From NCBI RefSeq assembly GCF_029338395.1, contig NZ_CP119813.1, positions 1-64,000 of the forward strand: 64,000 nt of DNA, read 5' to 3'. The translations under genes and the position numbers were made by a program. The stretch comes from Halorussus caseinilyticus. GTDB taxonomy: Archaea > Halobacteriota > Halobacteria > Halobacteriales > Haladaptataceae. Under the pieces are notes generated by a model that did no database searches, was not told where the DNA came from, and saw only the letters and a list, made by a program, of their open reading frames with translations. Below are positions 1-64,000 of this stretch, piece after piece. The stretch's first letter is position 1. Every line of letters starts with the position of its first letter.

Positions 1-126
1 TTCGGAGGCGATCCAGTTTGCGGTCCGTGGCTCTGACAACTGACGCGCGACCATCCGTACTCGATCCTCACCGGTTGTCTGGCGTTCCATGAGTCCTTTG
101 TCGGAATTCGATTCATCGGTGGTCAT
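1..126 (-). CDS. HTH regulator of the DUF7342 type, N-terminal part only
   Basis: The ATG is at 126 and the frame stays open to the window edge, giving the first 42 residues only. The stretch RVRMVARQLSEPRTANWIA is the start of a winged-helix domain of the kind haloarchaeal plasmids carry. Two related regulators lie in this window at 50.8-51.4 and 52.6-53.1 kb, each followed at once by a small HxH-motif protein, so a similar partner may lie just outside the window. Family assignment rests on resemblance in a short segment. Confidence 0.6.
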   Translation of the reverse strand, partial: MTTDESNSDKGLMERQTTGEDRVRMVARQLSEPRTANWIASE

Positions 127-191
127 ACTCTACGGTTCACACTCTATCTTAATACAGGTTGAGGTCATTCGTCCTATATCGAATTAAATGG

Positions 192-428
192 CTAGGGCTT
201 ACTCGACTTGACCAACCTCATACGGACTTCAGGCTGGTTTTCACAGGTATCAAGCCAGATAGTCTGACCCTTGAACTCAGAGAAGATGCCGTCACCCGAT
301 GGTTTGAGCTGACGCCGGTCGGTTGGACTCCAGAACTGCTGGACGTCTCTTATCCCAGGTTCGTCAGGCAACTTTTCGAGTGCTATTCCATCTTTGAGAG
401 CCCCAAAGTCTGTATATCGTTCTTTGGT
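192..428 (-). pseudogene. C-terminal gene remnant without a start codon
   Basis: A minus-strand frame from just after a TAA (429-431) to a TAG at 192-194 reads like real haloarchaeal protein (FGALKDGIALEKLPDEPG, then QQFWSPTDRRQLKPSGDG and IWLDTCENQPEVRMRLV) but has no ATG or GTG. I do not recognise the family. A plus-strand frame over the same bases (159-482) lacks protein character and is probably a shadow. The reading is consistent with the 3' half of a gene truncated by rearrangement beside the integrase copy. Confidence 0.4.
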
Positions 429-486
429 TTACGATGTTTTGCCATGGTTTTGCTGGTTATAGTACTTAGTTCGGTTGTGTAGACCT

Positions 487-592
487 GTACAACCGAATCA
501 CCAAAAATATAAACTAGCTAGTACGAAAACCCAGCACCCAGAAATGACTCGCCTTAGAATCACCAACCCCGCAGAAATCCAGCTACACCCCC
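487..592 (+). promoter_or_regulatory. Duplicated promoter/leader of integrase copy 1
   Basis: About 105 bases here are nearly identical to 6157-6263, in front of the second integrase. Both contain an A/T-rich TATA-like stretch followed by the palindrome ACTAGCTAGT and a short conserved leader that ends at the integrase ATG. The palindrome could be an operator, which is inference. The shared leader shows that the duplication took in regulatory DNA as well as coding DNA. Confidence 0.5.
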
Positions 593-1828
593 ATGAGCGA
601 GACCATCAACTGGAGCCACCACGACCTCAACGGCCTCGAAGAGCTATACTGGGATGAAATCGCGCCCGCGTTGCGTCGTGACGGACGCGACCCCACACCC
701 GACCGTCATACGAGACGCTCGCTGACCACGGCTACAGCGGCCTCGCCTACACTCTCCGCGAACACCACGATTTGACGCCCAAACAGTTCCTCTCCGAGAC
801 CGTCGGCCTCAAAGACGAGGACGACAGCACCGAGGGCTACGACTGGAACATCGAGACCGAACGCACCCAGAGCGCGTTCGAATCGTACCTCCGGTCGCTC
901 AACCGTCGTCGCAACCTCGCCGACTCGACGCTTGCTTCAGAAGCGCACCCACCTGTCGGCCTACGCCGAAACCTACCGCGACCTACACGGAACCGACGAC
1001 CTCCTCGGACCGCTCGACGCCCACGACCAGCGCGGCGAGGAGATCGACCGCGCCTACGAGGTTCTCGACGTGTTCAACGCCGAGCGTTCGACCGACGCCT
1101 CGAAAATCGAGTACACCGCGACGGTCGCAAGTTGGTACCACCGCCTTGTCCGGCACGGCCGCGCGGAGTTCAACCCGCTCGAACACGCGACGACCGAATT
1201 CGGGTGGGAACGCAACAACCCCGACAATCACCCGCTGGACGCGAGCGACGTACGCGCGCTCTACGACGCCGCAGACTCGCTCGAAGACCGACTGCTCGTC
1301 GTCGCCCTCGCCGGATGGGGCCTCCGGTCGGGAGAGGTCGCCCGTCTCCATCAGCGCCAATTCGTCGGGTCAAACAGCGACGACCCGCACCTCGATTTCG
1401 AAAAACGGAAGAACGGACCGAGTTCGGTCAGTCTGCTGTACGGCCTCGACGTGTTGAAAGACCGCTGGAACGACCTCGCCGAAGACGAGACGTGGAACGG
1501 GTATCTCTTCCCCTCCCCGCAGTCCGAGTCCGGCCACATCGTCGGTGACACGATACGGTCGCGTTTTCGGACGCTTGCCGACGAGGCAGACGTACAGGTT
1601 CTCGGCGAGCGCCCGAAGCCCCACATGGCACGTCGGTTCTGGTACACGGCCTACCAGCAGGCGACTGCGGGCTTGCTCGACCGACTCGAAGGAATCGCCG
1701 AGGATCAAGGGAGCGCCTCAGCAGAGGTCATCGCACAGAATTATCTCTCGGACGAAGAGGTCCGGCAGGCACGTCAAGACGCGATGCGGGAGAAGTTGGC
1801 CGAGGCGTTCGGGAACGCCGACCGATAG
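593..1828 (+). pseudogene. Tyrosine recombinase/integrase, frameshifted (copy 1)
   Basis: The product is a phage-integrase-family recombinase that would cut and rejoin DNA at attachment sites. It begins MSETINWSHHDLNGLEELYW. Compared with copy 2, one C is missing from a C-run near 690 and one base is inserted near 935, so three frames are needed for 411 residues. The C-terminal catalytic part is intact: the box I arginine in GLRSGEVARL, a lysine in KRKNGPSS, H-x-x-R in PHMARR and the tyrosine in AQNYLS. A TTG at 932 could start a truncated 298-residue protein holding all catalytic residues but lacking much of the N-terminal DNA-binding region. Copy 2 lies 5.67 kb downstream in the same orientation. 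Confidence 0.85.
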
Positions 1829-1892
1829 AACACTTCGGCGGTTATCTCGTCACTCAGCCATTTACCACAAAAATTTACTATTAAGGAGTGTT

Positions 1893-2117
1893 ATGGCAGA
1901 GATGCAGTGGGTCGGCTTCGACATCCACCCCGCGAGCGTGCTTTCCGGTACCGCTTTTCAGAAGGCTAGCCTCTCGATAGACACTCATTCTACCAGAAAG
2001 AGAGTCGAGAAATCAATTCTTGACTACTGGAACGCGCGGCCGCTCGCGGTCGGTTCCTCCTCTTTGATGTCGATGGAGAGGTCGAGCTTTTTTGAGAGCG
2101 TCACTGTCGCTCAGTAG
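1893..2117 (+). CDS. Small hypothetical ORF, possibly decayed
   Basis: The ATG at 1893 follows a plausible ribosome-binding sequence (AAGGAG) and opens 74 residues starting MAEMQWVGFDIHPASVL. No family is recognised. Near 2060 another frame becomes more protein-like (LFDVDGEVELF), so this may be a frameshifted remnant rather than a working gene. The stretch from 2118 to 2253 holds only weak coding-like signal. Confidence 0.3.
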   Translation: MAEMQWVGFDIHPASVLSGTAFQKASLSIDTHSTRKRVEKSILDYWNARPLAVGSSSLMSMERSSFFESVTVAQ

Positions 2118-2253
2118 CCGACCCCCATCGTGTCGATAACGGCTTAGCCGAAATCGCGGACCGAGAAGTCGTCCTCGTCGGAATAAATGCGGCGAGTGAC
2201 TCGAAACCCGTCCCAAATTTGTCTGTCGTCATCAGCCACGACTGTCGAACTAA

Positions 2254-3047
2254 TTACTGCATTTTGTTCGGAGATGTGGAATTACTCTGCCACTGCTCTA
2301 GCGGATGGCTCTCCTGTCGATATCTGTTATATAGGTCCAGTGCCCATTGATACGACTCGTCGGTAGTGTTGTGGAGTGAAATGCATGGGACCCCATCATT
2401 TAGGATTACAATACAGAGTTCGACCTTCGGAGTCGTAGAGACGAATAGTCCAAAAGGAAGTCTGTCTTCAACGATGCCGACGTAATCGGTCGATAGTACG
2501 TTCTCAATCTCTGGTTGGTCATACCGCGAGTTAGCTTGCTTCTGAAGTGAAGCAGCCTCAACAATAAGTTCTACTGTTGTGTCGGGGCTTTTACCATTAA
2601 AGTTAGTCATGAGATTTGAAAAAAGAACAGGAGTGAACGCGACTATCTTTGAGTTGCGGTCAGCAACTGACAGACTGGTTCAAGCGGTTTATTGGGAGAA
2701 TGGCGTTCTGTCGTCACAACAGTTGCATCCTTGAACACGCAGGGTTTGATGACGCTTAATTCCGGACCCTTTGTCAGACCGTCAAATTCGTTGAGAACGT
2801 TTGCCTCGGCATATAATTCTTGCACATGGCCAAACAGTTGATCTCCTATATCTGTCAGTTCGTAGTGGCCATAGTGTTCGTTTAGCAGGTCGGCATCAGC
2901 GAGGTTCTTCAGTGCTCGGTAGACTGTTGATTGAGAATATCCCGACCGAGAGGCGAGTTTTCGACGGTCGGTTACACCGTCGGCGATATCAATCAAAAGG
3001 TCTCTACGTTGAACAAGTAACTTGAGTTGCTCGGAGGGAAGTCCCAT
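2254..3047 (-). pseudogene. Winged-helix regulator with FilR1-type C-terminal domain, frameshifted
   Basis: The N-terminal half (2643-3047) is a winged helix: SGYSQSTVYRALKNLADADL is the recognition region, followed by YELTDIGDQLF. The second half (2254-2610) carries the end of a FilR1 domain: DRLPFGLFVSTTPKVELCI, then ESYQWALDLYNRYRQ. Reading the junction near 2655 in the other frame gives a continuous bridge (IVAFTPVLFSNLM), so a single missing base splits one gene of about 264 codons. The family acts as cytoplasmic transcription regulators in haloarchaea. An intact original would have sensed a ligand or partner through the C-terminal domain. Confidence 0.75.
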
Positions 3048-3150
3048 GATGATACAACATTCATGCCATGTAATTAACCTTTCTAACGTAATCTAAATTA
3101 TATTTTTATCGCGGGTTGGTTAGTAGAAAAACCGGAGTAGGGATACAATC

Positions 3151-3737
3151 CTACACCGTATCGTCGTAGTAGCTTGACCCGTACGCGTCCATACCGTGAT
3201 CGCCCGCACCGTTGACCGACACTCGTACCCATGGAAGAGCATGATCGGTGGGATGGTCGTATTCACCGACTTGCGTAGTCAACGCTGAAACACGCTTACC
3301 GTCGTTGTTGTCTCGGTACTCCAACTCTTCCTTCTCCTGACCGACGAACGACCAGAGCTTGTTGACTTTTTTGTTTTCGCCAACAGAGTTAGCCCACAGA
3401 AGCTCGTCGCCCGTGTACTCCCATGACGTATAGTTCATCCACTTCCAGTTGATGGTTCCGAGGCTGTCTTTTGACTGAACGTAGTACCCAATAGTATCAG
3501 TAGTCCCACTCGTTGACACCGCCGTGTCGTTAACTGTCAACCCTTCCACTTCAGGCGCGGCCACATCTGTGACGATGCCCACTTCGATAGTTGACTCACT
3601 ATCATTGTTGCTTTTTGTCTCGGGTTCGCTCGCAGCAGCGCGCCAGCGCCAAGGAATCCCGCCGTAATGGTAACGGCGACACCGTCTTGAACCAACTTTC
3701 GTCGCGTCATCTTTGAGTTGTCATTGCTGTCTGACAT
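3151..3737 (-). pseudogene. Tat-exported protein of unknown function, frameshifted
   Basis: It begins MSDSNDNSKMTRRKLVQDG followed by a hydrophobic stretch, a twin-arginine signal. Near 3632 the frame breaks. One missing base restores a low-complexity linker (ASEPETKSNNDSES) leading into IEVGIVTDVAAPEVEG and a 150-residue domain rich in W, Y and N. I recognise no family for the mature part, which would sit outside the membrane. The gene ends at 3151. Together with the next gene, which diverges from it, it may form a secreted-protein cluster. Confidence 0.6.
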
Positions 3738-3957
3738 GCGTTTTAGCCAGTTCGCCCAGACAGCTTATTTTTATATCTTGAATATGCTTGGAAGAGATGC
3801 CTACCGGCACATGTTCTGACTGATGTTGCGGTCTTTGCGTGTTGGGTTGTGGATATCGTCTTCACCAGTCATTTCCATCTCTACCTATTTCTTAACTATT
3901 CTTGCAAAGATTAATAATATAATATGTTAGTATCTAAATTAAACCGGAGGTAGAAAA

Positions 3958-5094
3958 ATGGAAGACACCCTGGAACGACGTACTGAATCGAGTACTGACA
4001 ATGCTCGATGTGACACGACCTCTCGCCGAAGTGTCCTCCGGAAGTCGGCCTTACTATCGACACTCGGCGCTACCGGATTCGGTGCCACCACTAGTACGGT
4101 AGCTGCCGCCGGTGCCTGCGGTGAGGATAATCCTACCGACCGGCACTACCGATTACGTGTGGGAGAAAGGCGATGACAAAGTCGAGACGGCGAACTGCGA
4201 CGATAACATCCTTCGAGGACAGAAGACGGTTCACGCTGCATCCACGCAGTATCTCGGGAGCGCCGAAGACAGCGCTGGCGAGTGGACCCACTTCTTCCAA
4301 CTCGGTGGTCATGCTGAGTACTATAACGGAGGCTTTAGCTGCGACTCGTGGAGCCACGATGCTGGCATCAGCGAACACAAGGCCACCATCGACAACAAGG
4401 ACGGGAGCAACGACGCCCTTGACCCCGCCAACAGGCATGACGTGGCGGGCCTTCCGGCGGCAGGTAGTGACAGCGGGACCCTGAGCGACCTTGGTCAGCA
4501 ACTCGCAAACACTGCCATCACCGAGGCCATGGGCTACTACCTTGGCGGCTGGGCCGGTGCGGCGGCTGGCATCGCCCTTGGAATGCTCGGCGATAGCGAG
4601 AACAACAACACTGTCAAGGACAGTCAACTCGCATACGACTGGGACTACGGCACGAGTTACAGCAAGTGCGGCTCCCACTTCGTGGATTTCGACCTTGAGG
4701 GTAACGAAAGCGCCTCACTCGACGTGACCGACGAGGCATGGGGCAAGTACCCGAACTACACGCAGATTTACAAGGAGATCGACTTCCTTGACGCGACCGA
4801 AGCTTCAGCACCCTCTCAACGTCGTCAACTGACCTCGTAGAGCGTAACAACGGCACTCGTCGTGAAGTCGCGCCCGGTGACATCATCGAGACTACCAACG
4901 GGGAACCAATTCGCGTCACCGATGTGAGTGTGACGACTACCCAGTCGCCGGGGAAGGCACCTAAGCAAATCGCAGGGACCGATGACCTGCCGCGCCGACT
5001 TGGCCATCGGTTTGACGACAAGAAACCGGTCAGATACGCTGAATTCGCCTCACAAGTTCGTACGATGTCAATCAGTGGGAAGCTACTGGAGTGA
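3958..5094 (+). pseudogene. Tat-exported glycine-rich protein, two frameshifts; halocin-precursor-like layout
   Basis: A strong ribosome-binding site (GGAGGT, 7 bases before the ATG) and an A/T-rich promoter precede it. The Tat signal is SRRSVLRKSALLSTLGATG. Frameshifts near 4140 and 4795 give frames 1-2-1, net zero over 378 residues. The middle has a glycine/alanine helix (YYLGGWAGAAAGIALGML) followed by WDYGTSYSKCG, and the tail runs through GTRREVAPGDIIE to SISGKLLE. Signal, hydrophobic glycine segment and following WDY recall the layout of halocin-type precursors, but I see no cysteine-rich halocin module, so that link is speculative. Confidence 0.55.
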
Positions 5095-5096
5095 TT

Positions 5097-5273
5097 CTAC
5101 TCTAACGATTGACTCTTGTACTGCGCTCCGAGTAAGTCGCCAATATAGCCGCTAATGGCTAACCCCATATCGGCTTTATTTGCGACTGTTCTCGAACGTA
5201 GAGTTTCACCCACGATTTGAACAATATGGTGATTTATGTCATAATTAGATGGCTGATACAGGCGGTCCGGGGT
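5097..5273 (-). pseudogene. Short coding-like remnant without start codon
   Basis: A minus-strand frame of about 58 codons (LYQPSNYDINHHIVQIVGE, then GLAISGYIGDLLGAQYK) is open from just after a TAA at 5274-5276 to a TAG at 5097-5099, with no ATG or GTG that would include the first half. The composition is protein-like but the family is not recognised. It converges on the preceding gene with 2 bases between the stops. The rest of 5100-5377 is A/T-rich promoter DNA for the lipoprotein gene. Confidence 0.3.
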
Positions 5274-5377
5274 TTATTCTATTGTGTTAATAATTACAAG
5301 CAAAAATATCATAAAGCACGGTCCAAAAGTAGCAATAGACCAATAACTAATGGCTGTCCATCATCCCTCCAAAAGTA

Positions 5378-5872
5378 ATGACTAACAATCCTCCTACCAG
5401 ACGAGCGCTCCTCGGAACAATCGCTATGGCAACGAGCGGTTGCCTCGGCCAGTTCACTAACCGACGGTCCGTGTCTCTGACAGGCGTTCGCCTTCATAAT
5501 TGGACCGACTCTGAGGCCTCAGTTCACGTCAAACTGTTCCGCGAAGGCAATCGTGTTCTTAACGAGACCGTAACACTTGCTCCGCGACGTGAACCGGAAT
5601 CTGCGGCATCGTTCACAGCAGGATGGTCTGTCAAGATGGCCCGCTACCGCGTCCGTCTCCAAACAACAGACGGCAATGTAAAACTTGAACGCAAGTTCCC
5701 CTCGGACGACTTCGAGCAGGACGGCTGTGCGTTCCTTGACGCCGACCTTGAGAATAATCGTAGTCCCAATCAAACGGTAGACTCCAATACTGAGCAATCG
5801 TTCAGAATGCACCTACAGGAAGTAAATGATCCAGAAGACTTCTCAAGCGAATACTGCCCGGACATGAACTAA
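5378..5872 (+). CDS. Tat-type lipoprotein, unknown function
   Basis: 164 residues beginning MTNNPPTRRALLGTIAMA, then TSGCLG: a twin-arginine signal with a lipobox cysteine, so the mature protein should be lipid-anchored on the outer face of the membrane. The mature part reads like a small beta-sandwich (VRLHNWTDSEASVHVKLFR, then ETVTLAP) and keeps two cysteines (DGCAFLD, SEYCPDM). It is the only intact gene between the two integrase copies. No partner gene is evident. Confidence 0.75.
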   Translation: MTNNPPTRRALLGTIAMATSGCLGQFTNRRSVSLTGVRLHNWTDSEASVHVKLFREGNRVLNETVTLAPRREPESAASFTAGWSVKMARYRVRLQTTDGNVKLERKFPSDDFEQDGCAFLDADLENNRSPNQTVDSNTEQSFRMHLQEVNDPEDFSSEYCPDMN

Positions 5873-6156
5873 GGGATACAATTCTATTAACAGACCGGAC
5901 CGCACAGGACGGCCTCAACATACAGGTCGCCCTTTCGAAAGCCCAGACGCACGGTCAGAAGACAACCTCGAACAAGGAAAAACAGAGGATTTGCTAGTAT
6001 ATGCCTCCCACTAGTCACTATCCTATTGTTGTTCTGCTCAAAAATCAGTAGTGGTTGTCTCTCTCAGTGCTCCACTTCGGTTCAGCGCTCGTCAGCAGTT
6101 TCGACTAGCTTTTCCAGAAACTCAACGGCTTTCGTTTTGAGCCCAGTGTGGAAGAT
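5873..6156. other. Non-coding stretch before integrase copy 2
   Basis: I see no complete gene. Around 6080-6150 the minus strand has a short protein-like frame (GLKTKAVEFLEKLVETADER) ending in a stop, perhaps the end of a lost regulator. The rest shows no clear structure. Confidence 0.3.
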
Positions 6157-6263
6157 GTACAACCCAATCACCAAAAGTATAAACTAGCTAGTACGAAAAC
6201 CCAACACCCAGAAATGACTCGCCTTAGAATCACCAACCCCCACAGAAATCCGGCTCCAACCCT
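6157..6263 (+). promoter_or_regulatory. Duplicated promoter/leader of integrase copy 2
   Basis: Nearly identical to 487-592, with a TATA-like stretch, the palindrome ACTAGCTAGT and a leader running to the ATG. See the copy 1 entry. Confidence 0.5.
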
Positions 6264-7494
6264 ATGAGCGAGACCATAAACTGGAGCCACCACGACCTCG
6301 ACGGCCTCGAAGAGCTGTATTGGGATAAAATTGCGCCTGCGTTGCGCCGTGATGGACGCGACCCCCATACCCGACCGTCCTACGAGACGCTCGCCGACCT
6401 CGGATACAGCGGTATCAGCTATACCCTTCAGCAACATCACGACCTCACTGTCAAAGAGTTCCTCACCGACGTGGTCGGCCTCGACGACTCCACCGTTTCC
6501 AGTAAATCACCGGATGACTACGCTTGGCAGATATCGTCCACCGAGACCATCGACGAGTTCAAGCCTACCTCCGCGCACTCGACCGCCGCCGGAAGCTTGC
6601 CGACTCCACGCTCGCCTCGAAACGCACCCATCTAGCAACCTATGCACAAATCTACGAGGACCTCCACGAGACATCGGACCTGCTCGCGCCGCTTTCTGAA
6701 CCGTCAGAGCAGGCCGCAGAGACTGAACGCGCCTATCAAGTTGTGGAGGTCCTCGACGACGAACTTGCGACCGACGGTACGAAATTCACCTACGTCGGGA
6801 CGGTCAGGGCTGGTATGACCGACTCGACCGGCACGGCGCGGCCGCCTACAATCCCTTGGATGGCGTGACGACCGACTTCGGCTGGAGCGCACAGAACCCG
6901 ACAATAAGGCACGCGCCTTCGGACGTCCGCGCACTCAATAACGAGGCCAACACACCCGCAGATCGCCTCCTGCTCGTTGCACTCGCCGCGTGGGGGTTAC
7001 GGTCGGGCGAGGTCGCTCGACTTCACGTCAACCAGTTCGTCGGTGTCGACTCCGATGATCCACACCTTGAGTTCAAGGAGCGGAAGAACGGCCCGAGTAC
7101 GGTCAGCCTCCTCTACGGCTTGGACGCCTACCGGGAGCGCCAGCGCGAACTCGATGACTACGACGAGTGGAATGGCTACCTATTCCCCTCGACACAGGCC
7201 GAGGCTGGCCACATTGACTCAGATACTGTCCGGAATCGATTCCACCGACTCGCCGAACAGGCTGATGTCCGTGTCGACGGTGGCCTCCCGAAGCCCCACA
7301 TGGCCCGTCGGTTCTGGTATAGCCAGTATCAGGACGCACTTGCAGACGTGCTCGACCGCCTTGATATTATCGCTGACGAGCAGGGGAGTTCATCCGCAGA
7401 CGTGGTGCATCAGAACTATCTCTCCGAGGAGAAACGTCGAGAGGCTCGGCGGCCTGCAATGCGGGAGTTACTTGCGGACGCGTTCGGCGAGTAG
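6264..7494 (+). pseudogene. Tyrosine recombinase/integrase, frameshifted (copy 2)
   Basis: Paralogue of copy 1 in the same direction. Here one base is missing near 6560 (DEF, then QAYLRALDRRRKLADS) and another near 6815 (GTV, then WYDRLDRHG), positions that differ from those in copy 1, so the two copies broke independently. Catalytic motifs are present in the last part: GLRSGEVARL, ERKNGPST, PHMARR and HQNYLS. From 6856 on, 212 residues with all catalytic residues are open. No attachment site is visible beside it. Confidence 0.85.
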
Positions 7495-7693
7495 TCATCG
7501 AGGTCTTGGACGCTCGTTTGGACCTTCGCTCGCACCTTCCGGGTAGCCTCGGCGTCCTCGCTCTGACAGTAGTGTTTCAATTTTGTGAAGGTGTGGCGGC
7601 TTCGACAGCGGCCGACGTAGTCGTTTCGGGCGTCTTCTTGACGATGAAGACGTACTTGCAGTCAGGACAGACGGTGACGGTGCAAAGGGTCAT
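7495..7693 (-). pseudogene. DUF5817-like zinc-ribbon fragment
   Basis: It starts MTLCTVTVCPDCKYVFIVKK, with a zinc-ribbon C-x2-C. After PETTT the frame shifts and resumes as CRSRHTFTKLKHYCQSEDAE, then KVRAKVQTSVQDL, where the second metal site would be. No stop follows before the sequence runs into the 3' end of integrase copy 2, so the C-terminus is lost. It lies downstream of the helicase gene on the same strand and may have been co-transcribed with it. Function unknown; a DNA-associated zinc ribbon is the usual guess. Confidence 0.5.
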
Positions 7694-7741
7694 AGCTCCG
7701 CAATCAGGCGGAGGGTAGTAATAGCTGACTGTCTGGCCTAA

Positions 7742-9989
7742 TCACATGAACTCGTCCAGGCTAGAGTTCCGACTGAACGAGGTGGTCCCGCCGCTTTCGC
7801 TCTCCACAGCATTCGCGCCAAACAGCGGTTCGACATCACGGTCGCCGTCCTGACGTTCAGCGAATGCCGTTAATCGCTTCGCCCGCGTCTGGCCGATCCG
7901 GTCCACGTTCTGAAGGAACGCTTCGCTGGTCTTCGCGTTTGACCTGTTCGTAGGCTTCGCCGAGACCGCCAGCTAATGTCTCGGTCTGGAAGTCGAATCG
8001 GGTATCGCCGGTGTCCATCTCGGTCAGGTAGTCGCGGAGGTTCGAGATCGTCACGCGTCCGACACCGTGGACGTGGCGGGCGACGGGTAGGTCTTCTCGC
8101 GGAACGCCCTTCTCGATGCTCGTCACGAAGTCGTCGTACCAGTCGGGTTTCTCGGCCTGAATCGCGTCGAACAGAGGTGTCGCCGCATCGAGCGTCCGTG
8201 AGAGGTTCCGTGCCGTCATGCGGATCGACGTCGGGTCTACATTCGTCCGGTCCTCGATTTCGGTCGCGGGAATCCCCTGACTCCAATACCAGCCGAGGAT
8301 ACCGGTGACGATGGCAGGGTCTTCATCCGGCAGGTACTCGGCGTTGAGGAGTTTGTCTTCGAAGTCCGTCGAGAAGCCGTCGTGCGAGAGGTAGGCGTCC
8401 GTGAACACGGCGAGCTGATAGAGCAAATTCTGAGCGGTGAACGTGTCCTTGGATTCGAGGTCGGCACAAAGGTCGTGGACGCTCCGTAGCGAGTACCCGC
8501 CGAAAACGTTGAAGTTAAATTCCACGGCGGCGCTTCCCTGCCGCGTGTTCTCGAATCGCTGTTCGGTCTCTTTCTCCCGGAGGAAGCCGAACTTCTGTAA
8601 CCAGTCGGCCGCCTCCCGAAGCTTTTGACGCATTCGCGTCCGCTTATCGACCGTTCCGTCGTCCCACGCACGGTCGCCGGAGAGCTGATGCCAGAATAGC
8701 GTCTCGGTCAGGAAGTCTTCTATCTCTTCGGGCGTGTCCCAGCCCATCTCGACCAGTTCGAGTATGAGCCAGCGGAGACCGTCGCCCGAATCGACGTGCG
8801 ACGTGACCGGTTCGAGGTCAGGGTCGTTGAAGAACTGTTCGCTCGCAGCATCGAAATCCGAATAGAAAGGGTACGCGTAGCCCTTCTCGAATCCTTTGCC
8901 AGGCCGTGCAACACGGCCAATCCATTGGATGTACTCGTAGGTGTGGATGTACTCCATGCCTCCGCCGGTCCATCGCTTCAGGTCACTAACGACGACCGAT
9001 TGGACCGGGGCGTCGAATCCGTAGGCCAGCGTCGGAGTGCAGAACAACGCGGCGAGGTCGCCTTCCTCGTAGCACTCTTCGATCCAATTCCGAATCGAAG
9101 ACGGAAGACTCGCGTGGTGGTAGGCGACGCCCTTCGACATGAGCGTCGCAAGGTCGTGAAGTTTTCTCGTTGGTTCCATCCCGTCGAGTCGGGACCGAAG
9201 CTCGGAGTGGAAGTTCCGGCTACTCCGGTCGGCGAATGCATTCGTCTCGGCCAGCCCCTCGGCTCGGGCTTCGGTCTTTGGCTTCGACCCGTTGAATACG
9301 AGGTACGGCGACTTGCCGGGATTTCCGCGCAGGTGGTCCACGATTTGGGTTTTCTTATCCGTCTGATCCTCTACCATTACCGGGTGTTCTTCGATCTCGA
9401 TGCTTCGCTCCTCGTCGCTGACGACGAGATTCGCGTTCATCCAGTCGGCTAGCTCTTTCGGGTTGCCGACCGTCGCAGACATGGCGAAGATGTTGACGTT
9501 GTTGTCGAGGACCGCCGCGATGGCTTTCTCAAGTCCCCGGCCACGACGCTCGCCGTAGATAATGTGGAAGTCGTCAAGGACTACGAGGTCGAGCGACCGA
9601 ACGCCGCCCGTATCCCGGAGCATAGCCTGATAGAAACTGTCGAAGGTTGCGACCGGAACGTCAGCATGCCGGTAGCCGCCCTGCTGTACATCATACTCCT
9701 CGTCTGCCCATGTGTTCAGTTCCTCTTCTTTTGCTTTCACCAGTTGCTTGCTCGGTACAAGATACGCGACACGCCCACCCGCGTCGAGCATCTGTTTCGT
9801 AACGGCCTCCGCACAGAGTGTCTTTCCGTTACCGGTTTCCGCGACGAGTAGGTGGTTGCCGCCGTCGAGAATTCGCGCCTCGAAGGCTTGGTGTTGGGTT
9901 TCGGTGAGCGAGTCGAAGCCGTGGGCCGCAAGAAGGTCTTGGACCAACGTCTCGTCTTCTGGCGAAAGTGAACCCGGGAGCGAGGACAT
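7742..9989 (-). pseudogene. Hel308/Ski2-type superfamily 2 helicase, frameshift near the C-terminus
   Basis: ATP-dependent DNA helicase of about 749 codons. Motifs in order: Q/I region with AETGNGKT (Walker A), VVLDDFH in place of DEAH, SATVGN (motif III), TPTLAYGFDAP, and QWIGRVARPG (motif VI). A helix-hairpin-helix (HVHGVGRVTISNL) follows near residue 660. An indel near 7920 turns the last part into a short tail; the corrected frame gives a second HhH-like segment (DRIGQTRAKRL) and ends SSLDEFM at 7742. Known Hel308 enzymes act at stalled forks. It diverges from the AddB-like gene across a 172-base gap. A protein truncated at 7857 (710 residues) might still be active, because all helicase motifs precede the break. 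Confidence 0.8.
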
Positions 9990-10161
9990 GTTTAGGCAGA
10001 AAAGGCGTCCGTATTAAAGTGTTAGTCTTTTCTACATAATTAGTTTACCAATCCAGCAATTAAATGTCATACACAACTATCATTGCGGTAATGGTTTATA
10101 GGCTCTTCTGCCCACCTGAGTCTTAGGTAGAATTATAAACCTGCCGAAAAACAAAGAATGC

Positions 10162-13100
10162 GTGACAGTTACGTTTCTCAGCGGTAGTGCATTCGAACCC
10201 CTCCAAGAGGCGGTGTTCAAGCGGGCAGGCACCGTCGCAGGCAATCAGCCGGAATCGGTGGTATTTCTCGAAGCGAACGACTACAGACAGCCCGCTATCG
10301 CCGATGAGTGGGCAGCGGTGAATGATCCGTTACGACTCCGTGTAACCGACTTCGACGATTTGGTGTGTGAGTATTACGAGAGACTCGGCGGGCCAGGGAC
10401 GCGTCTCAACACCACTCTGCGGCGACAATTAATCGGCCGAGCACTGCGGGAAGTCACTGACGAGGCTCACTTTGCCGAAGCACAGGCTTACAACCGAGAC
10501 GTCCGTGAGCTTCTGTCGGAACTCGCGGGGGCAGGTTATGATGATACCGCGGAGATCTGGTCATTTGTAGACGACCACCTCAGTGACCGGACGGCGAGTG
10601 TAGTCGGCCGAACTGCTGAATCCTTCGCTACACTACGGACTGCGTGCGCTAGCGAATCGTACACTATATCGGACGCATATCAGGCCGTTCTGTCATCCGA
10701 GACCGAAGTCGAGAAACTCGTTGAGGCCGAGGTTATTGTCGTCTCTAACTACACTACCCTTTCACAAAACGAAACCGCACTTCTTCAGCGACTCGCTGAG
10801 AGCACCGAGGTCTTGATAGCGCTTCCACTAACGGCGACACCTGAAACCGATGACCCGCCCTCTGAGAGTCTGATTGGAGCAAACGCATACACTTCCGATG
10901 CGGTTGAAACATACCGTTCATTGGCCGATCAATGCGTGCACGTCTCTGCGGAATCAGGGGGGGACGGTCACGGAAGCGAACTCGCCGTCGCCGCCGGGCA
11001 GATCTTCACTCGAACACCGGCAGCCGGCGAGAATGACACACCGCCTTCGGGGTTACACTGGCGTACCAGCCCAACACCGATCCGTGAAGCCCGTCAGGTA
11101 GCTCGGCGCGTCCGGCGGCAACTTGCCGACGGCGCAGACCCTGAGGACGTGCTTGTCGTCGTCCCCGAATTGCTGTCGTACCGCGACCAACTCGCTGAAA
11201 CCTTTGACGAAGTGGGTGTCCATGTCGCCAACGTGGGCCGGCCACCGATACAGCAGACGCAAGTCGGGCGAGCAGCGCTGACGCTCGTTGACTGCTGCCT
11301 CTCAGACCCGACACAACAGGACGTGGCGGTACTGTCGAGCAGTCCCGCAGTGACACTCGGCGACGACAGTGAAACTGTTAACACGACCACGATTCTGAGC
11401 CTGATCGACCGGCTCCCGACGACAGACCTCGATAGGCTTCAGCAGGAACTAGACGACGACCCCACAACGGCTATAGACCACTTCCGCGAGGATATTGAGA
11501 CGGTTTCGTCTGCGTCACGAGAGAAAACTATCGATGCTCTCCGCGAGCTCTTCGACGCGGTCGAATTAGAATCGAACGCGGAACAACTCGCGGATAGCGG
11601 TGAGGGAATCGAATTGACCGCGCAGAGACGGTTGAACGCGTCATTGACGCCGTCGAGACGGTAGAATTTTCCGCTGGAGAACGTGGGTTCGGAGATGGAA
11701 CGTCGGTTGATCCGGTGCGGTACGTGGCCGACTCGTTAGAAGGGCAACGCGTCGCACAGCGGACACGCGACCAGAAGGGCGTCGTAAGGGTCGTCGGTCC
11801 ACAGGACGCTCTCGGTCTGTCGTACGATCATCTCCACCTCGTCGGTCTCACTCGGGTCGCGTTCCCGCCAAATCGGACCCGACCGGAGTTCTTCGAACGG
11901 ATTTTCGAGACACTCCCGGACGTGGACACAGTCGATAGGAGGGCGCGCCCGTTACCAGTTTGCAGTACTCGTTGGTGCGGCCGAGACAGTCCACGTCACC
12001 ACACCGGAGACGGGAGCCGACGGCGACGAGCGCCTTCCGTCGCCGGTACTAAGCGAATTTGCTCGCGTCACAGGACTAGAAGCAGAGACAGTCGACCGAG
12101 GTGTCGCCAGTGCTGGGGACCTCCAACGCGAACTCGCCGGACTCAACAATCGGGAACGGGAAACCGCACTGTCTCAAGCTGTCGACGAGCAGATGATCCT
12201 CTTGCGGACTGCCGAGACGGTTCGACGAGGAGTCGAGTGTGTGGAGAATCGCGCGAAGACGAAATTGACTTCTCACGACGCCCAATTAGAGCCGGAGACG
12301 GTTGCCGAACTCCACGAGACGGAGGCTCTCAGTCCGACGCAGTTGCGTGACTACGCGCGATGCGGGTTCCGTTACTACGCCGAACGCGTCCTGGGATTCG
12401 AGGAGCCGGAAGAATTCCCCCTAGAACCAACGCCACTTGATCGCGGGTCGCTCGTCCACGACAGCCTCGAATCGTTCTATGCGGACCTGCTCTCGGATAC
12501 GAATGGCCCTGTCGATCTCGCCGACTACGAGCGTGCGGATCTGGAGGAGCGACTGTTAACGAGCGTCCGTACGGAACTGGACGCCCTCAACGCACCAACG
12601 GACGGTGCATTCGGCGACCGGTGGCTCGAACAGTTGCTCGCCGGGTTATCAACCCCATCTAAGAACGACCACTACGGTAGCGATCACCCACACAGAGGTC
12701 AAGACCGCGGGCTGTTTATCCGTTTTCTCGAATACGAATTGGGCGCTGATGACGCCGTCCTCGCGGTTGAGGAACCTCTTGACTTCGGCGCGAGCGGCGA
12801 TGAAATCCGTGTCACAGTGCCAGACGGGAGAGAAGTAGCGATTCATGGCCGCATTGATCGTGTTACGGTCGAGGACGACGATGGCGTCGCTGGCATAGTT
12901 CACGATTACAAAACCAGCGACCCGACGACGAAACTCACGTTCGACGGAGTCGAGTTCCAATTGCCGGTGTACACTATCGCAGCGCAACGGGAGCTACAGA
13001 AACAATACGGCGAGGACTTACGATATGTCGACGGAGGGTTCTACACAGTCGAGCCGCCAGCAGAGGTGACTCGGAAGCGGAGCCTTCAGAAGACGATTTG

Positions 13101-13383
13101 GCGGAAAGACGGCGACCGCGATGACTTCGACCGCTTCCTCAATAGGGACATCCCCGAGCGTATCGCGGACATCAGCGATAGCATCGGTAACGGTGGGTTC
13201 CACACCACGACACTGGAAGCGGACGAAGCAAAGTGCAAACACTGCCAGTTCCGAGACATGTGCGGTGTTCGCCATCATCGTCGCCGCGAGCGCGTCGCGG
13301 GCGTAGACGACGAGGGGAGTTACGTCCCACAGCGGGCTCGGTCTGACAGCTTCTACGACGACCTCGGGGGTGACGAGGCGTGA
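10162..13383 (+). pseudogene. AddB-like helicase-nuclease subunit, two compensating frameshifts
   Basis: Starts with GTG at 10162, with a TATA-like AATTATAAAC about 28 bases upstream, so probably leaderless. The N-terminus (MTVTFLSGSAFEPL) resembles the inactive helicase domain of AddB and lacks a Walker A. Frames run 1, 0 (from about 11615), then 1 (from about 11945), net zero over about 1073 residues. The C-terminus is a RecB-type PD-(D/E)XK nuclease: HGRIDRV and VHDYKTS are the catalytic motifs, framed by an Fe-S cluster signature (one Cys in DYARCGF, then C-x2-C-x5-C in CKHCQFRDMC). AddAB enzymes resect double-strand breaks. The stop overlaps the start of the next gene by 4 bases (GTGA). 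Confidence 0.8.
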
Positions 13384-16300
13384 ACGACCGCGAGGGTCCA
13401 GAGAAGATGACGGCAGACGACGCAAACGATGCTGACGACGAGTTCGAGCTCACCGACAATCAACAGGTTGCGCTCGAATCTCAGGATCACGTCGCTGTTA
13501 CGGCCGGGGCGGGAACTGGGAAGACCACGACGCTGACCCATCGGTACGTGAAACTCTTGGAAAGCGGCACGGACCCGTCTCAGATCCTGACGATCACGTT
13601 CACGACCGACGCGGCAGCCGAAATCCGTGAACGTGTCCGCGAGACCGTTGCCGAGCGACTGAGCGAGGCGGTGACGAGCGACTGCGGCAAGGAAGACGTC
13701 AGAGGCGACGACGCCCCGGACTACGAGCGGTGGCGGACCATCGCGGACGGGGTCGAGGATAGTTACGTCCATACGATTCACGAGGCATGTGCGCGTCTCC
13801 GTTCGGAACTCGCGGTCGAGGCGGGTGTCCACCCGGACGCAGAGACACTCGACGAGGCGGAGGCAGGTATGCTCGCCCGCGATGTGGTTCGGGAGAGTAT
13901 CGACTCGATGCTGGCCGACGGTCACGAGCGCAGTGAGGACCTCCGGCTACTCACCCGACTATGGAGCCGCTCCGGCCTTGAGACAGTTCTCGTCGGACTG
14001 CTGGAGAGTCGGCCGATGAGTACAGATTGGGCCCGTCGGTGGGGTGAGGCCGATCCTGATGAGTACTTAGATGCGGTCTGGCGGTCGGTCTACCCCGTCG
14101 ACATTGAGACGGCCCGCGAACTCCTGACGGACGGCCGGGTTCAGCAGGCGCTCGATACGATTTCGGACATCGATCCCCAGGCCCTCGGAATCGATCCCGA
14201 CGACGATGACGGAGCGGACTTCATTCGCACGGTTGACGGCGTGCTGTCGGAGACCGGTGTTGCCGACGGGAGCGCCGAAGGACGCGACTGGCAGATGGCG
14301 CTCGACCGTCTGTGTGACCGAGTGACGACTGGTAGCAGAACAGTATACAGCCAGGAGTATCGATACAAGGGTGCGAAAAAGAGGTGGGAAGCGCACGGCG
14401 AGAGCTGGGCGCGATTGAAAGACGCGGCTGACACACTGATTGATGTACTCAATCCCGAAAAGCGCCCGTTCGTCGGGGGGCTGGGAGCAGATTACAACGG
14501 CAGTCGGTACGCTCCGGCCCTCGCGCGAGTATTCGAGACAGTCGCCGAACGATACAGTGACCGGAAGGAAAACCAGAACGCAGTCGATTTCGACGACCTA
14601 ATCGAGGATACCATCACTCTACTGACAGCGAACGACGACTTCCGAGAGGCCGTCCAATCGAAGTTCGAGTACGTGATGATCGATGAGATGCAGGACACTG
14701 ACCCGTCCCAGTGGGCGCTTGTTCGCCTTCTCGCCGGAGCCGACGACCCAACGACACCCCCCAACACCGATACATTCGACGCGAATCTCTTCCTCGTCGG
14801 TGACGAAAAACAGAGTATCTACCGCTTCCGCGGTGCTGACGTTACCACCTTCGGCACGGCGCGAGAGGACCTCAAAGCAGCGAACGGCGACACAGTGGCC
14901 GAGCGGGACGATGAGTACGAGACAGACCCAGCAGAAGTCGAACTAACGGGTAATTTTCGTACCGTCACAGCGCCGCGGGAGTTCGACAACGAACTGTTCG
15001 AGCGCGTGTTCAGGCCGTTCGATGAGCAACGGGAACCGTTCGAAGCTACATCACAGTCCCTCAACGGGGAACGTACGGCAGGAACGGAGGTGTCGGGTTC
15101 GGTCGAGTACCTCCTCGTCCCTAATGAGGACGAGCAGGAACTTCACGAGACGGGCTTTCTTGCGAATACACCTATCTTCGGCGATGCAGCCGACCGCGAG
15201 GCGCACGCACTGGCCGCGCGATTGACACGGCTATTCGCAGACCCTCCGGAGGTGTACGACACGGAGACCGAGGAAATCCGCAAAGCGCGTCCAGAGGACG
15301 TGACGATCCTCTTCCGTGCGCGGACGCGACTCCCACAGTTCGAGCGTGCGTTCGACGTCTGGGACATACCCTACACTGTCGCCTCTGGCACAGGGTTCTG
15401 GGATACACCGGAGATTCGGACTCTCATCGGGCTTCTGAAGTGCTTGCGAACCCCGACGATGACGTGGCGCTGTATGGCCTCCTGCGGTCGGCACTGTTCG
15501 GATTCACCGACGACGAGATTGCTAACCCAGCCGCCAGCGAAGGGTCGCTGTGGGGAGCGATCCGCGACAGAGAAGGCGATCTCGGGGATGCCGCGGAACA
15601 AATCGAAGGATGGCGAGAACAAGCAGGCGTTGGTGACGCGACTGCCGCGCCGTCATGGGGACAGCTTCTCTCCGGGATACTTGCAGAGACTGGCTACTTC
15701 GGCGCAGTCGGGGCAGGCGATAGGCCGCAACAAGCCGTGGAAAACGTAGAACAATTCCGCGAACAGGTTCGGTCCTGGGCCGAAGGGGGGAACCCAACCT
15801 TAGCAGAACTACTGACGCGAATCCGCGACCGACGAGAGGTCGAGACTCACGCGTCACAGGCGACTGTCCCGGAAGACAACGACGGCGTGCGACTCCGGAC
15901 CATCCACTCCGCGAAAGGACTGGAGTTCCCCATTGTCGTCGTTCCCGAAGTGGGACGGGAGTTCAATTTCGGCAGCGGTGTCGACGACGACGGAAAAGTG
16001 TACCTAGGGGAGATTCCCGTCGGGGAGGGGACAGAACCAATTCTCGGATTGAAGGCTCCATCGCCGAACGACCCGTACGAGTCAACGGACACCCTCGCGC
16101 GGTCGGAGCTGAAGCGCCGCGGTAGGTGCAGAGAGCGCGCCGAACAGAAGCGACTCCTGTATGTCGCCGCCACGCGGGCCGCGACCACCTCCTGATGTGT
16201 GGACTCCACGAACTGGACGACGACGCCGACTCACTCACACTGTCGACGTCGAAGCCTCACGGCGACGGGAAACGTTGGCGAGATTGGCTCCAACCAGTGC

Positions 16301-17220
16301 TCCTCGGTGACGGAACACTCAACCCTGACGACGATCACCCAGAGATAGCCGACACCCTCGATGCCCTTAGTGACGACAGTGTCTACGGGACGGTACTCGA
16401 CGAGGCCGACTACACCGTCCGGGTTCCGCCCGCACCTCTCGAAGATTGGCGTGCAGTTCGGAAAGGCGATGACAGAGAACCCGACGAGCCGCTGGACGAT
16501 AGAATCCCGTGCGTGAACGTCCCTGAGGCGGACATCTCGCAACCGCCAGTAGAGACGACCGCGACGACCTTCGCCGAAGCGGTCGCACCAGATCCCACAA
16601 CCACCATCGCGGGCGATGCGGTGGGAGACACCGACGCGTATCCGGACCATGAGGGACTCGCCGAGAATCACGTCGGGACCGTGGTTCACGAACTGCTGGA
16701 GCACCGCCCACCACGCGAGGACTGGCGAGCCGTCGCCAACAGCCGGGCGAGCGGACTCGGCGACCCCACAGAGGAGGACCTCGATCAGATAGTTGAATAC
16801 GCCGAGCGTGGGCTCAGCACCCGAGAAGCATTGGTCGAGTCGTACGACCCTAATACGGTTCACGAAGAGGTGTCTGTGGTCGCCCGATTCGACGCCGGAC
16901 GGGTCGTCGGTGAGATAGATCTGTTGCTCGTAACTGACGAACGATTCGTCGTCCTCGACTACAAGACCGACGAAACGAGTACGCGCTCCGTTGACGACCT
17001 CGCCGAGAAACACTGGCCGCAGTTGGAGGTGTACGCCGCCGCACTCGCACAGAGCGATCCAAACCGTACCGTGGAAACCGTGCTGTACTTCACTGCCGCG
17101 GACACGGAACGACGGCAGGAGTTCGACGCGTTTGATCTTGAAGATCTCCAGACCGATCTAGAAACGAGGCTGTCGCAGCTACGGTCGGCTAGCGAAAGTG
17201 AACCACTGGCACGACGCTAA
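13380..17220 (+). pseudogene. AddA-like UvrD helicase-nuclease, two frameshifts
   Basis: GTG start overlapping addB-like by 4 bases. UvrD-family motifs: TAGAGTGKTTTL (Walker A), MIDEMQDTDPSQ (motif II), LVGDEKQSIYRFRGAD (III), RLRTIHSAKGLEFP (V), RLLYVAATRA (VI). The nuclease end carries GTVVHELLEH, GEIDLLL and VLDYKTDE, the RecB-type catalytic set. One base is missing near 15440 (before VLANPDDD) and one near 16185 (in motif VI, RA-RDHLLMC), so about 1280 codons are split in three. As written, the first fragment lacks motifs V and VI and could not be a helicase. With AddB it would form a dual-nuclease end-resection complex. Confidence 0.82.
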
Positions 17221-17319
17221 GCTCTCTCCCGCGTCACTCGCCTTAGTGTTGACACGGACGAAATCGGTGTCTGAAATGCAAAAAACTATTTCCCCGCCAA
17301 TGTATTAGTTATTAATGTA

Positions 17320-18868
17320 ATGAGCAAGTGGCGAGCGAAGCGCCGATATGAAGCGAACCGGCGCTTCGGCGAGCGTGCAGATGACGCGCTCGTAGCCATA
17401 TCTGTGCTTAAAGCGCGATCCGAGGGAATCGAACTCGGTCGTGACGACGAGGAGTTACGTGCGAAACTCGAAGACGGACGGGATCTCTTGATAACCGTCC
17501 GCGACGCTTTGGCCGACGAGTCCGGACTGGATCCGTTTGAGTTGGCCGTCGCGGAGAACATCGCCGAGCAACGGAGGGGTTCGACTCGTCGGATGATCGA
17601 GAACCTTGACGCTGCCGCGGCCGAACTTGCAACTGCGAGTGACGACTTAGAGTTCTACCGCGGACTGCAAGATGCGAAGAATTGGCTTGAAGCTATCTCC
17701 GGGGTCGCCACTAAAACGTCGCAGGCGACCGTCGACCAAATGCGAGGGAAGGTTGCCGACGGCACTCATTGATGCCCGCGTGAAGTCGCTCCGGGCGAAA
17801 CAGGACTCGATTCGTGAACTGTTCGATCGCGTTGACGTTGATATCGAGGCTAAAGACGACATATTCGACTCGATCTCGGACAGATTCGAAACTGTCGAGG
17901 AAACCCGGGATGACTTTCACAGGTCGTACGATCAGGCACCGGAGGCCGAGGTGACGGACAGTCTGTACGAGAACTACGTCCGCGCAGTCGGCCGCTTGGC
18001 ACGAGAACTGCACGTCCTTGAAACGGAGGCCGTGTATCTTGACCTCTATCAACACCAGAGTACCGGGCACCGCTCGCCCCAACTCGAACACGCCGCTGAA
18101 GTTTGTGAGGAACTGAAGCGTGTGTTTGACGTTGATCCTATGGTGATTCCGGTGATTCGAAACGGGTACGCCTTCGATCCGATAGACGAAGAGCTGCCGT
18201 CTACAGGTGGCAAAGAGCTGAACTACGCCTTGATCCTGCCCCGCGAAGGGGACGACCGGCGCTACGACCCATTCCTGGCACACGAGATGGCACACGCCCT
18301 GCTGGACGAACATCCGAGACTACGATCACGGTTCCGACGTGAGGTCAACGAGAGAGACGAGACAGTGAGCAGAGACGGCGAGTTCGGCAAGACCTGGACG
18401 AGTTGGTTCGAGGAGTTCTTCTGTGATATCTGCGGTCTCCTTGCTTACGGTCCGGCGTACTATTGCGCGGTGGTCCGGCGGTTAAGTCGATACGGTTCCT
18501 TCGAGTTCGAACGCGGTGAAGACGGGGATCCGCATCCACCAGACGCGCTCCGGGTTGATGTCATCCGGGAGTTAGCCGAACGAGAATTTCCGAATCTCGC
18601 CGACTGTATCCGGGACGACGCTATTGCGTACGACCGTCACCTTGACGCACTCGAAACGGAGAAGCCGCCGGACTATGACACCTACGACGATGACGACTTA
18701 GTCCGGTTCCTTCTCGACGAGGTGCCAGATGTCATCGACCACGACCTCGACGCGCTCATCAGCGATATCGAGGATGGAGTCGATCCAGCAGACCGGCCCG
18801 AACGACAACACCGCCTTGAGGCAAACCGCGAATGGGTGCCGTCATACCCCCCTCAGAACGGCGGGTAA
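17320..18868 (+). pseudogene. Helical protein with HEXXH metallopeptidase-like domain, probably one frameshifted gene
   Basis: The first frame (17320-17772, 150 residues) is helical (RAKRRYEANRRFGERADDA). The second (from GTG 17780 or earlier) carries LAHEMAHALLDEH, a zinc-binding HEXXH, followed 45 residues later by WFEEFFCDICGLLAYG, which could hold the third ligand. Removing one base near 17758 joins them smoothly (KVADALIDARVKSLRAKQ), so I favour one gene of about 515 codons with an inserted base; two adjacent genes are the alternative. It follows addA-like by 99 bases on the same strand and its 3' end overlaps that of the Argonaute gene by 16 bases. Substrate unknown. A role in regulation of the island is inference by analogy with HEXXH proteins in defence loci. 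Confidence 0.6.
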
Positions 18869-21054
18869 CGAAGGTTCGACACCCAGTTGTGACCGAGTCG
18901 CCGATTCATCTCTCGCGTGAGCGAGACTGTTATCGGGTCTTTCGTCCCTTTCGAGGGAGACCCCCAGTTGAGTTCCGAGAGGAAGAATACGTCGCGGCCG
19001 GCCTGGAAAGCGTCGAAATCACCCTCTGCGGCCTTGACGTGACAGCGAAGTGTCTGCGGCGACCCCTGTGGTAGTTGTTCCGCGTCCGACGTGACGACGA
19101 CAACCGTATTATCTCCGAGCCGAGCGTGTGCACCCATCTCCGGCATTCCCTCGTCGGCGTACAGCCGGTGCGGGCTTCTGTGAGTTACCTCGACACCAGC
19201 CCACTCGAAGTCGTCGGCGAGGTATTCGGTGTCCCGGAGACGTTCGATGGTCTCTTCGATTCCTTCGATCTCCTCGTTACCGAAGAACCCGTTCCGATGG
19301 ATCGTCAGCGACTCGAACTCGTCGATGTCGGAACGGTCGCCGTCCACGACCTCGCGTAACGCGTCGCGGACTATCTTCTTCGCCTGACTCCGATCAGTCA
19401 CACTACTGCGGTTGGTCGGGTTCTGATTTTCCGTCCGATAAATGATTTCGTTCGTCTCCCCGGATAGCATGACAGCACTTGCAGTACCGCGGTCGCCTCC
19501 GTCAGCGTTGAATCCTAAGTACGCCTGCGTCGAGAGTTGCCCCTCGATAGTGAACGGTACGACACCCAACTTCGCCGCAAGTCCGACAGCAGTGTTCTCC
19601 ACCACGTCCTCGTCGTGACCGTTCCTGTCTTCGATCCCGGTCTGCGTGACGACCTGGAGCGGGTGGCCGTCCAGTATATCGATTAACCTGTAATAGCTCT
19701 CTTCGTCGAAATCAGGGAGAAACCCGAGAGTGATATCGAACGGTTCCGAGACCTCCCGGAGCTCCGCAACATCCTCCTCAACGTCGTATGCGAACGGAGC
19801 CGGGCGCTCGTTCAACCGCAGACCCAACTTCTCTTCAGTATAATTCCGGATCGACTCATACGCTTCGAGCGCTGCCTCGTACTCCTCATCTGGGAACACG
19901 AGCGCCGTTTCGATCAGATCACCGAATGTACGACGCGGACCGAACTTCTCAAGGTAGCCACTCTTGATCGGATTCCAGTATTCCTCAGTAATCTTCTGGC
20001 CGGGTCTTGTCTGGTTCTCCATCCCGACCGCCATCTTTACCGCCTCGTCACGACCGAACCAGAGAGTCGGATAACCGTACCGGGACACTTCCCGCCGTAT
20101 CGGGTCAGTGTCAACCGTTACGTCCACGTTACCGATCTCGAATCCGCGGACAACATCGAGAAACTCTCGGGTTCGCTGCCACCGTTCTTCAGGTCCGAAG
20201 GCTGCCAACTGACTTACTTCGTCCGGCCGCTTGTCAGTTGGGGCATAACGGAGCAAAGACGGAGCAGCAGAATATATGTCACCGCTATCGAAACTGACGA
20301 GTACGGTCGGTTCAGTGTCATCGATTCGTTCAGCAAAACGGTCACCGTACTCCTGACGAGCATACTTCAGAACCGACTTACCGTCTTCAACTTCCACCTC
20401 CGACACGGGTTCCTCCAGAATATCGACAAGCGTAACTGTCCTCCTGTCAGGCCGCTCAAAGACAAACTGGTCGTCTAACTCGGCCTCGATTCTGCCGCGA
20501 GACCACGAGTCGTCAGCAAGGTAATCAGCCAGCGTTTTCGAACTATGCGTTCCAAGTGTCGGATCAAGTGTGAGTGTCAGTCCGTCGTGAGCATCTAGCC
20601 GGAGCTTCACTCCGGGATAGACATCAAACCCACGGAGGCTCCACTCAGCATTTTCTGCATACACCCGCTTCCTGTATCGCCTGTTATCGAACCAGTAGTC
20701 GTCCGAGCGTCCGATCTCCGACTCCAAAGCGTCGAAAATCGCCCGCTGTATCAGCTTGAAATCACTGTCCCGCGAAAAGTCGAGTTCGATCTCGCCGTGA
20801 CGGTGGAGGTCCTGCCGGTTCACGGACTCGACCGTTTTCCGACGATCATGCGCACCGACGACGGCGACGAACCACGTACCGTCCAACCGGTACCAATGTG
20901 CTCGGCCCCCTACTTCGTCTCGCAACCGTTCGGCATGCGCATTCAATAGAGGGAATAATGCGTCTTCCTCCGCCTCCGGTTTGGGATTAATCTCGTACAG
21001 TTCAGCACTGGTGTCGGAAAGCCCGACTGTGAAGGAGTTCAGGAACCGGCCCAT
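18853..21054 (-). CDS. Long prokaryotic Argonaute, PIWI active site apparently dead
   Basis: Guide-dependent nucleic-acid-binding protein, 733 residues, the size of long pAgos. An N/L1 region (LTLDPTLGTHSSKTLADYL, about residue 180) leads to a PAZ-like end (SAAPSLLRYAPT). The MID domain has YYRLIDILDGHPLQVVTQ and NTAVGLAAKLGVVPF; the PIWI domain begins QAYLGFNADGG. In active pAgos the first catalytic residue is the Asp of GxD and a later one is the Asp of HRDG. Here the matching positions read GFN and HRNG, so cleavage is unlikely and guided target binding is expected. It is last in an operon after the YhaN-like and YhaO-like genes and has an A/T-rich promoter-like stretch of its own at about 21060-21095. 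The reading frame is intact. Confidence 0.88.
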   Translation of the reverse strand: MGRFLNSFTVGLSDTSAELYEINPKPEAEEDALFPLLNAHAERLRDEVGGRAHWYRLDGTWFVAVVGAHDRRKTVESVNRQDLHRHGEIELDFSRDSDFKLIQRAIFDALESEIGRSDDYWFDNRRYRKRVYAENAEWSLRGFDVYPGVKLRLDAHDGLTLTLDPTLGTHSSKTLADYLADDSWSRGRIEAELDDQFVFERPDRRTVTLVDILEEPVSEVEVEDGKSVLKYARQEYGDRFAERIDDTEPTVLVSFDSGDIYSAAPSLLRYAPTDKRPDEVSQLAAFGPEERWQRTREFLDVVRGFEIGNVDVTVDTDPIRREVSRYGYPTLWFGRDEAVKMAVGMENQTRPGQKITEEYWNPIKSGYLEKFGPRRTFGDLIETALVFPDEEYEAALEAYESIRNYTEEKLGLRLNERPAPFAYDVEEDVAELREVSEPFDITLGFLPDFDEESYYRLIDILDGHPLQVVTQTGIEDRNGHDEDVVENTAVGLAAKLGVVPFTIEGQLSTQAYLGFNADGGDRGTASAVMLSGETNEIIYRTENQNPTNRSSVTDRSQAKKIVRDALREVVDGDRSDIDEFESLTIHRNGFFGNEEIEGIEETIERLRDTEYLADDFEWAGVEVTHRSPHRLYADEGMPEMGAHARLGDNTVVVVTSDAEQLPQGSPQTLRCHVKAAEGDFDAFQAGRDVFFLSELNWGSPSKGTKDPITVSLTREMNRRLGHNWVSNLRYPPF

Positions 21055-24000
21055 TAGATAAACGTGAACCGAGCAACGTAAAAATAATTGCGTTAGAGAG
21101 TTCGGTCAGTCCCCGGCCACACTTGGGTCTGGGGCCGCCGAGATCCGACTTGCCCTGATGTGGCTTCAGTTGCGGCCTCTGGGCCAAACCACACTGACAG
21201 TAGATGTCGACGACCTCTGCGTAGATTTGTTCGTCCGACCGTGTGGGCCTCGGGTCAATATATCCCTGTTCACGGAGGTACGCACGGAGTTCTTCGACCT
21301 TGTCCTCTCGGAAATAGTTGACCTCGTTCGAGAGGCCGTCAAGTACCGCCTCCGGCTTGCCAGCGACGCGGTCCGCCAGGTCACTTGCCTCGTCAATGAA
21401 CTTATCACTGACAGCATTACTGGCTTCGAGTACGTCGCGGTCAACGGGTTTCCCTCGCCCAACCGTGTAGGCTTCGACGAACGTCTCCAGTGCAGTCCCG
21501 TGTTGACGAACACGCTCGCGGGCGTTCTCCGACAAGAGTCCGTCGACACCACCGACCTCCAGAAGCGAACGGAGGTGGCCCCACCGTTTGATCCCGGCGG
21601 TACGGAGTCTGTACAGTATTTCCGGATCTTCGGTCGCGTACCAAAGATCCGCAGACGCTGCACCTTCCCTCGGATCGAACGTCGAGACATCGAGCTTTCG
21701 CCGGTACTCCTCATGGTCGTCCCCGTCTGGTGCCGGAACGTCTACCGCGTCAGCGGTGTCGAGCGCCGGCGGATCCGCAACAGGGTTGTGATCGTCTGCA
21801 GCCGTGAGGTGCTGGAAACCGTACTTCACTCCCGACTCTTCTAGCCGCCGCCTCCAGCGTTCCCGCTCATCGCTCCGAGCAGTAAAGTAGAACACCTGCC
21901 TCCCCTGCCGAGCGAGGTCGATTACGGTGTCTAATACGGTCTCTGCCCGCCGGTCGTCAAACGGTGCCAGCGTCTCGTCCAGCAATAATGGCGGGGCAGT
22001 CTCCTGCTCCCTGTGTTCGACGAAAGCGACCCGGACCGCCAGCAGTACTTGAACTCGCGTCCCACTAGATAGATCGTTCAGGTCAACACGCCGGTCCTCC
22101 CCGGTATCGTAAGCTCTGAACGTCCCATCTTCGAGTCTGAGTTCGAACTGCCCGTCGGTGACGCGACGCAAGAGCTCGTCCGCCCGGCGGAATACTGGCT
22201 CCTGGTTACTAGTTACTGTCTCCGCCTCCACGAACTCAAGAAGCGAGTCCGTGACTGCCTCTGCTACGTCTCTCTCAAGCTCTGATTCGAGTTCAGCCAG
22301 TGCCTGGTCCCGCTGCTGGACTGCGTCAGCGATTTCCGTCGACGTCTTCGCGCTCTCGATCTCGTTTTCCAACTCCGTCTTTTCCTGTAGCAGACGGTCG
22401 TACTCGGCTGCCGTCTCCCGCTTCTCTCTTAATTCGTTCTGGAGATACTCCTTATTTCTCTCTTCAATCTCTTCGTCGTGTCTAGAGTGATCCCGGAGGT
22501 CCTCACGGCGATTCTCAAGCGTGGTCTTCGCCTTGTTCTTCGCCTCAACGGCGGCCTCGTAGTCCGATAGCTGTCCACACAACTTCTCCAAGCGGTCTCG
22601 GTTGCCCGGATCTAGTCCACGGTCCGCGAACAGCGCCTCCCGCTCGGAAGTAAGTCGGTCGAGTTCGCTTCGAGCCTCGGTAACAGTCCCCCGCACCTCT
22701 GCCAGCTTTTGCTTTGCGTTCTCGAAGTCCCGCCGACGCTTCTCCAGGCTCTCAATCACGCCGGCCGCGTCAGCGGCAGTTTCAACCTCGTAGTCGTACG
22801 TCTCGGTCGTGTACGGCGCAACGGTTGCGAGGAAATTCTCGCGGTTCTCCGCGATTTGGTCCTCGGCTTCCGACAGTACCGCCTGTTTCCTACAGACTTC
22901 CTCGTCAGCCGCCTGCCAACGCTCAACCCGCTCAACTACCACCGCCAGGTCGATGTCATCATCGACTTCGGTATCGAAGCGCGCCCGGAGCTGTTTCCGG
23001 GCGATTTCCAGTTCATCTTCGAGTTCGTCGACATCGTACCGGGCAAGGAGTTCCTCCCGTTTCCGTGCCTCCTGTGTGTCGAGTTCCACTTCCCCGAGTC
23101 TCTCACGGATCTCAGAGAGCCGTTCCCTGACCGAGTCGGCTTCCCACGCCGCCGGCTCCTTGAGGCCGGTCTGCCGGAACGTTTCTGCGTGGGTCGCTCG
23201 GGGATTCTTCGTGGCGTCTTCCTCTCCTCCTGAAACAAGGACTGCGTATGCAGCTATCCCGAGACCGAGCAATGTCAGTAGCAGTCCGAGTGGATTGGAG
23301 GTGAACGCGAGGAAGACACCCGCGATGGCCGCGAGTACACCCGCCGCAACAGCCGCCCAGACCATTCCCCGATTCTCTTCCTCATCAGTAGCACGTTCCG
23401 GTGGAGCCGTCAACCAGTTCTCAAGCGCACCCCGACCGTCCTCAAGAGTCGAACGATCCGGAACTCGGTCTGACTCGCCTTCGAGCCACTCTTTGATCGC
23501 GGCTTCGATTTGCTTCTTTCCTTCTACTTCGGTCACCTTCTCGACGAAGGACCGTAATTCGTCGAGGTCATCCGTTTCTACACTTCGGAGCGTCTCCTCG
23601 TCGAGGTCAAGCGGAAGGCTGCCCCTGATCTTTTGACGTTTTTCCTCCGCACCGGATAGCTCGCGCTTCAGCCGGTCACGGTCGTCTTCGGCATCGTCAA
23701 GTTGGTTCTGATACTGCCGGAGACTCTCCAGATCGTCATCGGTAATCCCGTCCTCGGGGAGTTCCGTGGCCGCCAGCGCCTGAGAGGCCTCCCGGTACGT
23801 CTCCGCCGTATCTCGTTCACGACCCTTTTGCGTTCGTATCTGCTCGTCCAGACGGTCAAGTCGGTCTAGTTCCTTTCCATTGAACGCCCCTAGCTCTTGC
23901 GGGAACTCTTCCAGTTCTTCCACCTTCTCTTCGTAGTCCGCTCTCGCCTCCGCGTGCTCAATTGCTGTTTCGAGGAGTTCAACTCGCTCTCGGGCCGATT

Positions 24001-24661
24001 CGGCGTCTGCAAGCCGCTCTTCGGTCCGGGAGAGTTCCTCCTGTTCCTCTTCGAGGTCCGGTGTCTCCTGCCTCAAATCCTCTACCCGCTGGATCGCCTT
24101 TTTTGCCTCCTGTGTGGCACTGAGGTTTCGAGTAGAGGGGCTCGCTCCCTCTTCGAGATCGAAGCTTTCACGGACGGCGTCGATGTCGAAACCTCCGGTC
24201 GATTCGCGCTGGATGACGGTAGCGAACTCGCCGTCATCCGTCTCCTCCTGTAGTAGCTCGTGCAGAGACAACGAATACCGACGACCTCCGTGCAGCGATG
24301 GGACCGGGATCGGGTCGGCGGCGGCACCGTCTACGAAATTTTCAGACATGCCACCGCGGAGTTCGACTCTCCGCTGATCCCCGTCATGGGATAATTGCGT
24401 ACTGATCTCTGCTGATGTCGGGGCCTCGTCGGGCCACAGCGACCAGCGAATCGCCTCCGACAGCGTTGTCTTCCCGGCCGCATTCTCTCCGTAGACTACA
24501 TTAACACCGGGTGAGAAGCCGTCAACGGTGAATCCACCGGCTTCGAACCCTGGAGCACGCTTGAGCATGACCGATTCGACGACGACCGGGGTTCCCCGGT
24601 CATCTTCATCACTGCGTTCTGCCTCGCTCTCGTCCACCTCGGTCATCGCTGGTTCACTCAT
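21002..24661 (-). CDS. YhaN/Rad50-like coiled-coil ATPase
   Basis: 1219 residues from the ATG at 24661, which overlaps the upstream stop by 8 bases. N-terminal Walker A VVYGENAAGKTTLSEAIRW, long heptad-rich coiled coils, and in the middle two hydrophobic segments (about residues 465-510: VWAAVAAGVLAAIAGVFLAF, LGLLLTLLGLGIAAYAVLV) as in YhaN. The ABC signature is DLSSGTRVQVLL and Walker B LLLDETLAPFD. After the ATPase come about 240 further residues with no family I recognise (LYRLRTAGIKRWGHLRSLL looks like a helix-hairpin motif). The last 53 bases overlap the Argonaute start. SMC/Rad50 relatives bridge and scan DNA and load a partner nuclease, here the next gene upstream. Confidence 0.82.
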   Translation of the reverse strand: MSEPAMTEVDESEAERSDEDDRGTPVVVESVMLKRAPGFEAGGFTVDGFSPGVNVVYGENAAGKTTLSEAIRWSLWPDEAPTSAEISTQLSHDGDQRRVELRGGMSENFVDGAAADPIPVPSLHGGRRYSLSLHELLQEETDDGEFATVIQRESTGGFDIDAVRESFDLEEGASPSTRNLSATQEAKKAIQRVEDLRQETPDLEEEQEELSRTEERLADAESARERVELLETAIEHAEARADYEEKVEELEEFPQELGAFNGKELDRLDRLDEQIRTQKGRERDTAETYREASQALAATELPEDGITDDDLESLRQYQNQLDDAEDDRDRLKRELSGAEEKRQKIRGSLPLDLDEETLRSVETDDLDELRSFVEKVTEVEGKKQIEAAIKEWLEGESDRVPDRSTLEDGRGALENWLTAPPERATDEEENRGMVWAAVAAGVLAAIAGVFLAFTSNPLGLLLTLLGLGIAAYAVLVSGGEEDATKNPRATHAETFRQTGLKEPAAWEADSVRERLSEIRERLGEVELDTQEARKREELLARYDVDELEDELEIARKQLRARFDTEVDDDIDLAVVVERVERWQAADEEVCRKQAVLSEAEDQIAENRENFLATVAPYTTETYDYEVETAADAAGVIESLEKRRRDFENAKQKLAEVRGTVTEARSELDRLTSEREALFADRGLDPGNRDRLEKLCGQLSDYEAAVEAKNKAKTTLENRREDLRDHSRHDEEIEERNKEYLQNELREKRETAAEYDRLLQEKTELENEIESAKTSTEIADAVQQRDQALAELESELERDVAEAVTDSLLEFVEAETVTSNQEPVFRRADELLRRVTDGQFELRLEDGTFRAYDTGEDRRVDLNDLSSGTRVQVLLAVRVAFVEHREQETAPPLLLDETLAPFDDRRAETVLDTVIDLARQGRQVFYFTARSDERERWRRRLEESGVKYGFQHLTAADDHNPVADPPALDTADAVDVPAPDGDDHEEYRRKLDVSTFDPREGAASADLWYATEDPEILYRLRTAGIKRWGHLRSLLEVGGVDGLLSENARERVRQHGTALETFVEAYTVGRGKPVDRDVLEASNAVSDKFIDEASDLADRVAGKPEAVLDGLSNEVNYFREDKVEELRAYLREQGYIDPRPTRSDEQIYAEVVDIYCQCGLAQRPQLKPHQGKSDLGGPRPKCGRGLTELSNAIIFTLLGSRLSNGPVPELLHSRAFRHQC

Positions 24662-25943
24662 CCGCTGGCACCCCTTGCTGGTCAAGGAAAGTGTCTAGAA
24701 GCGACCGCGCCTGTCGGCGCAACACGGCCTTCGATTCGTCTTCCGTCGGTCGATCATACGTTTCGTCGTGGGAGCGAAGTTCCCTGTAGGCATTCGACTC
24801 GTGCGTCTCCCGTGCGCTCGCGTGCGCCGCTTCGATCACGTTCTGATACGGGTCCAGCGGTTCGTCTCCGTCGAGCGCCAGTAAGAGTCCAGCAAGATAG
24901 CCGACGGGGTCGTCTTCACCGGCCCGTTCGGTAAGGTCAACCGCTGGCGTCGTGTCGATAGACACGTTAATAACCCGTACTGCCGTTCCCGCTTCGGTGA
25001 GTTCGATCTGCTCAAATTCCGCTCGGCGGTCGAGCAGATCAGTATGGGCTGCCGTCCGCCCTTCAAGTGTTAGCTCGGCCGCGAGAAGCTCCGCCTCGGA
25101 GTCGCTCTCCGTGACGGTCTCGCGTAGCCCATCGTGCGTCGCATCAATTACATCGTGAAATCCCTGATCAGGGCCAGTCGAGACGACGATGTCCTCATAC
25201 TGAAGTGTCGCCGAGAAGAGCGGACGCGTATCCACTGCCCCTTCCGAGTCAACCGTGAGGAGCCACGCACCGTGACCCTCTGTCTCGCTCGAATCAAGCG
25301 GCTGAAGCGACCCCGGATAGACAACGAGAGGGCTCTCATGGCGGACTCCCGAGCTGTGGAGGTGTCCCAAAACCCACGCCGCATGTCCGCTCGTCGCTAA
25401 CGCATCCACGTCAACTGGCGCATACCGATCTTCGCGTCCATTCAGGTCAGCGTGGACGACACCGAGTTGCGGCACGCTGTCACGGTCAAGGTCGTACTCG
25501 TCTAACGGACTCTCGGGATAGTACCGACTCGGGAACGACCAGCCGTCGATCTGGAGCCGAGCCTCACCGCCCTCCCCGACGAGGGTTTCCCGCTCCCACT
25601 CCCCATTACGACCAAGCAACCGGACACCGTCGATAGCGTCCGCCAAGTCCGGAACAACGTCGTAATCGTGATTCCCAGCCACACATAGAAGCGGAATACC
25701 AGCTTCCTCAAGGGTCGTAGCTACCGACTCGACGGCTCCGTACGCTTCAGCGTACTTGTTCTCCCGGTCAACGAGGTCACCGGCCACGACAACGGCGTTA
25801 ACATCGTGATCCACAGCTGTTTGAGCGATATCGGTCCAGATCATCCGGGGAGAGAAATCGGCTGCATCGAACCTTGCCGGAAGTTGACTCGGGCGGCGTC
25901 CGATATGGACGTCTGCTACACAAAGAACCTCTACTGATCCCAT
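24654..25943 (-). CDS. YhaO/Mre11-like metallophosphoesterase
   Basis: 429 residues from ATG 25943 (an upstream in-frame ATG at 26015 is less likely, because promoter-like A/T DNA lies between). All calcineurin-type metal motifs are present in order: DVHIG, GDLVDREN, GNHDYD, VVHADLNG and GHLH. Mre11/SbcD relatives are Mn-dependent nucleases that work with a Rad50-like ATPase, and the YhaN-like gene follows with an 8-base overlap. First gene of the operon YhaO-YhaN-Ago. A TATA-like TTTATTTA lies about 30 bases upstream, which suggests a leaderless transcript. An intact active site contrasts with the dead Argonaute and makes this the likely nuclease of the operon. Confidence 0.82.
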   Translation of the reverse strand: MGSVEVLCVADVHIGRRPSQLPARFDAADFSPRMIWTDIAQTAVDHDVNAVVVAGDLVDRENKYAEAYGAVESVATTLEEAGIPLLCVAGNHDYDVVPDLADAIDGVRLLGRNGEWERETLVGEGGEARLQIDGWSFPSRYYPESPLDEYDLDRDSVPQLGVVHADLNGREDRYAPVDVDALATSGHAAWVLGHLHSSGVRHESPLVVYPGSLQPLDSSETEGHGAWLLTVDSEGAVDTRPLFSATLQYEDIVVSTGPDQGFHDVIDATHDGLRETVTESDSEAELLAAELTLEGRTAAHTDLLDRRAEFEQIELTEAGTAVRVINVSIDTTPAVDLTERAGEDDPVGYLAGLLLALDGDEPLDPYQNVIEAAHASARETHESNAYRELRSHDETYDRPTEDESKAVLRRQARSLLDTFLDQQGVPADE

Positions 25944-26337
25944 TTCTAAGTATAAATAAACACTTGGTAAATAAATTCGGCGGAAGGAATAACACCGACC
26001 AGTAGTTGATCTCACTCACTCTAACTGCTTTGGGTGACTCGTAGTGTGCCTAAGGAACGATCATACTCATCTTAAATTGGTTCAGACGGTCTACCACTGC
26101 GTCGTAGAGTCGGTCTATCAAAGCCTGAAATAGGCTGAAACGTAAAGGAAGAACACGTCTCGTACTCTCCCCTAGAAATCGGTAAGGACGCTCGATTGAA
26201 TCCCCACTTTCTGTCTGAAATTTCAATCCTTAACGATGGCACGTCTGTTTTGGAATTAGCGTTTGCTGAACTAGTCGGTGAAGTCTTCATTAGCTAGCGA
26301 CGGAGAGGAACTTAGCATCTCGTATGAGGCTCTCATA
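25944..26337. other. Promoter DNA and unexplained stretch
   Basis: 25944-25990 is A/T-rich and should hold the promoter of the YhaO-YhaN-Ago operon. From about 26052 to 26230 a minus-strand frame reads somewhat like protein (RPYRFLGESTRRVLPLRFS) but has no clear start. I see no other feature. Confidence 0.35.
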
Positions 26338-26751
26338 CTACGATAACACAGACAGTAGTCCTTCCGTGATGACCGTTCCCTCCGTCGTATCGACAAAGTA
26401 TACTTGTTTCCTATCCTCCGGCTCGACAGCCGTCACCTCGGTTTGGCCACCGATTCGTCGATGTCCCGTGAATGCCAGTCGCTTCCGATTGACCTTCGGC
26501 CGAATCTCCATCAGGTGTCTGAACGCGCCACCAGTTTCGCGCCCGGGTGTGAGCCTGATTTTATCGGAGAACTCGCCTCTCTCCCCTTCATCGTGACTCC
26601 ACTCGTAACCGAGCAAGTCGAGATAGTCACAGACTTGGTCGAAAATCTCGCCCCGGTACTGCCAGTATCCACCTTCGTATTCGACGGGCCCTGCTTGTTC
26701 GAAATCGTGGATAATGCCATCCAGAAACCACCAATGTGGTCGTAAATCTAA
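26338..26751 (-). pseudogene. Gene fragment lacking its 5' end, unknown family
   Basis: A continuous minus-strand frame opens after TAG (26752-26754) without an ATG: HWWFLDGIIHDFEQAGPVEY, then YWQYRGEIFDQVCDYLDLLG, then RKQVYFVDTTEGTVIT. The composition and the W/Y-rich start are protein-like, so this is the C-terminal 137 residues of a larger gene. The only long internal ATG (26616) would drop the first third. Family not recognised. Confidence 0.45.
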
Positions 26752-26860
26752 CTAATGTGATTCCAACACGCTTCCTTCCGGGGATTTCGCACAGACCACT
26801 GCGCAGTTTTAGCTTGCCATCGGCATCATCATCGCTTCTGCCACCCAGTATTTGGTGGTC

Positions 26861-26902
26861 TTAACCAACAGCCACCCCTACTTCAGCCCGTATGTTGGTT
26901 AA
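26861..26902. repeat. Inverted repeat family, copy A
   Basis: TTAACCAACA at 26861-26870 and TGTTGGTTAA at 26893-26902, separated by 22 bases. It lies 98 bases beyond the stop of the PIN gene. Perfect 10-base arms. Confidence 0.85.
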
Positions 26903-26999
26903 CTCCGCTACACTCGATATACTGAAGATGAGTTCTCTAGTTCCGGCCTCATCAGTCGGCCTACGAATAGACACTACTCGCTGGGCAGAAACTCATCAG

Positions 27000-27446
27000 T
27001 CATAGCCGTCCGGCGTCCTCGGGGACGAGTGTGAATCCGAGTGTCCGAAAGTCACTATCGAACGCGAAGATATGGTTGATATCACGGCTTCCAGCAAGGA
27101 CACTACTGGTGTGGTCGACGAACGAGATTTGGTGGTCGTCGTACTGGGCGAACTCATCACAGGCGGCATTGAATGCAGGTTTGTCCACGGGGAGGATGTT
27201 GAAGCTCTCGGACCCTCGGATGGTCTCAAGTGTTTCCACGGCTTCAGCGTGCCCGACCTTCCGCAGTATCAACGTCGTGAGCTCTGAGAGAACTGACCGG
27301 CTCGTGTAGAGCGGACGGTATGGAAGATCGCCAGCGGCAATCGCATCGAACACATCCCGAGCGCGGTCGTGACGTTCGGCCTGTTCGTAGGCCCACGCGA
27401 AGAACGCGCCTGTATCGATGAACAACGGGGTTGCACCCTGTACCAT
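27000..27446 (-). CDS. vapC: PIN-domain toxin (VapC-like)
   Basis: 148 residues with the acidic PIN positions visible: FIDTGAFFAW near the N-terminus, SELTTLIL with a conserved Glu, and SFVDHTSSVLA plus FAFDSDF at the C-terminal metal site. VapC toxins are ribonucleases that act on tRNA or rRNA. Its ATG overlaps the stop of the upstream gene by one base (TAATG), the usual coupling of antitoxin and toxin. Confidence 0.85.
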   Translation of the reverse strand: MVQGATPLFIDTGAFFAWAYEQAERHDRARDVFDAIAAGDLPYRPLYTSRSVLSELTTLILRKVGHAEAVETLETIRGSESFNILPVDKPAFNAACDEFAQYDDHQISFVDHTSSVLAGSRDINHIFAFDSDFRTLGFTLVPEDAGRL

Positions 27447-27814
27447 TACGACTCAACCTCACCGTAGAGGATATCATCGATATCGTCCTCGCCGACGGGT
27501 TCGTCCTCATCACCGGCGTGCGCCTCGGCATCCCAGAACGGGTCGTCTGGATTGATTTCGGCTGTGGTGTCTTCGGTGTCGGTGAGCCACCAGACGACGG
27601 CGTTTGCGCCGACGGTGCGGCGTTCGACTCGGCCTTGTTCGTGGAGCGTGATCAGTTTCTGGCGGGCGGCTTCAGAACTACAGTCAAGGAGTTCGCCGAG
27701 TTCTTTCGCGGTGGCGACGGGGCTGTCGGTTTGGCGGATGGCTTCGAGGACATCCTCGAGAGAGATTGTCCCGACATATTGGCCGTGGTCGTTCCGCTCG
27801 CGATCCTGACTCAT
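27446..27814 (-). CDS. Winged-helix antitoxin-like partner of the PIN toxin
   Basis: 122 residues. SLEDVLEAIRQTDSPVATAK and LLDCSSEAARQKLITLHEQG form a DNA-binding winged helix (GRVERRTVGANAVVWWL is the wing), followed by an acidic tail (DDPFWDAEAHAGDEDEPVGE) ending in DDILYGEVES, which could bind the toxin. A one-base overlap couples it to the PIN gene. It differs from AbrB- or RHH-type VapB. Autoregulation is likely by analogy. Confidence 0.72.
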   Translation of the reverse strand: MSQDRERNDHGQYVGTISLEDVLEAIRQTDSPVATAKELGELLDCSSEAARQKLITLHEQGRVERRTVGANAVVWWLTDTEDTTAEINPDDPFWDAEAHAGDEDEPVGEDDIDDILYGEVES

Positions 27815-27981
27815 GACTACTCGTTCGTGGGCTACCTACCTAAACCTATTGCCACGAGGCAACAGGAAGGGAGGAGCTGTTCTCTCAAGACATGGTGAAC
27901 CATTTTGGGATAGTATACTGTTCGATAATACAGCGACGGCTACTTTCTGCTGGATTCGCCGAATTCGAGAACCGAGGTGAT

Positions 27982-29286
27982 CTAATCGATGAGGCAGGAG
28001 TCCAGTATGGACGTTCCACACTCACCAAATGCATACAAATCGCCAGCATCTGTCGCTGCGAATACGAGATCAGACGTTACCGCTGGGGTACTCCGCCCCA
28101 TTTCCTGATTCCGCCCTAATTCGACGCGCGTCTGTTCTGTTCCCGCCTGTGCGTCGAGGACGAATAAGTGGCCGTACATAGTGTCGCGCTGAATCCAACC
28201 CGGAACGTAGACAGAGTCACTCGCAACGACGGGCGTCGAAACGAGATCGATCTCAGGCTGTCCTTCAGTACGGCCGCCGAACCGCCAGACACGTTCGCCC
28301 GTCTCGACGCGGCGTGCTTCGACACCGAACTCGGCCACGTGATACACCAAATTATCGGCGACTGCTAGGCCCGCGTCTCCTCATCGAACACCGACGGATT
28401 TCCGCCAGCGAACCGTTTTCGTCGGCAGATCGACCGCAGCGATAGACTGCTGGTTATCGTGCTCACGAAGGGGCACTAAGAGCGTGTCGTCAACGATTGT
28501 TGGTGTTCCGGCGACCGGCGCTTCCCATCGCCATCGCTCCTCACCATTCAGGATGTCAAGGGCGATGAGACGCTCGGAGTCGACCATCGGGACGTAAACG
28601 GTACCGTCCGCCGCCGCTAACTGCCACATTCCGGCGGAGTCGGGGAATGTGACTCGCCACCGTTCAGTACCATCGTCTGGGTCAAGTCCGAATACTGTTT
28701 CTGGTTGCTCCGTCTCCTCAACGGACGTACTGTACGTTCCCGTCACGACAATGTCGTCCGTCACAATCGGTGGGATAGTATCGGGTGTCTGTTGCCCTTC
28801 ATAGAGATTATCGAACGTCCATTGCTCATTGCCGTCTGTCCCGATCGCTTTCAATCCAGGTTTCGTCTGGACGAACAGCTGGTTGTCGTTGAGGACGAGC
28901 GAATCAGAGAGATAGAAGTAGTGGAACTCGTCACTTCGCCAGAGTTCCGTCGTCCAGAGCGATTCGCCGGTTGCGGCGTCGAGCGCTTCTAGCCACACTC
29001 CACCCTGTTCGTCGCTTGTCGCCTCACGAGAGTACCCGAAATAGAGGATTCCATTGCTAACGACAGGTGAGACCGTCACAACGCCTCGGCTCTCCCGTGA
29101 CTGTTGCCATTCTGCGTGAAGCGATGCTGTCGGGCCGTCAGTCGAGGCGAATCCTGTATGGGCGTTATCGACTGTTCGACGCGGCCAGTGGCCGCGTGCG
29201 CTTGGGTTATCGAACGAGAGACAGCCTGTGAGCGTAGTGAGAGTGCTCGTACATGCTGCGAGGAATGTTCGGCGGGTGGAGGGCAT
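27982..29286 (-). pseudogene. PQQ-repeat beta-propeller lipoprotein, split by an in-frame TGA
   Basis: Tat lipoprotein signal STRRTFLAACTSTLTTLTGC, then propeller blades with the repeated pattern of WLEALDAATGESLWTTEL, VFGLDPDDGTERWRVTF and LIALDILNGEERWRWEA. At 28381-28383 a TGA interrupts without a frame change, and the same frame continues (LAVADNLVYHVAEFG, ARRVETGERVW, FVLDAQAGTE) to 27982. The whole is 434 codons. The mature protein would be anchored outside the membrane, as in PQQ-domain assembly or dehydrogenase-like proteins. The lost part holds about two blades, so the shortened product is probably non-functional. Confidence 0.75.
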
Positions 29287-29450
29287 TGGTAAGAGAGGGA
29301 CACATCGGTCACATATGCGTTATCATCTTGGCAGGTTGATCTCGAGTTGAACACTGACGACATGCCATTGCGAGACGTTACCGGTAACGTCTAACTTATT
29401 ATACTGTTCAAGAGTCAGCGCACCGACGTCATTCGGTTTGTCGACAGTTG

Positions 29451-29492
29451 GCGGCCTCCTCCCACGACTAAAGTCGTTGGCTTCCGCCTAGA
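29451..29492 (+). mobile_element. Relic end of an IS200/IS605-type element
   Basis: The hairpin CCCACGACT-AA-AGTCGTTGG (29461-29480) followed by CTTCCGCCT matches the right-end hairpin of haloarchaeal IS200/IS605 and IS1341 elements, whose transposition recognises such ends. No TnpA or TnpB gene is nearby, so only the end remains. Assignment from memory of the typical end sequence. Confidence 0.45.
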
Positions 29493-29507
29493 AACTCATG
29501 TGAAGCC

Positions 29508-29722
29508 CGTGCGAATTCTAAAGTTCGTAAAATTCGTAGAGTTCGTATGAATCCTACAGTTCTTAAAATCCGTGCGATTCGTAGAGTTCGTAAGCTTCTC
29601 ACGAACTTTTATTATCACGGATTGAGTTGAGTTGACCGACAGCGAACTCCACAACTCCCACGAACTCTACGGACTGTTCGAATCGTAGAACTCGTACAGT
29701 TCGTAGAGTTCGTACAGTTCGC
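29508..29722 (+). repeat. Iterons upstream of parA (parS-like centromere)
   Basis: Two clusters (29508-29594 and 29651-29722) of the short direct repeat TTCGTAGAGTTCGTA with variants, spaced at about one or two helical turns. A single further set lies at about 31293-31328, beyond the parA partner gene. Repeats flanking a ParA operon usually bind the small partner protein for plasmid partition and autorepression. The last repeats sit within 20 bases of the parA start. Confidence 0.7.
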
Positions 29723-29736
29723 TCTGGTGAGACACG

Positions 29737-30705
29737 ATGTCAGAAACGAAATCCTCCCCCGGACACGAACCACGCGCAGTCTGCCTCCCGATGCTCAAAG
29801 GCGGCTTCGGAAAGAGCATCTTCGCAAACACCCTCGGCGGCGTCCTCGGTGACGTGCGAGGCCACGACGTACTCGTCGCCGACCTCGACCCGGCCGGACA
29901 CCTTTCGACCGGCCTCGGGTACTACACGCGCGAAGACGAGGACGCCCTCGACCTTGGCGATGTCCTCCTTGAGGATGCCAGTCCCGAAGACATCATCAAG
30001 CAACCCGGCTACGGGTTTGACTTCATCCCAAGCGTGAATCTCGAAACAGTGACCGAGGACCTCTCCCGCGATAGTGTGATGGCGAGCGACATGCGACTCA
30101 AGCAGGATCTCGTCGACCCACTCCTCGGTGACGAATATGAGTATATCCTGTTCGACATCCCGGGGAGTCGGAACAAGCTGGTGAACAATGCGGTCGTCGC
30201 AGCGCCGAACGCCATCCTGCCGTTGAAGCCCGTCCCCGAGGCCCTGAATGGAATGCGGGAGACTGCAACGAAGCTAGTTGGTGAGATCCGCCAGCACATC
30301 GACTTCGAGATTCTGGCGGTCGTGCCCAACGACCTTCGGGCGCGTATCGACCAGCAGACGAAAGACCGCCGACTCCTCGAAGCGATGAACACCCAAGAGC
30401 AGTTCGCTGCCTACCTGCTCGCTGGCCGTGACGGAGTCGACCCTGATACTGGCACGCTCCCCGAGGGCGTGGACGTTGCGGAGGTTCTCGACAATCACAT
30501 TCCGCCGTTCGCGCGAGTCACCGCAGATGAATGGGCCGCAATCGATGCAGACGAGATGGATCCGCCGAAGATACCGATTCGGCACTCCGCCGCATTCGGT
30601 GATGCCTACGAGGAGCGCAAGCCTGTGACTGCCTACGACCCCGAGTGTACCCAGATTCAGCACTTCGAGGCACTGGCGGAGATCATCGAGCAGGGGGGAA
30701 TCTAG
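29737..30705 (+). CDS. parA: ParA-type partition ATPase
   Basis: 322 residues. Deviant Walker A KGGFGKSIFAN, followed by VLVADLDPAGHLSTGLG (Walker A' region) and YILFDIPGSRNKLVNN (Walker B). This is the MinD/ParA family that positions replicons on the nucleoid. Iterons precede it, and a small acidic protein follows 2 bases after the stop as the probable centromere-binding partner. The neighbouring origin (31.2-33.3 kb) supports a replicon-maintenance role. Confidence 0.88.
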   Translation: MSETKSSPGHEPRAVCLPMLKGGFGKSIFANTLGGVLGDVRGHDVLVADLDPAGHLSTGLGYYTREDEDALDLGDVLLEDASPEDIIKQPGYGFDFIPSVNLETVTEDLSRDSVMASDMRLKQDLVDPLLGDEYEYILFDIPGSRNKLVNNAVVAAPNAILPLKPVPEALNGMRETATKLVGEIRQHIDFEILAVVPNDLRARIDQQTKDRRLLEAMNTQEQFAAYLLAGRDGVDPDTGTLPEGVDVAEVLDNHIPPFARVTADEWAAIDADEMDPPKIPIRHSAAFGDAYEERKPVTAYDPECTQIQHFEALAEIIEQGGI

Positions 30706-30707
30706 CA

Positions 30708-31118
30708 ATGACCGGCTTCGACCTCGGTGAATCAGCCACCGACGACGAAACTGAACCGGACGAGACGGATGCGATTGCAGACGCGGACGGAACGTCCGAG
30801 CAAGACGATAGTCGGCAAGATGAGAAAAAAGCGGACGACAAGACGGAAGAAGAAGAGACGGACCCCCGCGTAGAGCCAGCGTTTCCGTTTTCTGATGACC
30901 TCCGAGAGAGCTGGTATGTCCGTGACGAGATAGTGACTGAGTTTGAGGACGCAGTCGACTTTGAGGCGAAGCCCTTACTCCGTGAACACGGCGTCCGGAA
31001 CGAGACTGGTCGTGAGATTCAGGACGCCGCGATACAGGTGGCGAAAAATAATCCCGAAGAACTCGCCAAAGTTATTCTCCAAGACCGCGGTATCGATATC
31101 GAAGACGACGAAGCGTAG
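30708..31118 (+). CDS. Probable partition partner protein, small and acidic
   Basis: 136 residues, starting 2 bases after parA. The first half is a highly acidic linker rich in D, E and K, the second a compact helical domain (FPFSDDLRESWYVRDEIVTE, then VAKNNPEELAKVILQDRG). Size, position and layout fit the small DNA-binding partner encoded after archaeal parA genes, which would bind the iterons. I see no helix-turn-helix that I can name, so the role rests on context. Confidence 0.65.
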   Translation: MTGFDLGESATDDETEPDETDAIADADGTSEQDDSRQDEKKADDKTEEEETDPRVEPAFPFSDDLRESWYVRDEIVTEFEDAVDFEAKPLLREHGVRNETGREIQDAAIQVAKNNPEELAKVILQDRGIDIEDDEA

Positions 31119-31210
31119 TACAAGAGAAACGACCACTCGCCAGCTAGACTGGTTAGCTTACAGGAGGATAGTATTAATACATCAACTCGTATCTTGGGTA
31201 TTTGGGTCGG

Positions 31211-31796
31211 GGTGTACCCCCCCACCCCACGTTTCCGTCGTATCGAGGAAAGACCGGTAGGGATTGTTCAAACGATGGACCAGCAATTCTCAAAGCTCTT
31301 GAAGTTCGTACGATTCGTAGAGTTCGCAACAGCGTTCCGATATTGTTGAGAAGTCTAAACCAGTGGCTGTGCTGGCTTCAGCTGACGACCGTAAGAATAG
31401 ACAAATTAAAATAGCTCTATTGCATATAGCCCATTAAGCTAACTTCGTTTTAAAATAGGACGAAGTAAACTTCGTCCTACCGAGCGAAACGACGGTTTCA
31501 TTGCCTTATCTTTCCCGTTAGTATCCCGCAGAAGAGGAGTCTTCGTGGTGATTCTTCGTAGCCGGCACCTCGTTTTGACTGCCCCTCCGTGTTTGTAGAT
31601 TACGACGGAAACGTTGGGTGGGTGGGTGGGTTAGCGGCTTCCCGTTTCATTTCTCTCTTCGCCTCACCGCAGTCATCCATATTTCTCACCTACGTCGGAA
31701 ACCTGGTTCTCGTATCTTCTATCTTATTCCTGCGTCTTTAGCCGTCTATCTAGAGAATTCGACGGAAAAAACGTCGGAAACGTGGGGTGGGGGAGT
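31211..31796. repeat. Origin-1 repeats upstream of orc1, with an A/T-rich segment
   Basis: ORB-like motifs with core CGGAAACGTGGGG lie at about 31211-31248 (minus orientation), 31600-31630, 31690-31706 and 31770-31796 (plus). An A/T-rich stretch near 31395-31470 between the inverted sets could be the unwinding element. Orc1/Cdc6 proteins bind such boxes in haloarchaeal origins. No gene is visible in 31119-31839. Confidence 0.7.
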
Positions 31797-31839
31797 CCAC
31801 TAGTTTTATGCGGTTTCCGCTCACAACGTCTTGTAGTAA

Positions 31840-33071
31840 ATGACGCCCGACTCCTCGTCTGATTCCGTCAACGACCCGCTCTTTGACTCCGGGCATCGAA
31901 TCTTCTCAAACAAAGACCTCCTGAAAACCGGCCACGTTCCAGAAGCCGACCGGATTGTCGGTCGCGATGAAGAAATTTCTAAACTAGCGAAGCGCCTGAA
32001 TGGTGCAGTTCACGGATACTCACCTGAGAACGTGATGATCTACGGGAAAACTGGGACTGGAAAGTCACTCGTCTCAAGGCACGTCTGTGAACGCGCTCAA
32101 AACGCAACGGGAGAGGATGTCGACATCGGCGTAGCATACATTGACTGTGCGGAAGACGACACCGAAACTCAGGCCGTCTCTCGCTCGCCGCGAAACTAAA
32201 CGACGAGTCTGTCACGGACATCAGCGTTCCCCATACCGGGCTCAGCACGTCGAAATACTACAAGCTTCTCTGGAAAACACTCGACACACAGTTTGACTCG
32301 GCTATCATCATTCTCGATGAGGTCGACTTGATGGATGACGATAGTGTTCTGATGAAGCTCTCGCGAGCTGAGGAAGCCGGGAAAATCGATTGTAGCATCG
32401 GCGTCCTCGCAATTAGTAACAAAATCCAGTACGTGAACAACCTGAATGAGCGAGTGAAAAGTAGCTTCCAACACAAGGAGTTGTTCTTCAAACCGTATGA
32501 TGCGAACCAGCTCCGAGAAATCATGCTCAACCGGCAGGATGCCTTCCAAGACGGTGTCCTCTCCGAGGATGTGATTCCGCTCGCTGCTGCGTTTGCCGCC
32601 CAAGAGCATGGTGATGCTCGACGAGCAATTGATATCCTCCGTCACGCTGGCGAGGTTGCTTACGAAGATGACGCGGAGAAAGTCCGGGAAGAACACGTTC
32701 GGCAAGCCCAGCAACATGCGGAGAAAGACCGCTTCCGGGAACTTGTGAACGGTGCACCCACACAGGCGAAGGCCGCCCTCCTCGCACTGACTGAACTCAC
32801 CATCAATTCTGCCGACGATGCGTTTCTCACAAGCCGTGTGTACGACCAGTACGAACAGATTTGTACACATCTCGATGTGGATACGCTCTCGGTCCGACGC
32901 TTCCGGGATATCGTGAAGGAACAGGCGTTTCTTGGCGTCGTCGAGATTGAGAAGATCAACAAGGGAAGTGCAGGCGGTATCCATCTGCAGAATCGCCTTA
33001 TCGAAGACCCACAGGTTGTTCGTGAAACAATCCTTGAGGACACTCGGATGCAGGATTGGGCGGCCGAGTAG
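31840..33071 (+). pseudogene. orc1: Orc1/Cdc6 replication initiator, frameshifted
   Basis: Origin-binding AAA+ initiator. Walker A MIYGKTGTGKSLVSRHV, Walker B IIILDEVDLMDDD, sensor VLAISNKIQYVN, and a C-terminal winged helix (LTSRVYDQYEQIC, then VRRFRDIVKEQAFLG). One base is lost near 32190 (AVSRSPRN versus SLAAKLNDES), splitting about 410 residues just before Walker B. It sits between ORB-like arrays, so it once served its own origin. The intact second Orc1 at 48.7 kb may have taken over. Reinitiation at 32328 would give a protein without Walker A or B. Confidence 0.85.
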
Positions 33072-33092
33072 TCTTTCTCTTGTACGAGAACG

Positions 33093-33271
33093 CACGGCGG
33101 AAACGAGGGGTGGAATGAGACGACGGAAATCAGGGGTGTGGAAACGTCGGAAACGAGGGGGGTAGGAAGATACGACAGAAACGAGGGGTGCAAGGGAACG
33201 TCGGAAATCTGGGGTCCAAAATATGCGACGGAAATCGGGGGTGTGGAAACGTCGGAAACGAGGGGTGTAAC
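33093..33271 (+). repeat. Seven direct ORB-like repeats downstream of orc1
   Basis: Seven copies of CGWCGGAAAYSAGGGGTG at roughly 25-base spacing, all in the same orientation (cores near 33100, 33124, 33150, 33175, 33200, 33228 and 33252). The GGAAACGAGGGG core is that of haloarchaeal origin recognition boxes. The array continues the set upstream of the gene. Confidence 0.8.
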
Positions 33272-33356
33272 ACACTAACCGGATTTATCATCTCGCACGA
33301 GTGTGTTACCTTAGACGATGTCCGGAGATTCACTTCACGTATAATCTATTAGAAAT

Positions 33357-33680
33357 TCACCCGTCCGGATTGACGGGACCTTTGTACTGTGAGCGGATTT
33401 TGTCCCCGTCCCGCCACTGCCAGTAGTAGTAGCGATTGCCGTTAATCTCCTTGATCGTGATTGTCGCCTTCGATGGGACGTCATCTGGGAGGTCGTCCGG
33501 CCGTTCTTCGATTTTATCTTCTTCCTCTTTCTCGGCAAGACGCTCTTCACGCTCACGGTATTCAGCGAGTTCCTCGGCATAACTTGCGACGTGACGAAGG
33601 GCCTCGGGCGAGGAGTCATTGAGGATGTCGACGATGTTGGCGGGGAGTTCAGCTGGGGGTGTCGGTGGCTTGTAGGACAT
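33357..33680 (-). CDS. Small protein with DUF6788-like C-terminus
   Basis: 107 residues. A charged helix (HVASYAEELAEYREREERLA) is followed by a beta-rich end (ATITIKEINGNRYYYWQWRD, then KIRSQYKGPVNP) that resembles the DUF6788 family of plasmid and virus proteins. No catalytic residues are apparent. A repeat of the TTAACCAACA family lies 16 bases upstream of its start and could regulate it and the divergent HTH gene. Function unknown. Confidence 0.6.
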   Translation of the reverse strand: MSYKPPTPPAELPANIVDILNDSSPEALRHVASYAEELAEYREREERLAEKEEEDKIEERPDDLPDDVPSKATITIKEINGNRYYYWQWRDGDKIRSQYKGPVNPDG

Positions 33681-33696
33681 GGTGGCTCACTCTGTG

Positions 33697-33738
33697 TTAA
33701 CCAACATAGGCCGCTACTACCGTAGTTTTGTTGGTTAA
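33697..33738. repeat. Inverted repeat family, copy B
   Basis: TTAACCAACA at 33697-33706 and TGTTGGTTAA at 33729-33738, spacer 22 bases. It lies in the 141-base gap between divergent genes, so it may act as an operator there. Confidence 0.85.
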
Positions 33739-33821
33739 GACTGTTTCGGGACCGCCAACCCCTGGCAGCTGTAACATTACTCGAAACCATTTCATATACT
33801 AGTTTCGTATTATGTTACACC

Positions 33822-34350
33822 GTGTTGCAGAGCATCGAACTGGAGGTCCTCGCCACCGTCGAACGCGGCGACACGATCTCCGATCTTGCGACGGATCTCG
33901 ACCACAGCAAGAGTTATCTCTCTCGTGCCGTCGCGGACCTCGCCGAGAAAGGCTTAGTCTACACGCAGCGCAATGGCCCCGAAAAAGGGTCATTCCTTCG
34001 GCTGCTCGGGCGGTCGAACTCTACCAAGATCTCGTGCGCCAGCACTCCACATCGAGTTTACCGAGTTGCTGACGCACAAGGCACTCGAGGTACTCTATTA
34101 CCTGGACCAGCCACGAACCGTCGCCGAGATTGCCGCGCAAAGCGACAACTACCGCAACACCGTCAATCGCGTTCTCAAACGGTTACAGGACCGTGGACTC
34201 GTCGGCACGGACGACGGGTGCTACCACTTCAACGGGGACTTCAAGCAACTTCACGAATTCGCGCACGAACTCGCCCATCATCTCCACCGACAGTGCCTCG
34301 AATTGGTAGTCGACACCGCAACCAACACCACCCAAACGGGGGAAATATAA
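33822..34350 (+). pseudogene. HTH regulator of the MNT/HEPN pair, two frameshifts
   Basis: A GTG start gives an N-terminal winged helix (DLATDLDHSKSYLSRAVADL) and, after breaks near 34000 and 34045, a second one (LLTHKALEVLYYLDQPRTVA, then NTVNRVLKRLQDRGLVG). It matches the two-HTH layout of the intact regulator at 47.0-48.0 kb. Its stop overlaps the MNT start by one base (TAATG). Loss of the regulator while MNT and HEPN remain intact is notable. A start at a later codon could still give the second HTH domain alone. Confidence 0.65.
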
Positions 34351-34742
34351 TGCGGCGCGAGTACGTACCCCTAGATATGAGTAGTGAGGCCGCGGCCGAG
34401 GCGCTTCCTGCTGGCTCACACCGCGAGGCAGCCACAGCCTTTGTCGAGCGCGCACGGTCTCAGCACGGTGATGACCTCGTCGAGCTGTACGTTTTCGGGT
34501 CGACTGTCCGTGGCGAAGCAAGGGGTCGGTCGAGCGACGTCGATATCCTGGTCGTCCTCCCGGATGCACCAGACCGAGACGCTATCGCTGATTCTCTCCG
34601 TGACATCGCCTACGACGTGATGCTCGAACACGGGCCGCTTGTCGAACTCCACATTTTTGACGAGACTACGTTCGAGCGCCACCGGAACGAAGGGAACCCG
34701 TTTGTTCACAATGTTCTCAGCGAGGGTCGATCCTATGCCTGA
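34350..34742 (+). CDS. MNT-domain nucleotidyltransferase (antitoxin type)
   Basis: 130 residues with the minimal nucleotidyltransferase signature LYVFGSTVRG followed by SSDVDILVVLPD. MNT antitoxins AMPylate the HEPN partner and so neutralise it. Its stop lies 8 bases inside the HEPN gene, which couples translation. The annotated ATG at 34350 overlaps the stop of the broken regulator; ATG 34378 is an alternative. Confidence 0.85.
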   Translation: MRREYVPLDMSSEAAAEALPAGSHREAATAFVERARSQHGDDLVELYVFGSTVRGEARGRSSDVDILVVLPDAPDRDAIADSLRDIAYDVMLEHGPLVELHIFDETTFERHRNEGNPFVHNVLSEGRSYA

Positions 34743-35136
34743 TGAGGAAGCTCCCAGTGATGCTGCGGTTGAGGATCAACTCCGACAGGCCCACCAAGCG
34801 CTTTCTGATGCTGACGGAGCACGGGACGCAGGGCTCTCCGACGCGGTCATAATTAACCGGCTGTACTATGCGTGCTTTCATGCCGCACAGGCCGCCTTAT
34901 ACGACCGAGGGTATGATCCTAGCACACATGGCGGTGTTCTCTCTTTGTTTGGGTCCGAGATCGTCAGTGAAGGAGATGCATCGCGCGAAGACGGCCGCTT
35001 TCTGAACGACCTCGGGGAACTCCGCCAGCAGGCTGACTATGGCTATGGGACCCTTGACGAGGATGTTGATGCACTTCTTTCGCGAACTCACACATTTGTC
35101 GCCGAAATGGAAACTCTCTGCTCAACTGAAGATTGA
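34735..35136 (+). CDS. HEPN-domain toxin
   Basis: 133 residues, all helical, with the HEPN ribonuclease signature R-x6-H in INRLYYACFHAAQAAL. The MNT antitoxin gene overlaps it by 8 bases. HEPN toxins cleave RNA or tRNA and are held in check by MNT modification. The frame is intact although the regulator upstream is broken. Confidence 0.85.
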   Translation: MPDEEAPSDAAVEDQLRQAHQALSDADGARDAGLSDAVIINRLYYACFHAAQAALYDRGYDPSTHGGVLSLFGSEIVSEGDASREDGRFLNDLGELRQQADYGYGTLDEDVDALLSRTHTFVAEMETLCSTED

Positions 35137-35234
35137 CATCCCCAACTACGCCTCGCTCAATGGGCTTGACGAGTTCGCGCAACTGGACTCCGAGTCGCCC
35201 GAGAGCAAGTTGAGAAAGCAGATACTTGAGCAGA

Positions 35235-36184
35235 TTAAGTCTCGTCTGCTTCTCCGGTCAACGCATCAGTCACCTCAATAATTTCTTTTGCCGTGTTGCT
35301 AATCCGGCCAAGCCGATTTTGGATCGACGCTGGATCCTCGCCCTGCCATGCAGCGAGGTAGAACGCCGACCCACTCGTGTCGGCCCGCAATACCGGCCAA
35401 CGATATACGCGACGGCCTCCGCTTCGACCTCGCGTTTCGCCCGCTCGGTCTCGTCGGTGATGTCTGAGTGGAGGAGTGCATGGGCGTACTCGTGAATCAG
35501 CGTGACCGCGAGATCGGCGTGATTCGAGCGGGCTTTCGCCTTGACGACTGGTTGGAGGTCACGTTGATTCCGATATTTGCAGACGCCCGTTGCGTCGCCA
35601 TGCTCCCACTCGTCAGCATTGACGATACGAACTGTCACGCCGATATCAGCGGCTGCATTCTTGAGTGCAGGCACGAGGTCGTCAGCATCGCCAGTCGCCT
35701 CGGTCTCCAGTTCGGGAAGCGGTTCACCTTCGGTCTGAGACACATCGAAGACCGCGGTTGGCTTGAAGCCGACAAGCCCTTTCGACCACTCTTCCGGCGA
35801 TTTCTCGTCGTACTCACAGTCGCTTTGTTCGTGATAGCTGGGCGAATTCTCGCACTCAGGACACTGCTTCGTGATGATTGGGGCCCAGATCCAGATGGCC
35901 TGTTCGCCTTCCTGAACATGCCGGTCGAACTCATTCCGCCACGTGTTGTAGCCTGCGACCTTCGTCGCTTCGGGATACTGGAGTTGGATGAGAAGCGTGT
36001 TTCGGTGGGAATAGTCGTGGAAACGACTCTGGACGTCTAACCACTCCTGGAACTCCTCACTTGCTTGTACATCGTCGACGTGGTCGACGAGGTCGTCGAT
36101 CCACGCTTCGATGGTACTGTGCATTTCGTCGCGTCGGGCGTCGGTCTCCTCGAACGAGACCGACGAGTCACTGGTCGTAGTCAT
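35235..36184 (-). pseudogene. ArdC-like antirestriction protein, frameshifted
   Basis: About 316 codons from the ATG at 36184. The N-terminal half matches the ssDNA-binding domain of ArdC (WLDVQSRFHDYSHRNTLLIQ, then YNTWRNEFDRHV), with an inserted zinc-knuckle-like part (CPECENSPSYHEQSDC). The C-terminal half is a HEXXH peptidase (LIHEYAHALLH, third ligand in EVEAEAVAYIVGRYCG). Near 35385 the frame breaks. The corrected frame gives SGSAFYLAAWQGEDPASIQN and ends TGEADET at 35235. ArdC proteins protect incoming plasmid DNA from restriction. The metal site precedes the break, so a variant with an altered tail may still fold. Confidence 0.78.
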
Positions 36185-36227
36185 GATTTTCAGTAAATTG
36201 CGTTCACGGCGACTGCGTCGAAGTAGG

Positions 36228-36257
36228 ACGCGCCGCACCCCTCGGGGCGCAAAAAAC
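36228..36257 (-). promoter_or_regulatory. 5' leader hairpin, ardC-like gene
   Basis: A C-rich/G-rich palindrome (CCCC-TC-GGGG inside GCGCC...GGGCGC) followed on the plus strand by an A-run, 44 bases before the start at 36184. One of at least eight such hairpins in front of minus-strand genes here. Confidence 0.6.
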
Positions 36258-36267
36258 ACTCGTGGCG

Positions 36268-37267
36268 TCAGGCCGGCGGGAGGTAGACGCTTTGCTCGCC
36301 AGCAAGTTCTTCGAGGTGATTCCGGTGCCGGTGGGTGAAGTAGCAGTCGTAGCTGCAGTAGCCACAGATGTCCCCCGTGTCGTACTCTGCGACGTAGGGA
36401 CCGCGCTCGGTCGTCCACACGTTTGCGCCGCACTCGGTACACGCCGCACTCTCGATATCGCCCGGTGACGGACCCTGATACGCGATTTTGGGCTCGTCCT
36501 CTTGAGGTGTCGACTCGGGCCAGATGCCCTGCGTCTGCCAGAACTCACGAATCCGGGCGAGGCCGTGGCGCACCGTCTTGCGAACCGTTACATGATCGGC
36601 GTTGCGACCGCTGTCGTCCCATCCCTCGGGCGTCCAGAATTCGCCGAACTGCGCCCCGCGATGGACACCGTTCCAGTCGAGGCCGACGATATCGGCCGGT
36701 GGGTCGCCCGTTAGCGTCGGGCGAGTAAGCTGGTCGATTACGCCGAGTTGCTTGGGCGGGCCCACCGAGAATATGGACGCGACGGCCACGCCAGTCCACG
36801 GGGTCAGAGAATTCGTGGGCAAGTCGATCAGCGTAGCCCCGGGAGTACCCGACGACGAGATCATCGGGGACTGTGCGAATCGCGGCACGGCACTTTGGAA
36901 CGATCACGAGGTCCGCATCCGGGTAGCTTCCTTGGATTTCGCGTGCGGCAGTAACGTATTCCTTGACCTCGTTGACGTCGTAGGCGTCACCGATCACACC
37001 GACTTGCGGTTCGTACTCGAAAAAACGCTCGACGTATCGATCGAGGTCGGGATTACGGAAGTCATTGTCGAGCATCCCGACTGGTAGTTCCAAGTCTGTG
37101 TACTGGTGCTGTTGGTAGGTACAGTCTTCGCGAAAGCCAGTGAGAAAGCCGAGTCGGAATGCATCAAGCGCGAAGGGAATGCGGTGAAGGAACGCTATGT
37201 GATCGGCTTGCCGGGCGGCTGTAATTTCGGTTGCGATGCTGCTGGTCGGACGTGCTGAGAGAGCCAT
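36268..37267 (-). pseudogene. DUF6610-like plasmid protein, frameshifted
   Basis: The first half (from ATG 37267) reads FREDCTYQQHQYTDLELPVG, then DADLVIVPKCRAAIRTVPDD, then LVVGYSRGYADRLAHEFSD. An indel near 36775 moves the rest to another frame: VHILGGPPKQL, GLDWNGVHRGAQFGEFWTP, then a zinc site (CTECGANVW and CGYCSYDCYFTHRHR). Plasmids of haloarchaea carry this family near replication genes; its role is unknown and a nuclease or resolvase-like fold is only a guess. Without the frame change the zinc region is lost. Confidence 0.62.
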
Positions 37268-37297
37268 CTCGAATCACCTCGAAGACACGGGAGTGAT

Positions 37298-37325
37298 TGC
37301 CCCGCACCCCTTGGGGCAGAAAAAC
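37298..37325 (-). promoter_or_regulatory. 5' leader hairpin, DUF6610-like gene
   Basis: TGCCCC and GGGGCA enclose CGCACCCCTT, followed on the plus strand by an A-run; 31 bases before the start at 37267. Confidence 0.65.
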
Positions 37326-37343
37326 CAGTCGCAGACGCCAGTA

Positions 37344-37385
37344 TTAACCAACAACACCAGTAGTTCCTTCTCTACTGTTGGTTAA
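37344..37385. repeat. Inverted repeat family, copy C
   Basis: TTAACCAACA at 37344-37353 and TGTTGGTTAA at 37376-37385, spacer 22 bases. The right arm supplies the stop codon (37382-37384) of the next minus-strand gene. Confidence 0.85.
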
Positions 37386-37681
37386 TCCTCAAAAAGACAC
37401 CGAGTGGCTGCCTCCTCACCTGTGAGCGTCCGTTGGTCGTCGGCAGTATCGGCAAACAGGGTTGACTGGTCGCTCTCGGCCGAGCGCGCTACTTCGGGGC
37501 GGTCATCAACGCCGAACTGGTCTGCTTCCGGCCGATCTAATCGGGAATCGCGCTCGCGGTGGTCGATCTCTGCGCCGAAATCTTCGAGAGATGTCTCGAC
37601 GCTTTCTTCGACGATTTCGAGTCGGCCATCGTCTCCAAACGCGGTCTGGTGCTGAATCTTGATCTCAGGTCGATTACTCAT
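37382..37681 (-). CDS. Hypothetical acidic protein
   Basis: 99 residues, charged and probably largely unfolded (SVETSLEDFGAEIDHRERDS, then VARSAESDQSTLFADTADDQ), no recognised domain. A hairpin sits 8 bases before its ATG, like its neighbours, and copy C of the inverted repeat overlaps its stop. Confidence 0.6.
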   Translation of the reverse strand: MSNRPEIKIQHQTAFGDDGRLEIVEESVETSLEDFGAEIDHRERDSRLDRPEADQFGVDDRPEVARSAESDQSTLFADTADDQRTLTGEEAATRCLFED

Positions 37682-37688
37682 GTCCTTT

Positions 37689-37711
37689 GAGCCTCCACCT
37701 GTTTGAGGCTC
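37689..37711 (-). promoter_or_regulatory. 5' leader hairpin, gene at 37.4-37.7 kb
   Basis: GAGCCTC at 37689-37695 pairs with GAGGCTC at 37705-37711, followed on the plus strand by an A-run; 8 bases before the start at 37681. Confidence 0.65.
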
Positions 37712-37739
37712 GAAAAAACACTCTCCGAGGGACGGGGTG

Positions 37740-37955
37740 TTACGCTTGCTCTAAGCGAATTTCTTCTGCACGTCGCTTGAGTCGTCGAAGAATCTGGATA
37801 CGATTCTGGTGGGTGTTCTCGTAGGCGACACAGGCACGGAGCGTGTCCATGTCGTCTATCGTCGCAATGCTTGGGTCGATGAGCCGGATGTTTCGCGGCT
37901 CAAGTCGTTGTTCTGGTGAGAGTCCATTCGATTCGCCGTCTCTGACATTGCTCAC
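37740..37955 (-). CDS. Hypothetical small plasmid protein
   Basis: 71 residues (DMDTLRACVAYENTHQNRIQ, then ILRRLKRRAEEIRLEQA), a helical protein with a basic end. No family named. A perfect 10-base hairpin lies 5 bases before the ATG. It belongs to the run of small minus-strand genes between 36 and 41 kb. Confidence 0.65.
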   Translation of the reverse strand: MSNVRDGESNGLSPEQRLEPRNIRLIDPSIATIDDMDTLRACVAYENTHQNRIQILRRLKRRAEEIRLEQA

Positions 37956-37960
37956 TTGTT

Positions 37961-37987
37961 GTCGCCTCCGCTCCTGTCGGAGGCGAC
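37961..37987 (-). promoter_or_regulatory. 5' leader hairpin, gene at 37.7-38.0 kb
   Basis: GTCGCCTCCG (37961-37970) pairs perfectly with CGGAGGCGAC (37978-37987) around a 7-base loop, followed on the plus strand by an A-run. Confidence 0.7.
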
Positions 37988-38077
37988 GAAAAACAACCGA
38001 GAGCGATTTTTTGGGACTCTACCCCGGAAGACTACATGAGACGTGTTTCGAGGTGCGGATGAAAGAGCGCGACCGGA

Positions 38078-38515
38078 CTAGCAGTCGCGGTCGGTGTACT
38101 GCTGGCGCTCCGGCCGAATCCCTCCAGTGAGGACCTCGCTTTCGTAGTGATCGCCGACGCTTCTATCGAGATCGACGAGTTTGAACACACCGTCACCGGT
38201 CCAGCCACAGTCGGCTGAACATCGAGCGACCGCGTACGCATCTGCATCTTTGCTAAGATGGATGCCGTCGAGTGTGAGCGCGCTATCGCAGGCTGGACAG
38301 ATGGGACTGACCGAGGTGTACGTATGCCCGAGTATCGCCTTGATGTCTGCAGTGGTGTCACCGAGCGTCTCGTTGAGGACGCTGCCGGCGGCCGTTTCGA
38401 GTGACTCGCAGAGTGCCTGCTGTTCGGCTTCGTCCTCTGGAAGGTTAGTGTTCGTAACTGCGATGGTTAGTCGTGCGAGCGAAGCGTCGTCGTTGGTGTT
38501 TTCGGGGGAAGTCAT
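38078..38515 (-). CDS. Hypothetical protein with zinc-finger-like Cys pairs
   Basis: 145 residues from ATG 38515. The first half is helical (SLARLTIAVTNTNLPEDEAE), the second carries CPACDSALTLDGIH and, about 30 residues on, CSADCGWTGDGVF, two cysteine pairs that may bind zinc. It ends EVLTGGIRPERQQYTDRDC. No named family. It lies downstream of the SWIM-finger gene with 79 bases between and may be co-transcribed. Confidence 0.65.
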   Translation of the reverse strand: MTSPENTNDDASLARLTIAVTNTNLPEDEAEQQALCESLETAAGSVLNETLGDTTADIKAILGHTYTSVSPICPACDSALTLDGIHLSKDADAYAVARCSADCGWTGDGVFKLVDLDRSVGDHYESEVLTGGIRPERQQYTDRDC

Positions 38516-38594
38516 AGAGTTCGGAATCGGTTGCTTGTTATTGTACTTCGATACAACGTGGCAGAACGGAGCGGTCGTCTCAACGTGAGGTATG

Positions 38595-39041
38595 CTATTC
38601 GGGGAGGTCACGTCGTCCGGTCCGGTAGCACTTCCAGCACGGAAAATCGCTGGAGAGGTCCGCACAGTCACAGTCCGGTTCGTCTGTCTCTGCTTGTTCT
38701 TCGGAGTTCTCCTCGTGGTCGTGAGGGTGGTTCGGGGGCTGGACAGTCTCGCCACCGTCGGCGAGGAGTTGATGGTGGCGGACGGCGTCGAGAATGGGTT
38801 GACGGAGCGCGACCGCGACGCGGTGTTTACATGCCCCGCTGTATTTTGCGTCTGCAGGGCACGTACACGCGGTCGGCAGGTCGTCCTCGATGCGGACGGT
38901 GTACTCGTGATTCTCCGGGTCGGCGTAGCTCCCGTTCCGCACACAGATATCGTCATCTCGGAGTTCGAACTCGAAGGCTTCGTACTGGGCTCGTTTCCGG
39001 ACTCGATTCGTCGTCTTGAGTCTTGCAAGTGGTGTCGTCAT
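38595..39041 (-). CDS. SWIM zinc-finger protein
   Basis: 148 residues. The SWIM motif C-x-C-xn-C-x-H is seen in CTCPADAKYSGACKHRVAVAL near residue 60. SWIM fingers bind DNA or protein. A second cysteine group at the end (CDCADLSSDFPCWKCYRTG) could form another metal site. A leader hairpin stands 29 bases before its ATG. Small SWIM proteins of this size are frequent on haloarchaeal plasmids. Confidence 0.82.
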   Translation of the reverse strand: MTTPLARLKTTNRVRKRAQYEAFEFELRDDDICVRNGSYADPENHEYTVRIEDDLPTACTCPADAKYSGACKHRVAVALRQPILDAVRHHQLLADGGETVQPPNHPHDHEENSEEQAETDEPDCDCADLSSDFPCWKCYRTGRRDLPE

Positions 39042-39069
39042 TGTGGTCGTGAGGCACTGAGAAGTCGAG

Positions 39070-39091
39070 TGCCCCGTACCCTTCAGGGGCA
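39070..39091 (-). promoter_or_regulatory. 5' leader hairpin, SWIM gene
   Basis: TGCCCC (39070-39075) pairs with GGGGCA (39086-39091), followed on the plus strand by an A-run; 29 bases before the start at 39041. Confidence 0.65.
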
Positions 39092-39183
39092 GAAAAACTT
39101 ACCAACCGGCTCTAACTCGTCTATCGAAGCGGCTTGTCTACAGATGAACGAGGCGAGTGACTTGTGGCTTGATTGTGAGGGAT

Positions 39184-39618
39184 TTATTCCGGCTCGTAGG
39201 GGTTTGTGGCGGTATCGAGTCGGTAGACATCGTCAGCCGCATCGAAGTCATCATCGAATGCGTAGAGATACCCTAGCCCTTCTGTTTGCATGTAGGCGAC
39301 GATACACGCATCGACGAGCGAGAGCGTTCTGTGCTGTCTGAATAGTGCTTTTCCCGTCGCAAAGGCATCGGTAGTTAGCGACTCGACATGGAAGCGGGCA
39401 TTCTCTTCGATTCGGTCAAGAAGATCGACGGCCGCATCGTGTCCGGCGTGGGTGGTGAGCCCGTTCATCGTCTCTGCCAGAACGTAATCGAGAATGACTG
39501 CCTCCGGCAATGACCCGTCGTCAACGCCACGGAGGATGGGAAGCGCAGTATCGTGTGCGTTATCTCGTCGATAGGTCGCTGCGAAGAGGACCGACGTGTC
39601 GAGTAAGGCCCGAGGCAT
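39184..39618 (-). CDS. vapC: PIN-domain toxin VapC
   Basis: 144 residues with LLDTSVLFAATYRRD (first acidic residue), DYVLAETMNGL (Glu), TLSLVDACIVAYM and YAFDDDFDAADDVYRL (C-terminal acidic site), the complete PIN set. Begins immediately after the antitoxin stop (TAAATG). Expected to be an RNase held by the AbrB-type antitoxin. Confidence 0.88.
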   Translation of the reverse strand: MPRALLDTSVLFAATYRRDNAHDTALPILRGVDDGSLPEAVILDYVLAETMNGLTTHAGHDAAVDLLDRIEENARFHVESLTTDAFATGKALFRQHRTLSLVDACIVAYMQTEGLGYLYAFDDDFDAADDVYRLDTATNPYEPE

Positions 39619-39870
39619 TTATTCGATGTCGACGCCCCAGGCGTCGTGGTCGGTAGTTACGTCTGTTTCTGTGTCTCCATCGTAGCCCTCGAAGTCACTA
39701 AATGTGCCTGTCCGTTGCTGAATGACGTGGACGCGGATACTGCCATCTTTTTCGATGTGCCAGCGTAGCTGGTCACCGTCGTCAATTCCGAGTTCTCGCC
39801 GGATTCGGGCAGGGATGTTTGCTTGGTTGCCCGAGACCTTGCTCTCGGCGTCGATACGGTCACTACTCAT
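39619..39870 (-). CDS. vapB: AbrB-type antitoxin VapB
   Basis: 83 residues from ATG 39870. The swapped-hairpin AbrB fold is visible in ESKVSGNQANIPARIRRELG, then DGDQLRWHIEKDGSIRVHVI. The acidic tail (FEGYDGDTETDVTTDHDAWG) should bind the toxin. Probably represses its own promoter, which lies in the A/T-rich DNA upstream. Confidence 0.85.
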   Translation of the reverse strand: MSSDRIDAESKVSGNQANIPARIRRELGIDDGDQLRWHIEKDGSIRVHVIQQRTGTFSDFEGYDGDTETDVTTDHDAWGVDIE

Positions 39871-39982
39871 GGTCAGTAGAGGGAACTCTATCGTTAAAAA
39901 GGTAGTGTGGAGGCACACTATGGTCTGCTTGAGGCAGCAAGTATAGTAGGATTTTGATAACGAACACGTCTTCGTTAACCAT

Positions 39983-40441
39983 TTATACGTCTCCGCTTGC
40001 TAATCGGTCGATGAATTCACGCTGTTGGCGTTTCCGCTCGTCGACCGTTGATTCGTACTCTTTCTCGATTTGCTCGTAGTATGTCTCGACGGCCTGTTCG
40101 TCGCCAGTTAGCAGGAGACCGTCTTGGAGAGCGGCGTGTGCGACGGCAGTCGGGAGTTGCTCGATATCGCTTACGTCCACAAACTCCTCGGCATACTGCT
40201 GGAGGTCCGGATCGATTTGGTTTCGCAGTCGGAATCGTTCCCGAGCGTCCAACGTCTCCGGGAAACGGAGTGCGATGTCCACGTCTGAGTCTGGTCCAGC
40301 AGTTCCGCGTGCGTGCGAACCGAAGAGAATCGCAAAGACGACTCGCTGTTGGTCGAGATACGACCGCAGTCGGTCGAGCTTGACGCGTTCGACCGCGGAG
40401 TCGTCTGTATGCACCATACATACGTGTTCATCGTCCCGCAT
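39983..40441 (-). CDS. MNT-type nucleotidyltransferase paired with an RHH-like gene
   Basis: 152 residues from ATG 40441; MVHTDD at residue 12 is an alternative start. The signature is FAILFGSHARG followed by PDSDVDIALRFPE. MNT proteins of this kind normally precede a HEPN gene, but no HEPN follows. Instead a ribbon-helix-helix-like gene lies 19 bases upstream on the same strand. The C-terminal half is helical (EQAVETYYEQIEKEYESTVD). Confidence 0.8.
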   Translation of the reverse strand: MRDDEHVCMVHTDDSAVERVKLDRLRSYLDQQRVVFAILFGSHARGTAGPDSDVDIALRFPETLDARERFRLRNQIDPDLQQYAEEFVDVSDIEQLPTAVAHAALQDGLLLTGDEQAVETYYEQIEKEYESTVDERKRQQREFIDRLASGDV

Positions 40442-40460
40442 AATATAGTTGTGCTGCCGA

Positions 40461-40706
40461 TTAGTCGAAGCGCTTGCCGAGTTCACGGACCTCGGCAGTA
40501 TCCTCTTCCTCTGGTATCTTGATCGCGTCCCGCATCTCACCCACCTGCTCATTGTCGAAGACATCCTGAAGGTCACGGAGCGAACGGTTGTCGATGAGGC
40601 GCTCGATGGTATCACTAAACGACTCTCCCTCCTGTCTATTTGCTTTGATGCGCTCGTAGAGGTCGTCAGCAAGCTGAACGTGGCGCGACATCCTTGTCGA
40701 CGACAT
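40461..40706 (-). CDS. Small VapB-like antitoxin (ribbon-helix-helix type)
   Basis: 81 residues, or 76 from MSRHVQL. HVQLADDLYERIKANRQEG and ESFSDTIERLIDNRSLRDLQ match the RHH antitoxins that in haloarchaea usually precede a PIN toxin. Here the next gene is an MNT protein. The tail (IPEEEDTAEVRELGKRFD) is of the toxin-binding kind. Confidence 0.78.
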   Translation of the reverse strand: MSSTRMSRHVQLADDLYERIKANRQEGESFSDTIERLIDNRSLRDLQDVFDNEQVGEMRDAIKIPEEEDTAEVRELGKRFD

Positions 40707-40805
40707 TGCCGCCGAAGTTGAATCAGTTTTTGGGTCACCTACGAAATCCCTCCGCTGATACTCTCTGGGACCGGTTCAGTGACACGTTTCTTCCGGTAAG
40801 ACGCG

Positions 40806-41195
40806 TCACACCGTTCGATCCTCAATTGGCTCAAGAGTCCGAAGGTCTGCTCGCAGGACGTCGCCATGCCGGACGACGTATCGAACGGCAAGCACCGGGA
40901 ACCGACACTTGGTGAACCCGACTGTCTGAATATCGAGTTCGTCGCCCACCTCGACGTACGCTGCGAGTGCTCGAAGGAATTCGTGGGTCCGCTGTCCTGC
41001 TTCATAGTCGGGCAAGCCGTTTTCTCGACGTCCGTAGACCTCGAATGCGTCGTAGCCCCAAATCGAGAATCGGTCGTTGTCGTCAACCTCCCAGTCGAGC
41101 GTTCCGAAACAGTATGATTCGCAGAGTCCTTGAACTGCCTGTGCATCTGTGATAGTGACACCGTTCGACGTTGTTGCTGCTTGGAGTGTTGCCAT
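40806..41195 (-). CDS. Hypothetical plasmid protein with leader hairpin
   Basis: 129 residues, W/Y-rich in the first half (YCFGTLDWEVDDNDRFSIWG, then FEVYGRRENGLPDYEAG) and hydrophobic in the second (FLRALAAYVEVGDELDIQTV). No family recognised. It starts 24 bases after a leader hairpin, like other genes of this region. Confidence 0.7.
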   Translation of the reverse strand: MATLQAATTSNGVTITDAQAVQGLCESYCFGTLDWEVDDNDRFSIWGYDAFEVYGRRENGLPDYEAGQRTHEFLRALAAYVEVGDELDIQTVGFTKCRFPVLAVRYVVRHGDVLRADLRTLEPIEDRTV

Positions 41196-41218
41196 GTTTT
41201 TCGGGCAGGGAATGCTGT

Positions 41219-41237
41219 CCCCGCACCCTTTCGGGGG
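41219..41237 (-). promoter_or_regulatory. 5' leader hairpin, gene at 40.8-41.2 kb
   Basis: CCCCG (41219-41223) pairs with CGGGG within 41232-41237, followed on the plus strand by an A-run; 24 bases before the start at 41195. Confidence 0.55.
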
Positions 41238-41406
41238 TTGAAAAACACATCGTAATCGACGGTCTCAATCAGATTTACTTCTGCGCGACCTCGGCGAGTT
41301 TCAATGGTGAGTCTCTATTTCGGAGGACGAAACAGAGTATTCTCGTAGTGGAGGAACTCTTTGTCGGGTTTTCAAGTACGGGTGGTCCTACCATACTTGT
41401 AAATAG

Positions 41407-43119
41407 ATGGATGTCTCGTACCAGAACGCGAATGTCTACGCTGGCAATGAGTCGACCCTCTTGCGATTTCACACGAACGACGGGACGACTGCGTGCATCC
41501 TCATCGATGCCGGAGACGGCGTTGATTTAGACGCCCTCCTCGCTGACGACGAGTACCTCAACGCGATACTGCTCACACACGGCCATATCGACCACTATCG
41601 GACACTTGGCGATAACGTTCGCCACAACGCGCCAATTTATACGGCCCCCGCAACAGCGACGATTGTCGAGCGCGCACTCCCCGAAGCCCAGAAACACAAC
41701 GACCTCGGGACTGTCTCGGACGCACTCAACGCGCTCGAACCAATCGAGGACTGGACCGCTATCCTGCCGAACCTCGAAGTTCGTCCAATTCCTGTCGGGC
41801 ACACGCCCGGTGCTGTTGGATTCGTCATTCGGTTCCACGACGAGGCGAGCGCTAACTCGACATTCGACGACGAAATGCAGTATCTCCTCGCAACGGGTGG
41901 CTTCACGACTCGGCCCTGCGCGGGGTTTCCTGGACTGGAGACGGCCTTGCCGGTCGATATCGATGCCGTCCTGCTGAACGTTGCGACGACCGACGAGTCC
42001 ACGCCTCACCTCAACGATTCATTGCGAACGATTCTCGAACGCGGGTTCGCTGGATCGCCTGTCGTCGTCGCTACGAGCGCACTGACGGGCGTTCACTACG
42101 CGACGCTCCTCGGCCACTTAGTCAACGAACTTGACCGGACACTTCCGATTCGGCTCGTCGGTCAAACCGCGAAACTCTGGGACGACCTTGACTTCGATAC
42201 GCCGAACGTCGAATCACAGTGGGTTTTCTCTGAGCCGTCGGAGGTACTGGACTCGGGTGCAATCACGATTTGTGGTCCTGACGAGCCTGTCCGAGGCAAT
42301 GCCAAGCGATTGTTCGGGGCTATCGAGGACGACCCCTCTGCGGTGTTCGTCCAACTTACGACGGGCGGGGCTGAGCCTGCTTCTAGCGGGTCGTGTACGA
42401 CCCACGCATTCGAGGTCATCAACCATCCGACGCCCGAGACGCTTGACGAGACCGTCGCGGAGTTAGCGCCACAGCACGTCGTCATCAAGCATGCGACGGG
42501 TGGGGAGTTGAATCGGTTCCAGAAGCGCTACGACGAATGTTTCACGTGGGGCACCAACGACGACCACGAGCATACTCTCTACGAGGCGGGAGAATGGGTT
42601 GCTCCGGGCTGGCTCACAGACCGGGTCGTCCAAAAAATTCGGATGCAACAATGGCAGGCGCTCAGCGACAAACCCGTTGCCACCCGAGAGAGCTTTCCAA
42701 CTCCCGAGCGAACACCGGTCGATGTAGCGGCGGAAGGTGTGGCCGTTGACGAATTTCGAGACCAATTCTCTACTCAATCGATTGAGACTGACCACGATGG
42801 TCGAACTAGTGGCCCGTCTGCTTCGACTAAAAATCAAGAATTACACCCAGAAACGACTCAAGACGTACGCGACGACCCAGCGGCGGCGAGTTCGCCGGAC
42901 CCTGAGACGGACTCGTTCGAATCGACGGTGTTGACTCGGTTGGACGCTATCGAGTCGAAGCTCGACGCCAAGGTCGCGACTGAGACGGTGACGGCACAAG
43001 TATTGAGTGGGGATGGGCAGACGTTCCTGCAAGTCTTGGACGAAACTGACCTCCCACCGGGACAGATGGTCGAACTGCAAATTCGTGAAGCTACAAGCGA
43101 AGACGACTCTTCGTCGTGA
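41407..43119 (+). CDS. MBL-fold (beta-CASP-like) metallohydrolase, plasmid type
   Basis: 570 residues. The metallo-beta-lactamase motif is LLTHGHIDHYR (about residue 60), with other metal-site candidates PVGHTPGAVGF and LLATGGF. An insert follows (ATSALTGVHYATLLGHLVNE), as in beta-CASP nucleases, and HVVIKHATGGELNRFQKRY resembles a late histidine motif. The last 130 residues form an acidic linker and a predicted coiled coil (LTRLDAIESKLDAKVATETV). Known members process RNA or DNA, but this plasmid subfamily is not characterised to my knowledge. Intact gene. Confidence 0.72.
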   Translation: MDVSYQNANVYAGNESTLLRFHTNDGTTACILIDAGDGVDLDALLADDEYLNAILLTHGHIDHYRTLGDNVRHNAPIYTAPATATIVERALPEAQKHNDLGTVSDALNALEPIEDWTAILPNLEVRPIPVGHTPGAVGFVIRFHDEASANSTFDDEMQYLLATGGFTTRPCAGFPGLETALPVDIDAVLLNVATTDESTPHLNDSLRTILERGFAGSPVVVATSALTGVHYATLLGHLVNELDRTLPIRLVGQTAKLWDDLDFDTPNVESQWVFSEPSEVLDSGAITICGPDEPVRGNAKRLFGAIEDDPSAVFVQLTTGGAEPASSGSCTTHAFEVINHPTPETLDETVAELAPQHVVIKHATGGELNRFQKRYDECFTWGTNDDHEHTLYEAGEWVAPGWLTDRVVQKIRMQQWQALSDKPVATRESFPTPERTPVDVAAEGVAVDEFRDQFSTQSIETDHDGRTSGPSASTKNQELHPETTQDVRDDPAAASSPDPETDSFESTVLTRLDAIESKLDAKVATETVTAQVLSGDGQTFLQVLDETDLPPGQMVELQIREATSEDDSSS

Positions 43120-43212
43120 TTGTTGATCCCTGGGGCGAGACTATAGTCTTCACAAACAGTTTCGACAGCATCGGTAGCAACTCCTATCGCATTCAGACTA
43201 TCGTGTATTGGA

Positions 43213-43632
43213 TTACGTGCGTGAGGTCGCTATCTCGATTCGATTATCTCCGGTGATTCGGACGACAACGCTTTCTACGGGGTCAGAAGCTGTGTCGTCA
43301 ATGACTAGTGGAGCAGTTGTTACCTCTTCTTGTTTGTTGATTTTGACGTTTACGTTGAAGCTGGAACCCTCTTCAATACCAGTTAGCGCATACTGTGTTT
43401 CAATTTTACTTGGGTTCTCGGGTTGTTTCTGTGGGAGATTTGCAGTCTGTTTCCAAACCGTGTCGTCATTATTGGTTATACTAACCTGAACTGACTGGGT
43501 GGAGTTGGTCAGGTTTACTATTGTGACGGTGACACGACCTGTCTCAGGGGACGAAGCACAACCAGCCATTCCCATACTAAGTGCTGTCCCCATTGTACAG
43601 ACCAGCGATCGTCGGGAATACGAGGGTGGCAT
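43213..43632 (-). CDS. Tat lipoprotein, unknown function
   Basis: 139 residues from ATG 43632 (the frame extends to 43656). SYSRRSLVCTMGTALSMGMA followed by GCASS is a twin-arginine lipoprotein signal. The mature part is a small beta-domain (VTVTIVNLTNSTQSVQVSIT, then FNVNVKIN). It should sit on the outside of the membrane. It converges on the MBL gene with 93 bases between the stops. Confidence 0.75.
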   Translation of the reverse strand: MPPSYSRRSLVCTMGTALSMGMAGCASSPETGRVTVTIVNLTNSTQSVQVSITNNDDTVWKQTANLPQKQPENPSKIETQYALTGIEEGSSFNVNVKINKQEEVTTAPLVIDDTASDPVESVVVRITGDNRIEIATSRT

Positions 43633-43811
43633 AGAAAGATAATTCTTAGGTAGCAAGAAGCCTTTTTCTAATTCTTTTGTAGTCTCAATTGCAACTAATC
43701 ATATTATTTGCTTCTGATAGAAATAACAAATATATAACTATTACATATAGCTGATTATATAAATGTAGATTAGAAAACATTAAATATCTAATGTGAAAAT
43801 GGTTGGTTGCG

Positions 43812-45248
43812 ATGGAAGAAAACAAAAAACCAAAAGCTGGCACGTCACGACGAAGGGTCCTCCAAAGTACCGGAGCAATTGCCGGGCTTTCGGCATTGCC
43901 GAGTACTGTCCTTGGCAAAACGACCACGAAGAAGTTCACGGGGTACACCTACGACGCACGAAGCCACGAAGTCGTCGGTGGTGCATCGGCTACTATCAAG
44001 CAGTATGGTCCACAACTGAAGGGAACGCTTTCCATCGGCGACTACAAGATTCGTGTCGATTATGATCGACCGACGGAGGCAAGTGAAGAACAAAATGCGT
44101 TCGAATTCAAAGAGATTCGCGGAGGCAAATACCAAGCTGACGATGCACCGTTGCAGATTGATTTGTCGCTCCGTCACGGCACAATCTACGGGTTCCTCAC
44201 TCGACCGACACCTGTTCACGGGAAACTAGCATTTTCGCTACTTCCTTCGTGGAAAACACAGGCGGGAGAAGCCGACGGCAGTCATCTCCGTATCGATCGC
44301 GAGGCTCTCGAAAACAAACGTGGGATGAGTCACGGGATTCCGGTATACTCCGAGAATCTCACCGCAGATGAGGTTTCGGCCTACTCCCAAAAACCGTCGT
44401 CTCAGACAGTCTCGAGTGACACAATTACGACGCAATCCTCGATGGGCGATGTCGGAGCACTAAGTGAAGACGGCGTATCTGACACTACTGACTTCAACGA
44501 CTACTATAACACGCCAAGCGACTGCAATCATCGAGACGATCTCGTCCAAGACTATCAGTACCAGATGGTCGTTGAGGCCGACCACGACCCAGGAACAGAG
44601 TCGGGACAGGAATACAATCAAGTCGGCGACGCAGGCAACCGCTGGAACTTCCAGAGTTACTTCTCGAATGAACCGAAGAACGGCGCTGTTCCGTCCGATG
44701 GATACGCTATTGATCCCTGCCGCCCGAAGGCTACCGAGTTCCATGTTGATGCGACGTGGGACTCCGGCGAAGAAGTCTGGTTAGACCTCCCTGACCCGAC
44801 TGATAACGATCTCGAAGACGGGACAGAGACTAACATTGATGCTACGATTACGACTGGCATTGACCTCTCCCCGGTTCCATTCCTCAGTATGGGTGCATCT
44901 CTGTCCTACAAGGTTCAGCCAGAGACGTCGACGAGCCACATGAATAAGGGATACAACAACAACAGTACCGGGCAGTACTACTACTGGAACCTGGCGTACA
45001 GTCCCACGTACGACGATTTCAAGACCGATCCGAAATCGGACTCGTACGGGGTTTCGTTCCGCGTTAACCAAAGTAGTGCAAGTGACTACCATACTCTCCA
45101 CCTCGAAACGACCAATACCTTCGAGTATGATCGGTTCGTCTACCAAAACCTCTCTTCCTGTCCGACATCCCCCGGTCAGTACCTCAAGGAGGTCATAGTG
45201 AAGGAAACAAAGCCTGCCTCTGGATATCCGACATTCGAGGTTCTCTAA
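43812..45248 (+). CDS. Large Tat-exported protein, unknown function
   Basis: 478 residues from ATG 43812. KPKAGTSRRRVLQSTGAIAG is a Tat signal with Ala/Ser cleavage region (SALPSTVLGK) and no lipobox, so the product is released or held at the surface. The mature part has T/S/N-rich stretches, DDLVQDYQYQMVVEADHDPG, WNFQSYFSNEP, and a late segment TGIDLSPVPFLSMGASLSYK. No family named. The promoter region (43690-43800) is very A/T-rich. Confidence 0.75.
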   Translation: MEENKKPKAGTSRRRVLQSTGAIAGLSALPSTVLGKTTTKKFTGYTYDARSHEVVGGASATIKQYGPQLKGTLSIGDYKIRVDYDRPTEASEEQNAFEFKEIRGGKYQADDAPLQIDLSLRHGTIYGFLTRPTPVHGKLAFSLLPSWKTQAGEADGSHLRIDREALENKRGMSHGIPVYSENLTADEVSAYSQKPSSQTVSSDTITTQSSMGDVGALSEDGVSDTTDFNDYYNTPSDCNHRDDLVQDYQYQMVVEADHDPGTESGQEYNQVGDAGNRWNFQSYFSNEPKNGAVPSDGYAIDPCRPKATEFHVDATWDSGEEVWLDLPDPTDNDLEDGTETNIDATITTGIDLSPVPFLSMGASLSYKVQPETSTSHMNKGYNNNSTGQYYYWNLAYSPTYDDFKTDPKSDSYGVSFRVNQSSASDYHTLHLETTNTFEYDRFVYQNLSSCPTSPGQYLKEVIVKETKPASGYPTFEVL

Positions 45249-45396
45249 TCACCTCGTATCTTCTATTGCTACTAGTATCTCTCTCACATTTACAACTGCT
45301 GATTGAGTGATTAATTCCCTTCGTAGCAGGTCATGGGGACTTCTTGGAGTTGGACCCGAGGTAATCGGCCTATTTTTCCTATAGAATTGTGAGTCG

Positions 45397-45672
45397 CTAC
45401 TCGTCTTTTGTGGGTTGAATCTGGCGGGCCTCCTCGGCGAGATCACGAATGTACGCTCGAAGTACGTCCATATCTTCTCGAGCGTCGTCGAGCGTTTTCG
45501 CTTTGACCTTTGCCTTGATCTGGTCTTCATCCCGCGTACCAGTCCCTCGCTTGAGTTTCAGCGTGAGCGAGACACCGACATCGCTTCGCTCGACGTACTC
45601 TGTCAGTGACGATTCGTCATTGGTCGCTTTCGATTCGGTCGTTGCACGAGAAGACGAGTTGTGTTCTGACAT
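45397..45672 (-). CDS. DUF7389-like plasmid protein
   Basis: 91 residues. YVERSDVGVSLTLKLKRGTG, then KAKVKAKTLDDAREDMDVLR, a beta-hairpin plus helix with basic residues. This resembles a small family common on haloarchaeal plasmids, which I name with reserve. It follows the DUF6166-like gene with 23 bases between. No function is known. Confidence 0.65.
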   Translation of the reverse strand: MSEHNSSSRATTESKATNDESSLTEYVERSDVGVSLTLKLKRGTGTRDEDQIKAKVKAKTLDDAREDMDVLRAYIRDLAEEARQIQPTKDE

Positions 45673-45695
45673 AGTGTAGCTGTATTGCTTGGTGT

Positions 45696-46094
45696 TCAGT
45701 TGGACGGTGCGACCACGTCGTCGGACAGTTCACGGAGGGCGTTTTCGATGTCGGTGCCGGTGAGCCGCCAGTACCCTTCAGGATGAGAGCAGTCTAACTG
45801 GCTCACGACCCGGTTTTTGAACGCGGTGTAGTGGGCTAGTGCGATGTCCTCGTCGCCGGTATAGTCCAGCAGGAGCGCAAGCGCGAGTTGCGCCGGGCCA
45901 CTCCCACCGTATCCCCAACCGAAGCCCGATGGACTGTGGTTCGCCAGTTCGAGACTTAGCTCTGGCGTCACCTCTTGTCCGGGTTGTCTTTCCACAACAG
46001 CGCGTCCGCGCCGCCGGTAGCCGACGTAGACGATATCCTGTTTCTGGTTTGGCCGTGTCTGTTCGAGTGATTGGGAGTCGATTGTTCCACTCAT
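45696..46094 (-). CDS. DUF6166-like plasmid protein
   Basis: 132 residues from ATG 46094 (27 bases after a hairpin). DIVYVGYRRRGRAVVERQPG leads to GFGWGYGGSGPAQLALALLL, the recognisable core of DUF6166, then YTAFKNRVVSQLDCSHPEGY. Occurs on plasmids and in halovirus-like elements. Molecular role unknown. Confidence 0.72.
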   Translation of the reverse strand: MSGTIDSQSLEQTRPNQKQDIVYVGYRRRGRAVVERQPGQEVTPELSLELANHSPSGFGWGYGGSGPAQLALALLLDYTGDEDIALAHYTAFKNRVVSQLDCSHPEGYWRLTGTDIENALRELSDDVVAPSN

Positions 46095-46120
46095 GATTCG
46101 ATTCGAGGGACTACTTCGAG

Positions 46121-46142
46121 ACCCCCGCACCCCTCAGGGGGT
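46121..46142 (-). promoter_or_regulatory. 5' leader hairpin, DUF6166-like gene
   Basis: ACCCCC (46121-46126) pairs with GGGGGT (46137-46142), followed on the plus strand by an A-run. Bases 46144-46160 (ACTCACCGCGG) are repeated near 48.13 and 50.26 kb. Confidence 0.65.
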
Positions 46143-46176
46143 GAAAAACTCACCGCGGTCGCTTCTGGCCTGTAAT

Positions 46177-47037
46177 TCAGGGAAGTGAAATCTCCTCGGC
46201 TAGCGAGACGTCCGAGCCATCTCGCTCGACAACTCCCTTTTCAGCTAAATTGGTGACTGCCTTCCGGACAGTTTCTGGCCGGTCAATGGAGTCGTCGTTG
46301 TCTGTAACTTTACGGCACAGAATCTCAATTTCGAGAGAGCCAGTTTGGAGGTGCTCGATGACGGTACGCTCGGTGAAGGCACGGTCTGCGAGTGCTTCGA
46401 CTTGGTCGGTGAACTCCGAGGGAAGCCCATCGAATCGCGTGATTGTCTGCTCAAACGTCATGAGTGGATGAGAGTAGCTGTACAATTGGTGGGCCTCGAC
46501 GGTCCCTGTATTGACTGGGAGTTGTGCCTCAAGCTCTTCTCCGACGACACTAAACTGCAGGCCAGACCGCACAAGCGCGAGCATATCCTCCGGATCGTAT
46601 CCACGACCTGCAACGCCTTTCAGGAGGAACATATCTTCTTTCGAGAGCGTGAAGCCAGCAACTGATTCTCCCCCATATATTTGCTCTGCGCGTTCGCGCA
46701 TCTCCGTCGAGAGCCGAAGCTTCCCGACGATCTGCTCCTCGAACAAGTCCACCTGAACACCCGTCTCACCAGCCAACTCTAATGTCCGTCCAATATCCTC
46801 GAACTCTGCGGTCGGCTCATTCTCAACGACAAACCCCATATCGAGGAGAGCATCTCGAACGAGTTCGAATTCTGCGGAAACGCCGAGCACGAGGTCAATA
46901 TCTTTCGTCTGATCTTTCAATTGGTGTGCGGTCATCGCGCTTCCGCCGACGAGATAGACCTTGACGCTCTGGTCAAGCTGGTCATCCACGTCTTGGAGGA
47001 ATTCGGTGATTGCCTCACGGCCACTAAACGGACTCAT
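46177..47037 (-). CDS. AbiEii-like nucleotidyltransferase (toxin candidate)
   Basis: 286 residues. KVYLVGGSAMTAHQLKDQTK, then DIDLVLGVS, is the nucleotidyltransferase GGS and DxD signature, with VDLFEEQIVGKLRLS and FTLSKEDMFLLKGVAGR as in AbiEii-type proteins. The C-terminal part is a winged helix (ETVRKAVTNLAEKGVVERDG). Its ATG overlaps the stop of the upstream regulator by 4 bases (ATGA). Such pairs act as type IV toxin-antitoxin systems in phage defence. AbiE identity is inferred from layout. Confidence 0.75.
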   Translation of the reverse strand: MSPFSGREAITEFLQDVDDQLDQSVKVYLVGGSAMTAHQLKDQTKDIDLVLGVSAEFELVRDALLDMGFVVENEPTAEFEDIGRTLELAGETGVQVDLFEEQIVGKLRLSTEMRERAEQIYGGESVAGFTLSKEDMFLLKGVAGRGYDPEDMLALVRSGLQFSVVGEELEAQLPVNTGTVEAHQLYSYSHPLMTFEQTITRFDGLPSEFTDQVEALADRAFTERTVIEHLQTGSLEIEILCRKVTDNDDSIDRPETVRKAVTNLAEKGVVERDGSDVSLAEEISLP

Positions 47038-47972
47038 GATGTCTCCTCGTATTGCTGTTTAAGAGCCTCAAAATCACGTGTATTCGGAATATACTCGGAG
47101 CTAGTTGGGTCACCGTGGAGGAACGAAAGCATATCTTCGATGAGTCCAGTTACGCCGTACTCCGTTGCAGTTGCGCGTAATTGGTCTTCGTCAAATGCGG
47201 TCGTCGTCAGTAGGAGGAGTGCGTAGCTTGTCCGCCGGCTGTCGGTCTTGGCGACGAGGGTGTGACAGACAAGTTGTTCGACAGTAATCTTGGTGTCGAG
47301 TTCGGAGTAGAAGACCGGCGGTTGGTTCGCGCCGAAGAACGTGAGGCCGTACTCTTCGTACCGTGCAAGCCCTGATACTGCCCAATTATCCGTATCTACG
47401 AGCTGTTCTCGGTCCTGTTTCGCTTCGACGGACACGAGTGCTTCCGCGGGGGTACTCCACAGAACGACTGCGCTTGGGGCGTCTTCTCTCGCTCGGTGTG
47501 CGTGTTCGTGGTCGACGAATGCCCGAGCAAATTCGACGAGGTCCGTGAGGTCGTCTGCAATCTTGTACTGGGTTCCGTCTTTGGTAAGCATTGCACGCTC
47601 TTGCAGTGGTGCAAGGAGTTGGTAGACCCGCTGGCGTGTTATCGGGAGTCGGTCTGCAATCTCGCTGACTTTCCGGGGTTGGTCCAGAAACCAGCAGACA
47701 TGGAGGGTGCGTCGAGAGAGAATCTCCGAAAAATCGATATGGGGGTGTTGGCTTTGGAGTCGCCGGTAGGCGCGAAACACGGCTGTTTCGGTGGCTGAAA
47801 CCACTCTTCGATTGCGATTCCCGCGTTTCGTCACGACAAGGCCGTTCTGCTCTAACTCTTCGACCACTTCGTGGACGCGGCCCATGCTATAGCCCGTTTG
47901 CTCGTGAAGGGCTGTAATCGATTGGTCCTCGGTCAATACGTCGAGGACTCGAAGATGCGCTTCCCCCATCAT
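47034..47972 (-). CDS. Two-HTH transcription regulator, AbiEi-like antitoxin candidate
   Basis: 312 residues from the first of two ATG codons at 47972. Winged helix 1: DQSITALHEQTGYSMGRVHE. Winged helix 2: LSRRTLHVCWFLDQPRKVSE, then ITRQRVYQLLAPLQERAML. The C-terminal half (AVVLWSTPAEALVSVEAKQD) is of the AbiEi kind. A TATA-like box sits about 30 bases upstream, which fits a leaderless transcript. Overlap of 4 bases with the nucleotidyltransferase gene. The same two-HTH layout is seen in the broken regulator at 33.8 kb. Confidence 0.78.
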   Translation of the reverse strand: MMGEAHLRVLDVLTEDQSITALHEQTGYSMGRVHEVVEELEQNGLVVTKRGNRNRRVVSATETAVFRAYRRLQSQHPHIDFSEILSRRTLHVCWFLDQPRKVSEIADRLPITRQRVYQLLAPLQERAMLTKDGTQYKIADDLTDLVEFARAFVDHEHAHRAREDAPSAVVLWSTPAEALVSVEAKQDREQLVDTDNWAVSGLARYEEYGLTFFGANQPPVFYSELDTKITVEQLVCHTLVAKTDSRRTSYALLLLTTTAFDEDQLRATATEYGVTGLIEDMLSFLHGDPTSSEYIPNTRDFEALKQQYEETS

Positions 47973-48172
47973 CTGGTAAGAGATACTAAAACAGTATATA
48001 AGAGTCTTCGGCTTTAGTTTACAAATTCCGATTTCGGGGTTCGTTTTAGCCGCCACTACTCGAATATCGAGTCGTTGGTTGCTCCACGGTATCTCGGGCT
48101 TCATGCACCCCTCAGGGAGAACGAAAAACTCACCGCGGTCACTCCGTCACGTTCCCTGGCTAGCTCGGGCAC

Positions 48173-48213
48173 TCAGTAGTGAACGTCTGCTGGGACAATC
48201 CAGAGATTCTCGC
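48173..48213 (-). pseudogene. 3'-end remnant of a gene related to 51.5 kb
   Basis: Minus-strand bases read SENLWIVPADVHY followed by TGA. The DNA is almost identical over about 37 bases to the end of the intact gene at 51456-51947. Only the last 13 codons survive, next to origin 2, so a paralogue or duplicated module was lost here. Confidence 0.6.
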
Positions 48214-48228
48214 TCTCGCCAAGAGTGG

Positions 48229-48645
48229 GACGGGGGGGTGTTAGAGTGTAGATGTGGAAGGGCGTGGAGTCCACGAAATCCGATGCACAGCTAGGTACTT
48301 AATGAGAAAATAGGTGTTTTCTATTTCCGTCTCTAACTGCTTCTATTGCCACAATACACCATCATTACCATACTACATAGTAAAATATATAATAACATGT
48401 GTGGATAGCGGTTGTTTGTGAGAAAGTATCGCTCCTTCCCCCAACAGTACGAACCGCCAAAACTCTCCAACGACCGATTTTCGGGTTCTACTCCCGAGAC
48501 TGATTTCTGCTGAACGCGACCCCGTCATTTTCCATCTACACTCTAATGCCCCCCGTCCCTCAGTAGATGAACCGAGATGGTACGGTAATAACTCAATCAC
48601 TCTAACTAACCCCCTTCACTCTACTCACTCTAACAGGGGGTACTA
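48229..48645. repeat. Origin-2 inverted repeats around an A/T-rich segment
   Basis: TTAGAGTG (48241-48248) within a GACGGGGGGGTG context is matched in inverse orientation by CACTCTAA (48539-48546) followed by TGCCCCCCGTC. Further CACTCTAAC copies lie at 48598-48606 and 48626-48634. Between the inverted arms is an A/T-rich core (about 48350-48410) suitable for duplex opening. The intact orc1 gene starts 32 bases beyond. The layout matches haloarchaeal plasmid origins, with a box sequence different from origin 1. Confidence 0.72.
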
Positions 48646-48676
48646 AGTACCTCGCTATTCACGCTTCTGATAAGAC

Positions 48677-49951
48677 ATGCGAAGCTTCGATGAGGCCGAC
48701 AAACTCTACGACGACATTGACGCCTTAGAGCCAGACACCGAGACCTATCGTCCAAAAGACCTCCCCGAACGCGAAGACGAACTGGACGAACTCCACTCCG
48801 CCCTCGAACCAATCGCCCGCGGTGGCACACCCCGTGACGTACTCATTTACGGCCCCACAGGACAGGGCAAAACTCACGGCGTCAAACTCAAAACTGAACA
48901 ATTGCAGGAGTGGGCCGACAGAAACGATGTGGCTCTCACGACGGCCAACGTCCAGTGCAAAGGGTCCGACAAATCCTACAACGTCCTTACGCTCCTCGTC
49001 AAACAACTCCGGGAAGTTCGATTCGGTCCTGGCGTGGACAAGCCCGTTGGCCACCAGCGGAAGACACTCGTAGAAATGGCCTTCGAAGAGATGGAAGAAA
49101 TCGGCGGGACGATTCTCGTTGTCCTTGATGAGATCGACGCTATCGGCGAAGACGATTATATCCTCTACGAACTCCCGCGAGCGAATCTCGACAACACCAA
49201 ACTCGGCGTTATCGGCATCACCAACGACCTCCAATTCCGCGATAGTCTCGATGCAGACGTACGCTCGTCACTCGGCAAGCGAGAAATCACCTTCCACCCT
49301 TACGACGCCAACCAACTCAAGAACATCCTTGCCCGACGCGCCGTGAAAGCCCTCCAAGACACCAAGTTCGAAGGCAACAAGAAGAAGCTTGCCGCGTTGG
49401 AGAGCGATGTCCTCAGCGACGACGTGATTCCGCTCTGCGCGGCGTTTGCGGCCCAAGACACGGGCGACGCTCGACAGGGACTCAGGCTTCTCTCCCGGTC
49501 TGTTGAGTTGGCGAAGAAAGAAAACGACGAGGTAGTCACCGAATCCCACGTCCGGAAGGCGAAGGCTGGAATCGAGCGCGACCGAGTTGGGCAAAGCATT
49601 CGCGCGGAGACCACCCAGCGGAAGCTGGCGCTCTTGACTGTGGTCGAGGCCGCCGAGAACGGCGAAACGCCCGCCGAGACAAGTGATCTCTACGAGAAGT
49701 ACACTGACTACTGTGAGACCATCGACGCCGATAACTACATTGACCACACCTTTCGAGAGAAGCTAAACGACCTCGAACACTCCGGCCTCTTGGAGAAAAA
49801 CCGAACCGGGCGAGGGCACGGCAAGGGCATGACGAACACCTACGACCTACAGGTCAGCACCGAGACCGCCTTCGAGAATTTGTCCGCCGATGGACGCCTG
49901 AGCAAACTCGTTGAAAATATCCGGTCCGGCCGAAAGAAAAGTACACTCTAA
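48677..49951 (+). CDS. orc1: Orc1/Cdc6 replication initiator (intact)
   Basis: 424 residues. Walker A LIYGPTGQGKTHGVKLK, Walker B ILVVLDEIDAIGEDD, sensor LGVIGITNDLQFRDS, arginine-finger region SSLGKREITFHPYDANQLKN, and a C-terminal winged helix (HTFREKLNDLEHSGLLEKNR). It is an origin-binding AAA+ initiator next to its own repeat set. Its boxes (CACTCTAAC) differ from the GGAAACGAGGGG boxes of the first, broken orc1, so each initiator probably served its own origin. Confidence 0.9.
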   Translation: MRSFDEADKLYDDIDALEPDTETYRPKDLPEREDELDELHSALEPIARGGTPRDVLIYGPTGQGKTHGVKLKTEQLQEWADRNDVALTTANVQCKGSDKSYNVLTLLVKQLREVRFGPGVDKPVGHQRKTLVEMAFEEMEEIGGTILVVLDEIDAIGEDDYILYELPRANLDNTKLGVIGITNDLQFRDSLDADVRSSLGKREITFHPYDANQLKNILARRAVKALQDTKFEGNKKKLAALESDVLSDDVIPLCAAFAAQDTGDARQGLRLLSRSVELAKKENDEVVTESHVRKAKAGIERDRVGQSIRAETTQRKLALLTVVEAAENGETPAETSDLYEKYTDYCETIDADNYIDHTFREKLNDLEHSGLLEKNRTGRGHGKGMTNTYDLQVSTETAFENLSADGRLSKLVENIRSGRKKSTL

Positions 49952-50300
49952 GCCACCCCGTTCAGTCTAACGGGGGGTTTTCGTTCGGCCTGAAAGACCC
50001 CGAGAACCAAGTGTCACCTCCTCTTCTCAGGAGCGAAAAGAGCGCGGCGTCCTCAAAGCCTACGTCGAGAAGGTCGTGGCCGACGACTATCTCAACCAGC
50101 ACGACCTGGACCCCGAGGAGGCCGCCACCGCCGAGGAGCGTGCAACCGAGGACGCAGCGCACGACGAGAACCAGAAAAAATTGTTCTCAACGCGGTGTGC
50201 GAGCAGGACAGTCCGAGCAGGGAAGACGTGCACAAGTACCCCCGTACCTCTCAGGGAGAACGAAAACTCACCGCGGTCACTCGATCACGGGTCTACTGAC
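49940..50300 (+). other. Origin-2 downstream box and coding-like remnant
   Basis: A further CACTCTAA box (49944-49951) overlaps the orc1 stop, followed by an inverted CCCCGTTCAGTCTAACGGGG. From about 50019 a plus-strand frame (ERKERGVLKAYVEKVVADDY, then EEAATAEERATEDAAHDENQ) looks like part of a gene but has no good start and runs into a hairpin-like copy of the 46.1 kb leader (50240-50283). Probably a decayed gene. Confidence 0.4.
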
Positions 50301-50348
50301 TGAGTAGCTGTTCTGAACCCCACGAGAAGATAAGACGACTTTTGATAG

Positions 50349-50798
50349 TCACTCCCAGAACGCTTCGATTCGGTCGTCTAAGTCCTCAAGAACGCTTGAG
50401 AGTATATCCCGCCAGTCGCTGGCGTACTCTGCATCGTCACCGGGCGTCGTTGCATCTGGCGGTGGGTGAAAGTGCGAGCGAGTGTTGTGGCTGTTCGGAT
50501 GGCGGTCCCACCGACACTCCCACTGGTCGTCATCGGTGTACTGCTCGGAGTAGTGGACGCTGAAATCGTCTGTCTCGTACCAGCGAATCTGGAGATACGC
50601 CCGGTCGATAGCCGCCGGAAAGTACCCCCTATCGTACTCTGCCACGACGGAACTGGGCGCATAGTCTGGCTGGAACACGACCTCTGAGAACCGCTGACTT
50701 CGTTCGAGGTGCTGTCCGATCTGTTCGAGAATCTCAGTATCGATGCCACCAACAGTCTCCGCGACGTCCTCGTCGTCACCTGGCCGGTCGTCAGGCAT
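50349..50798 (-). CDS. HxH-motif small protein, partner of the 50.8 kb regulator
   Basis: 149 residues from ATG 50798, overlapping the regulator stop by 8 bases. The core QWECRWDRHPNSHNTRSHFH followed by PPPDA has several His, Arg and Asp residues that could form an active site. The same core is found in the paralogue at 52.1 kb. N-terminal FQPDYAPSSVVAEYDRGYFP and C-terminal VLEDLDDRIEAFWE also match. I know no characterised member. Coupling to an HTH regulator suggests a toxin-antitoxin or regulatory pair. Confidence 0.7.
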   Translation of the reverse strand: MPDDRPGDDEDVAETVGGIDTEILEQIGQHLERSQRFSEVVFQPDYAPSSVVAEYDRGYFPAAIDRAYLQIRWYETDDFSVHYSEQYTDDDQWECRWDRHPNSHNTRSHFHPPPDATTPGDDAEYASDWRDILSSVLEDLDDRIEAFWE

Positions 50799-51399
50799 CG
50801 ACTCTGGCACCACCACTCGACGGATGGCCGTTCTGCCGCGCCGTATCTAACAGCTCTGCCCGTCGCTCCAGTGTTTTCCATTCACTCACTGCTTCCCATA
50901 CTTCTTCGACCGACGACTCTCCAGCATCGTCCACGAGCGACACCTCATCCGGACTGTCGGCATTGAATCGCGCCCGGTACTCCTCAAGCTGCGCCATCGT
51001 CTCTTTGAGTTCCTTGACGATGTCACTCTCGGAGTACTGTTCTCGAATCTGTTCGATTCTACGCCACCGTAGATACGACTCGTTTCGCTCGTATCTCACC
51101 GGCCGCCCCGGAATCTCGCGCGTCATCCCCATCGAAGTGAACCATTCGAGGTAGTCACGCGCGGTCTCGGTATCGCAGTCTGCTTTGTCTGCGATTTCCG
51201 CGACCTTGGTTGGTGTACGGAGTTGTAAGATGACACCGAGCAGTCGTTCTCGCGTTGGACCACCTTTCAGGACCTCTTCGGGTGCATCCCATTCGGTGAA
51301 ATCTGGTGGTTCCTCGTCCGGGTCTCGAACGTCGTCGGGGGTGTTAGTCAAGTCCATCACTATCCTCTTGTTTGCTAACCGTTCGGCAGTATCGGTCAT
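50791..51399 (-). CDS. HTH regulator, DUF7342 type (module 1)
   Basis: 202 residues. LQLRTPTKVAEIADKADCDT followed by ETARDYLEWFTSMGMTREIP is the winged helix, with a wing RPVRYERNESYLRWRRI. A coiled C-terminal region (IVKELKETMAQLEEYRARF) could mediate dimerisation or partner binding. Followed on the same strand with an 8-base overlap by the HxH protein. Paralogous to 52.6-53.1 kb and to the fragment at 1-126. Probably autoregulates the pair. Confidence 0.8.
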   Translation of the reverse strand: MTDTAERLANKRIVMDLTNTPDDVRDPDEEPPDFTEWDAPEEVLKGGPTRERLLGVILQLRTPTKVAEIADKADCDTETARDYLEWFTSMGMTREIPGRPVRYERNESYLRWRRIEQIREQYSESDIVKELKETMAQLEEYRARFNADSPDEVSLVDDAGESSVEEVWEAVSEWKTLERRAELLDTARQNGHPSSGGARVDA

Positions 51400-51455
51400 A
51401 TATCTATCGCACGCTGAATTATTTCTGCTTCATGTAGCGGAGCTTGTCGCTCCGC

Positions 51456-51947
51456 TTAGTAGTGAACGTCTGCTGGGACAATCCAGAGATTCTCATCCTC
51501 GTCGAGGATGCGGTCAAGCTGGTCTCGATGCCGAATACCGCTGCCGTGTTCGTCATACAGGAAGATGGTGGGGCCGTCGTACGCGCCAACTTGGTGGAAC
51601 GCATGCCGGGCAAGTCCGTCGTCGCGCATAATCTCCTCGTCGCTTAGTTCCTCGAGTGCGTCCCGGACGCGGTTGAGGTTTCGCTCGAACTCGCTCTTCG
51701 TCGCCTCCCACCCACGCTCCAGCAATTCCTGACCATCGTCGGATTCCACAGGAACTGCTACTGGAAGGTCACCCCACCGAGCTTTCCCAGCGACTGACGT
51801 GCCCGACTCATCAAATGTCACGTAATAGTCGAACACCGCATCTGCGTGTGGGCTGCCCCCGACGAGTCGGTCGAACACCGTCTTTCCAGTTACAAGTGCG
51901 TCGTCTTGTGTCGATGCCTCTACCAGCGAGTAAATTACCATATGCAT
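51456..51947 (-). CDS. Hypothetical protein of the VEAST/LYDE family
   Basis: 163 residues. MHMVIYSLVEASTQDDALVT at the start, TIFLYDEHGSGIRHRDQLDR near the end, then ENLWIVPADVHY. The same blocks appear in the larger 54.2-55.1 kb protein, so the two are homologous. No function is known to me. A third copy survives as a 13-codon remnant at 48.17 kb. Confidence 0.68.
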   Translation of the reverse strand: MHMVIYSLVEASTQDDALVTGKTVFDRLVGGSPHADAVFDYYVTFDESGTSVAGKARWGDLPVAVPVESDDGQELLERGWEATKSEFERNLNRVRDALEELSDEEIMRDDGLARHAFHQVGAYDGPTIFLYDEHGSGIRHRDQLDRILDEDENLWIVPADVHY

Positions 51948-52086
51948 TGGTTCTCACTTCGATCTGCCGACGCACGCGACTACACATCGCGCTACTGACT
52001 GTTGCGCTGGCACTCATCGCCGGCGCTCGAAAAACTACGGTTGAGATTGATCATTTAACAGAGAAGAAGTCGGGGCAGACCTGTCG

Positions 52087-52124
52087 TTAACCAATAAACC
52101 TGGTATCTGCAGTATGTTGGTTAA
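52087..52124. repeat. Inverted repeat family, copy D
   Basis: TTAACCAATA (52087-52096, one mismatch to the family) and TGTTGGTTAA (52115-52124), spacer 18 bases. It ends at the base before the stop codon of the module-2 HxH gene. Confidence 0.75.
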
Positions 52125-52574
52125 CTATTCAGATGACCACAGGCTCTCAAGCCGTTGCTCTATCGCGGTAAACACGGTTGAGTACACTTCGAGTGGATGG
52201 AGTGAGGAAAGTTCAAGATCCGTAATCTCGGTCGCAGTTGGGGGCTGATGGAAGTGCAACCGTGCGTTGTGCGTGTTTGGATGGCGATCCCAGCGACACT
52301 CCCACTGGCCCTCTTCGTCGTGTTCTTCGACATAATGAATCGAGAAATCACCAGTCGTAAACCATCGGATGTCGAGACGAACCGCTGTCACCGAGTCTGG
52401 GTATCGTCCGGTATCAAGTTGTGCTTGGAGCAGACGGGGTTCGTACGAATCGGGGTCGAATGCTGTCTCGGCGACGAGCGCATCTGACGCGAGGTGTCGC
52501 TCTAGAAGGCGCAACGTCTGTTTGTCCGGTGGCCCTGTTGAGTCAGGTACTGGGTCCTCTGGGGGCTGACTCAT
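52125..52574 (-). CDS. HxH-motif small protein, partner of the 52.6 kb regulator
   Basis: 149 residues. QWECRWDRHPNTHNARLHFH followed by QPPTA matches the 50.3 kb paralogue, as do RLDIRWFTTGDFSIHYVEEH and the end FTAIEQRLESLWSSE. Its ATG follows the regulator stop without a gap (TAGATG). Same genetic arrangement as module 1, with divergent sequence outside the core, so the core is under constraint. Confidence 0.7.
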   Translation of the reverse strand: MSQPPEDPVPDSTGPPDKQTLRLLERHLASDALVAETAFDPDSYEPRLLQAQLDTGRYPDSVTAVRLDIRWFTTGDFSIHYVEEHDEEGQWECRWDRHPNTHNARLHFHQPPTATEITDLELSSLHPLEVYSTVFTAIEQRLESLWSSE

Positions 52575-53102
52575 CTATGCTGGAATCAGATGGCCGTCGT
52601 TTTGGGAGAGTTGGCGAGCGAGTTCGTACAGCCGAATATCCCGAATCACGCCTTGCCACTCGCTGACCGCTGTCATCCGTTCGTGGATGGTTTCATGATT
52701 GTCGTAGTCGAACACAGAGACATCTGCCGGGTCTGTCGTCCCGAACTGGGACTCGTATTCAGCGCGTTGTTCTTCGAGTGCTTTCACACGGTCAATGATC
52801 TCCTCGAGAGTGAGTTCGTCTGCGATTCGGCTGGCGTCCTGCCATTCGAGATACCCCTCGTTTCGTTCGTACGTTGGCGGACGACTGTCTCTGTCTGCGC
52901 GGACGATACCCATCTCCGTCAAACGGTCAAGATGCTTTTTTGCGGCGTTCGAAGAGCAATCGGCGAGCTCTGCGATCTCGGTATACGTCGTTGGCGACGT
53001 AATCCCGAGGATGACATCGTAGACACGGCCAAACGTGTCCGTTCCTTCCTGCCATCGCCGTTGCGAACCCTCGGATTCTGGGGCTGGATCAAACTCGGTC
53101 AT
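52575..53102 (-). CDS. HTH regulator, DUF7342 type (module 2)
   Basis: 175 residues. PTTYTEIAELADCSSNAAKK followed by HLDRLTEMGIVRADRD is the winged helix, with the wing PPTYERNEGYLEWQDASRI. EEIIDRVKALEEQRAEYESQ is the coiled region. Directly followed by the HxH gene. Copy E of the TTAACCAACA repeat lies 182 bases upstream of the start. Confidence 0.8.
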   Translation of the reverse strand: MTEFDPAPESEGSQRRWQEGTDTFGRVYDVILGITSPTTYTEIAELADCSSNAAKKHLDRLTEMGIVRADRDSRPPTYERNEGYLEWQDASRIADELTLEEIIDRVKALEEQRAEYESQFGTTDPADVSVFDYDNHETIHERMTAVSEWQGVIRDIRLYELARQLSQNDGHLIPA

Positions 53103-53478
53103 AACTGACTATACGCAGTCGCGCTCAATATATCTTTGCTTTCTTCAAATATATGCGTGAGTTGGTCTGTTGGTAGGACAACAAATACCCTTGGCATTGA
53201 TCCGTAGCGAACTTTGACTCGTTCCCTATCTCCTCTACCAATTCAACCATCTAATTGAGGGAAGGCCGTGAATCAGTCTGCAGTTAACCAACAAACGCCG
53301 AAATACGCGCTCGTCTGTTGGTTAACAGTAGAGGGTAGCACGATTTCTTCATTCAGAATCACCGATGTAACCGATGCTCGATTTGGGGAAGCGACGTATG
53401 ACACGACTGGTTTGTCTATAGGATTTGCTACAAACGGCGTGCAAGATTTAGAGCATAAGTACAGCACAACGTCTGTTC
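53103..53478. other. Non-coding stretch with inverted repeat copy E
   Basis: Holds the promoter of the module-2 regulator (A/T-rich around 53110-53160) and copy E. I see no gene. Confidence 0.5.
53284..53325. repeat. Inverted repeat family, copy E
   Basis: TTAACCAACA at 53284-53293 and TGTTGGTTAA at 53316-53325, spacer 22 bases, arms flanked on both sides by CAG. Confidence 0.85.
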
Positions 53479-54096
53479 TCATCGACTCTCAGGTTCGACT
53501 AGTGGGAAGCAGTAGCCGATGGCTATCATTGTTGTCGCCACTGAGGCGACGAGAAGAGGCGAAAGCCACCCCGGATACACTCCTGATAGTCCCACGACGA
53601 CCAGCGGGAGGTTCCAGGCCGATCCAAACATCAGTAACGCCCCACCGAGCAGTCGGGTTCGGTCGTACCGAAGCAAAGAGAGTCCGAACGTCGCAATGCC
53701 ACCCGCAAACACGGCCAAGAGCGTGAAAAAGACAGTATCGATTCTGACCGGCAGGACGGTTACGTCAGGGACGAGACCACTAGCGTCAGCCGCGACAGCC
53801 CACGCTACTATGACGACGGTCCCAACCGGAAGTGCCGCCACGAGGGCAACCCCGACGATAGCCGATGTCGGTGTACGGTCCGAGAGGTACTGGTACGACC
53901 TAAGTAGCACGAGCGGGAGTAAGACAAAGCCGATTCCGAACGGAATTGACGTGAGAAGCCATGCAAACGGAATCCCACGTAGACTCTCACTGATGGCACC
54001 GCTGGCAGCTTCAATGAGTATCAGGACGCCAGCAATCGCCAAGAGTCTCCCCGTCCAGTATTCAATCTCGTCTACTTGACTGCTAGTGAGGGACAT
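53479..54096 (-). CDS. Integral membrane protein, unknown
   Basis: 205 residues with about six hydrophobic segments (LLAIAGVLILIEAASGAI, WLLTSIPFGIGFVLLPLVLL, AIVGVALVAALPVGTVVIVA, VFFTLLAVFAGGIATFGLSL, then two near the C-terminus). No charged or catalytic motif is evident within the segments. It has no clear operon partner. Unknown function. Confidence 0.72.
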   Translation of the reverse strand: MSLTSSQVDEIEYWTGRLLAIAGVLILIEAASGAISESLRGIPFAWLLTSIPFGIGFVLLPLVLLRSYQYLSDRTPTSAIVGVALVAALPVGTVVIVAWAVAADASGLVPDVTVLPVRIDTVFFTLLAVFAGGIATFGLSLLRYDRTRLLGGALLMFGSAWNLPLVVVGLSGVYPGWLSPLLVASVATTMIAIGYCFPLVEPESR

Positions 54097-54240
54097 ATCT
54101 GCAATATATGCCCCTCAAAAATATAATTGGCGCAACACTAACTATTCACCATGTATTGAGCAAAACTACTGAGACAGTTACGGACTACAAATTGAACAAA
54201 GAAACCGTACTACTAACTACTGCTAAGATTACCATCTCGC

Positions 54241-55131
54241 CTACTTGCCCACTTTGGGTTCTGGCCCGTATCGAGGCATTCCGCAGACGTGACACTCCCA
54301 CATTGGCTGGCCACTCCACTCGTCGTCAGGGACAGTCTCGAAGTCAAGGAATCGGTGCCTCGTATTGCGGTCGCATTCACGACACTCTAATTGTCTCCTG
54401 TTCGGTCGCTCGCGTTGCTGGCTATCAGTTGTGGCGTCCTCGACAGATTGCTGGAGTGCAATCGCAGGTACTAGCCACATGTCGTCTGCGTCCTCAAGAA
54501 GCGCCACAAGACGATTTTCGTCATGAACGCCACGTCCACTTTCGTCGTAGAGGAACGTCGCATGTTCGCCGTCGTGATGCAACTGCGTCGTGTCCTGCCA
54601 CTCCGTCAGTTCACGGGCAGTCTCGAGTAGCTGTCTACCCGAGTTGGACGTAACTCGTACTGCCTCAGAGAGCGAAGGCCACTTGTCGGCAAGTTGTGAT
54701 GCAGGCTCTTCGTCGAACTCGGAAATCAGCTGGCAGTCGTCGACTGCGGAGTCTCTGTCGGCCTTCGCGAGGAGGCCCGCGGCGGCAGTCCCCTTCGCGA
54801 CGGCGCTGTCGAACGTTGATGCTTCCACGACGAAATGAACGACGTGAAGCAGTGTCCACTCGGTATCCGAACTTGATTGTTCCTCCTTGGAGCTATTGAG
54901 ATGGTTCACAAGACAGAACCTGCACTTTGTCCGCTCCGCAGGGATTGATACTCCACAGGAGGAACACTCGCTCTCTGTTGCTGTCGTTTCGTTTGGATAT
55001 CTTGTAGCGACTGCATCTAGTCGCTGTTGACTAGGCTCCTCGTCACTACTATTGGAGAGTTTGTCGTCGGGAACATGCGTTGCTTCGCCGAGCGGCCGAA
55101 GTTCTTCATGGTCAGAGTTCCGCTGAGTCAT
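54241..55131 (-). CDS. Zinc-ribbon protein with a VEAST/LYDE domain
   Basis: 296 residues. A first Cys pair set (CSSCGVSIPAERTKCRFC) is a zinc ribbon. The middle (HVVHFVVEASTFDSAVAKGT and ATFLYDESGRGVHDENRLVA, then DMWLVPA) is homologous to the 51.5 kb protein. The C-terminus has a second zinc site (CRECDRNTRHRFLDFETVP, then CHVCGMPRYG). So a domain known here as a separate gene occurs fused between two metal-binding ends. Function unknown. Confidence 0.65.
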   Translation of the reverse strand: MTQRNSDHEELRPLGEATHVPDDKLSNSSDEEPSQQRLDAVATRYPNETTATESECSSCGVSIPAERTKCRFCLVNHLNSSKEEQSSSDTEWTLLHVVHFVVEASTFDSAVAKGTAAAGLLAKADRDSAVDDCQLISEFDEEPASQLADKWPSLSEAVRVTSNSGRQLLETARELTEWQDTTQLHHDGEHATFLYDESGRGVHDENRLVALLEDADDMWLVPAIALQQSVEDATTDSQQRERPNRRQLECRECDRNTRHRFLDFETVPDDEWSGQPMWECHVCGMPRYGPEPKVGK

Positions 55132-55415
55132 TGAGTAGTGTCGTCACCTGCTTCGTCTTCATATTTAACTGGTAGCTCCTTGGTCAACTCATCTTGAGAA
55201 CTACAGCTTTGCTGAAACCCTCTACTGCTGATAGAATGGAATTGCCTATGCGCAATAATAGAGGAACGATGTTTCACGTCGGGAATCAATCTAATCAGGG
55301 ACTGTCAGGAACGGCGTGCTGAATATAGAGGGTGAGTTCAGCAAGACCGAGAAGGCAACTCGTAGCATGGAATTGTCCGCCAATGTTTATTTTCCTTGGT
55401 CATCTTACAATCACT

Positions 55416-55670
55416 ATGGAGCCCTCCGACAAACTCAGCGAAGAAAAAATTCGTGCCATCGTGCGCGACGAACTTATCAGCACAAGTCGCACACTGATTG
55501 GAACCGTCTTCTGGACGATTCTCTCTGTGTTCGCCTTTCTCGTCGGTCTCCAATCTTTCCAGCTTGCACTGTATACTCCGTCGCTGGTTGCATCAGTGGG
55601 ATTTGGTTTGGTGGGGGCATTTGTTGTCGTCGCAAGTCTATATCTTCTCTATCTCCTCCACTGGGAGTAG
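55416..55670 (+). CDS. Small membrane protein
   Basis: 84 residues from ATG 55416. A charged start (MEPSDKLSEEKIRAIVRDEL) precedes two hydrophobic helices (LIGTVFWTILSVFAFLVGL and GFGLVGAFVVVASLYLLYLL). The charged amphipathic start followed by a helical pair is common in small haloarchaeal membrane proteins. No neighbour suggests a role. Confidence 0.65.
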   Translation: MEPSDKLSEEKIRAIVRDELISTSRTLIGTVFWTILSVFAFLVGLQSFQLALYTPSLVASVGFGLVGAFVVVASLYLLYLLHWE

Positions 55671-55758
55671 CGAGATTCGTTTGAGACAACCGCTCCGATT
55701 CTCGAATTACTGGCCTTGTTGAAACCCTTGTTGACAAACATGGCTGGTGAGTAGCTGG

Positions 55759-55928
55759 AGGAAGATGGATGCTCTCCCGAAGTCACGACTCCTTCGATTC
55801 GTTGAACGAAATACGGTGCGTTTGTCCGATCAAAACGCTGGTGGAAGCAATTTCGGAAGCTCACCATTGGCTGTCTCATCCACAACATCGACCGACCACT
55901 CAAACCAGTCAATACTGGACACGAGTTC
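55759..55928 (+). mobile_element. Transposase C-terminal remnant
   Basis: The plus frame reads TKYGAFVRSKRWWKQFRKLT followed by IGCLIHNIDRP, the typical end of an ISH transposase (RWWKQFREL then HNIDRAL). An in-frame TGA stands upstream at about 55803 (SIR-stop-TKYG). Around it lie TGTTGAAACCCTTG (55716-55729) and, near 56276, CTGTTGAGGGTTTCAACAG, which could be terminal repeat remnants. No complete element. Confidence 0.5.
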
Positions 55929-56004
55929 AGCTGAATCAGACATTTGGATTCGGAAATATCAGGAGTGCTTTTAACTGGAGGCCGTGACTTGTCTTCTCGC
56001 ACAG

Positions 56005-56196
56005 ATGTTGGAGAACAAATTCGTTCGCGCCGGTGTCTTCTTCGTAGTGGCGTTTGGTGTCCCTGTTCTGTTGGCCCTGTTCACGGGCGGAAATTTCGAT
56101 CGGGGCATCGAAATCGGTGTGGTAATGGGAATCATTTTCGCGGTGATGAGCCAGTTCTTCGAACCAAAGGACGGTTCGATAATCGATGAGCAGTAG
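56005..56196 (+). CDS. Very small membrane protein
   Basis: 63 residues from ATG 56005 (an upstream in-frame start at 55984 is possible). ENKFVRAGVFFVVAFGVPVL and IEIGVVMGIIFAVMSQFF are the two helices. Unknown function. Lies close to the transposase remnant. 56197-56477 is non-coding apart from the repeat named in the transposase entry. Confidence 0.55.
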   Translation: MLENKFVRAGVFFVVAFGVPVLLALFTGGNFDRGIEIGVVMGIIFAVMSQFFEPKDGSIIDEQ

Positions 56197-56477
56197 CTAC
56201 CGTCGGATCTGAGCGCAGACGACAGTGACGGATACCCAACTTGAGTGCAACACGGCCACTGAAACCTATCATCTGTTGAGGGTTTCAACAGAGCCGAATT
56301 ACTGTTGTTGGGAAGCGGCAGACTTGCGCCTTGTATCTTGCACGGCTCCGAGAACGTCTACCGTATCTAGTAAGACTCACAGCGGTATCTACGCACCACG
56401 AACTGCTCACGTCACCTACTGCCAGACCTGAAGGGTTTCGTCAGAGCCAGAACCGCGAATCAGGGGAACGAGCGCCT

Positions 56478-57407
56478 TCACACAGCGAGTTCGTTCAATG
56501 TATCTCGGTGAGTGCGGATGGTCACCGTCGAGACATTCGCGGCCCGTGCGACGTCTGATTGGACCATCAAGCGGCCTGCGTCACGTCCCGCTTTGTATAC
56601 ACATGCGGCGGCGAATCCTGTCGGATCAACGCCTGAAACGGCACCTGCTGATTCTGCCTGTTCTGCTAACTGCCGGGCACGATTCCTAATTCGGTCGGGA
56701 ATATTGAGTTCGGAGGTTAACTGAGGAATGAATCCACTCGGCCTCACAGGTTGGGTTGGAAGGCCGAGTTCCGTATTCAGCGTCTGATATGCAGTCCTCA
56801 CTCGGGCTTGCTCGACACGAGCTGGCTCAGTAATGTCATCGAGTGGTCGCGAGAGGCCGTTACACCGACATGCACCGTGGACGCTCGCTGCCGCCATCGC
56901 CTCGATTGACTGCCCCCGAAGCAGGTCTTCATTCTGGGCGCTCCGGAAGAGCTGGCATGCTTGGTCACGAATCGTCTCGGCGAGGTCGAGCGCGCTACTG
57001 ATTCGGCGGACCTCCCCGAGACCATGTGCGAGGTTGCGCTCGGCCTTTGACTGGAAGCGCCCGCGGGACTGTTCTCGGCGAAGCCGACCGAGTTGTCGGC
57101 GTTTCCGACCAGAGAGTCTGTTTCCGTTCGCGTCGGTCCCGCGCCCGATTTCGGTCGAGAGGCCGCGGTCGTGACGAGTGGCCGTCAGCGGCGCACCCGT
57201 ACGCTCTCGGTTCTGCTCGCCGTCACTGAACGACCGCCATTCCGGCCCGTGGTCGATACGTTCGTCTTCGAGAACGAGTCCACACTCCTCACAGACGGTC
57301 TCTGCGACGTTCGTGGCCACCCGTCCGTCACACTCCGGGCATTGATTCGTTGTGTCGTTCTGTACGTCCTCGTCGAACGCCGTCTCGTAGATCTCGCTCG
57401 TTGCCAT
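56478..57407 (-). CDS. tfb: Transcription initiation factor TFB
   Basis: 309 residues from ATG 57407, 41 bases after a hairpin. Zinc ribbon CPECDGRVATNVAETVCEEC near residue 20, B-finger region (DHGPEWRSFS, then RTGAPLTATRHDRGLSTEIG), and two cyclin folds (ALDLAETIRDQACQLF and LNIPDRIRNRARQLAEQAES, with a final HTH VARAANVSTVTIRTHRDTLN). TFB recruits RNA polymerase to TATA promoters. An extra plasmid-type TFB may direct a particular gene set. Intact. Confidence 0.92.
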   Translation of the reverse strand: MATSEIYETAFDEDVQNDTTNQCPECDGRVATNVAETVCEECGLVLEDERIDHGPEWRSFSDGEQNRERTGAPLTATRHDRGLSTEIGRGTDANGNRLSGRKRRQLGRLRREQSRGRFQSKAERNLAHGLGEVRRISSALDLAETIRDQACQLFRSAQNEDLLRGQSIEAMAAASVHGACRCNGLSRPLDDITEPARVEQARVRTAYQTLNTELGLPTQPVRPSGFIPQLTSELNIPDRIRNRARQLAEQAESAGAVSGVDPTGFAAACVYKAGRDAGRLMVQSDVARAANVSTVTIRTHRDTLNELAV

Positions 57408-57447
57408 GATACTCACGAGGGTCTCGGTGAATCGGTCTCTCGAAGAG

Positions 57448-57466
57448 GCCCTCACCAATCGAGGGC
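57448..57466 (-). promoter_or_regulatory. 5' leader hairpin, tfb
   Basis: GCCCTC (57448-57453) pairs with GAGGGC (57461-57466), followed on the plus strand by AAAATAAA; 41 bases before the tfb start. Confidence 0.6.
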
Positions 57467-57618
57467 AAAATAAACACGTCGCGGTGGGGCAACGGCAGAA
57501 TTGCTGTGGCGAAAGCCCGGACGCGAACGGCCCGTCGGCCGTGAGCGGCCCGGACCGTGGAGGTGGTGGGAGGTGGCGGTGACCGTACCACACCAGCAAA
57601 AAAGGGGCCGTGTTCGGG

Positions 57619-58515
57619 CTATTCCCACCAGCGACCGCGCTCAGGGAACTGGATGGTCGTCCACCCGGTCACAGCGAGGGAGACGCGTCCTTCGTACCAG
57701 TTTCGGGCCGCTCCGCGAATGGTCACCTGCTCGCCTTCCTCCATCCACGGCGCTCGCGAGTTTTTCCAGACCGTGACTCGGGTTCGCCCGCTTTCGTCCG
57801 TAATGAGTCCGACTTGCGCGATACTCGGATGCGATGGCTCCCACAACGTCTCGACATGCCCGGATATGCTCACCTCCTTCCGATTGACCTCCTCGAGCTT
57901 GCCGATTGGAATCACCTGTCCCGGCGCTGTCTGCAATTCTTCGTGGACGCCGACGACTGCACTCATCATGCTCGCTCCTTCGACCATGCGCTCGGCCAAT
58001 CGCCGACTGATCGCCGCTCTCGTCCACCCATTCAACTTCTCGCTCAATCGCTTCGCCTGCTCGTTCACGCTCGCTAGCTCGTCTTGCGATAGCTCCTCGC
58101 GTGGGTCCGGACGCTCCGGATCCGCCATCGGGGTCACGCTCGCCGCCCGCTTCTGGAACTCTCGACGCCGCTCCTTGCTCCGTTTCGCCGCGATGTCTCG
58201 CGCCCGCTCTGCCCGGCCATCCTGCCGACTGACTTCGGCCCGGACGCTAATGCGATCCAGTTCGGCCTCCCGCGCCCGAATGCGCTCCTCTTGTTCGAGG
58301 GTCGCACCCTGAATCCGCTCCTTGCTCGTCTCCTTGATTCCGTCCGGGTGGTTCGCATCCACCTTCGCTTGGATCTCCTGCTCGACCGTCGCTCTGAGTT
58401 CGGGCGTCTCCTTGACGACCTCGAAGCCATCCGCATCGACTGCTCGCTCGTCCGCCTGTTTGAGTGCCTGTTCATCGACCGAAACGACCTTGCCGCTTGC
58501 GTTGTTACTAGACAT
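57619..58515 (-). CDS. OB-fold DNA-binding protein with helical N-terminus
   Basis: 298 residues. The first 150 are charged helix with coiled-coil character (RARDIAAKRSKERRREFQKR). The C-terminal part is an OB fold (VIPIGKLEEVNRKEVSISGH, then GLITDESGRTRVTVWKNSRA), like the ssDNA-binding proteins annotated on haloarchaeal plasmids. It ends PERGRWWE. It is 103 bases downstream of... the tfb hairpin region and on the same strand, so possibly linked in function. Single-stranded DNA is the expected ligand. Confidence 0.78.
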   Translation of the reverse strand: MSSNNASGKVVSVDEQALKQADERAVDADGFEVVKETPELRATVEQEIQAKVDANHPDGIKETSKERIQGATLEQEERIRAREAELDRISVRAEVSRQDGRAERARDIAAKRSKERRREFQKRAASVTPMADPERPDPREELSQDELASVNEQAKRLSEKLNGWTRAAISRRLAERMVEGASMMSAVVGVHEELQTAPGQVIPIGKLEEVNRKEVSISGHVETLWEPSHPSIAQVGLITDESGRTRVTVWKNSRAPWMEEGEQVTIRGAARNWYEGRVSLAVTGWTTIQFPERGRWWE

Positions 58516-59605
58516 TGGAACTCACAGGTTCCTGAAGGCGCTCACGCGCCCGACACCGCGATGCTACTACATCGCGGATTTCCTCGACAACCACAACCAA
58601 CAGACCCATCTGCGCTCTCGCTCGCGCCTTCGCGCGCCCCCTTGGGGCGCGAGCGAGAGCGCACTAGAGAAGGTAAAACATCCAGCACCGCGCGCCGTCT
58701 CGGCCGCCGCGAGCGTCCAGCGGAGTATGCGTCGCGGGGTGAGCACCTACGACGCACAACCCCCGGCGGATACCCGCTGGCGTCGAGACCAGATTCACTT
58801 TAGCCCGGCAGTCCGCCCGCTACTGCAGGCAGACCGCCCGGACTGGTCGGTCGCGAGCGACGCGGCGGTCTCGTGAGCGAAGCGAACGAGACGTCGGTGA
58901 GCTTGCTCACCGGAAGCCGGAAAGCGGCGAGCGGGGCGGGCCGTTGCGAGTCACTTGTCTTGTCGGCCATATCGCTCGGCGAGTCAACCACTGTCCTGGT
59001 GGACTCAGAAAGGGCGAGGTCGTCTCGGTCATCCCCCGACCCTACAAGCACCACAGGTACGAGGAGCGCAGTCGTGGTCGCGGGATGCCGAGCGGTCAAG
59101 GGCTTTCAGTGAACGGGTCTTGTTGGCCACTAGCCATAGCTGCTCTGGTGTAACTGACGAAGCTTCCTACACAGTAGCGTTTTTATATAAGAGTAAAGAT
59201 GAAGAACCCGGTGTACGGAGTGGATAAATAATGAGTAATATAGAAGAAGACTATTGCTGTCTTGGACAACAACCGTTATTTCTACTCTAATACAAGAACA
59301 TATTTAAACTACAAGTAATATGGTTAGTTTCCTATTAAGCCGGGTTGAAATGGTCAATCATAGTCCCAATGCCACCGGTAATTGGTCGGAGTACACTGGA
59401 GTCGATTGAAATCGACGCGCGGTACCGGGTTCTGTCGGTGAGGACCGACTTTCGCCGACCGAAGCGTCCGAATTCGGTTTATGACTAGTAACTCCATGTC
59501 CTACTTGGCCAGGTTAGTTAGTGGATCGGTAGCGAGGTAGTCAGTGCGGTTAGTATCCTGACGTAACCGGGATCGGTATGAGCATAGTGGCCGGAAGTCT
59601 CCAAC
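58516..59605. other. Gene-poor stretch
   Basis: A GC hairpin (GCGCCCC at 58634-58640, GGGGCGC at 58644-58650) lies 120 bases before the OB-fold gene. 58670-59150 is GC-rich with open frames on both strands but none with convincing protein character. 59160-59340 is A/T-rich. The palindrome GTCGATTGAAATCGAC (about 59401) is isolated. I see no gene. Confidence 0.4.
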
Positions 59606-60943
59606 CTATTTTTTTGATGGTTGTACGACCTTGCCGAGTGAGCGGACCAACTGTACTCCGTTCTCGTAGTCGGTGGTGACCCGGTACCCCTCCTGGTCCT
59701 GTTTGACCACCCCCACGCTGGGGTGAGCAAGAAGTTGGAGGGCGGACCGAATTTCCTCCGTGGTCGGGATGTCGTTCGAGTCCTCCATTCCCACGACGAT
59801 CCACCGGACATCCTCGGCCGTTTCCACGGAGCCGTCGGCGCGTTCAAGCGCTCGGATGATTGAGAGGAGAGTCTCTCCGGCAGCGATTCGGTCCTGGATG
59901 GACTCGTCGAGAATATCAAGTCTATCGTCTTGGAAGGCTCCGGTGCGTGTCAGGAGTGCTAAGATCTCCTCGGGTGGAACGGCATATTGGTCGCGACGGT
60001 CGAGGAGTTTGACGAGGTCATCAACCGCGATGGTAGTTAGATCAGTCGTCTCGGCATTGTCGATGACCTTCGGGGCGAATCCCGGTGCGACCACAATGGC
60101 GTGGTCAGCACCACGCTGGCGTCGGTGCTTGTCTACATTGGTGACTTCGAGGGAGTTGACTCGCCCGTTGCTCCGGGCCTTCACTTCAACGACGATATGT
60201 TCCGGAGAGTTGATCTCCACGTCGGTGTCACCACCGCCCTCAATCCAATCGGCGCTACACCCTAGCCGGGAGAAAGCTTTCGCGACAAGCTTCTCGAACT
60301 CCTCATGTGCATCACCATCTGTGCTGGCCGTCCGGAGTTGGTCGGCGAGGTCGGGGGTTGGTTCGTTGTCTTCATCGTCAACAGAGTGGACACGCTCGCC
60401 AGCATCAGTTAGATTGGCGATGGCGGTCTCAACTGACTCTTCTCCGGAGAGTTGGTCGAGTCGCTTGTCGGCGACCCGAGTAAATCCCTGGGGACGGTAG
60501 GTCTCGTCGTAGTCGACGAGCTCGTTGAACTCCTCGATGTCGACGTCGACCTCCTCAATATCGGTGAGGAAGGTCATGTATTCCCAAGGGCTCTGGTCAT
60601 CCCACCGTCCGTGGTCGACGCTCTCCTTCCAGAGGTACTCAGCGAGGTCGGGGTCATGTCGCAGTTGGAGGACTTGTCCCCTGGCGACAAACCCGCCATC
60701 GTGGTAGACGAGCGCGATATCGTTGCGCTCGACGTTTTGCCACGTCCCGTCTACTGAGGTTCCCCAGACGTGAACGAGATCGTCGTCTGATGTCGTCCGA
60801 AACAGTTCGAGGTCGTCTTCATCGAGGTAGTACTCGATGTCATCAATCGGGTGTCCGTTTCGGATGAATTGTCTGTAGTCCTCAAACGCGTCATCACGAC
60901 CAGCAGGGAGGATCACGATTCCAGTCATCTCTTGGCTGGACAT
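59606..60943 (-). CDS. EVE/PUA-like sensor fused to Mrr-like PD-(D/E)XK nuclease
   Basis: 445 residues from ATG 60943. The first 130 (DLVHVWGTSVDGTWQNVERN, then DIALVYHDGGFVARGQVLQL) look like an EVE/PUA-type domain, the kind that reads modified bases. The middle has an Mrr-like nuclease: EEFEKLVAKAFSRLG, then IEGGGDTDVEINSPEHIVVE followed by VKARS, catalytic Asp and E-x-K, with HRRQRGADHAIVVAPGF after it. The C-terminal 150 are helical with a winged-helix look. It diverges from the methyltransferase gene at 61.5 kb. A modification-dependent (type IV-like) or companion restriction enzyme is likely; specificity unknown. Confidence 0.78.
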   Translation of the reverse strand: MSSQEMTGIVILPAGRDDAFEDYRQFIRNGHPIDDIEYYLDEDDLELFRTTSDDDLVHVWGTSVDGTWQNVERNDIALVYHDGGFVARGQVLQLRHDPDLAEYLWKESVDHGRWDDQSPWEYMTFLTDIEEVDVDIEEFNELVDYDETYRPQGFTRVADKRLDQLSGEESVETAIANLTDAGERVHSVDDEDNEPTPDLADQLRTASTDGDAHEEFEKLVAKAFSRLGCSADWIEGGGDTDVEINSPEHIVVEVKARSNGRVNSLEVTNVDKHRRQRGADHAIVVAPGFAPKVIDNAETTDLTTIAVDDLVKLLDRRDQYAVPPEEILALLTRTGAFQDDRLDILDESIQDRIAAGETLLSIIRALERADGSVETAEDVRWIVVGMEDSNDIPTTEEIRSALQLLAHPSVGVVKQDQEGYRVTTDYENGVQLVRSLGKVVQPSKK

Positions 60944-61229
60944 AGTTGATGAGATACAAATATATTCGCACACGAAAGAAGGACAATGTCGCAGTCGTAA
61001 TGGCACACCTCGTCTTTAGGTTGTCAATAAGTTCGCTTACGCGACGGTCGTTCTGAAGCTGCTCGATGGCGTGTACACGTTGAAGAGATAGCCAGGAGTT
61101 TGTCGAACTAAAATCAATCTGGAACTCATAATATTCTAATCCCAATACCTCCCTATCTTCTTGACGATTCGATAACGGCTAGATTATCGAATGAGCCAGG
61201 CCAGGATCGGAGCCACGCCCCACCGCGAT

Positions 61230-61475
61230 TCCGACCTCTTCTCGGGGGACTACTCGGCGAGCGCGTCGACGAACTCGACGCTTAGGACTGTGATGAAGAA
61301 GTCCGAACCGTTCTCCAAGAGCTCCAACACATCTGGGAGCTCAAAGGCGATCTCGTCGATTCCTACAGAGAAGACGAACTACTCGGTGAAGTGTTGAATT
61401 CCGCTACTGCGAAGTCACAAACGACAAACGGTCGTCTAGATGGGCCCACTCGTCGCGACACTACACATTAAACTC
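61230..61475 (+). pseudogene. Short coding-like remnant before the methyltransferase
   Basis: The plus frame GLLGERVDELDA, a TAG, then DCDEEVRTVLQELQHIWELK and VDSYREDELLGEVLNSATAK looks like a small acidic helical protein with a premature stop, with no good start codon. Perhaps a former regulator of the module, but the assignment is uncertain. Confidence 0.35.
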
Positions 61476-61496
61476 GCTCGCGACACTACACATTAA
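61453..61496 (+). repeat. 19-base direct repeat in the methyltransferase promoter
   Basis: TCGCGACACTACACATTAA occurs at 61453-61471 and again at 61478-61496, period 25 bases, ending 25 bases before the ATG at 61522. A tandem operator or a duplicated promoter is possible. Confidence 0.75.
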
Positions 61497-61521
61497 TAAG
61501 GGGGCGGCTGGATGTCCGCAT

Positions 61522-64000
61522 ATGGATATCCAGCAGATTACCGCGGCCGACGTCGCGGGCTGGACCTCGCTCGAGGATATCTCTACGTCTCTCCAGAAGC
61601 GGGGTCTCGTCCCCCGTGAGGATCTCGGCGAGGACGACGAGTTAGTGATGGAACTAGACGACGATCAGTTCGTCTCCATCATCGAAGCCGGACCGACGCA
61701 GGACGCGAAGTCGTTCACGAACCGAATGACCTACCGCCGGCACACGAACCTCGTCTCGACCAACGAGTTCGAGGAGTTCACCTTCATTTCGCGGCGGCGT
61801 TCATTCGGGGAAGCTGGCCGGATCTCCTATCAGCAGTTCTCATTCGATCGGAGTGCCTTTGAAGATGGTGGGAGTCGCTTCTCGGTGCTCGACAAACTCA
61901 ACGAGATCGAGTACGGCGACGGGCAGTCAGTCCAAGCGCTATACGACACCCGAGAAGTCGTCAAGGAATTTTACACCAAGTTCGAGTCGCTGCGGACGGA
62001 CCTGGTGACGGAAGTTGCGAGGATCCCTGACGACCGCGGTGACGCGAAACAGCGCTACGTGCAAGTACTGATGGACCGTCTCATCTTCTTGTATTTCATC
62101 CAGAAAAAGAACCTCCTCGACTTCAACACGGACTACCTCCTCGAGAAGCACTCGGAGTACGTCGACGAGGGGGAGGACGTGTACGAAGAGTTTTTCGACC
62201 CGCTTTTCTTCGAGGTGTTGGCGGAGAACAAGAAGGCCGAAGGATTCGGCACGGTGCCGTACCTCAACGGTGGGTTGTTCTCAACGACGCCTGTCGAGGA
62301 AGAGTTCCCGGAGGTGAAACTCGGCGAGACTACAGAAGAGACAAACGAACTATTCGGTGAGATTCTAGAGTTCCTCGACGGCTGGAACTGGCACGTCGAC
62401 GAACGGCTCGACATTGTCGAACCGAAGAACATCTCGCCAGAGATCCTCGGCCACATCTTTGAGCAGACTGTCAACCAAAAGGAGATGGGGGCGTACTACA
62501 CGCCTGCAGAGATCACCGACTACATGGCTCGGGAGACGATTCATCCGTATCTCCTTGACCAATTGAACGAGGACGTTGGGACGTCCTACGAGTCTATTGA
62601 CGAGCTGTTCGGACTGGCCAGCGAAACTGATGGTGCAGCAGATGTGGCGCTCGCTGATGGTGGCGCCGTCGCACAAATCGGGGCAGTGGATTCGATCCAG
62701 CGAGAGCACGTCGAGACGCTGTATTTCGAGCATCTCCAGGAAGGGCGTGTCATCGACCCCGCGGTCGGGAGTGGGGCGTTCCTTCTTGCGGCCCAGGACG
62801 TGCTCTTAGACGTCTATCTGAGCTGTTTGGAGTACTTCGAAGCGCTGCCGGCGTTCGAGCGCACGCCTGCCATCGAAGAGGCGCTAGAGGAGGTGGAACA
62901 CTCTGGGAGCAAGACGCTGTACGCCAAGCGGGAGATCATCCTCAACAACCTGTACGGGGTGGATATCGATGACGGGGCCGTTGAGATCTGCAAGCTCCGG
63001 TTGTGGTTGTCGATGGTCGCCGACATTGAAAACGATCCCGATGAAGTCGAGCCACTGCCAAACATCGACTTCAACATCCGCCAAGGGAACTCGCTGATCG
63101 GGTATATCGATAAGCTTCCGTCGGCCTCAGATGGGGCGACCACCTTCGGCGACTTCTCCGTCCAGAAGAAGTTCCAGCAGGTGATCGAGGCGGTTCACAA
63201 GCATCGGGCGGCGACGACGAGTTCCGACGCGGCGAACTGGCGACGGATCGCTGAAGAGCGAATGAGTAAGTATCGAACGGATCTCGACGAGGACCTCGCG
63301 CAGCGGTTGCGGGACGCTGGGATGGAAGAAATGGACGCCGAGACGCTACAGGAATTCGACTCCTTCCACTGGATCGTCGAGTTCGCCGAAGTAATGGACG
63401 ACGGTGGATTCGACGTGGTGATTGGGAATCCGCCGTGGGAGGTTCTGAGTCCGAATCGCAGTGACTTCTTTTCGAAGTACGACGAGCGCTTCCGAACGTA
63501 CAACGCCGACCGAAAAGACGAGGTGGAGGAAGAGCTGCTCGCCGACGAGTCGATCAAATCCGGGTGGGAAGAGTACCAGCGCGGGATGGAACAGCGAGCA
63601 GAGTACTTTAACACCGCACCGGACTACAGTCTGCAGTCCCCATCAGTCAACGGGCGGCACGTAGCCAGTGAGAATGACCTCTCGGCGTTGTTCTTAGAGC
63701 GGACGTTCGGGTTGGTATCGGCGTCCGGGTGGACGAGCCTAATCCTACCCGGCTTCGTGTTTACAGGTGCTATTGCAAAGGATTTGCGTCAGCATCTGCT
63801 TGATGAGACGACGCTCCAGACGACCATCGGGTTCGAGAACAAGGGCATATTCGGTCAAATTGATGACCGGTACCGCTTTGGGATCCTCACCTTCAAGAAC
63901 AGCGGTGAGACTGAGGGGGTAAACGGCGTTTTCGCACAAACCTCAACCGATATCCTCCAGACAATAGAGGAGGATGCAGCCTATATCCCGCGACGTGTCC
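61522..64000 (+). CDS. Eco57I-class adenine methyltransferase/restriction protein, 3' end outside
   Basis: The ATG at 61522 opens 826 codons to the window edge. An N-terminal part (DIQQITAADVAGWTSLEDIS and FTFISRRRSFGEAGRISYQQ) is followed by the target GAYYTPAEITDYMARETI, the SAM motif VIDPAVGSGAFLLAAQDV, VDIDDGAVEICKLRLW, and the catalytic GNPPWE. These define an N6-adenine methyltransferase of the type found in IIG/IIL enzymes and in PglX of BREX. Fusion with a nuclease cannot be judged because the C-terminus and neighbours are missing. It pairs divergently with the Mrr-like gene. No frameshift seen. Confidence 0.88.
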   Translation, partial: MDIQQITAADVAGWTSLEDISTSLQKRGLVPREDLGEDDELVMELDDDQFVSIIEAGPTQDAKSFTNRMTYRRHTNLVSTNEFEEFTFISRRRSFGEAGRISYQQFSFDRSAFEDGGSRFSVLDKLNEIEYGDGQSVQALYDTREVVKEFYTKFESLRTDLVTEVARIPDDRGDAKQRYVQVLMDRLIFLYFIQKKNLLDFNTDYLLEKHSEYVDEGEDVYEEFFDPLFFEVLAENKKAEGFGTVPYLNGGLFSTTPVEEEFPEVKLGETTEETNELFGEILEFLDGWNWHVDERLDIVEPKNISPEILGHIFEQTVNQKEMGAYYTPAEITDYMARETIHPYLLDQLNEDVGTSYESIDELFGLASETDGAADVALADGGAVAQIGAVDSIQREHVETLYFEHLQEGRVIDPAVGSGAFLLAAQDVLLDVYLSCLEYFEALPAFERTPAIEEALEEVEHSGSKTLYAKREIILNNLYGVDIDDGAVEICKLRLWLSMVADIENDPDEVEPLPNIDFNIRQGNSLIGYIDKLPSASDGATTFGDFSVQKKFQQVIEAVHKHRAATTSSDAANWRRIAEERMSKYRTDLDEDLAQRLRDAGMEEMDAETLQEFDSFHWIVEFAEVMDDGGFDVVIGNPPWEVLSPNRSDFFSKYDERFRTYNADRKDEVEEELLADESIKSGWEEYQRGMEQRAEYFNTAPDYSLQSPSVNGRHVASENDLSALFLERTFGLVSASGWTSLILPGFVFTGAIAKDLRQHLLDETTLQTTIGFENKGIFGQIDDRYRFGILTFKNSGETEGVNGVFAQTSTDILQTIEEDAAYIPRRV

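What the first reader, a model, noticed from the sequence alone, without database searches (positions are those of the whole stretch)
50349..53102. Two paralogous HTH + HxH-protein modules: candidate toxin-antitoxin family
Both modules have a DUF7342-type regulator directly followed (8-base overlap or no gap) by a 149-residue protein. The core DRHPNxHNxRxHFHxPP is conserved although the rest has diverged, which is what an active site would do. A third regulator starts at the window edge. I know of no function for the HxH family.
Basis: partly seen in the sequence, partly recalled or inferred. Interest (0 to 1): 0.7.

Follow-up and report, generated by a model that had tools for sequence, protein, structure and literature searches.

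The report
TumE-like toxin-antitoxin pairs in haloarchaea
Two neighbouring gene pairs on a salt-loving archaeon's plasmid each look like a poison gene with its matching antidote-and-switch gene, distantly related to the known TumE toxin, and the same unannotated family sits in about four of five sampled haloarchaeal genomes.

Summary
Both modules are at the stated coordinates. Each has a DUF7342 winged-helix regulator (88.6 and 85.1 bits, cut-off 31.6) followed by a ~149-aa HxH protein, with an 8-base overlap and no gap; the HxH pair is 39% identical. The edge regulator is real: the contig overlaps itself by ~41.7 kb, so the gene is complete on a ~103.6-kb circle, where its toxin-like partner is frameshifted.

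The toxin-antitoxin reading is supported by sequence. In 28 genomes 85 of 94 HxH matches lie directly behind DUF7342, and the other nine are all truncated or broken. Partner distances mirror each other (r = 0.97). The HxH family is a remote relative of TumE, a translation-blocking toxin: hhalign E 1.1e-5, score 36.5 against at most 19.5 in 60 shuffled controls, same order of predicted structural elements. It stays below Pfam's TumE cut-off, so I call it a sister family. Upstream of window regulator 1 lies a 16-bp dyad, conserved across genera; within one mismatch it occurs at only two places in this genome, both before DUF7342-HxH pairs. Plasmid records call these proteins hypothetical. No activity has been shown.

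The parts
50349..50798 (-). HxH1, TumE-like putative toxin, 149 aa from ATG (GTG at 50816 would give 155 aa)
   Evidence: ORF; weak Pfam TumE match 17.1 bits, cut-off 23.4; family alignment A4; AlphaFold2 pLDDT 89, pTM 0.83; dN/dS 0.03-0.13
50791..51399 (-). DUF7342 winged-helix regulator 1, putative antitoxin/autorepressor; likely true start is ATG at 51357
   Evidence: PF24033 88.6 bits, cut-off 31.6; conserved downstream ATG in relatives
51413..51428 (-). 16-bp imperfect dyad GCAGAAATAATTCAGC, candidate operator of module 1
   Evidence: 41 of 49 regulators scanned have it at 13/16 or better; at 1 mismatch only two places in the 4.39-Mb genome, both upstream of DUF7342-HxH pairs
51398..51406 (-). 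TAGATATAT, TATA-like element 6 bases downstream of the dyad
   Evidence: Same spacing in related loci; role inferred
52125..52574 (-). HxH2, TumE-like putative toxin, 149 aa
   Evidence: ORF; 39% identical to HxH1; dN/dS 0.06-0.22
52575..53102 (-). DUF7342 winged-helix regulator 2, putative antitoxin/autorepressor
   Evidence: PF24033 85.1 bits, cut-off 31.6
53127..53154 (-). ATATATTTGAAGAAAGCAAAGATATATT, conserved upstream element of module 2
   Evidence: Found upstream of 24 of 31 regulators (this one and the L136-L166 set), 0 in shuffled sequences
1..126 (-). First 42 codons of a third DUF7342 regulator; complete at C5:103191-103646 because the contig overlaps itself; its toxin-like partner is frameshifted

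Best explanation
Each pair is a type II toxin-antitoxin module. The HxH protein is a toxin, a remote relative of TumE, that most likely stops translation by acting on RNA with an active site built from the RWD/HPN/HFH segment (inferred from TumE, whose RNase activity is itself unproven). The DUF7342 protein, translated first from the same message, binds and neutralises the toxin through its C-terminal half and, as a winged-helix dimer, binds the dyad at the promoter and represses the operon (inferred). Losing the plasmid would free the longer-lived toxin and so select for plasmid retention; two modules lie beside one orc1/cdc6 replication gene and the third lies near another. Shown: gene order, pairing, co-evolution, remote homology, conserved upstream dyad. 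Not shown: toxicity, neutralisation, DNA binding, target.
For: Pairing: 85 of 94 HxH matches in 28 genomes lie directly behind DUF7342, and all nine exceptions are truncated or interrupted. In 79 loci of named genomes, 76 of 88 by script plus five by inspection. Co-evolution of partners r = 0.97 over 75 pairs against 0.13 at most in 1,000 permutations; 0.81 and 0.96 inside the two large subfamilies. TumE homology: hhalign of 43 HxH against 39 archaeal TumE proteins gives 81.5% and E 1.1e-5, aligning FSVHY..CRWDRHPN..HFH with YSYHW..IRWDNAPH..HHKH; score 36.5 against at most 19.5 in 60 column-shuffled controls. TumE is the commonest Pfam match, 22 of 43 members, best E 1.7e-4. The predicted fold (helix, six-strand sheet, C-terminal helix) has the TumE element order and fits the published TumE description (PMC10584680). 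Candidate operator. Patchy copy number, 0 to 13 per genome.
Against: No HxH protein reached the Pfam TumE cut-off in the protein scans (best 22.0 against 23.4). hhalign against a narrow set of 16 haloarchaeal TumE gave only 0.2%. The GWHxDxDH branch aligns well to HxH (96%, E 1.8e-9) but not to TumE directly (2%). Gene order differs from the two canonical TumE pairs of this genome: toxin first there, regulator first here. No activity was tested. Foldseek found no confident match for either model.
Confidence: 0.77

Rival explanations
1. The pair is a two-gene regulatory unit, not a toxin-antitoxin module: DUF7342 is an autoregulated transcription factor and the HxH protein is its metal- or ligand-sensing co-factor.
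For: A winged-helix protein plus a small His-rich partner with a conserved upstream dyad would also fit this; no toxicity data exist.
Against: A harmless co-factor would not need to be lost or broken whenever its regulator is missing, as all nine unpaired HxH genes are. Intact regulators without an intact partner do exist (L201/L202; frameshifted partner of the edge regulator). Remote homology to TumE.
Confidence: 0.13
2. The pair is an anti-virus abortive-infection system: the HxH protein is a TumE-like killer released from DUF7342 during infection, and plasmid maintenance is secondary.
For: Many toxin-antitoxin families act this way (general knowledge); copy number is high and patchy.
Against: No PADLOC defence model matches HxH; the regulators hit only the HTH part of Csa3-type models. 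No relatives in phage records and none confirmed in viral contigs, and the two window copies sit by orc1/cdc6 on a plasmid. It is a sub-case of the main explanation rather than a different mechanism.
Confidence: 0.2
3. The TumE resemblance is convergence on a short His/Asp motif, and the HxH fold is another alpha-beta fold; the toxin, if it is one, has a different chemistry.
For: The confident aligned core is only 35 columns; direct comparison with a narrow TumE set failed; the strongest structural rows were Atg10/E2-like and frataxin-like, Z 6.8 and 6.2.
Against: Shuffled and reversed controls score far lower; a relaxed alignment spans 94 columns with strands and C-terminal helix in the same order; Z below 8 is background by the tool's own note, and no E2 family appears in Pfam at E 1.
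Confidence: 0.2

Closest known systems
TumE-TumA (Pfam PF20126, former DUF6516; Durairaj et al. 2023, PMC10584680)
   Same: Bicistronic with a DNA-binding-type partner; alpha+beta fold of an antiparallel sheet with two helices; core motif [FY]-S-x-H-[YW] ... R-W-D ... H ... H-x-H
   Different: Below the Pfam cut-off; N-APHH replaced by R-HPN, HHKH by HFH; partner is DUF7342; regulator comes first, whereas this genome's canonical TumE genes precede an HVO_A0114-type HTH gene
DUF7342 (Pfam PF24033)
   Same: Both regulators are full members by score
   Different: Pfam gives no function; here it is tied to a toxin-like partner and a candidate operator. No paper in the held library mentions DUF7342
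HVO_A0114-type wHTH partners of haloarchaeal TumE
   Same: Winged-helix protein paired with a TumE-type toxin
   Different: Different Pfam family, downstream of the toxin, shorter

Membership tests
TumE toxin family (PF20126) | Score at or above the Pfam gathering cut-off (23.4 bits) | tested here: not met
   HxH1 17.1 bits, HxH2 no match; best of 43 relatives is L087 with 22.0 bits
TumE toxin family (PF20126) | Remote homology by profile-profile comparison | tested here: met
   81.5%, E 1.1e-5 against a broad archaeal TumE set, controls at most score 19.5; narrow set 0.2%
TumE toxin family (PF20126) | Two helices packed on an antiparallel sheet of about seven strands | tested here: met
   AlphaFold2 model of HxH1: helix 21-32, six strands plus a short seventh, helix 129-148; by secondary structure only, models could not be superposed
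TumE toxin family (PF20126) | Two-gene operon with a partner antitoxin gene | tested here: met
   85 of 94 matches
TumE toxin family (PF20126) | Blocks growth and translation; neutralised by its partner | not testable with these tools
   Needs expression experiments
DUF7342 (PF24033) | Score at or above the Pfam gathering cut-off (31.6 bits) | tested here: met
   88.6 and 85.1 bits over nearly the whole profile
Type II toxin-antitoxin module | Toxin gene not found intact without its antitoxin gene | tested here: met
   28 genomes: nine of nine unpaired HxH matches truncated or broken. The named-genome set has one intact case without an intact DUF7342 (L158, a C-terminal remnant remains), one unexplained (L111) and one split by a TnpB-type element (L141)
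Type II toxin-antitoxin module | Operon autoregulation by the antitoxin | tested here: inconclusive
   Conserved dyad upstream; binding not tested, and part of the conservation may be core promoter
Type II toxin-antitoxin module | Toxicity and neutralisation | not testable with these tools
   Needs experiment

The most novel reading that the evidence does not exclude
DUF7342 partners form a haloarchaeal toxin superfamily of their own, with at least the HxH and GWHxDxDHxDLG branches, whose catalytic centre and target differ from those of TumE, controlled by a new antitoxin class through subfamily-specific operators.
Probability: 0.3. Interest if true: 0.75.

Novelty: new variant of a known kind. 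Interest (0 to 1): 0.6.

Why it matters
If true, very common toxin-antitoxin modules of haloarchaea have been sitting in databases as hypothetical proteins: 234 of 293 sampled genomes of the order carry HxH genes, up to 13 copies each. It gives DUF7342 a function, extends the recently found TumE toxins into a branch with a changed active site, names an operator sequence that can be tested in one gel-shift experiment, and offers natural plasmid-stabilising cassettes for haloarchaeal genetics. It also gives a concrete case for the open question of how haloarchaeal megaplasmids persist.

Tried and rejected
PHROGs, PADLOC and NCBIfam gave no HxH match of use. PDB sequence searches found no relative of HxH or TumE. 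Foldseek against BFVD and PDB gave nothing with E below 0.001. VIA-align put Atg10 (an E2-like fold) first at Z 6.8 and other E2-type chains lower; with the HPN tripeptide this suggested an E2-like protein, but such Z values are background by the tool's own note, no E2 family appears in Pfam, and the TumE model did not share these rows, so I set it aside. The first hhalign with 16 close TumE sequences was negative; only the broad set was informative. Viral contigs: 17 pattern matches, none confirmed; phages: none. In the phylum sample, no genome outside the order had a match. My coupling script first missed five pairs because open frames run upstream of the true start; corrected by inspection. 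The six-residue GTG extension of HxH1 is conserved among close relatives only, where it overlaps the regulator, so it is weak evidence for the longer start.

Full report
What is there. On the minus strand of the window, 50349-53102 holds two gene pairs. In each, a DUF7342 winged-helix protein precedes a protein of about 149 residues with the core DRHPN-x-HN-x-R-x-HFH-x-PP. The pairs are paralogous: the HxH proteins are 39% identical, the regulators 35%. Between the pairs lies an unrelated gene, 51456-51947, so they are not one tandem unit. The closest relatives are in Halorussus, and the window lies on a 145,234-base contig, C5, of a 4.39-Mb genome.

The edge regulator. The 42-codon frame at window 1-126(-) is the start of a third DUF7342 gene. 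Contig C5 overlaps itself: C5:103569 onward repeats window 1 onward (99.4% over 1,432 bases) and C5:143234-145234 equals window 39666-41666 exactly. The replicon is therefore probably a circle of about 103.6 kb. The gene is complete at C5:103191-103646(-). Behind it a member of the diverged branch of HxH relatives is split by a frameshift, and a 399-aa frame resembling orc1/cdc6 lies near (named from its sequence, not scanned). Because the contig start shows small differences from the internal copy, a sequencing error cannot be excluded for the frameshift.

Distribution. HxH genes were found in 234 of 293 genomes of the order, up to 13 per genome. In a sample of the phylum, all 25 genomes with a match belong to the order and none lies outside it. 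Canonical TumE, in contrast, occurs in the order and in many other groups of the phylum. Relatives of HxH2 are on 138 plasmid records, annotated as hypothetical protein in the rows shown that have an annotation under the match.

Pairing. In 28 genomes of the family I compared all DUF7342 places (E at most 1e-8) with all HxH places. 85 of 94 HxH places lie directly downstream of DUF7342 on the same strand; chance would give about 0.0004 per gene. The nine others were read one by one or carry stops in the search table: each is truncated, interrupted, or fused into another gene; two of them still have a broken DUF7342 remnant upstream. In 79 loci of named genomes, 76 of 88 were paired by script and five more by inspection. 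Of the rest, L141 has a TnpB-type insertion-sequence gene between the two partners, L158 keeps a C-terminal DUF7342 remnant, L131 and L132 are partial, L140 holds a second, weak match, L093 is at a contig end and L111 is unexplained. Partner distances correlate at r = 0.97 over 75 pairs. HxH genes are under purifying selection, dN/dS 0.03 to 0.22.

A wider superfamily. 47 DUF7342 places had no HxH match. Most of those examined are followed at the same position by proteins with GWHxDxDHxDLGxxH[FI]Q. Their profile aligns to the HxH profile over 129 columns at 96% and E 1.8e-9. So DUF7342 is tied to one superfamily of partners, of which the HxH proteins are one branch. Some DUF7342 genes stand without such a partner (L201, L202, L221, L224; the one at C5:83715 with a transposase-like gene beyond it), as expected if an antitoxin, but not a toxin, can be kept alone.

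What the toxin-like protein is. Pfam TumE is the family that recurs most: 22 of 43 family members match weakly, none above the cut-off. A profile comparison with 39 archaeal TumE proteins gives 81.5% and E 1.1e-5; the aligned cores are FSVHYSE..CRWDRHPN..HFHPPP and YSYHWQD..IRWDNAPH..HHKH. Sixty column-shuffled controls reach at most score 19.5 against 36.5; reversed profiles give 12 to 13. With relaxed alignment 94 columns match. AlphaFold2 gives a confident model of HxH1 (pLDDT 89, pTM 0.83) with helix, six-strand sheet and C-terminal helix; the model of this genome's own TumE has the corresponding strands and final helix in the same order, and TumE is described as two helices on a seven-strand antiparallel sheet, with growth arrest and reduced protein synthesis, neutralised by diverse partners (PMC10584680). 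Structure libraries gave no confident match for either. I therefore call HxH a sister family of TumE, not a member.

Candidate operator. In module 1 and its relatives across many genera the region before the regulator holds GCAGAAATAATTCAGC or a variant, then about 6 bases, then TAGATATAT. Of 49 regulators scanned 41 have the 16-mer at 13/16 or better. It is an imperfect to perfect dyad: one genome has GCTGAA-ATAA-TTCAGC and another the perfect ACAGAATTAATTCTGT. Over 22 distinct versions, five of eight mirrored positions are mostly or always complementary, the outermost pair in half, pair 3/14 in a third, and pair 7/10 rarely; since the versions were picked with a symmetric consensus, this leans towards symmetry. 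In the whole own genome at most one mismatch, it occurs only at C5:51413-51428 and at C1:2982413-2982428, the second directly before a chromosomal DUF7342-HxH pair. Module 2 and its relatives carry a different element, ATATATTTGA..AAAGATATATT (24 of 31, none in shuffles). These fit subfamily-specific binding by the regulator, though part of the conservation may be core promoter.

How it probably works. Shown: order, coupling, co-evolution, remote homology, conserved upstream element. Inferred: translation of the regulator before the toxin, neutralisation by binding, autorepression through the dyad, and release on plasmid loss or stress. The location of two modules next to an orc1/cdc6 gene (48677-49951) fits plasmid maintenance. 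The chemistry is the least certain step: TumE itself is only proposed to be an RNase.

Verdict.

Noticed in passing
window 1-41666 and C5:103569-145234: Contig C5 repeats its first ~41.67 kb at its end; the replicon is probably a ~103.6-kb circle, and the contig's first bases carry small differences from the internal copy.
   Followed up: yes
window 46177-48104 (-): A DUF6036-type nucleotidyltransferase gene overlaps by 4 bases an upstream HTH regulator with an HVO_2833_C domain: a second candidate toxin-antitoxin pair of another type, next to the same orc1/cdc6 gene.
   Followed up: no
window 51456-51947 and 54241-55131 (-): The protein at 54241-55131 exceeds the NCBIfam cut-off for 'biosurfactant protein 1' (448 against 320 bits) and the gene between the two modules matches part of that model (57.8 bits), so the two are probably partial paralogues.
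   Followed up: no
G000:C4:48304-48662 against window 51679-52038: A 360-base stretch between the modules is 87% identical to a stretch of another replicon of the same genome.
   Followed up: no
L229:854-1684 (+): In G142 an open frame joins an N-terminal part resembling transcription factor B to the C-terminal part of an HxH protein, just upstream of an intact pair; it looks like a recombination remnant.
   Followed up: partly
window 61522-63999 (+): A long open frame running off the window contains a DNA adenine methyltransferase-like NPPW segment; seen in the sequence only.
   Followed up: no
model of HxH1: Atg10 and other E2-like chains recur among the structural rows (Z 4 to 6.8) and the protein carries an HPN tripeptide as E2 enzymes do; within background, but worth a direct superposition.
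   Followed up: partly
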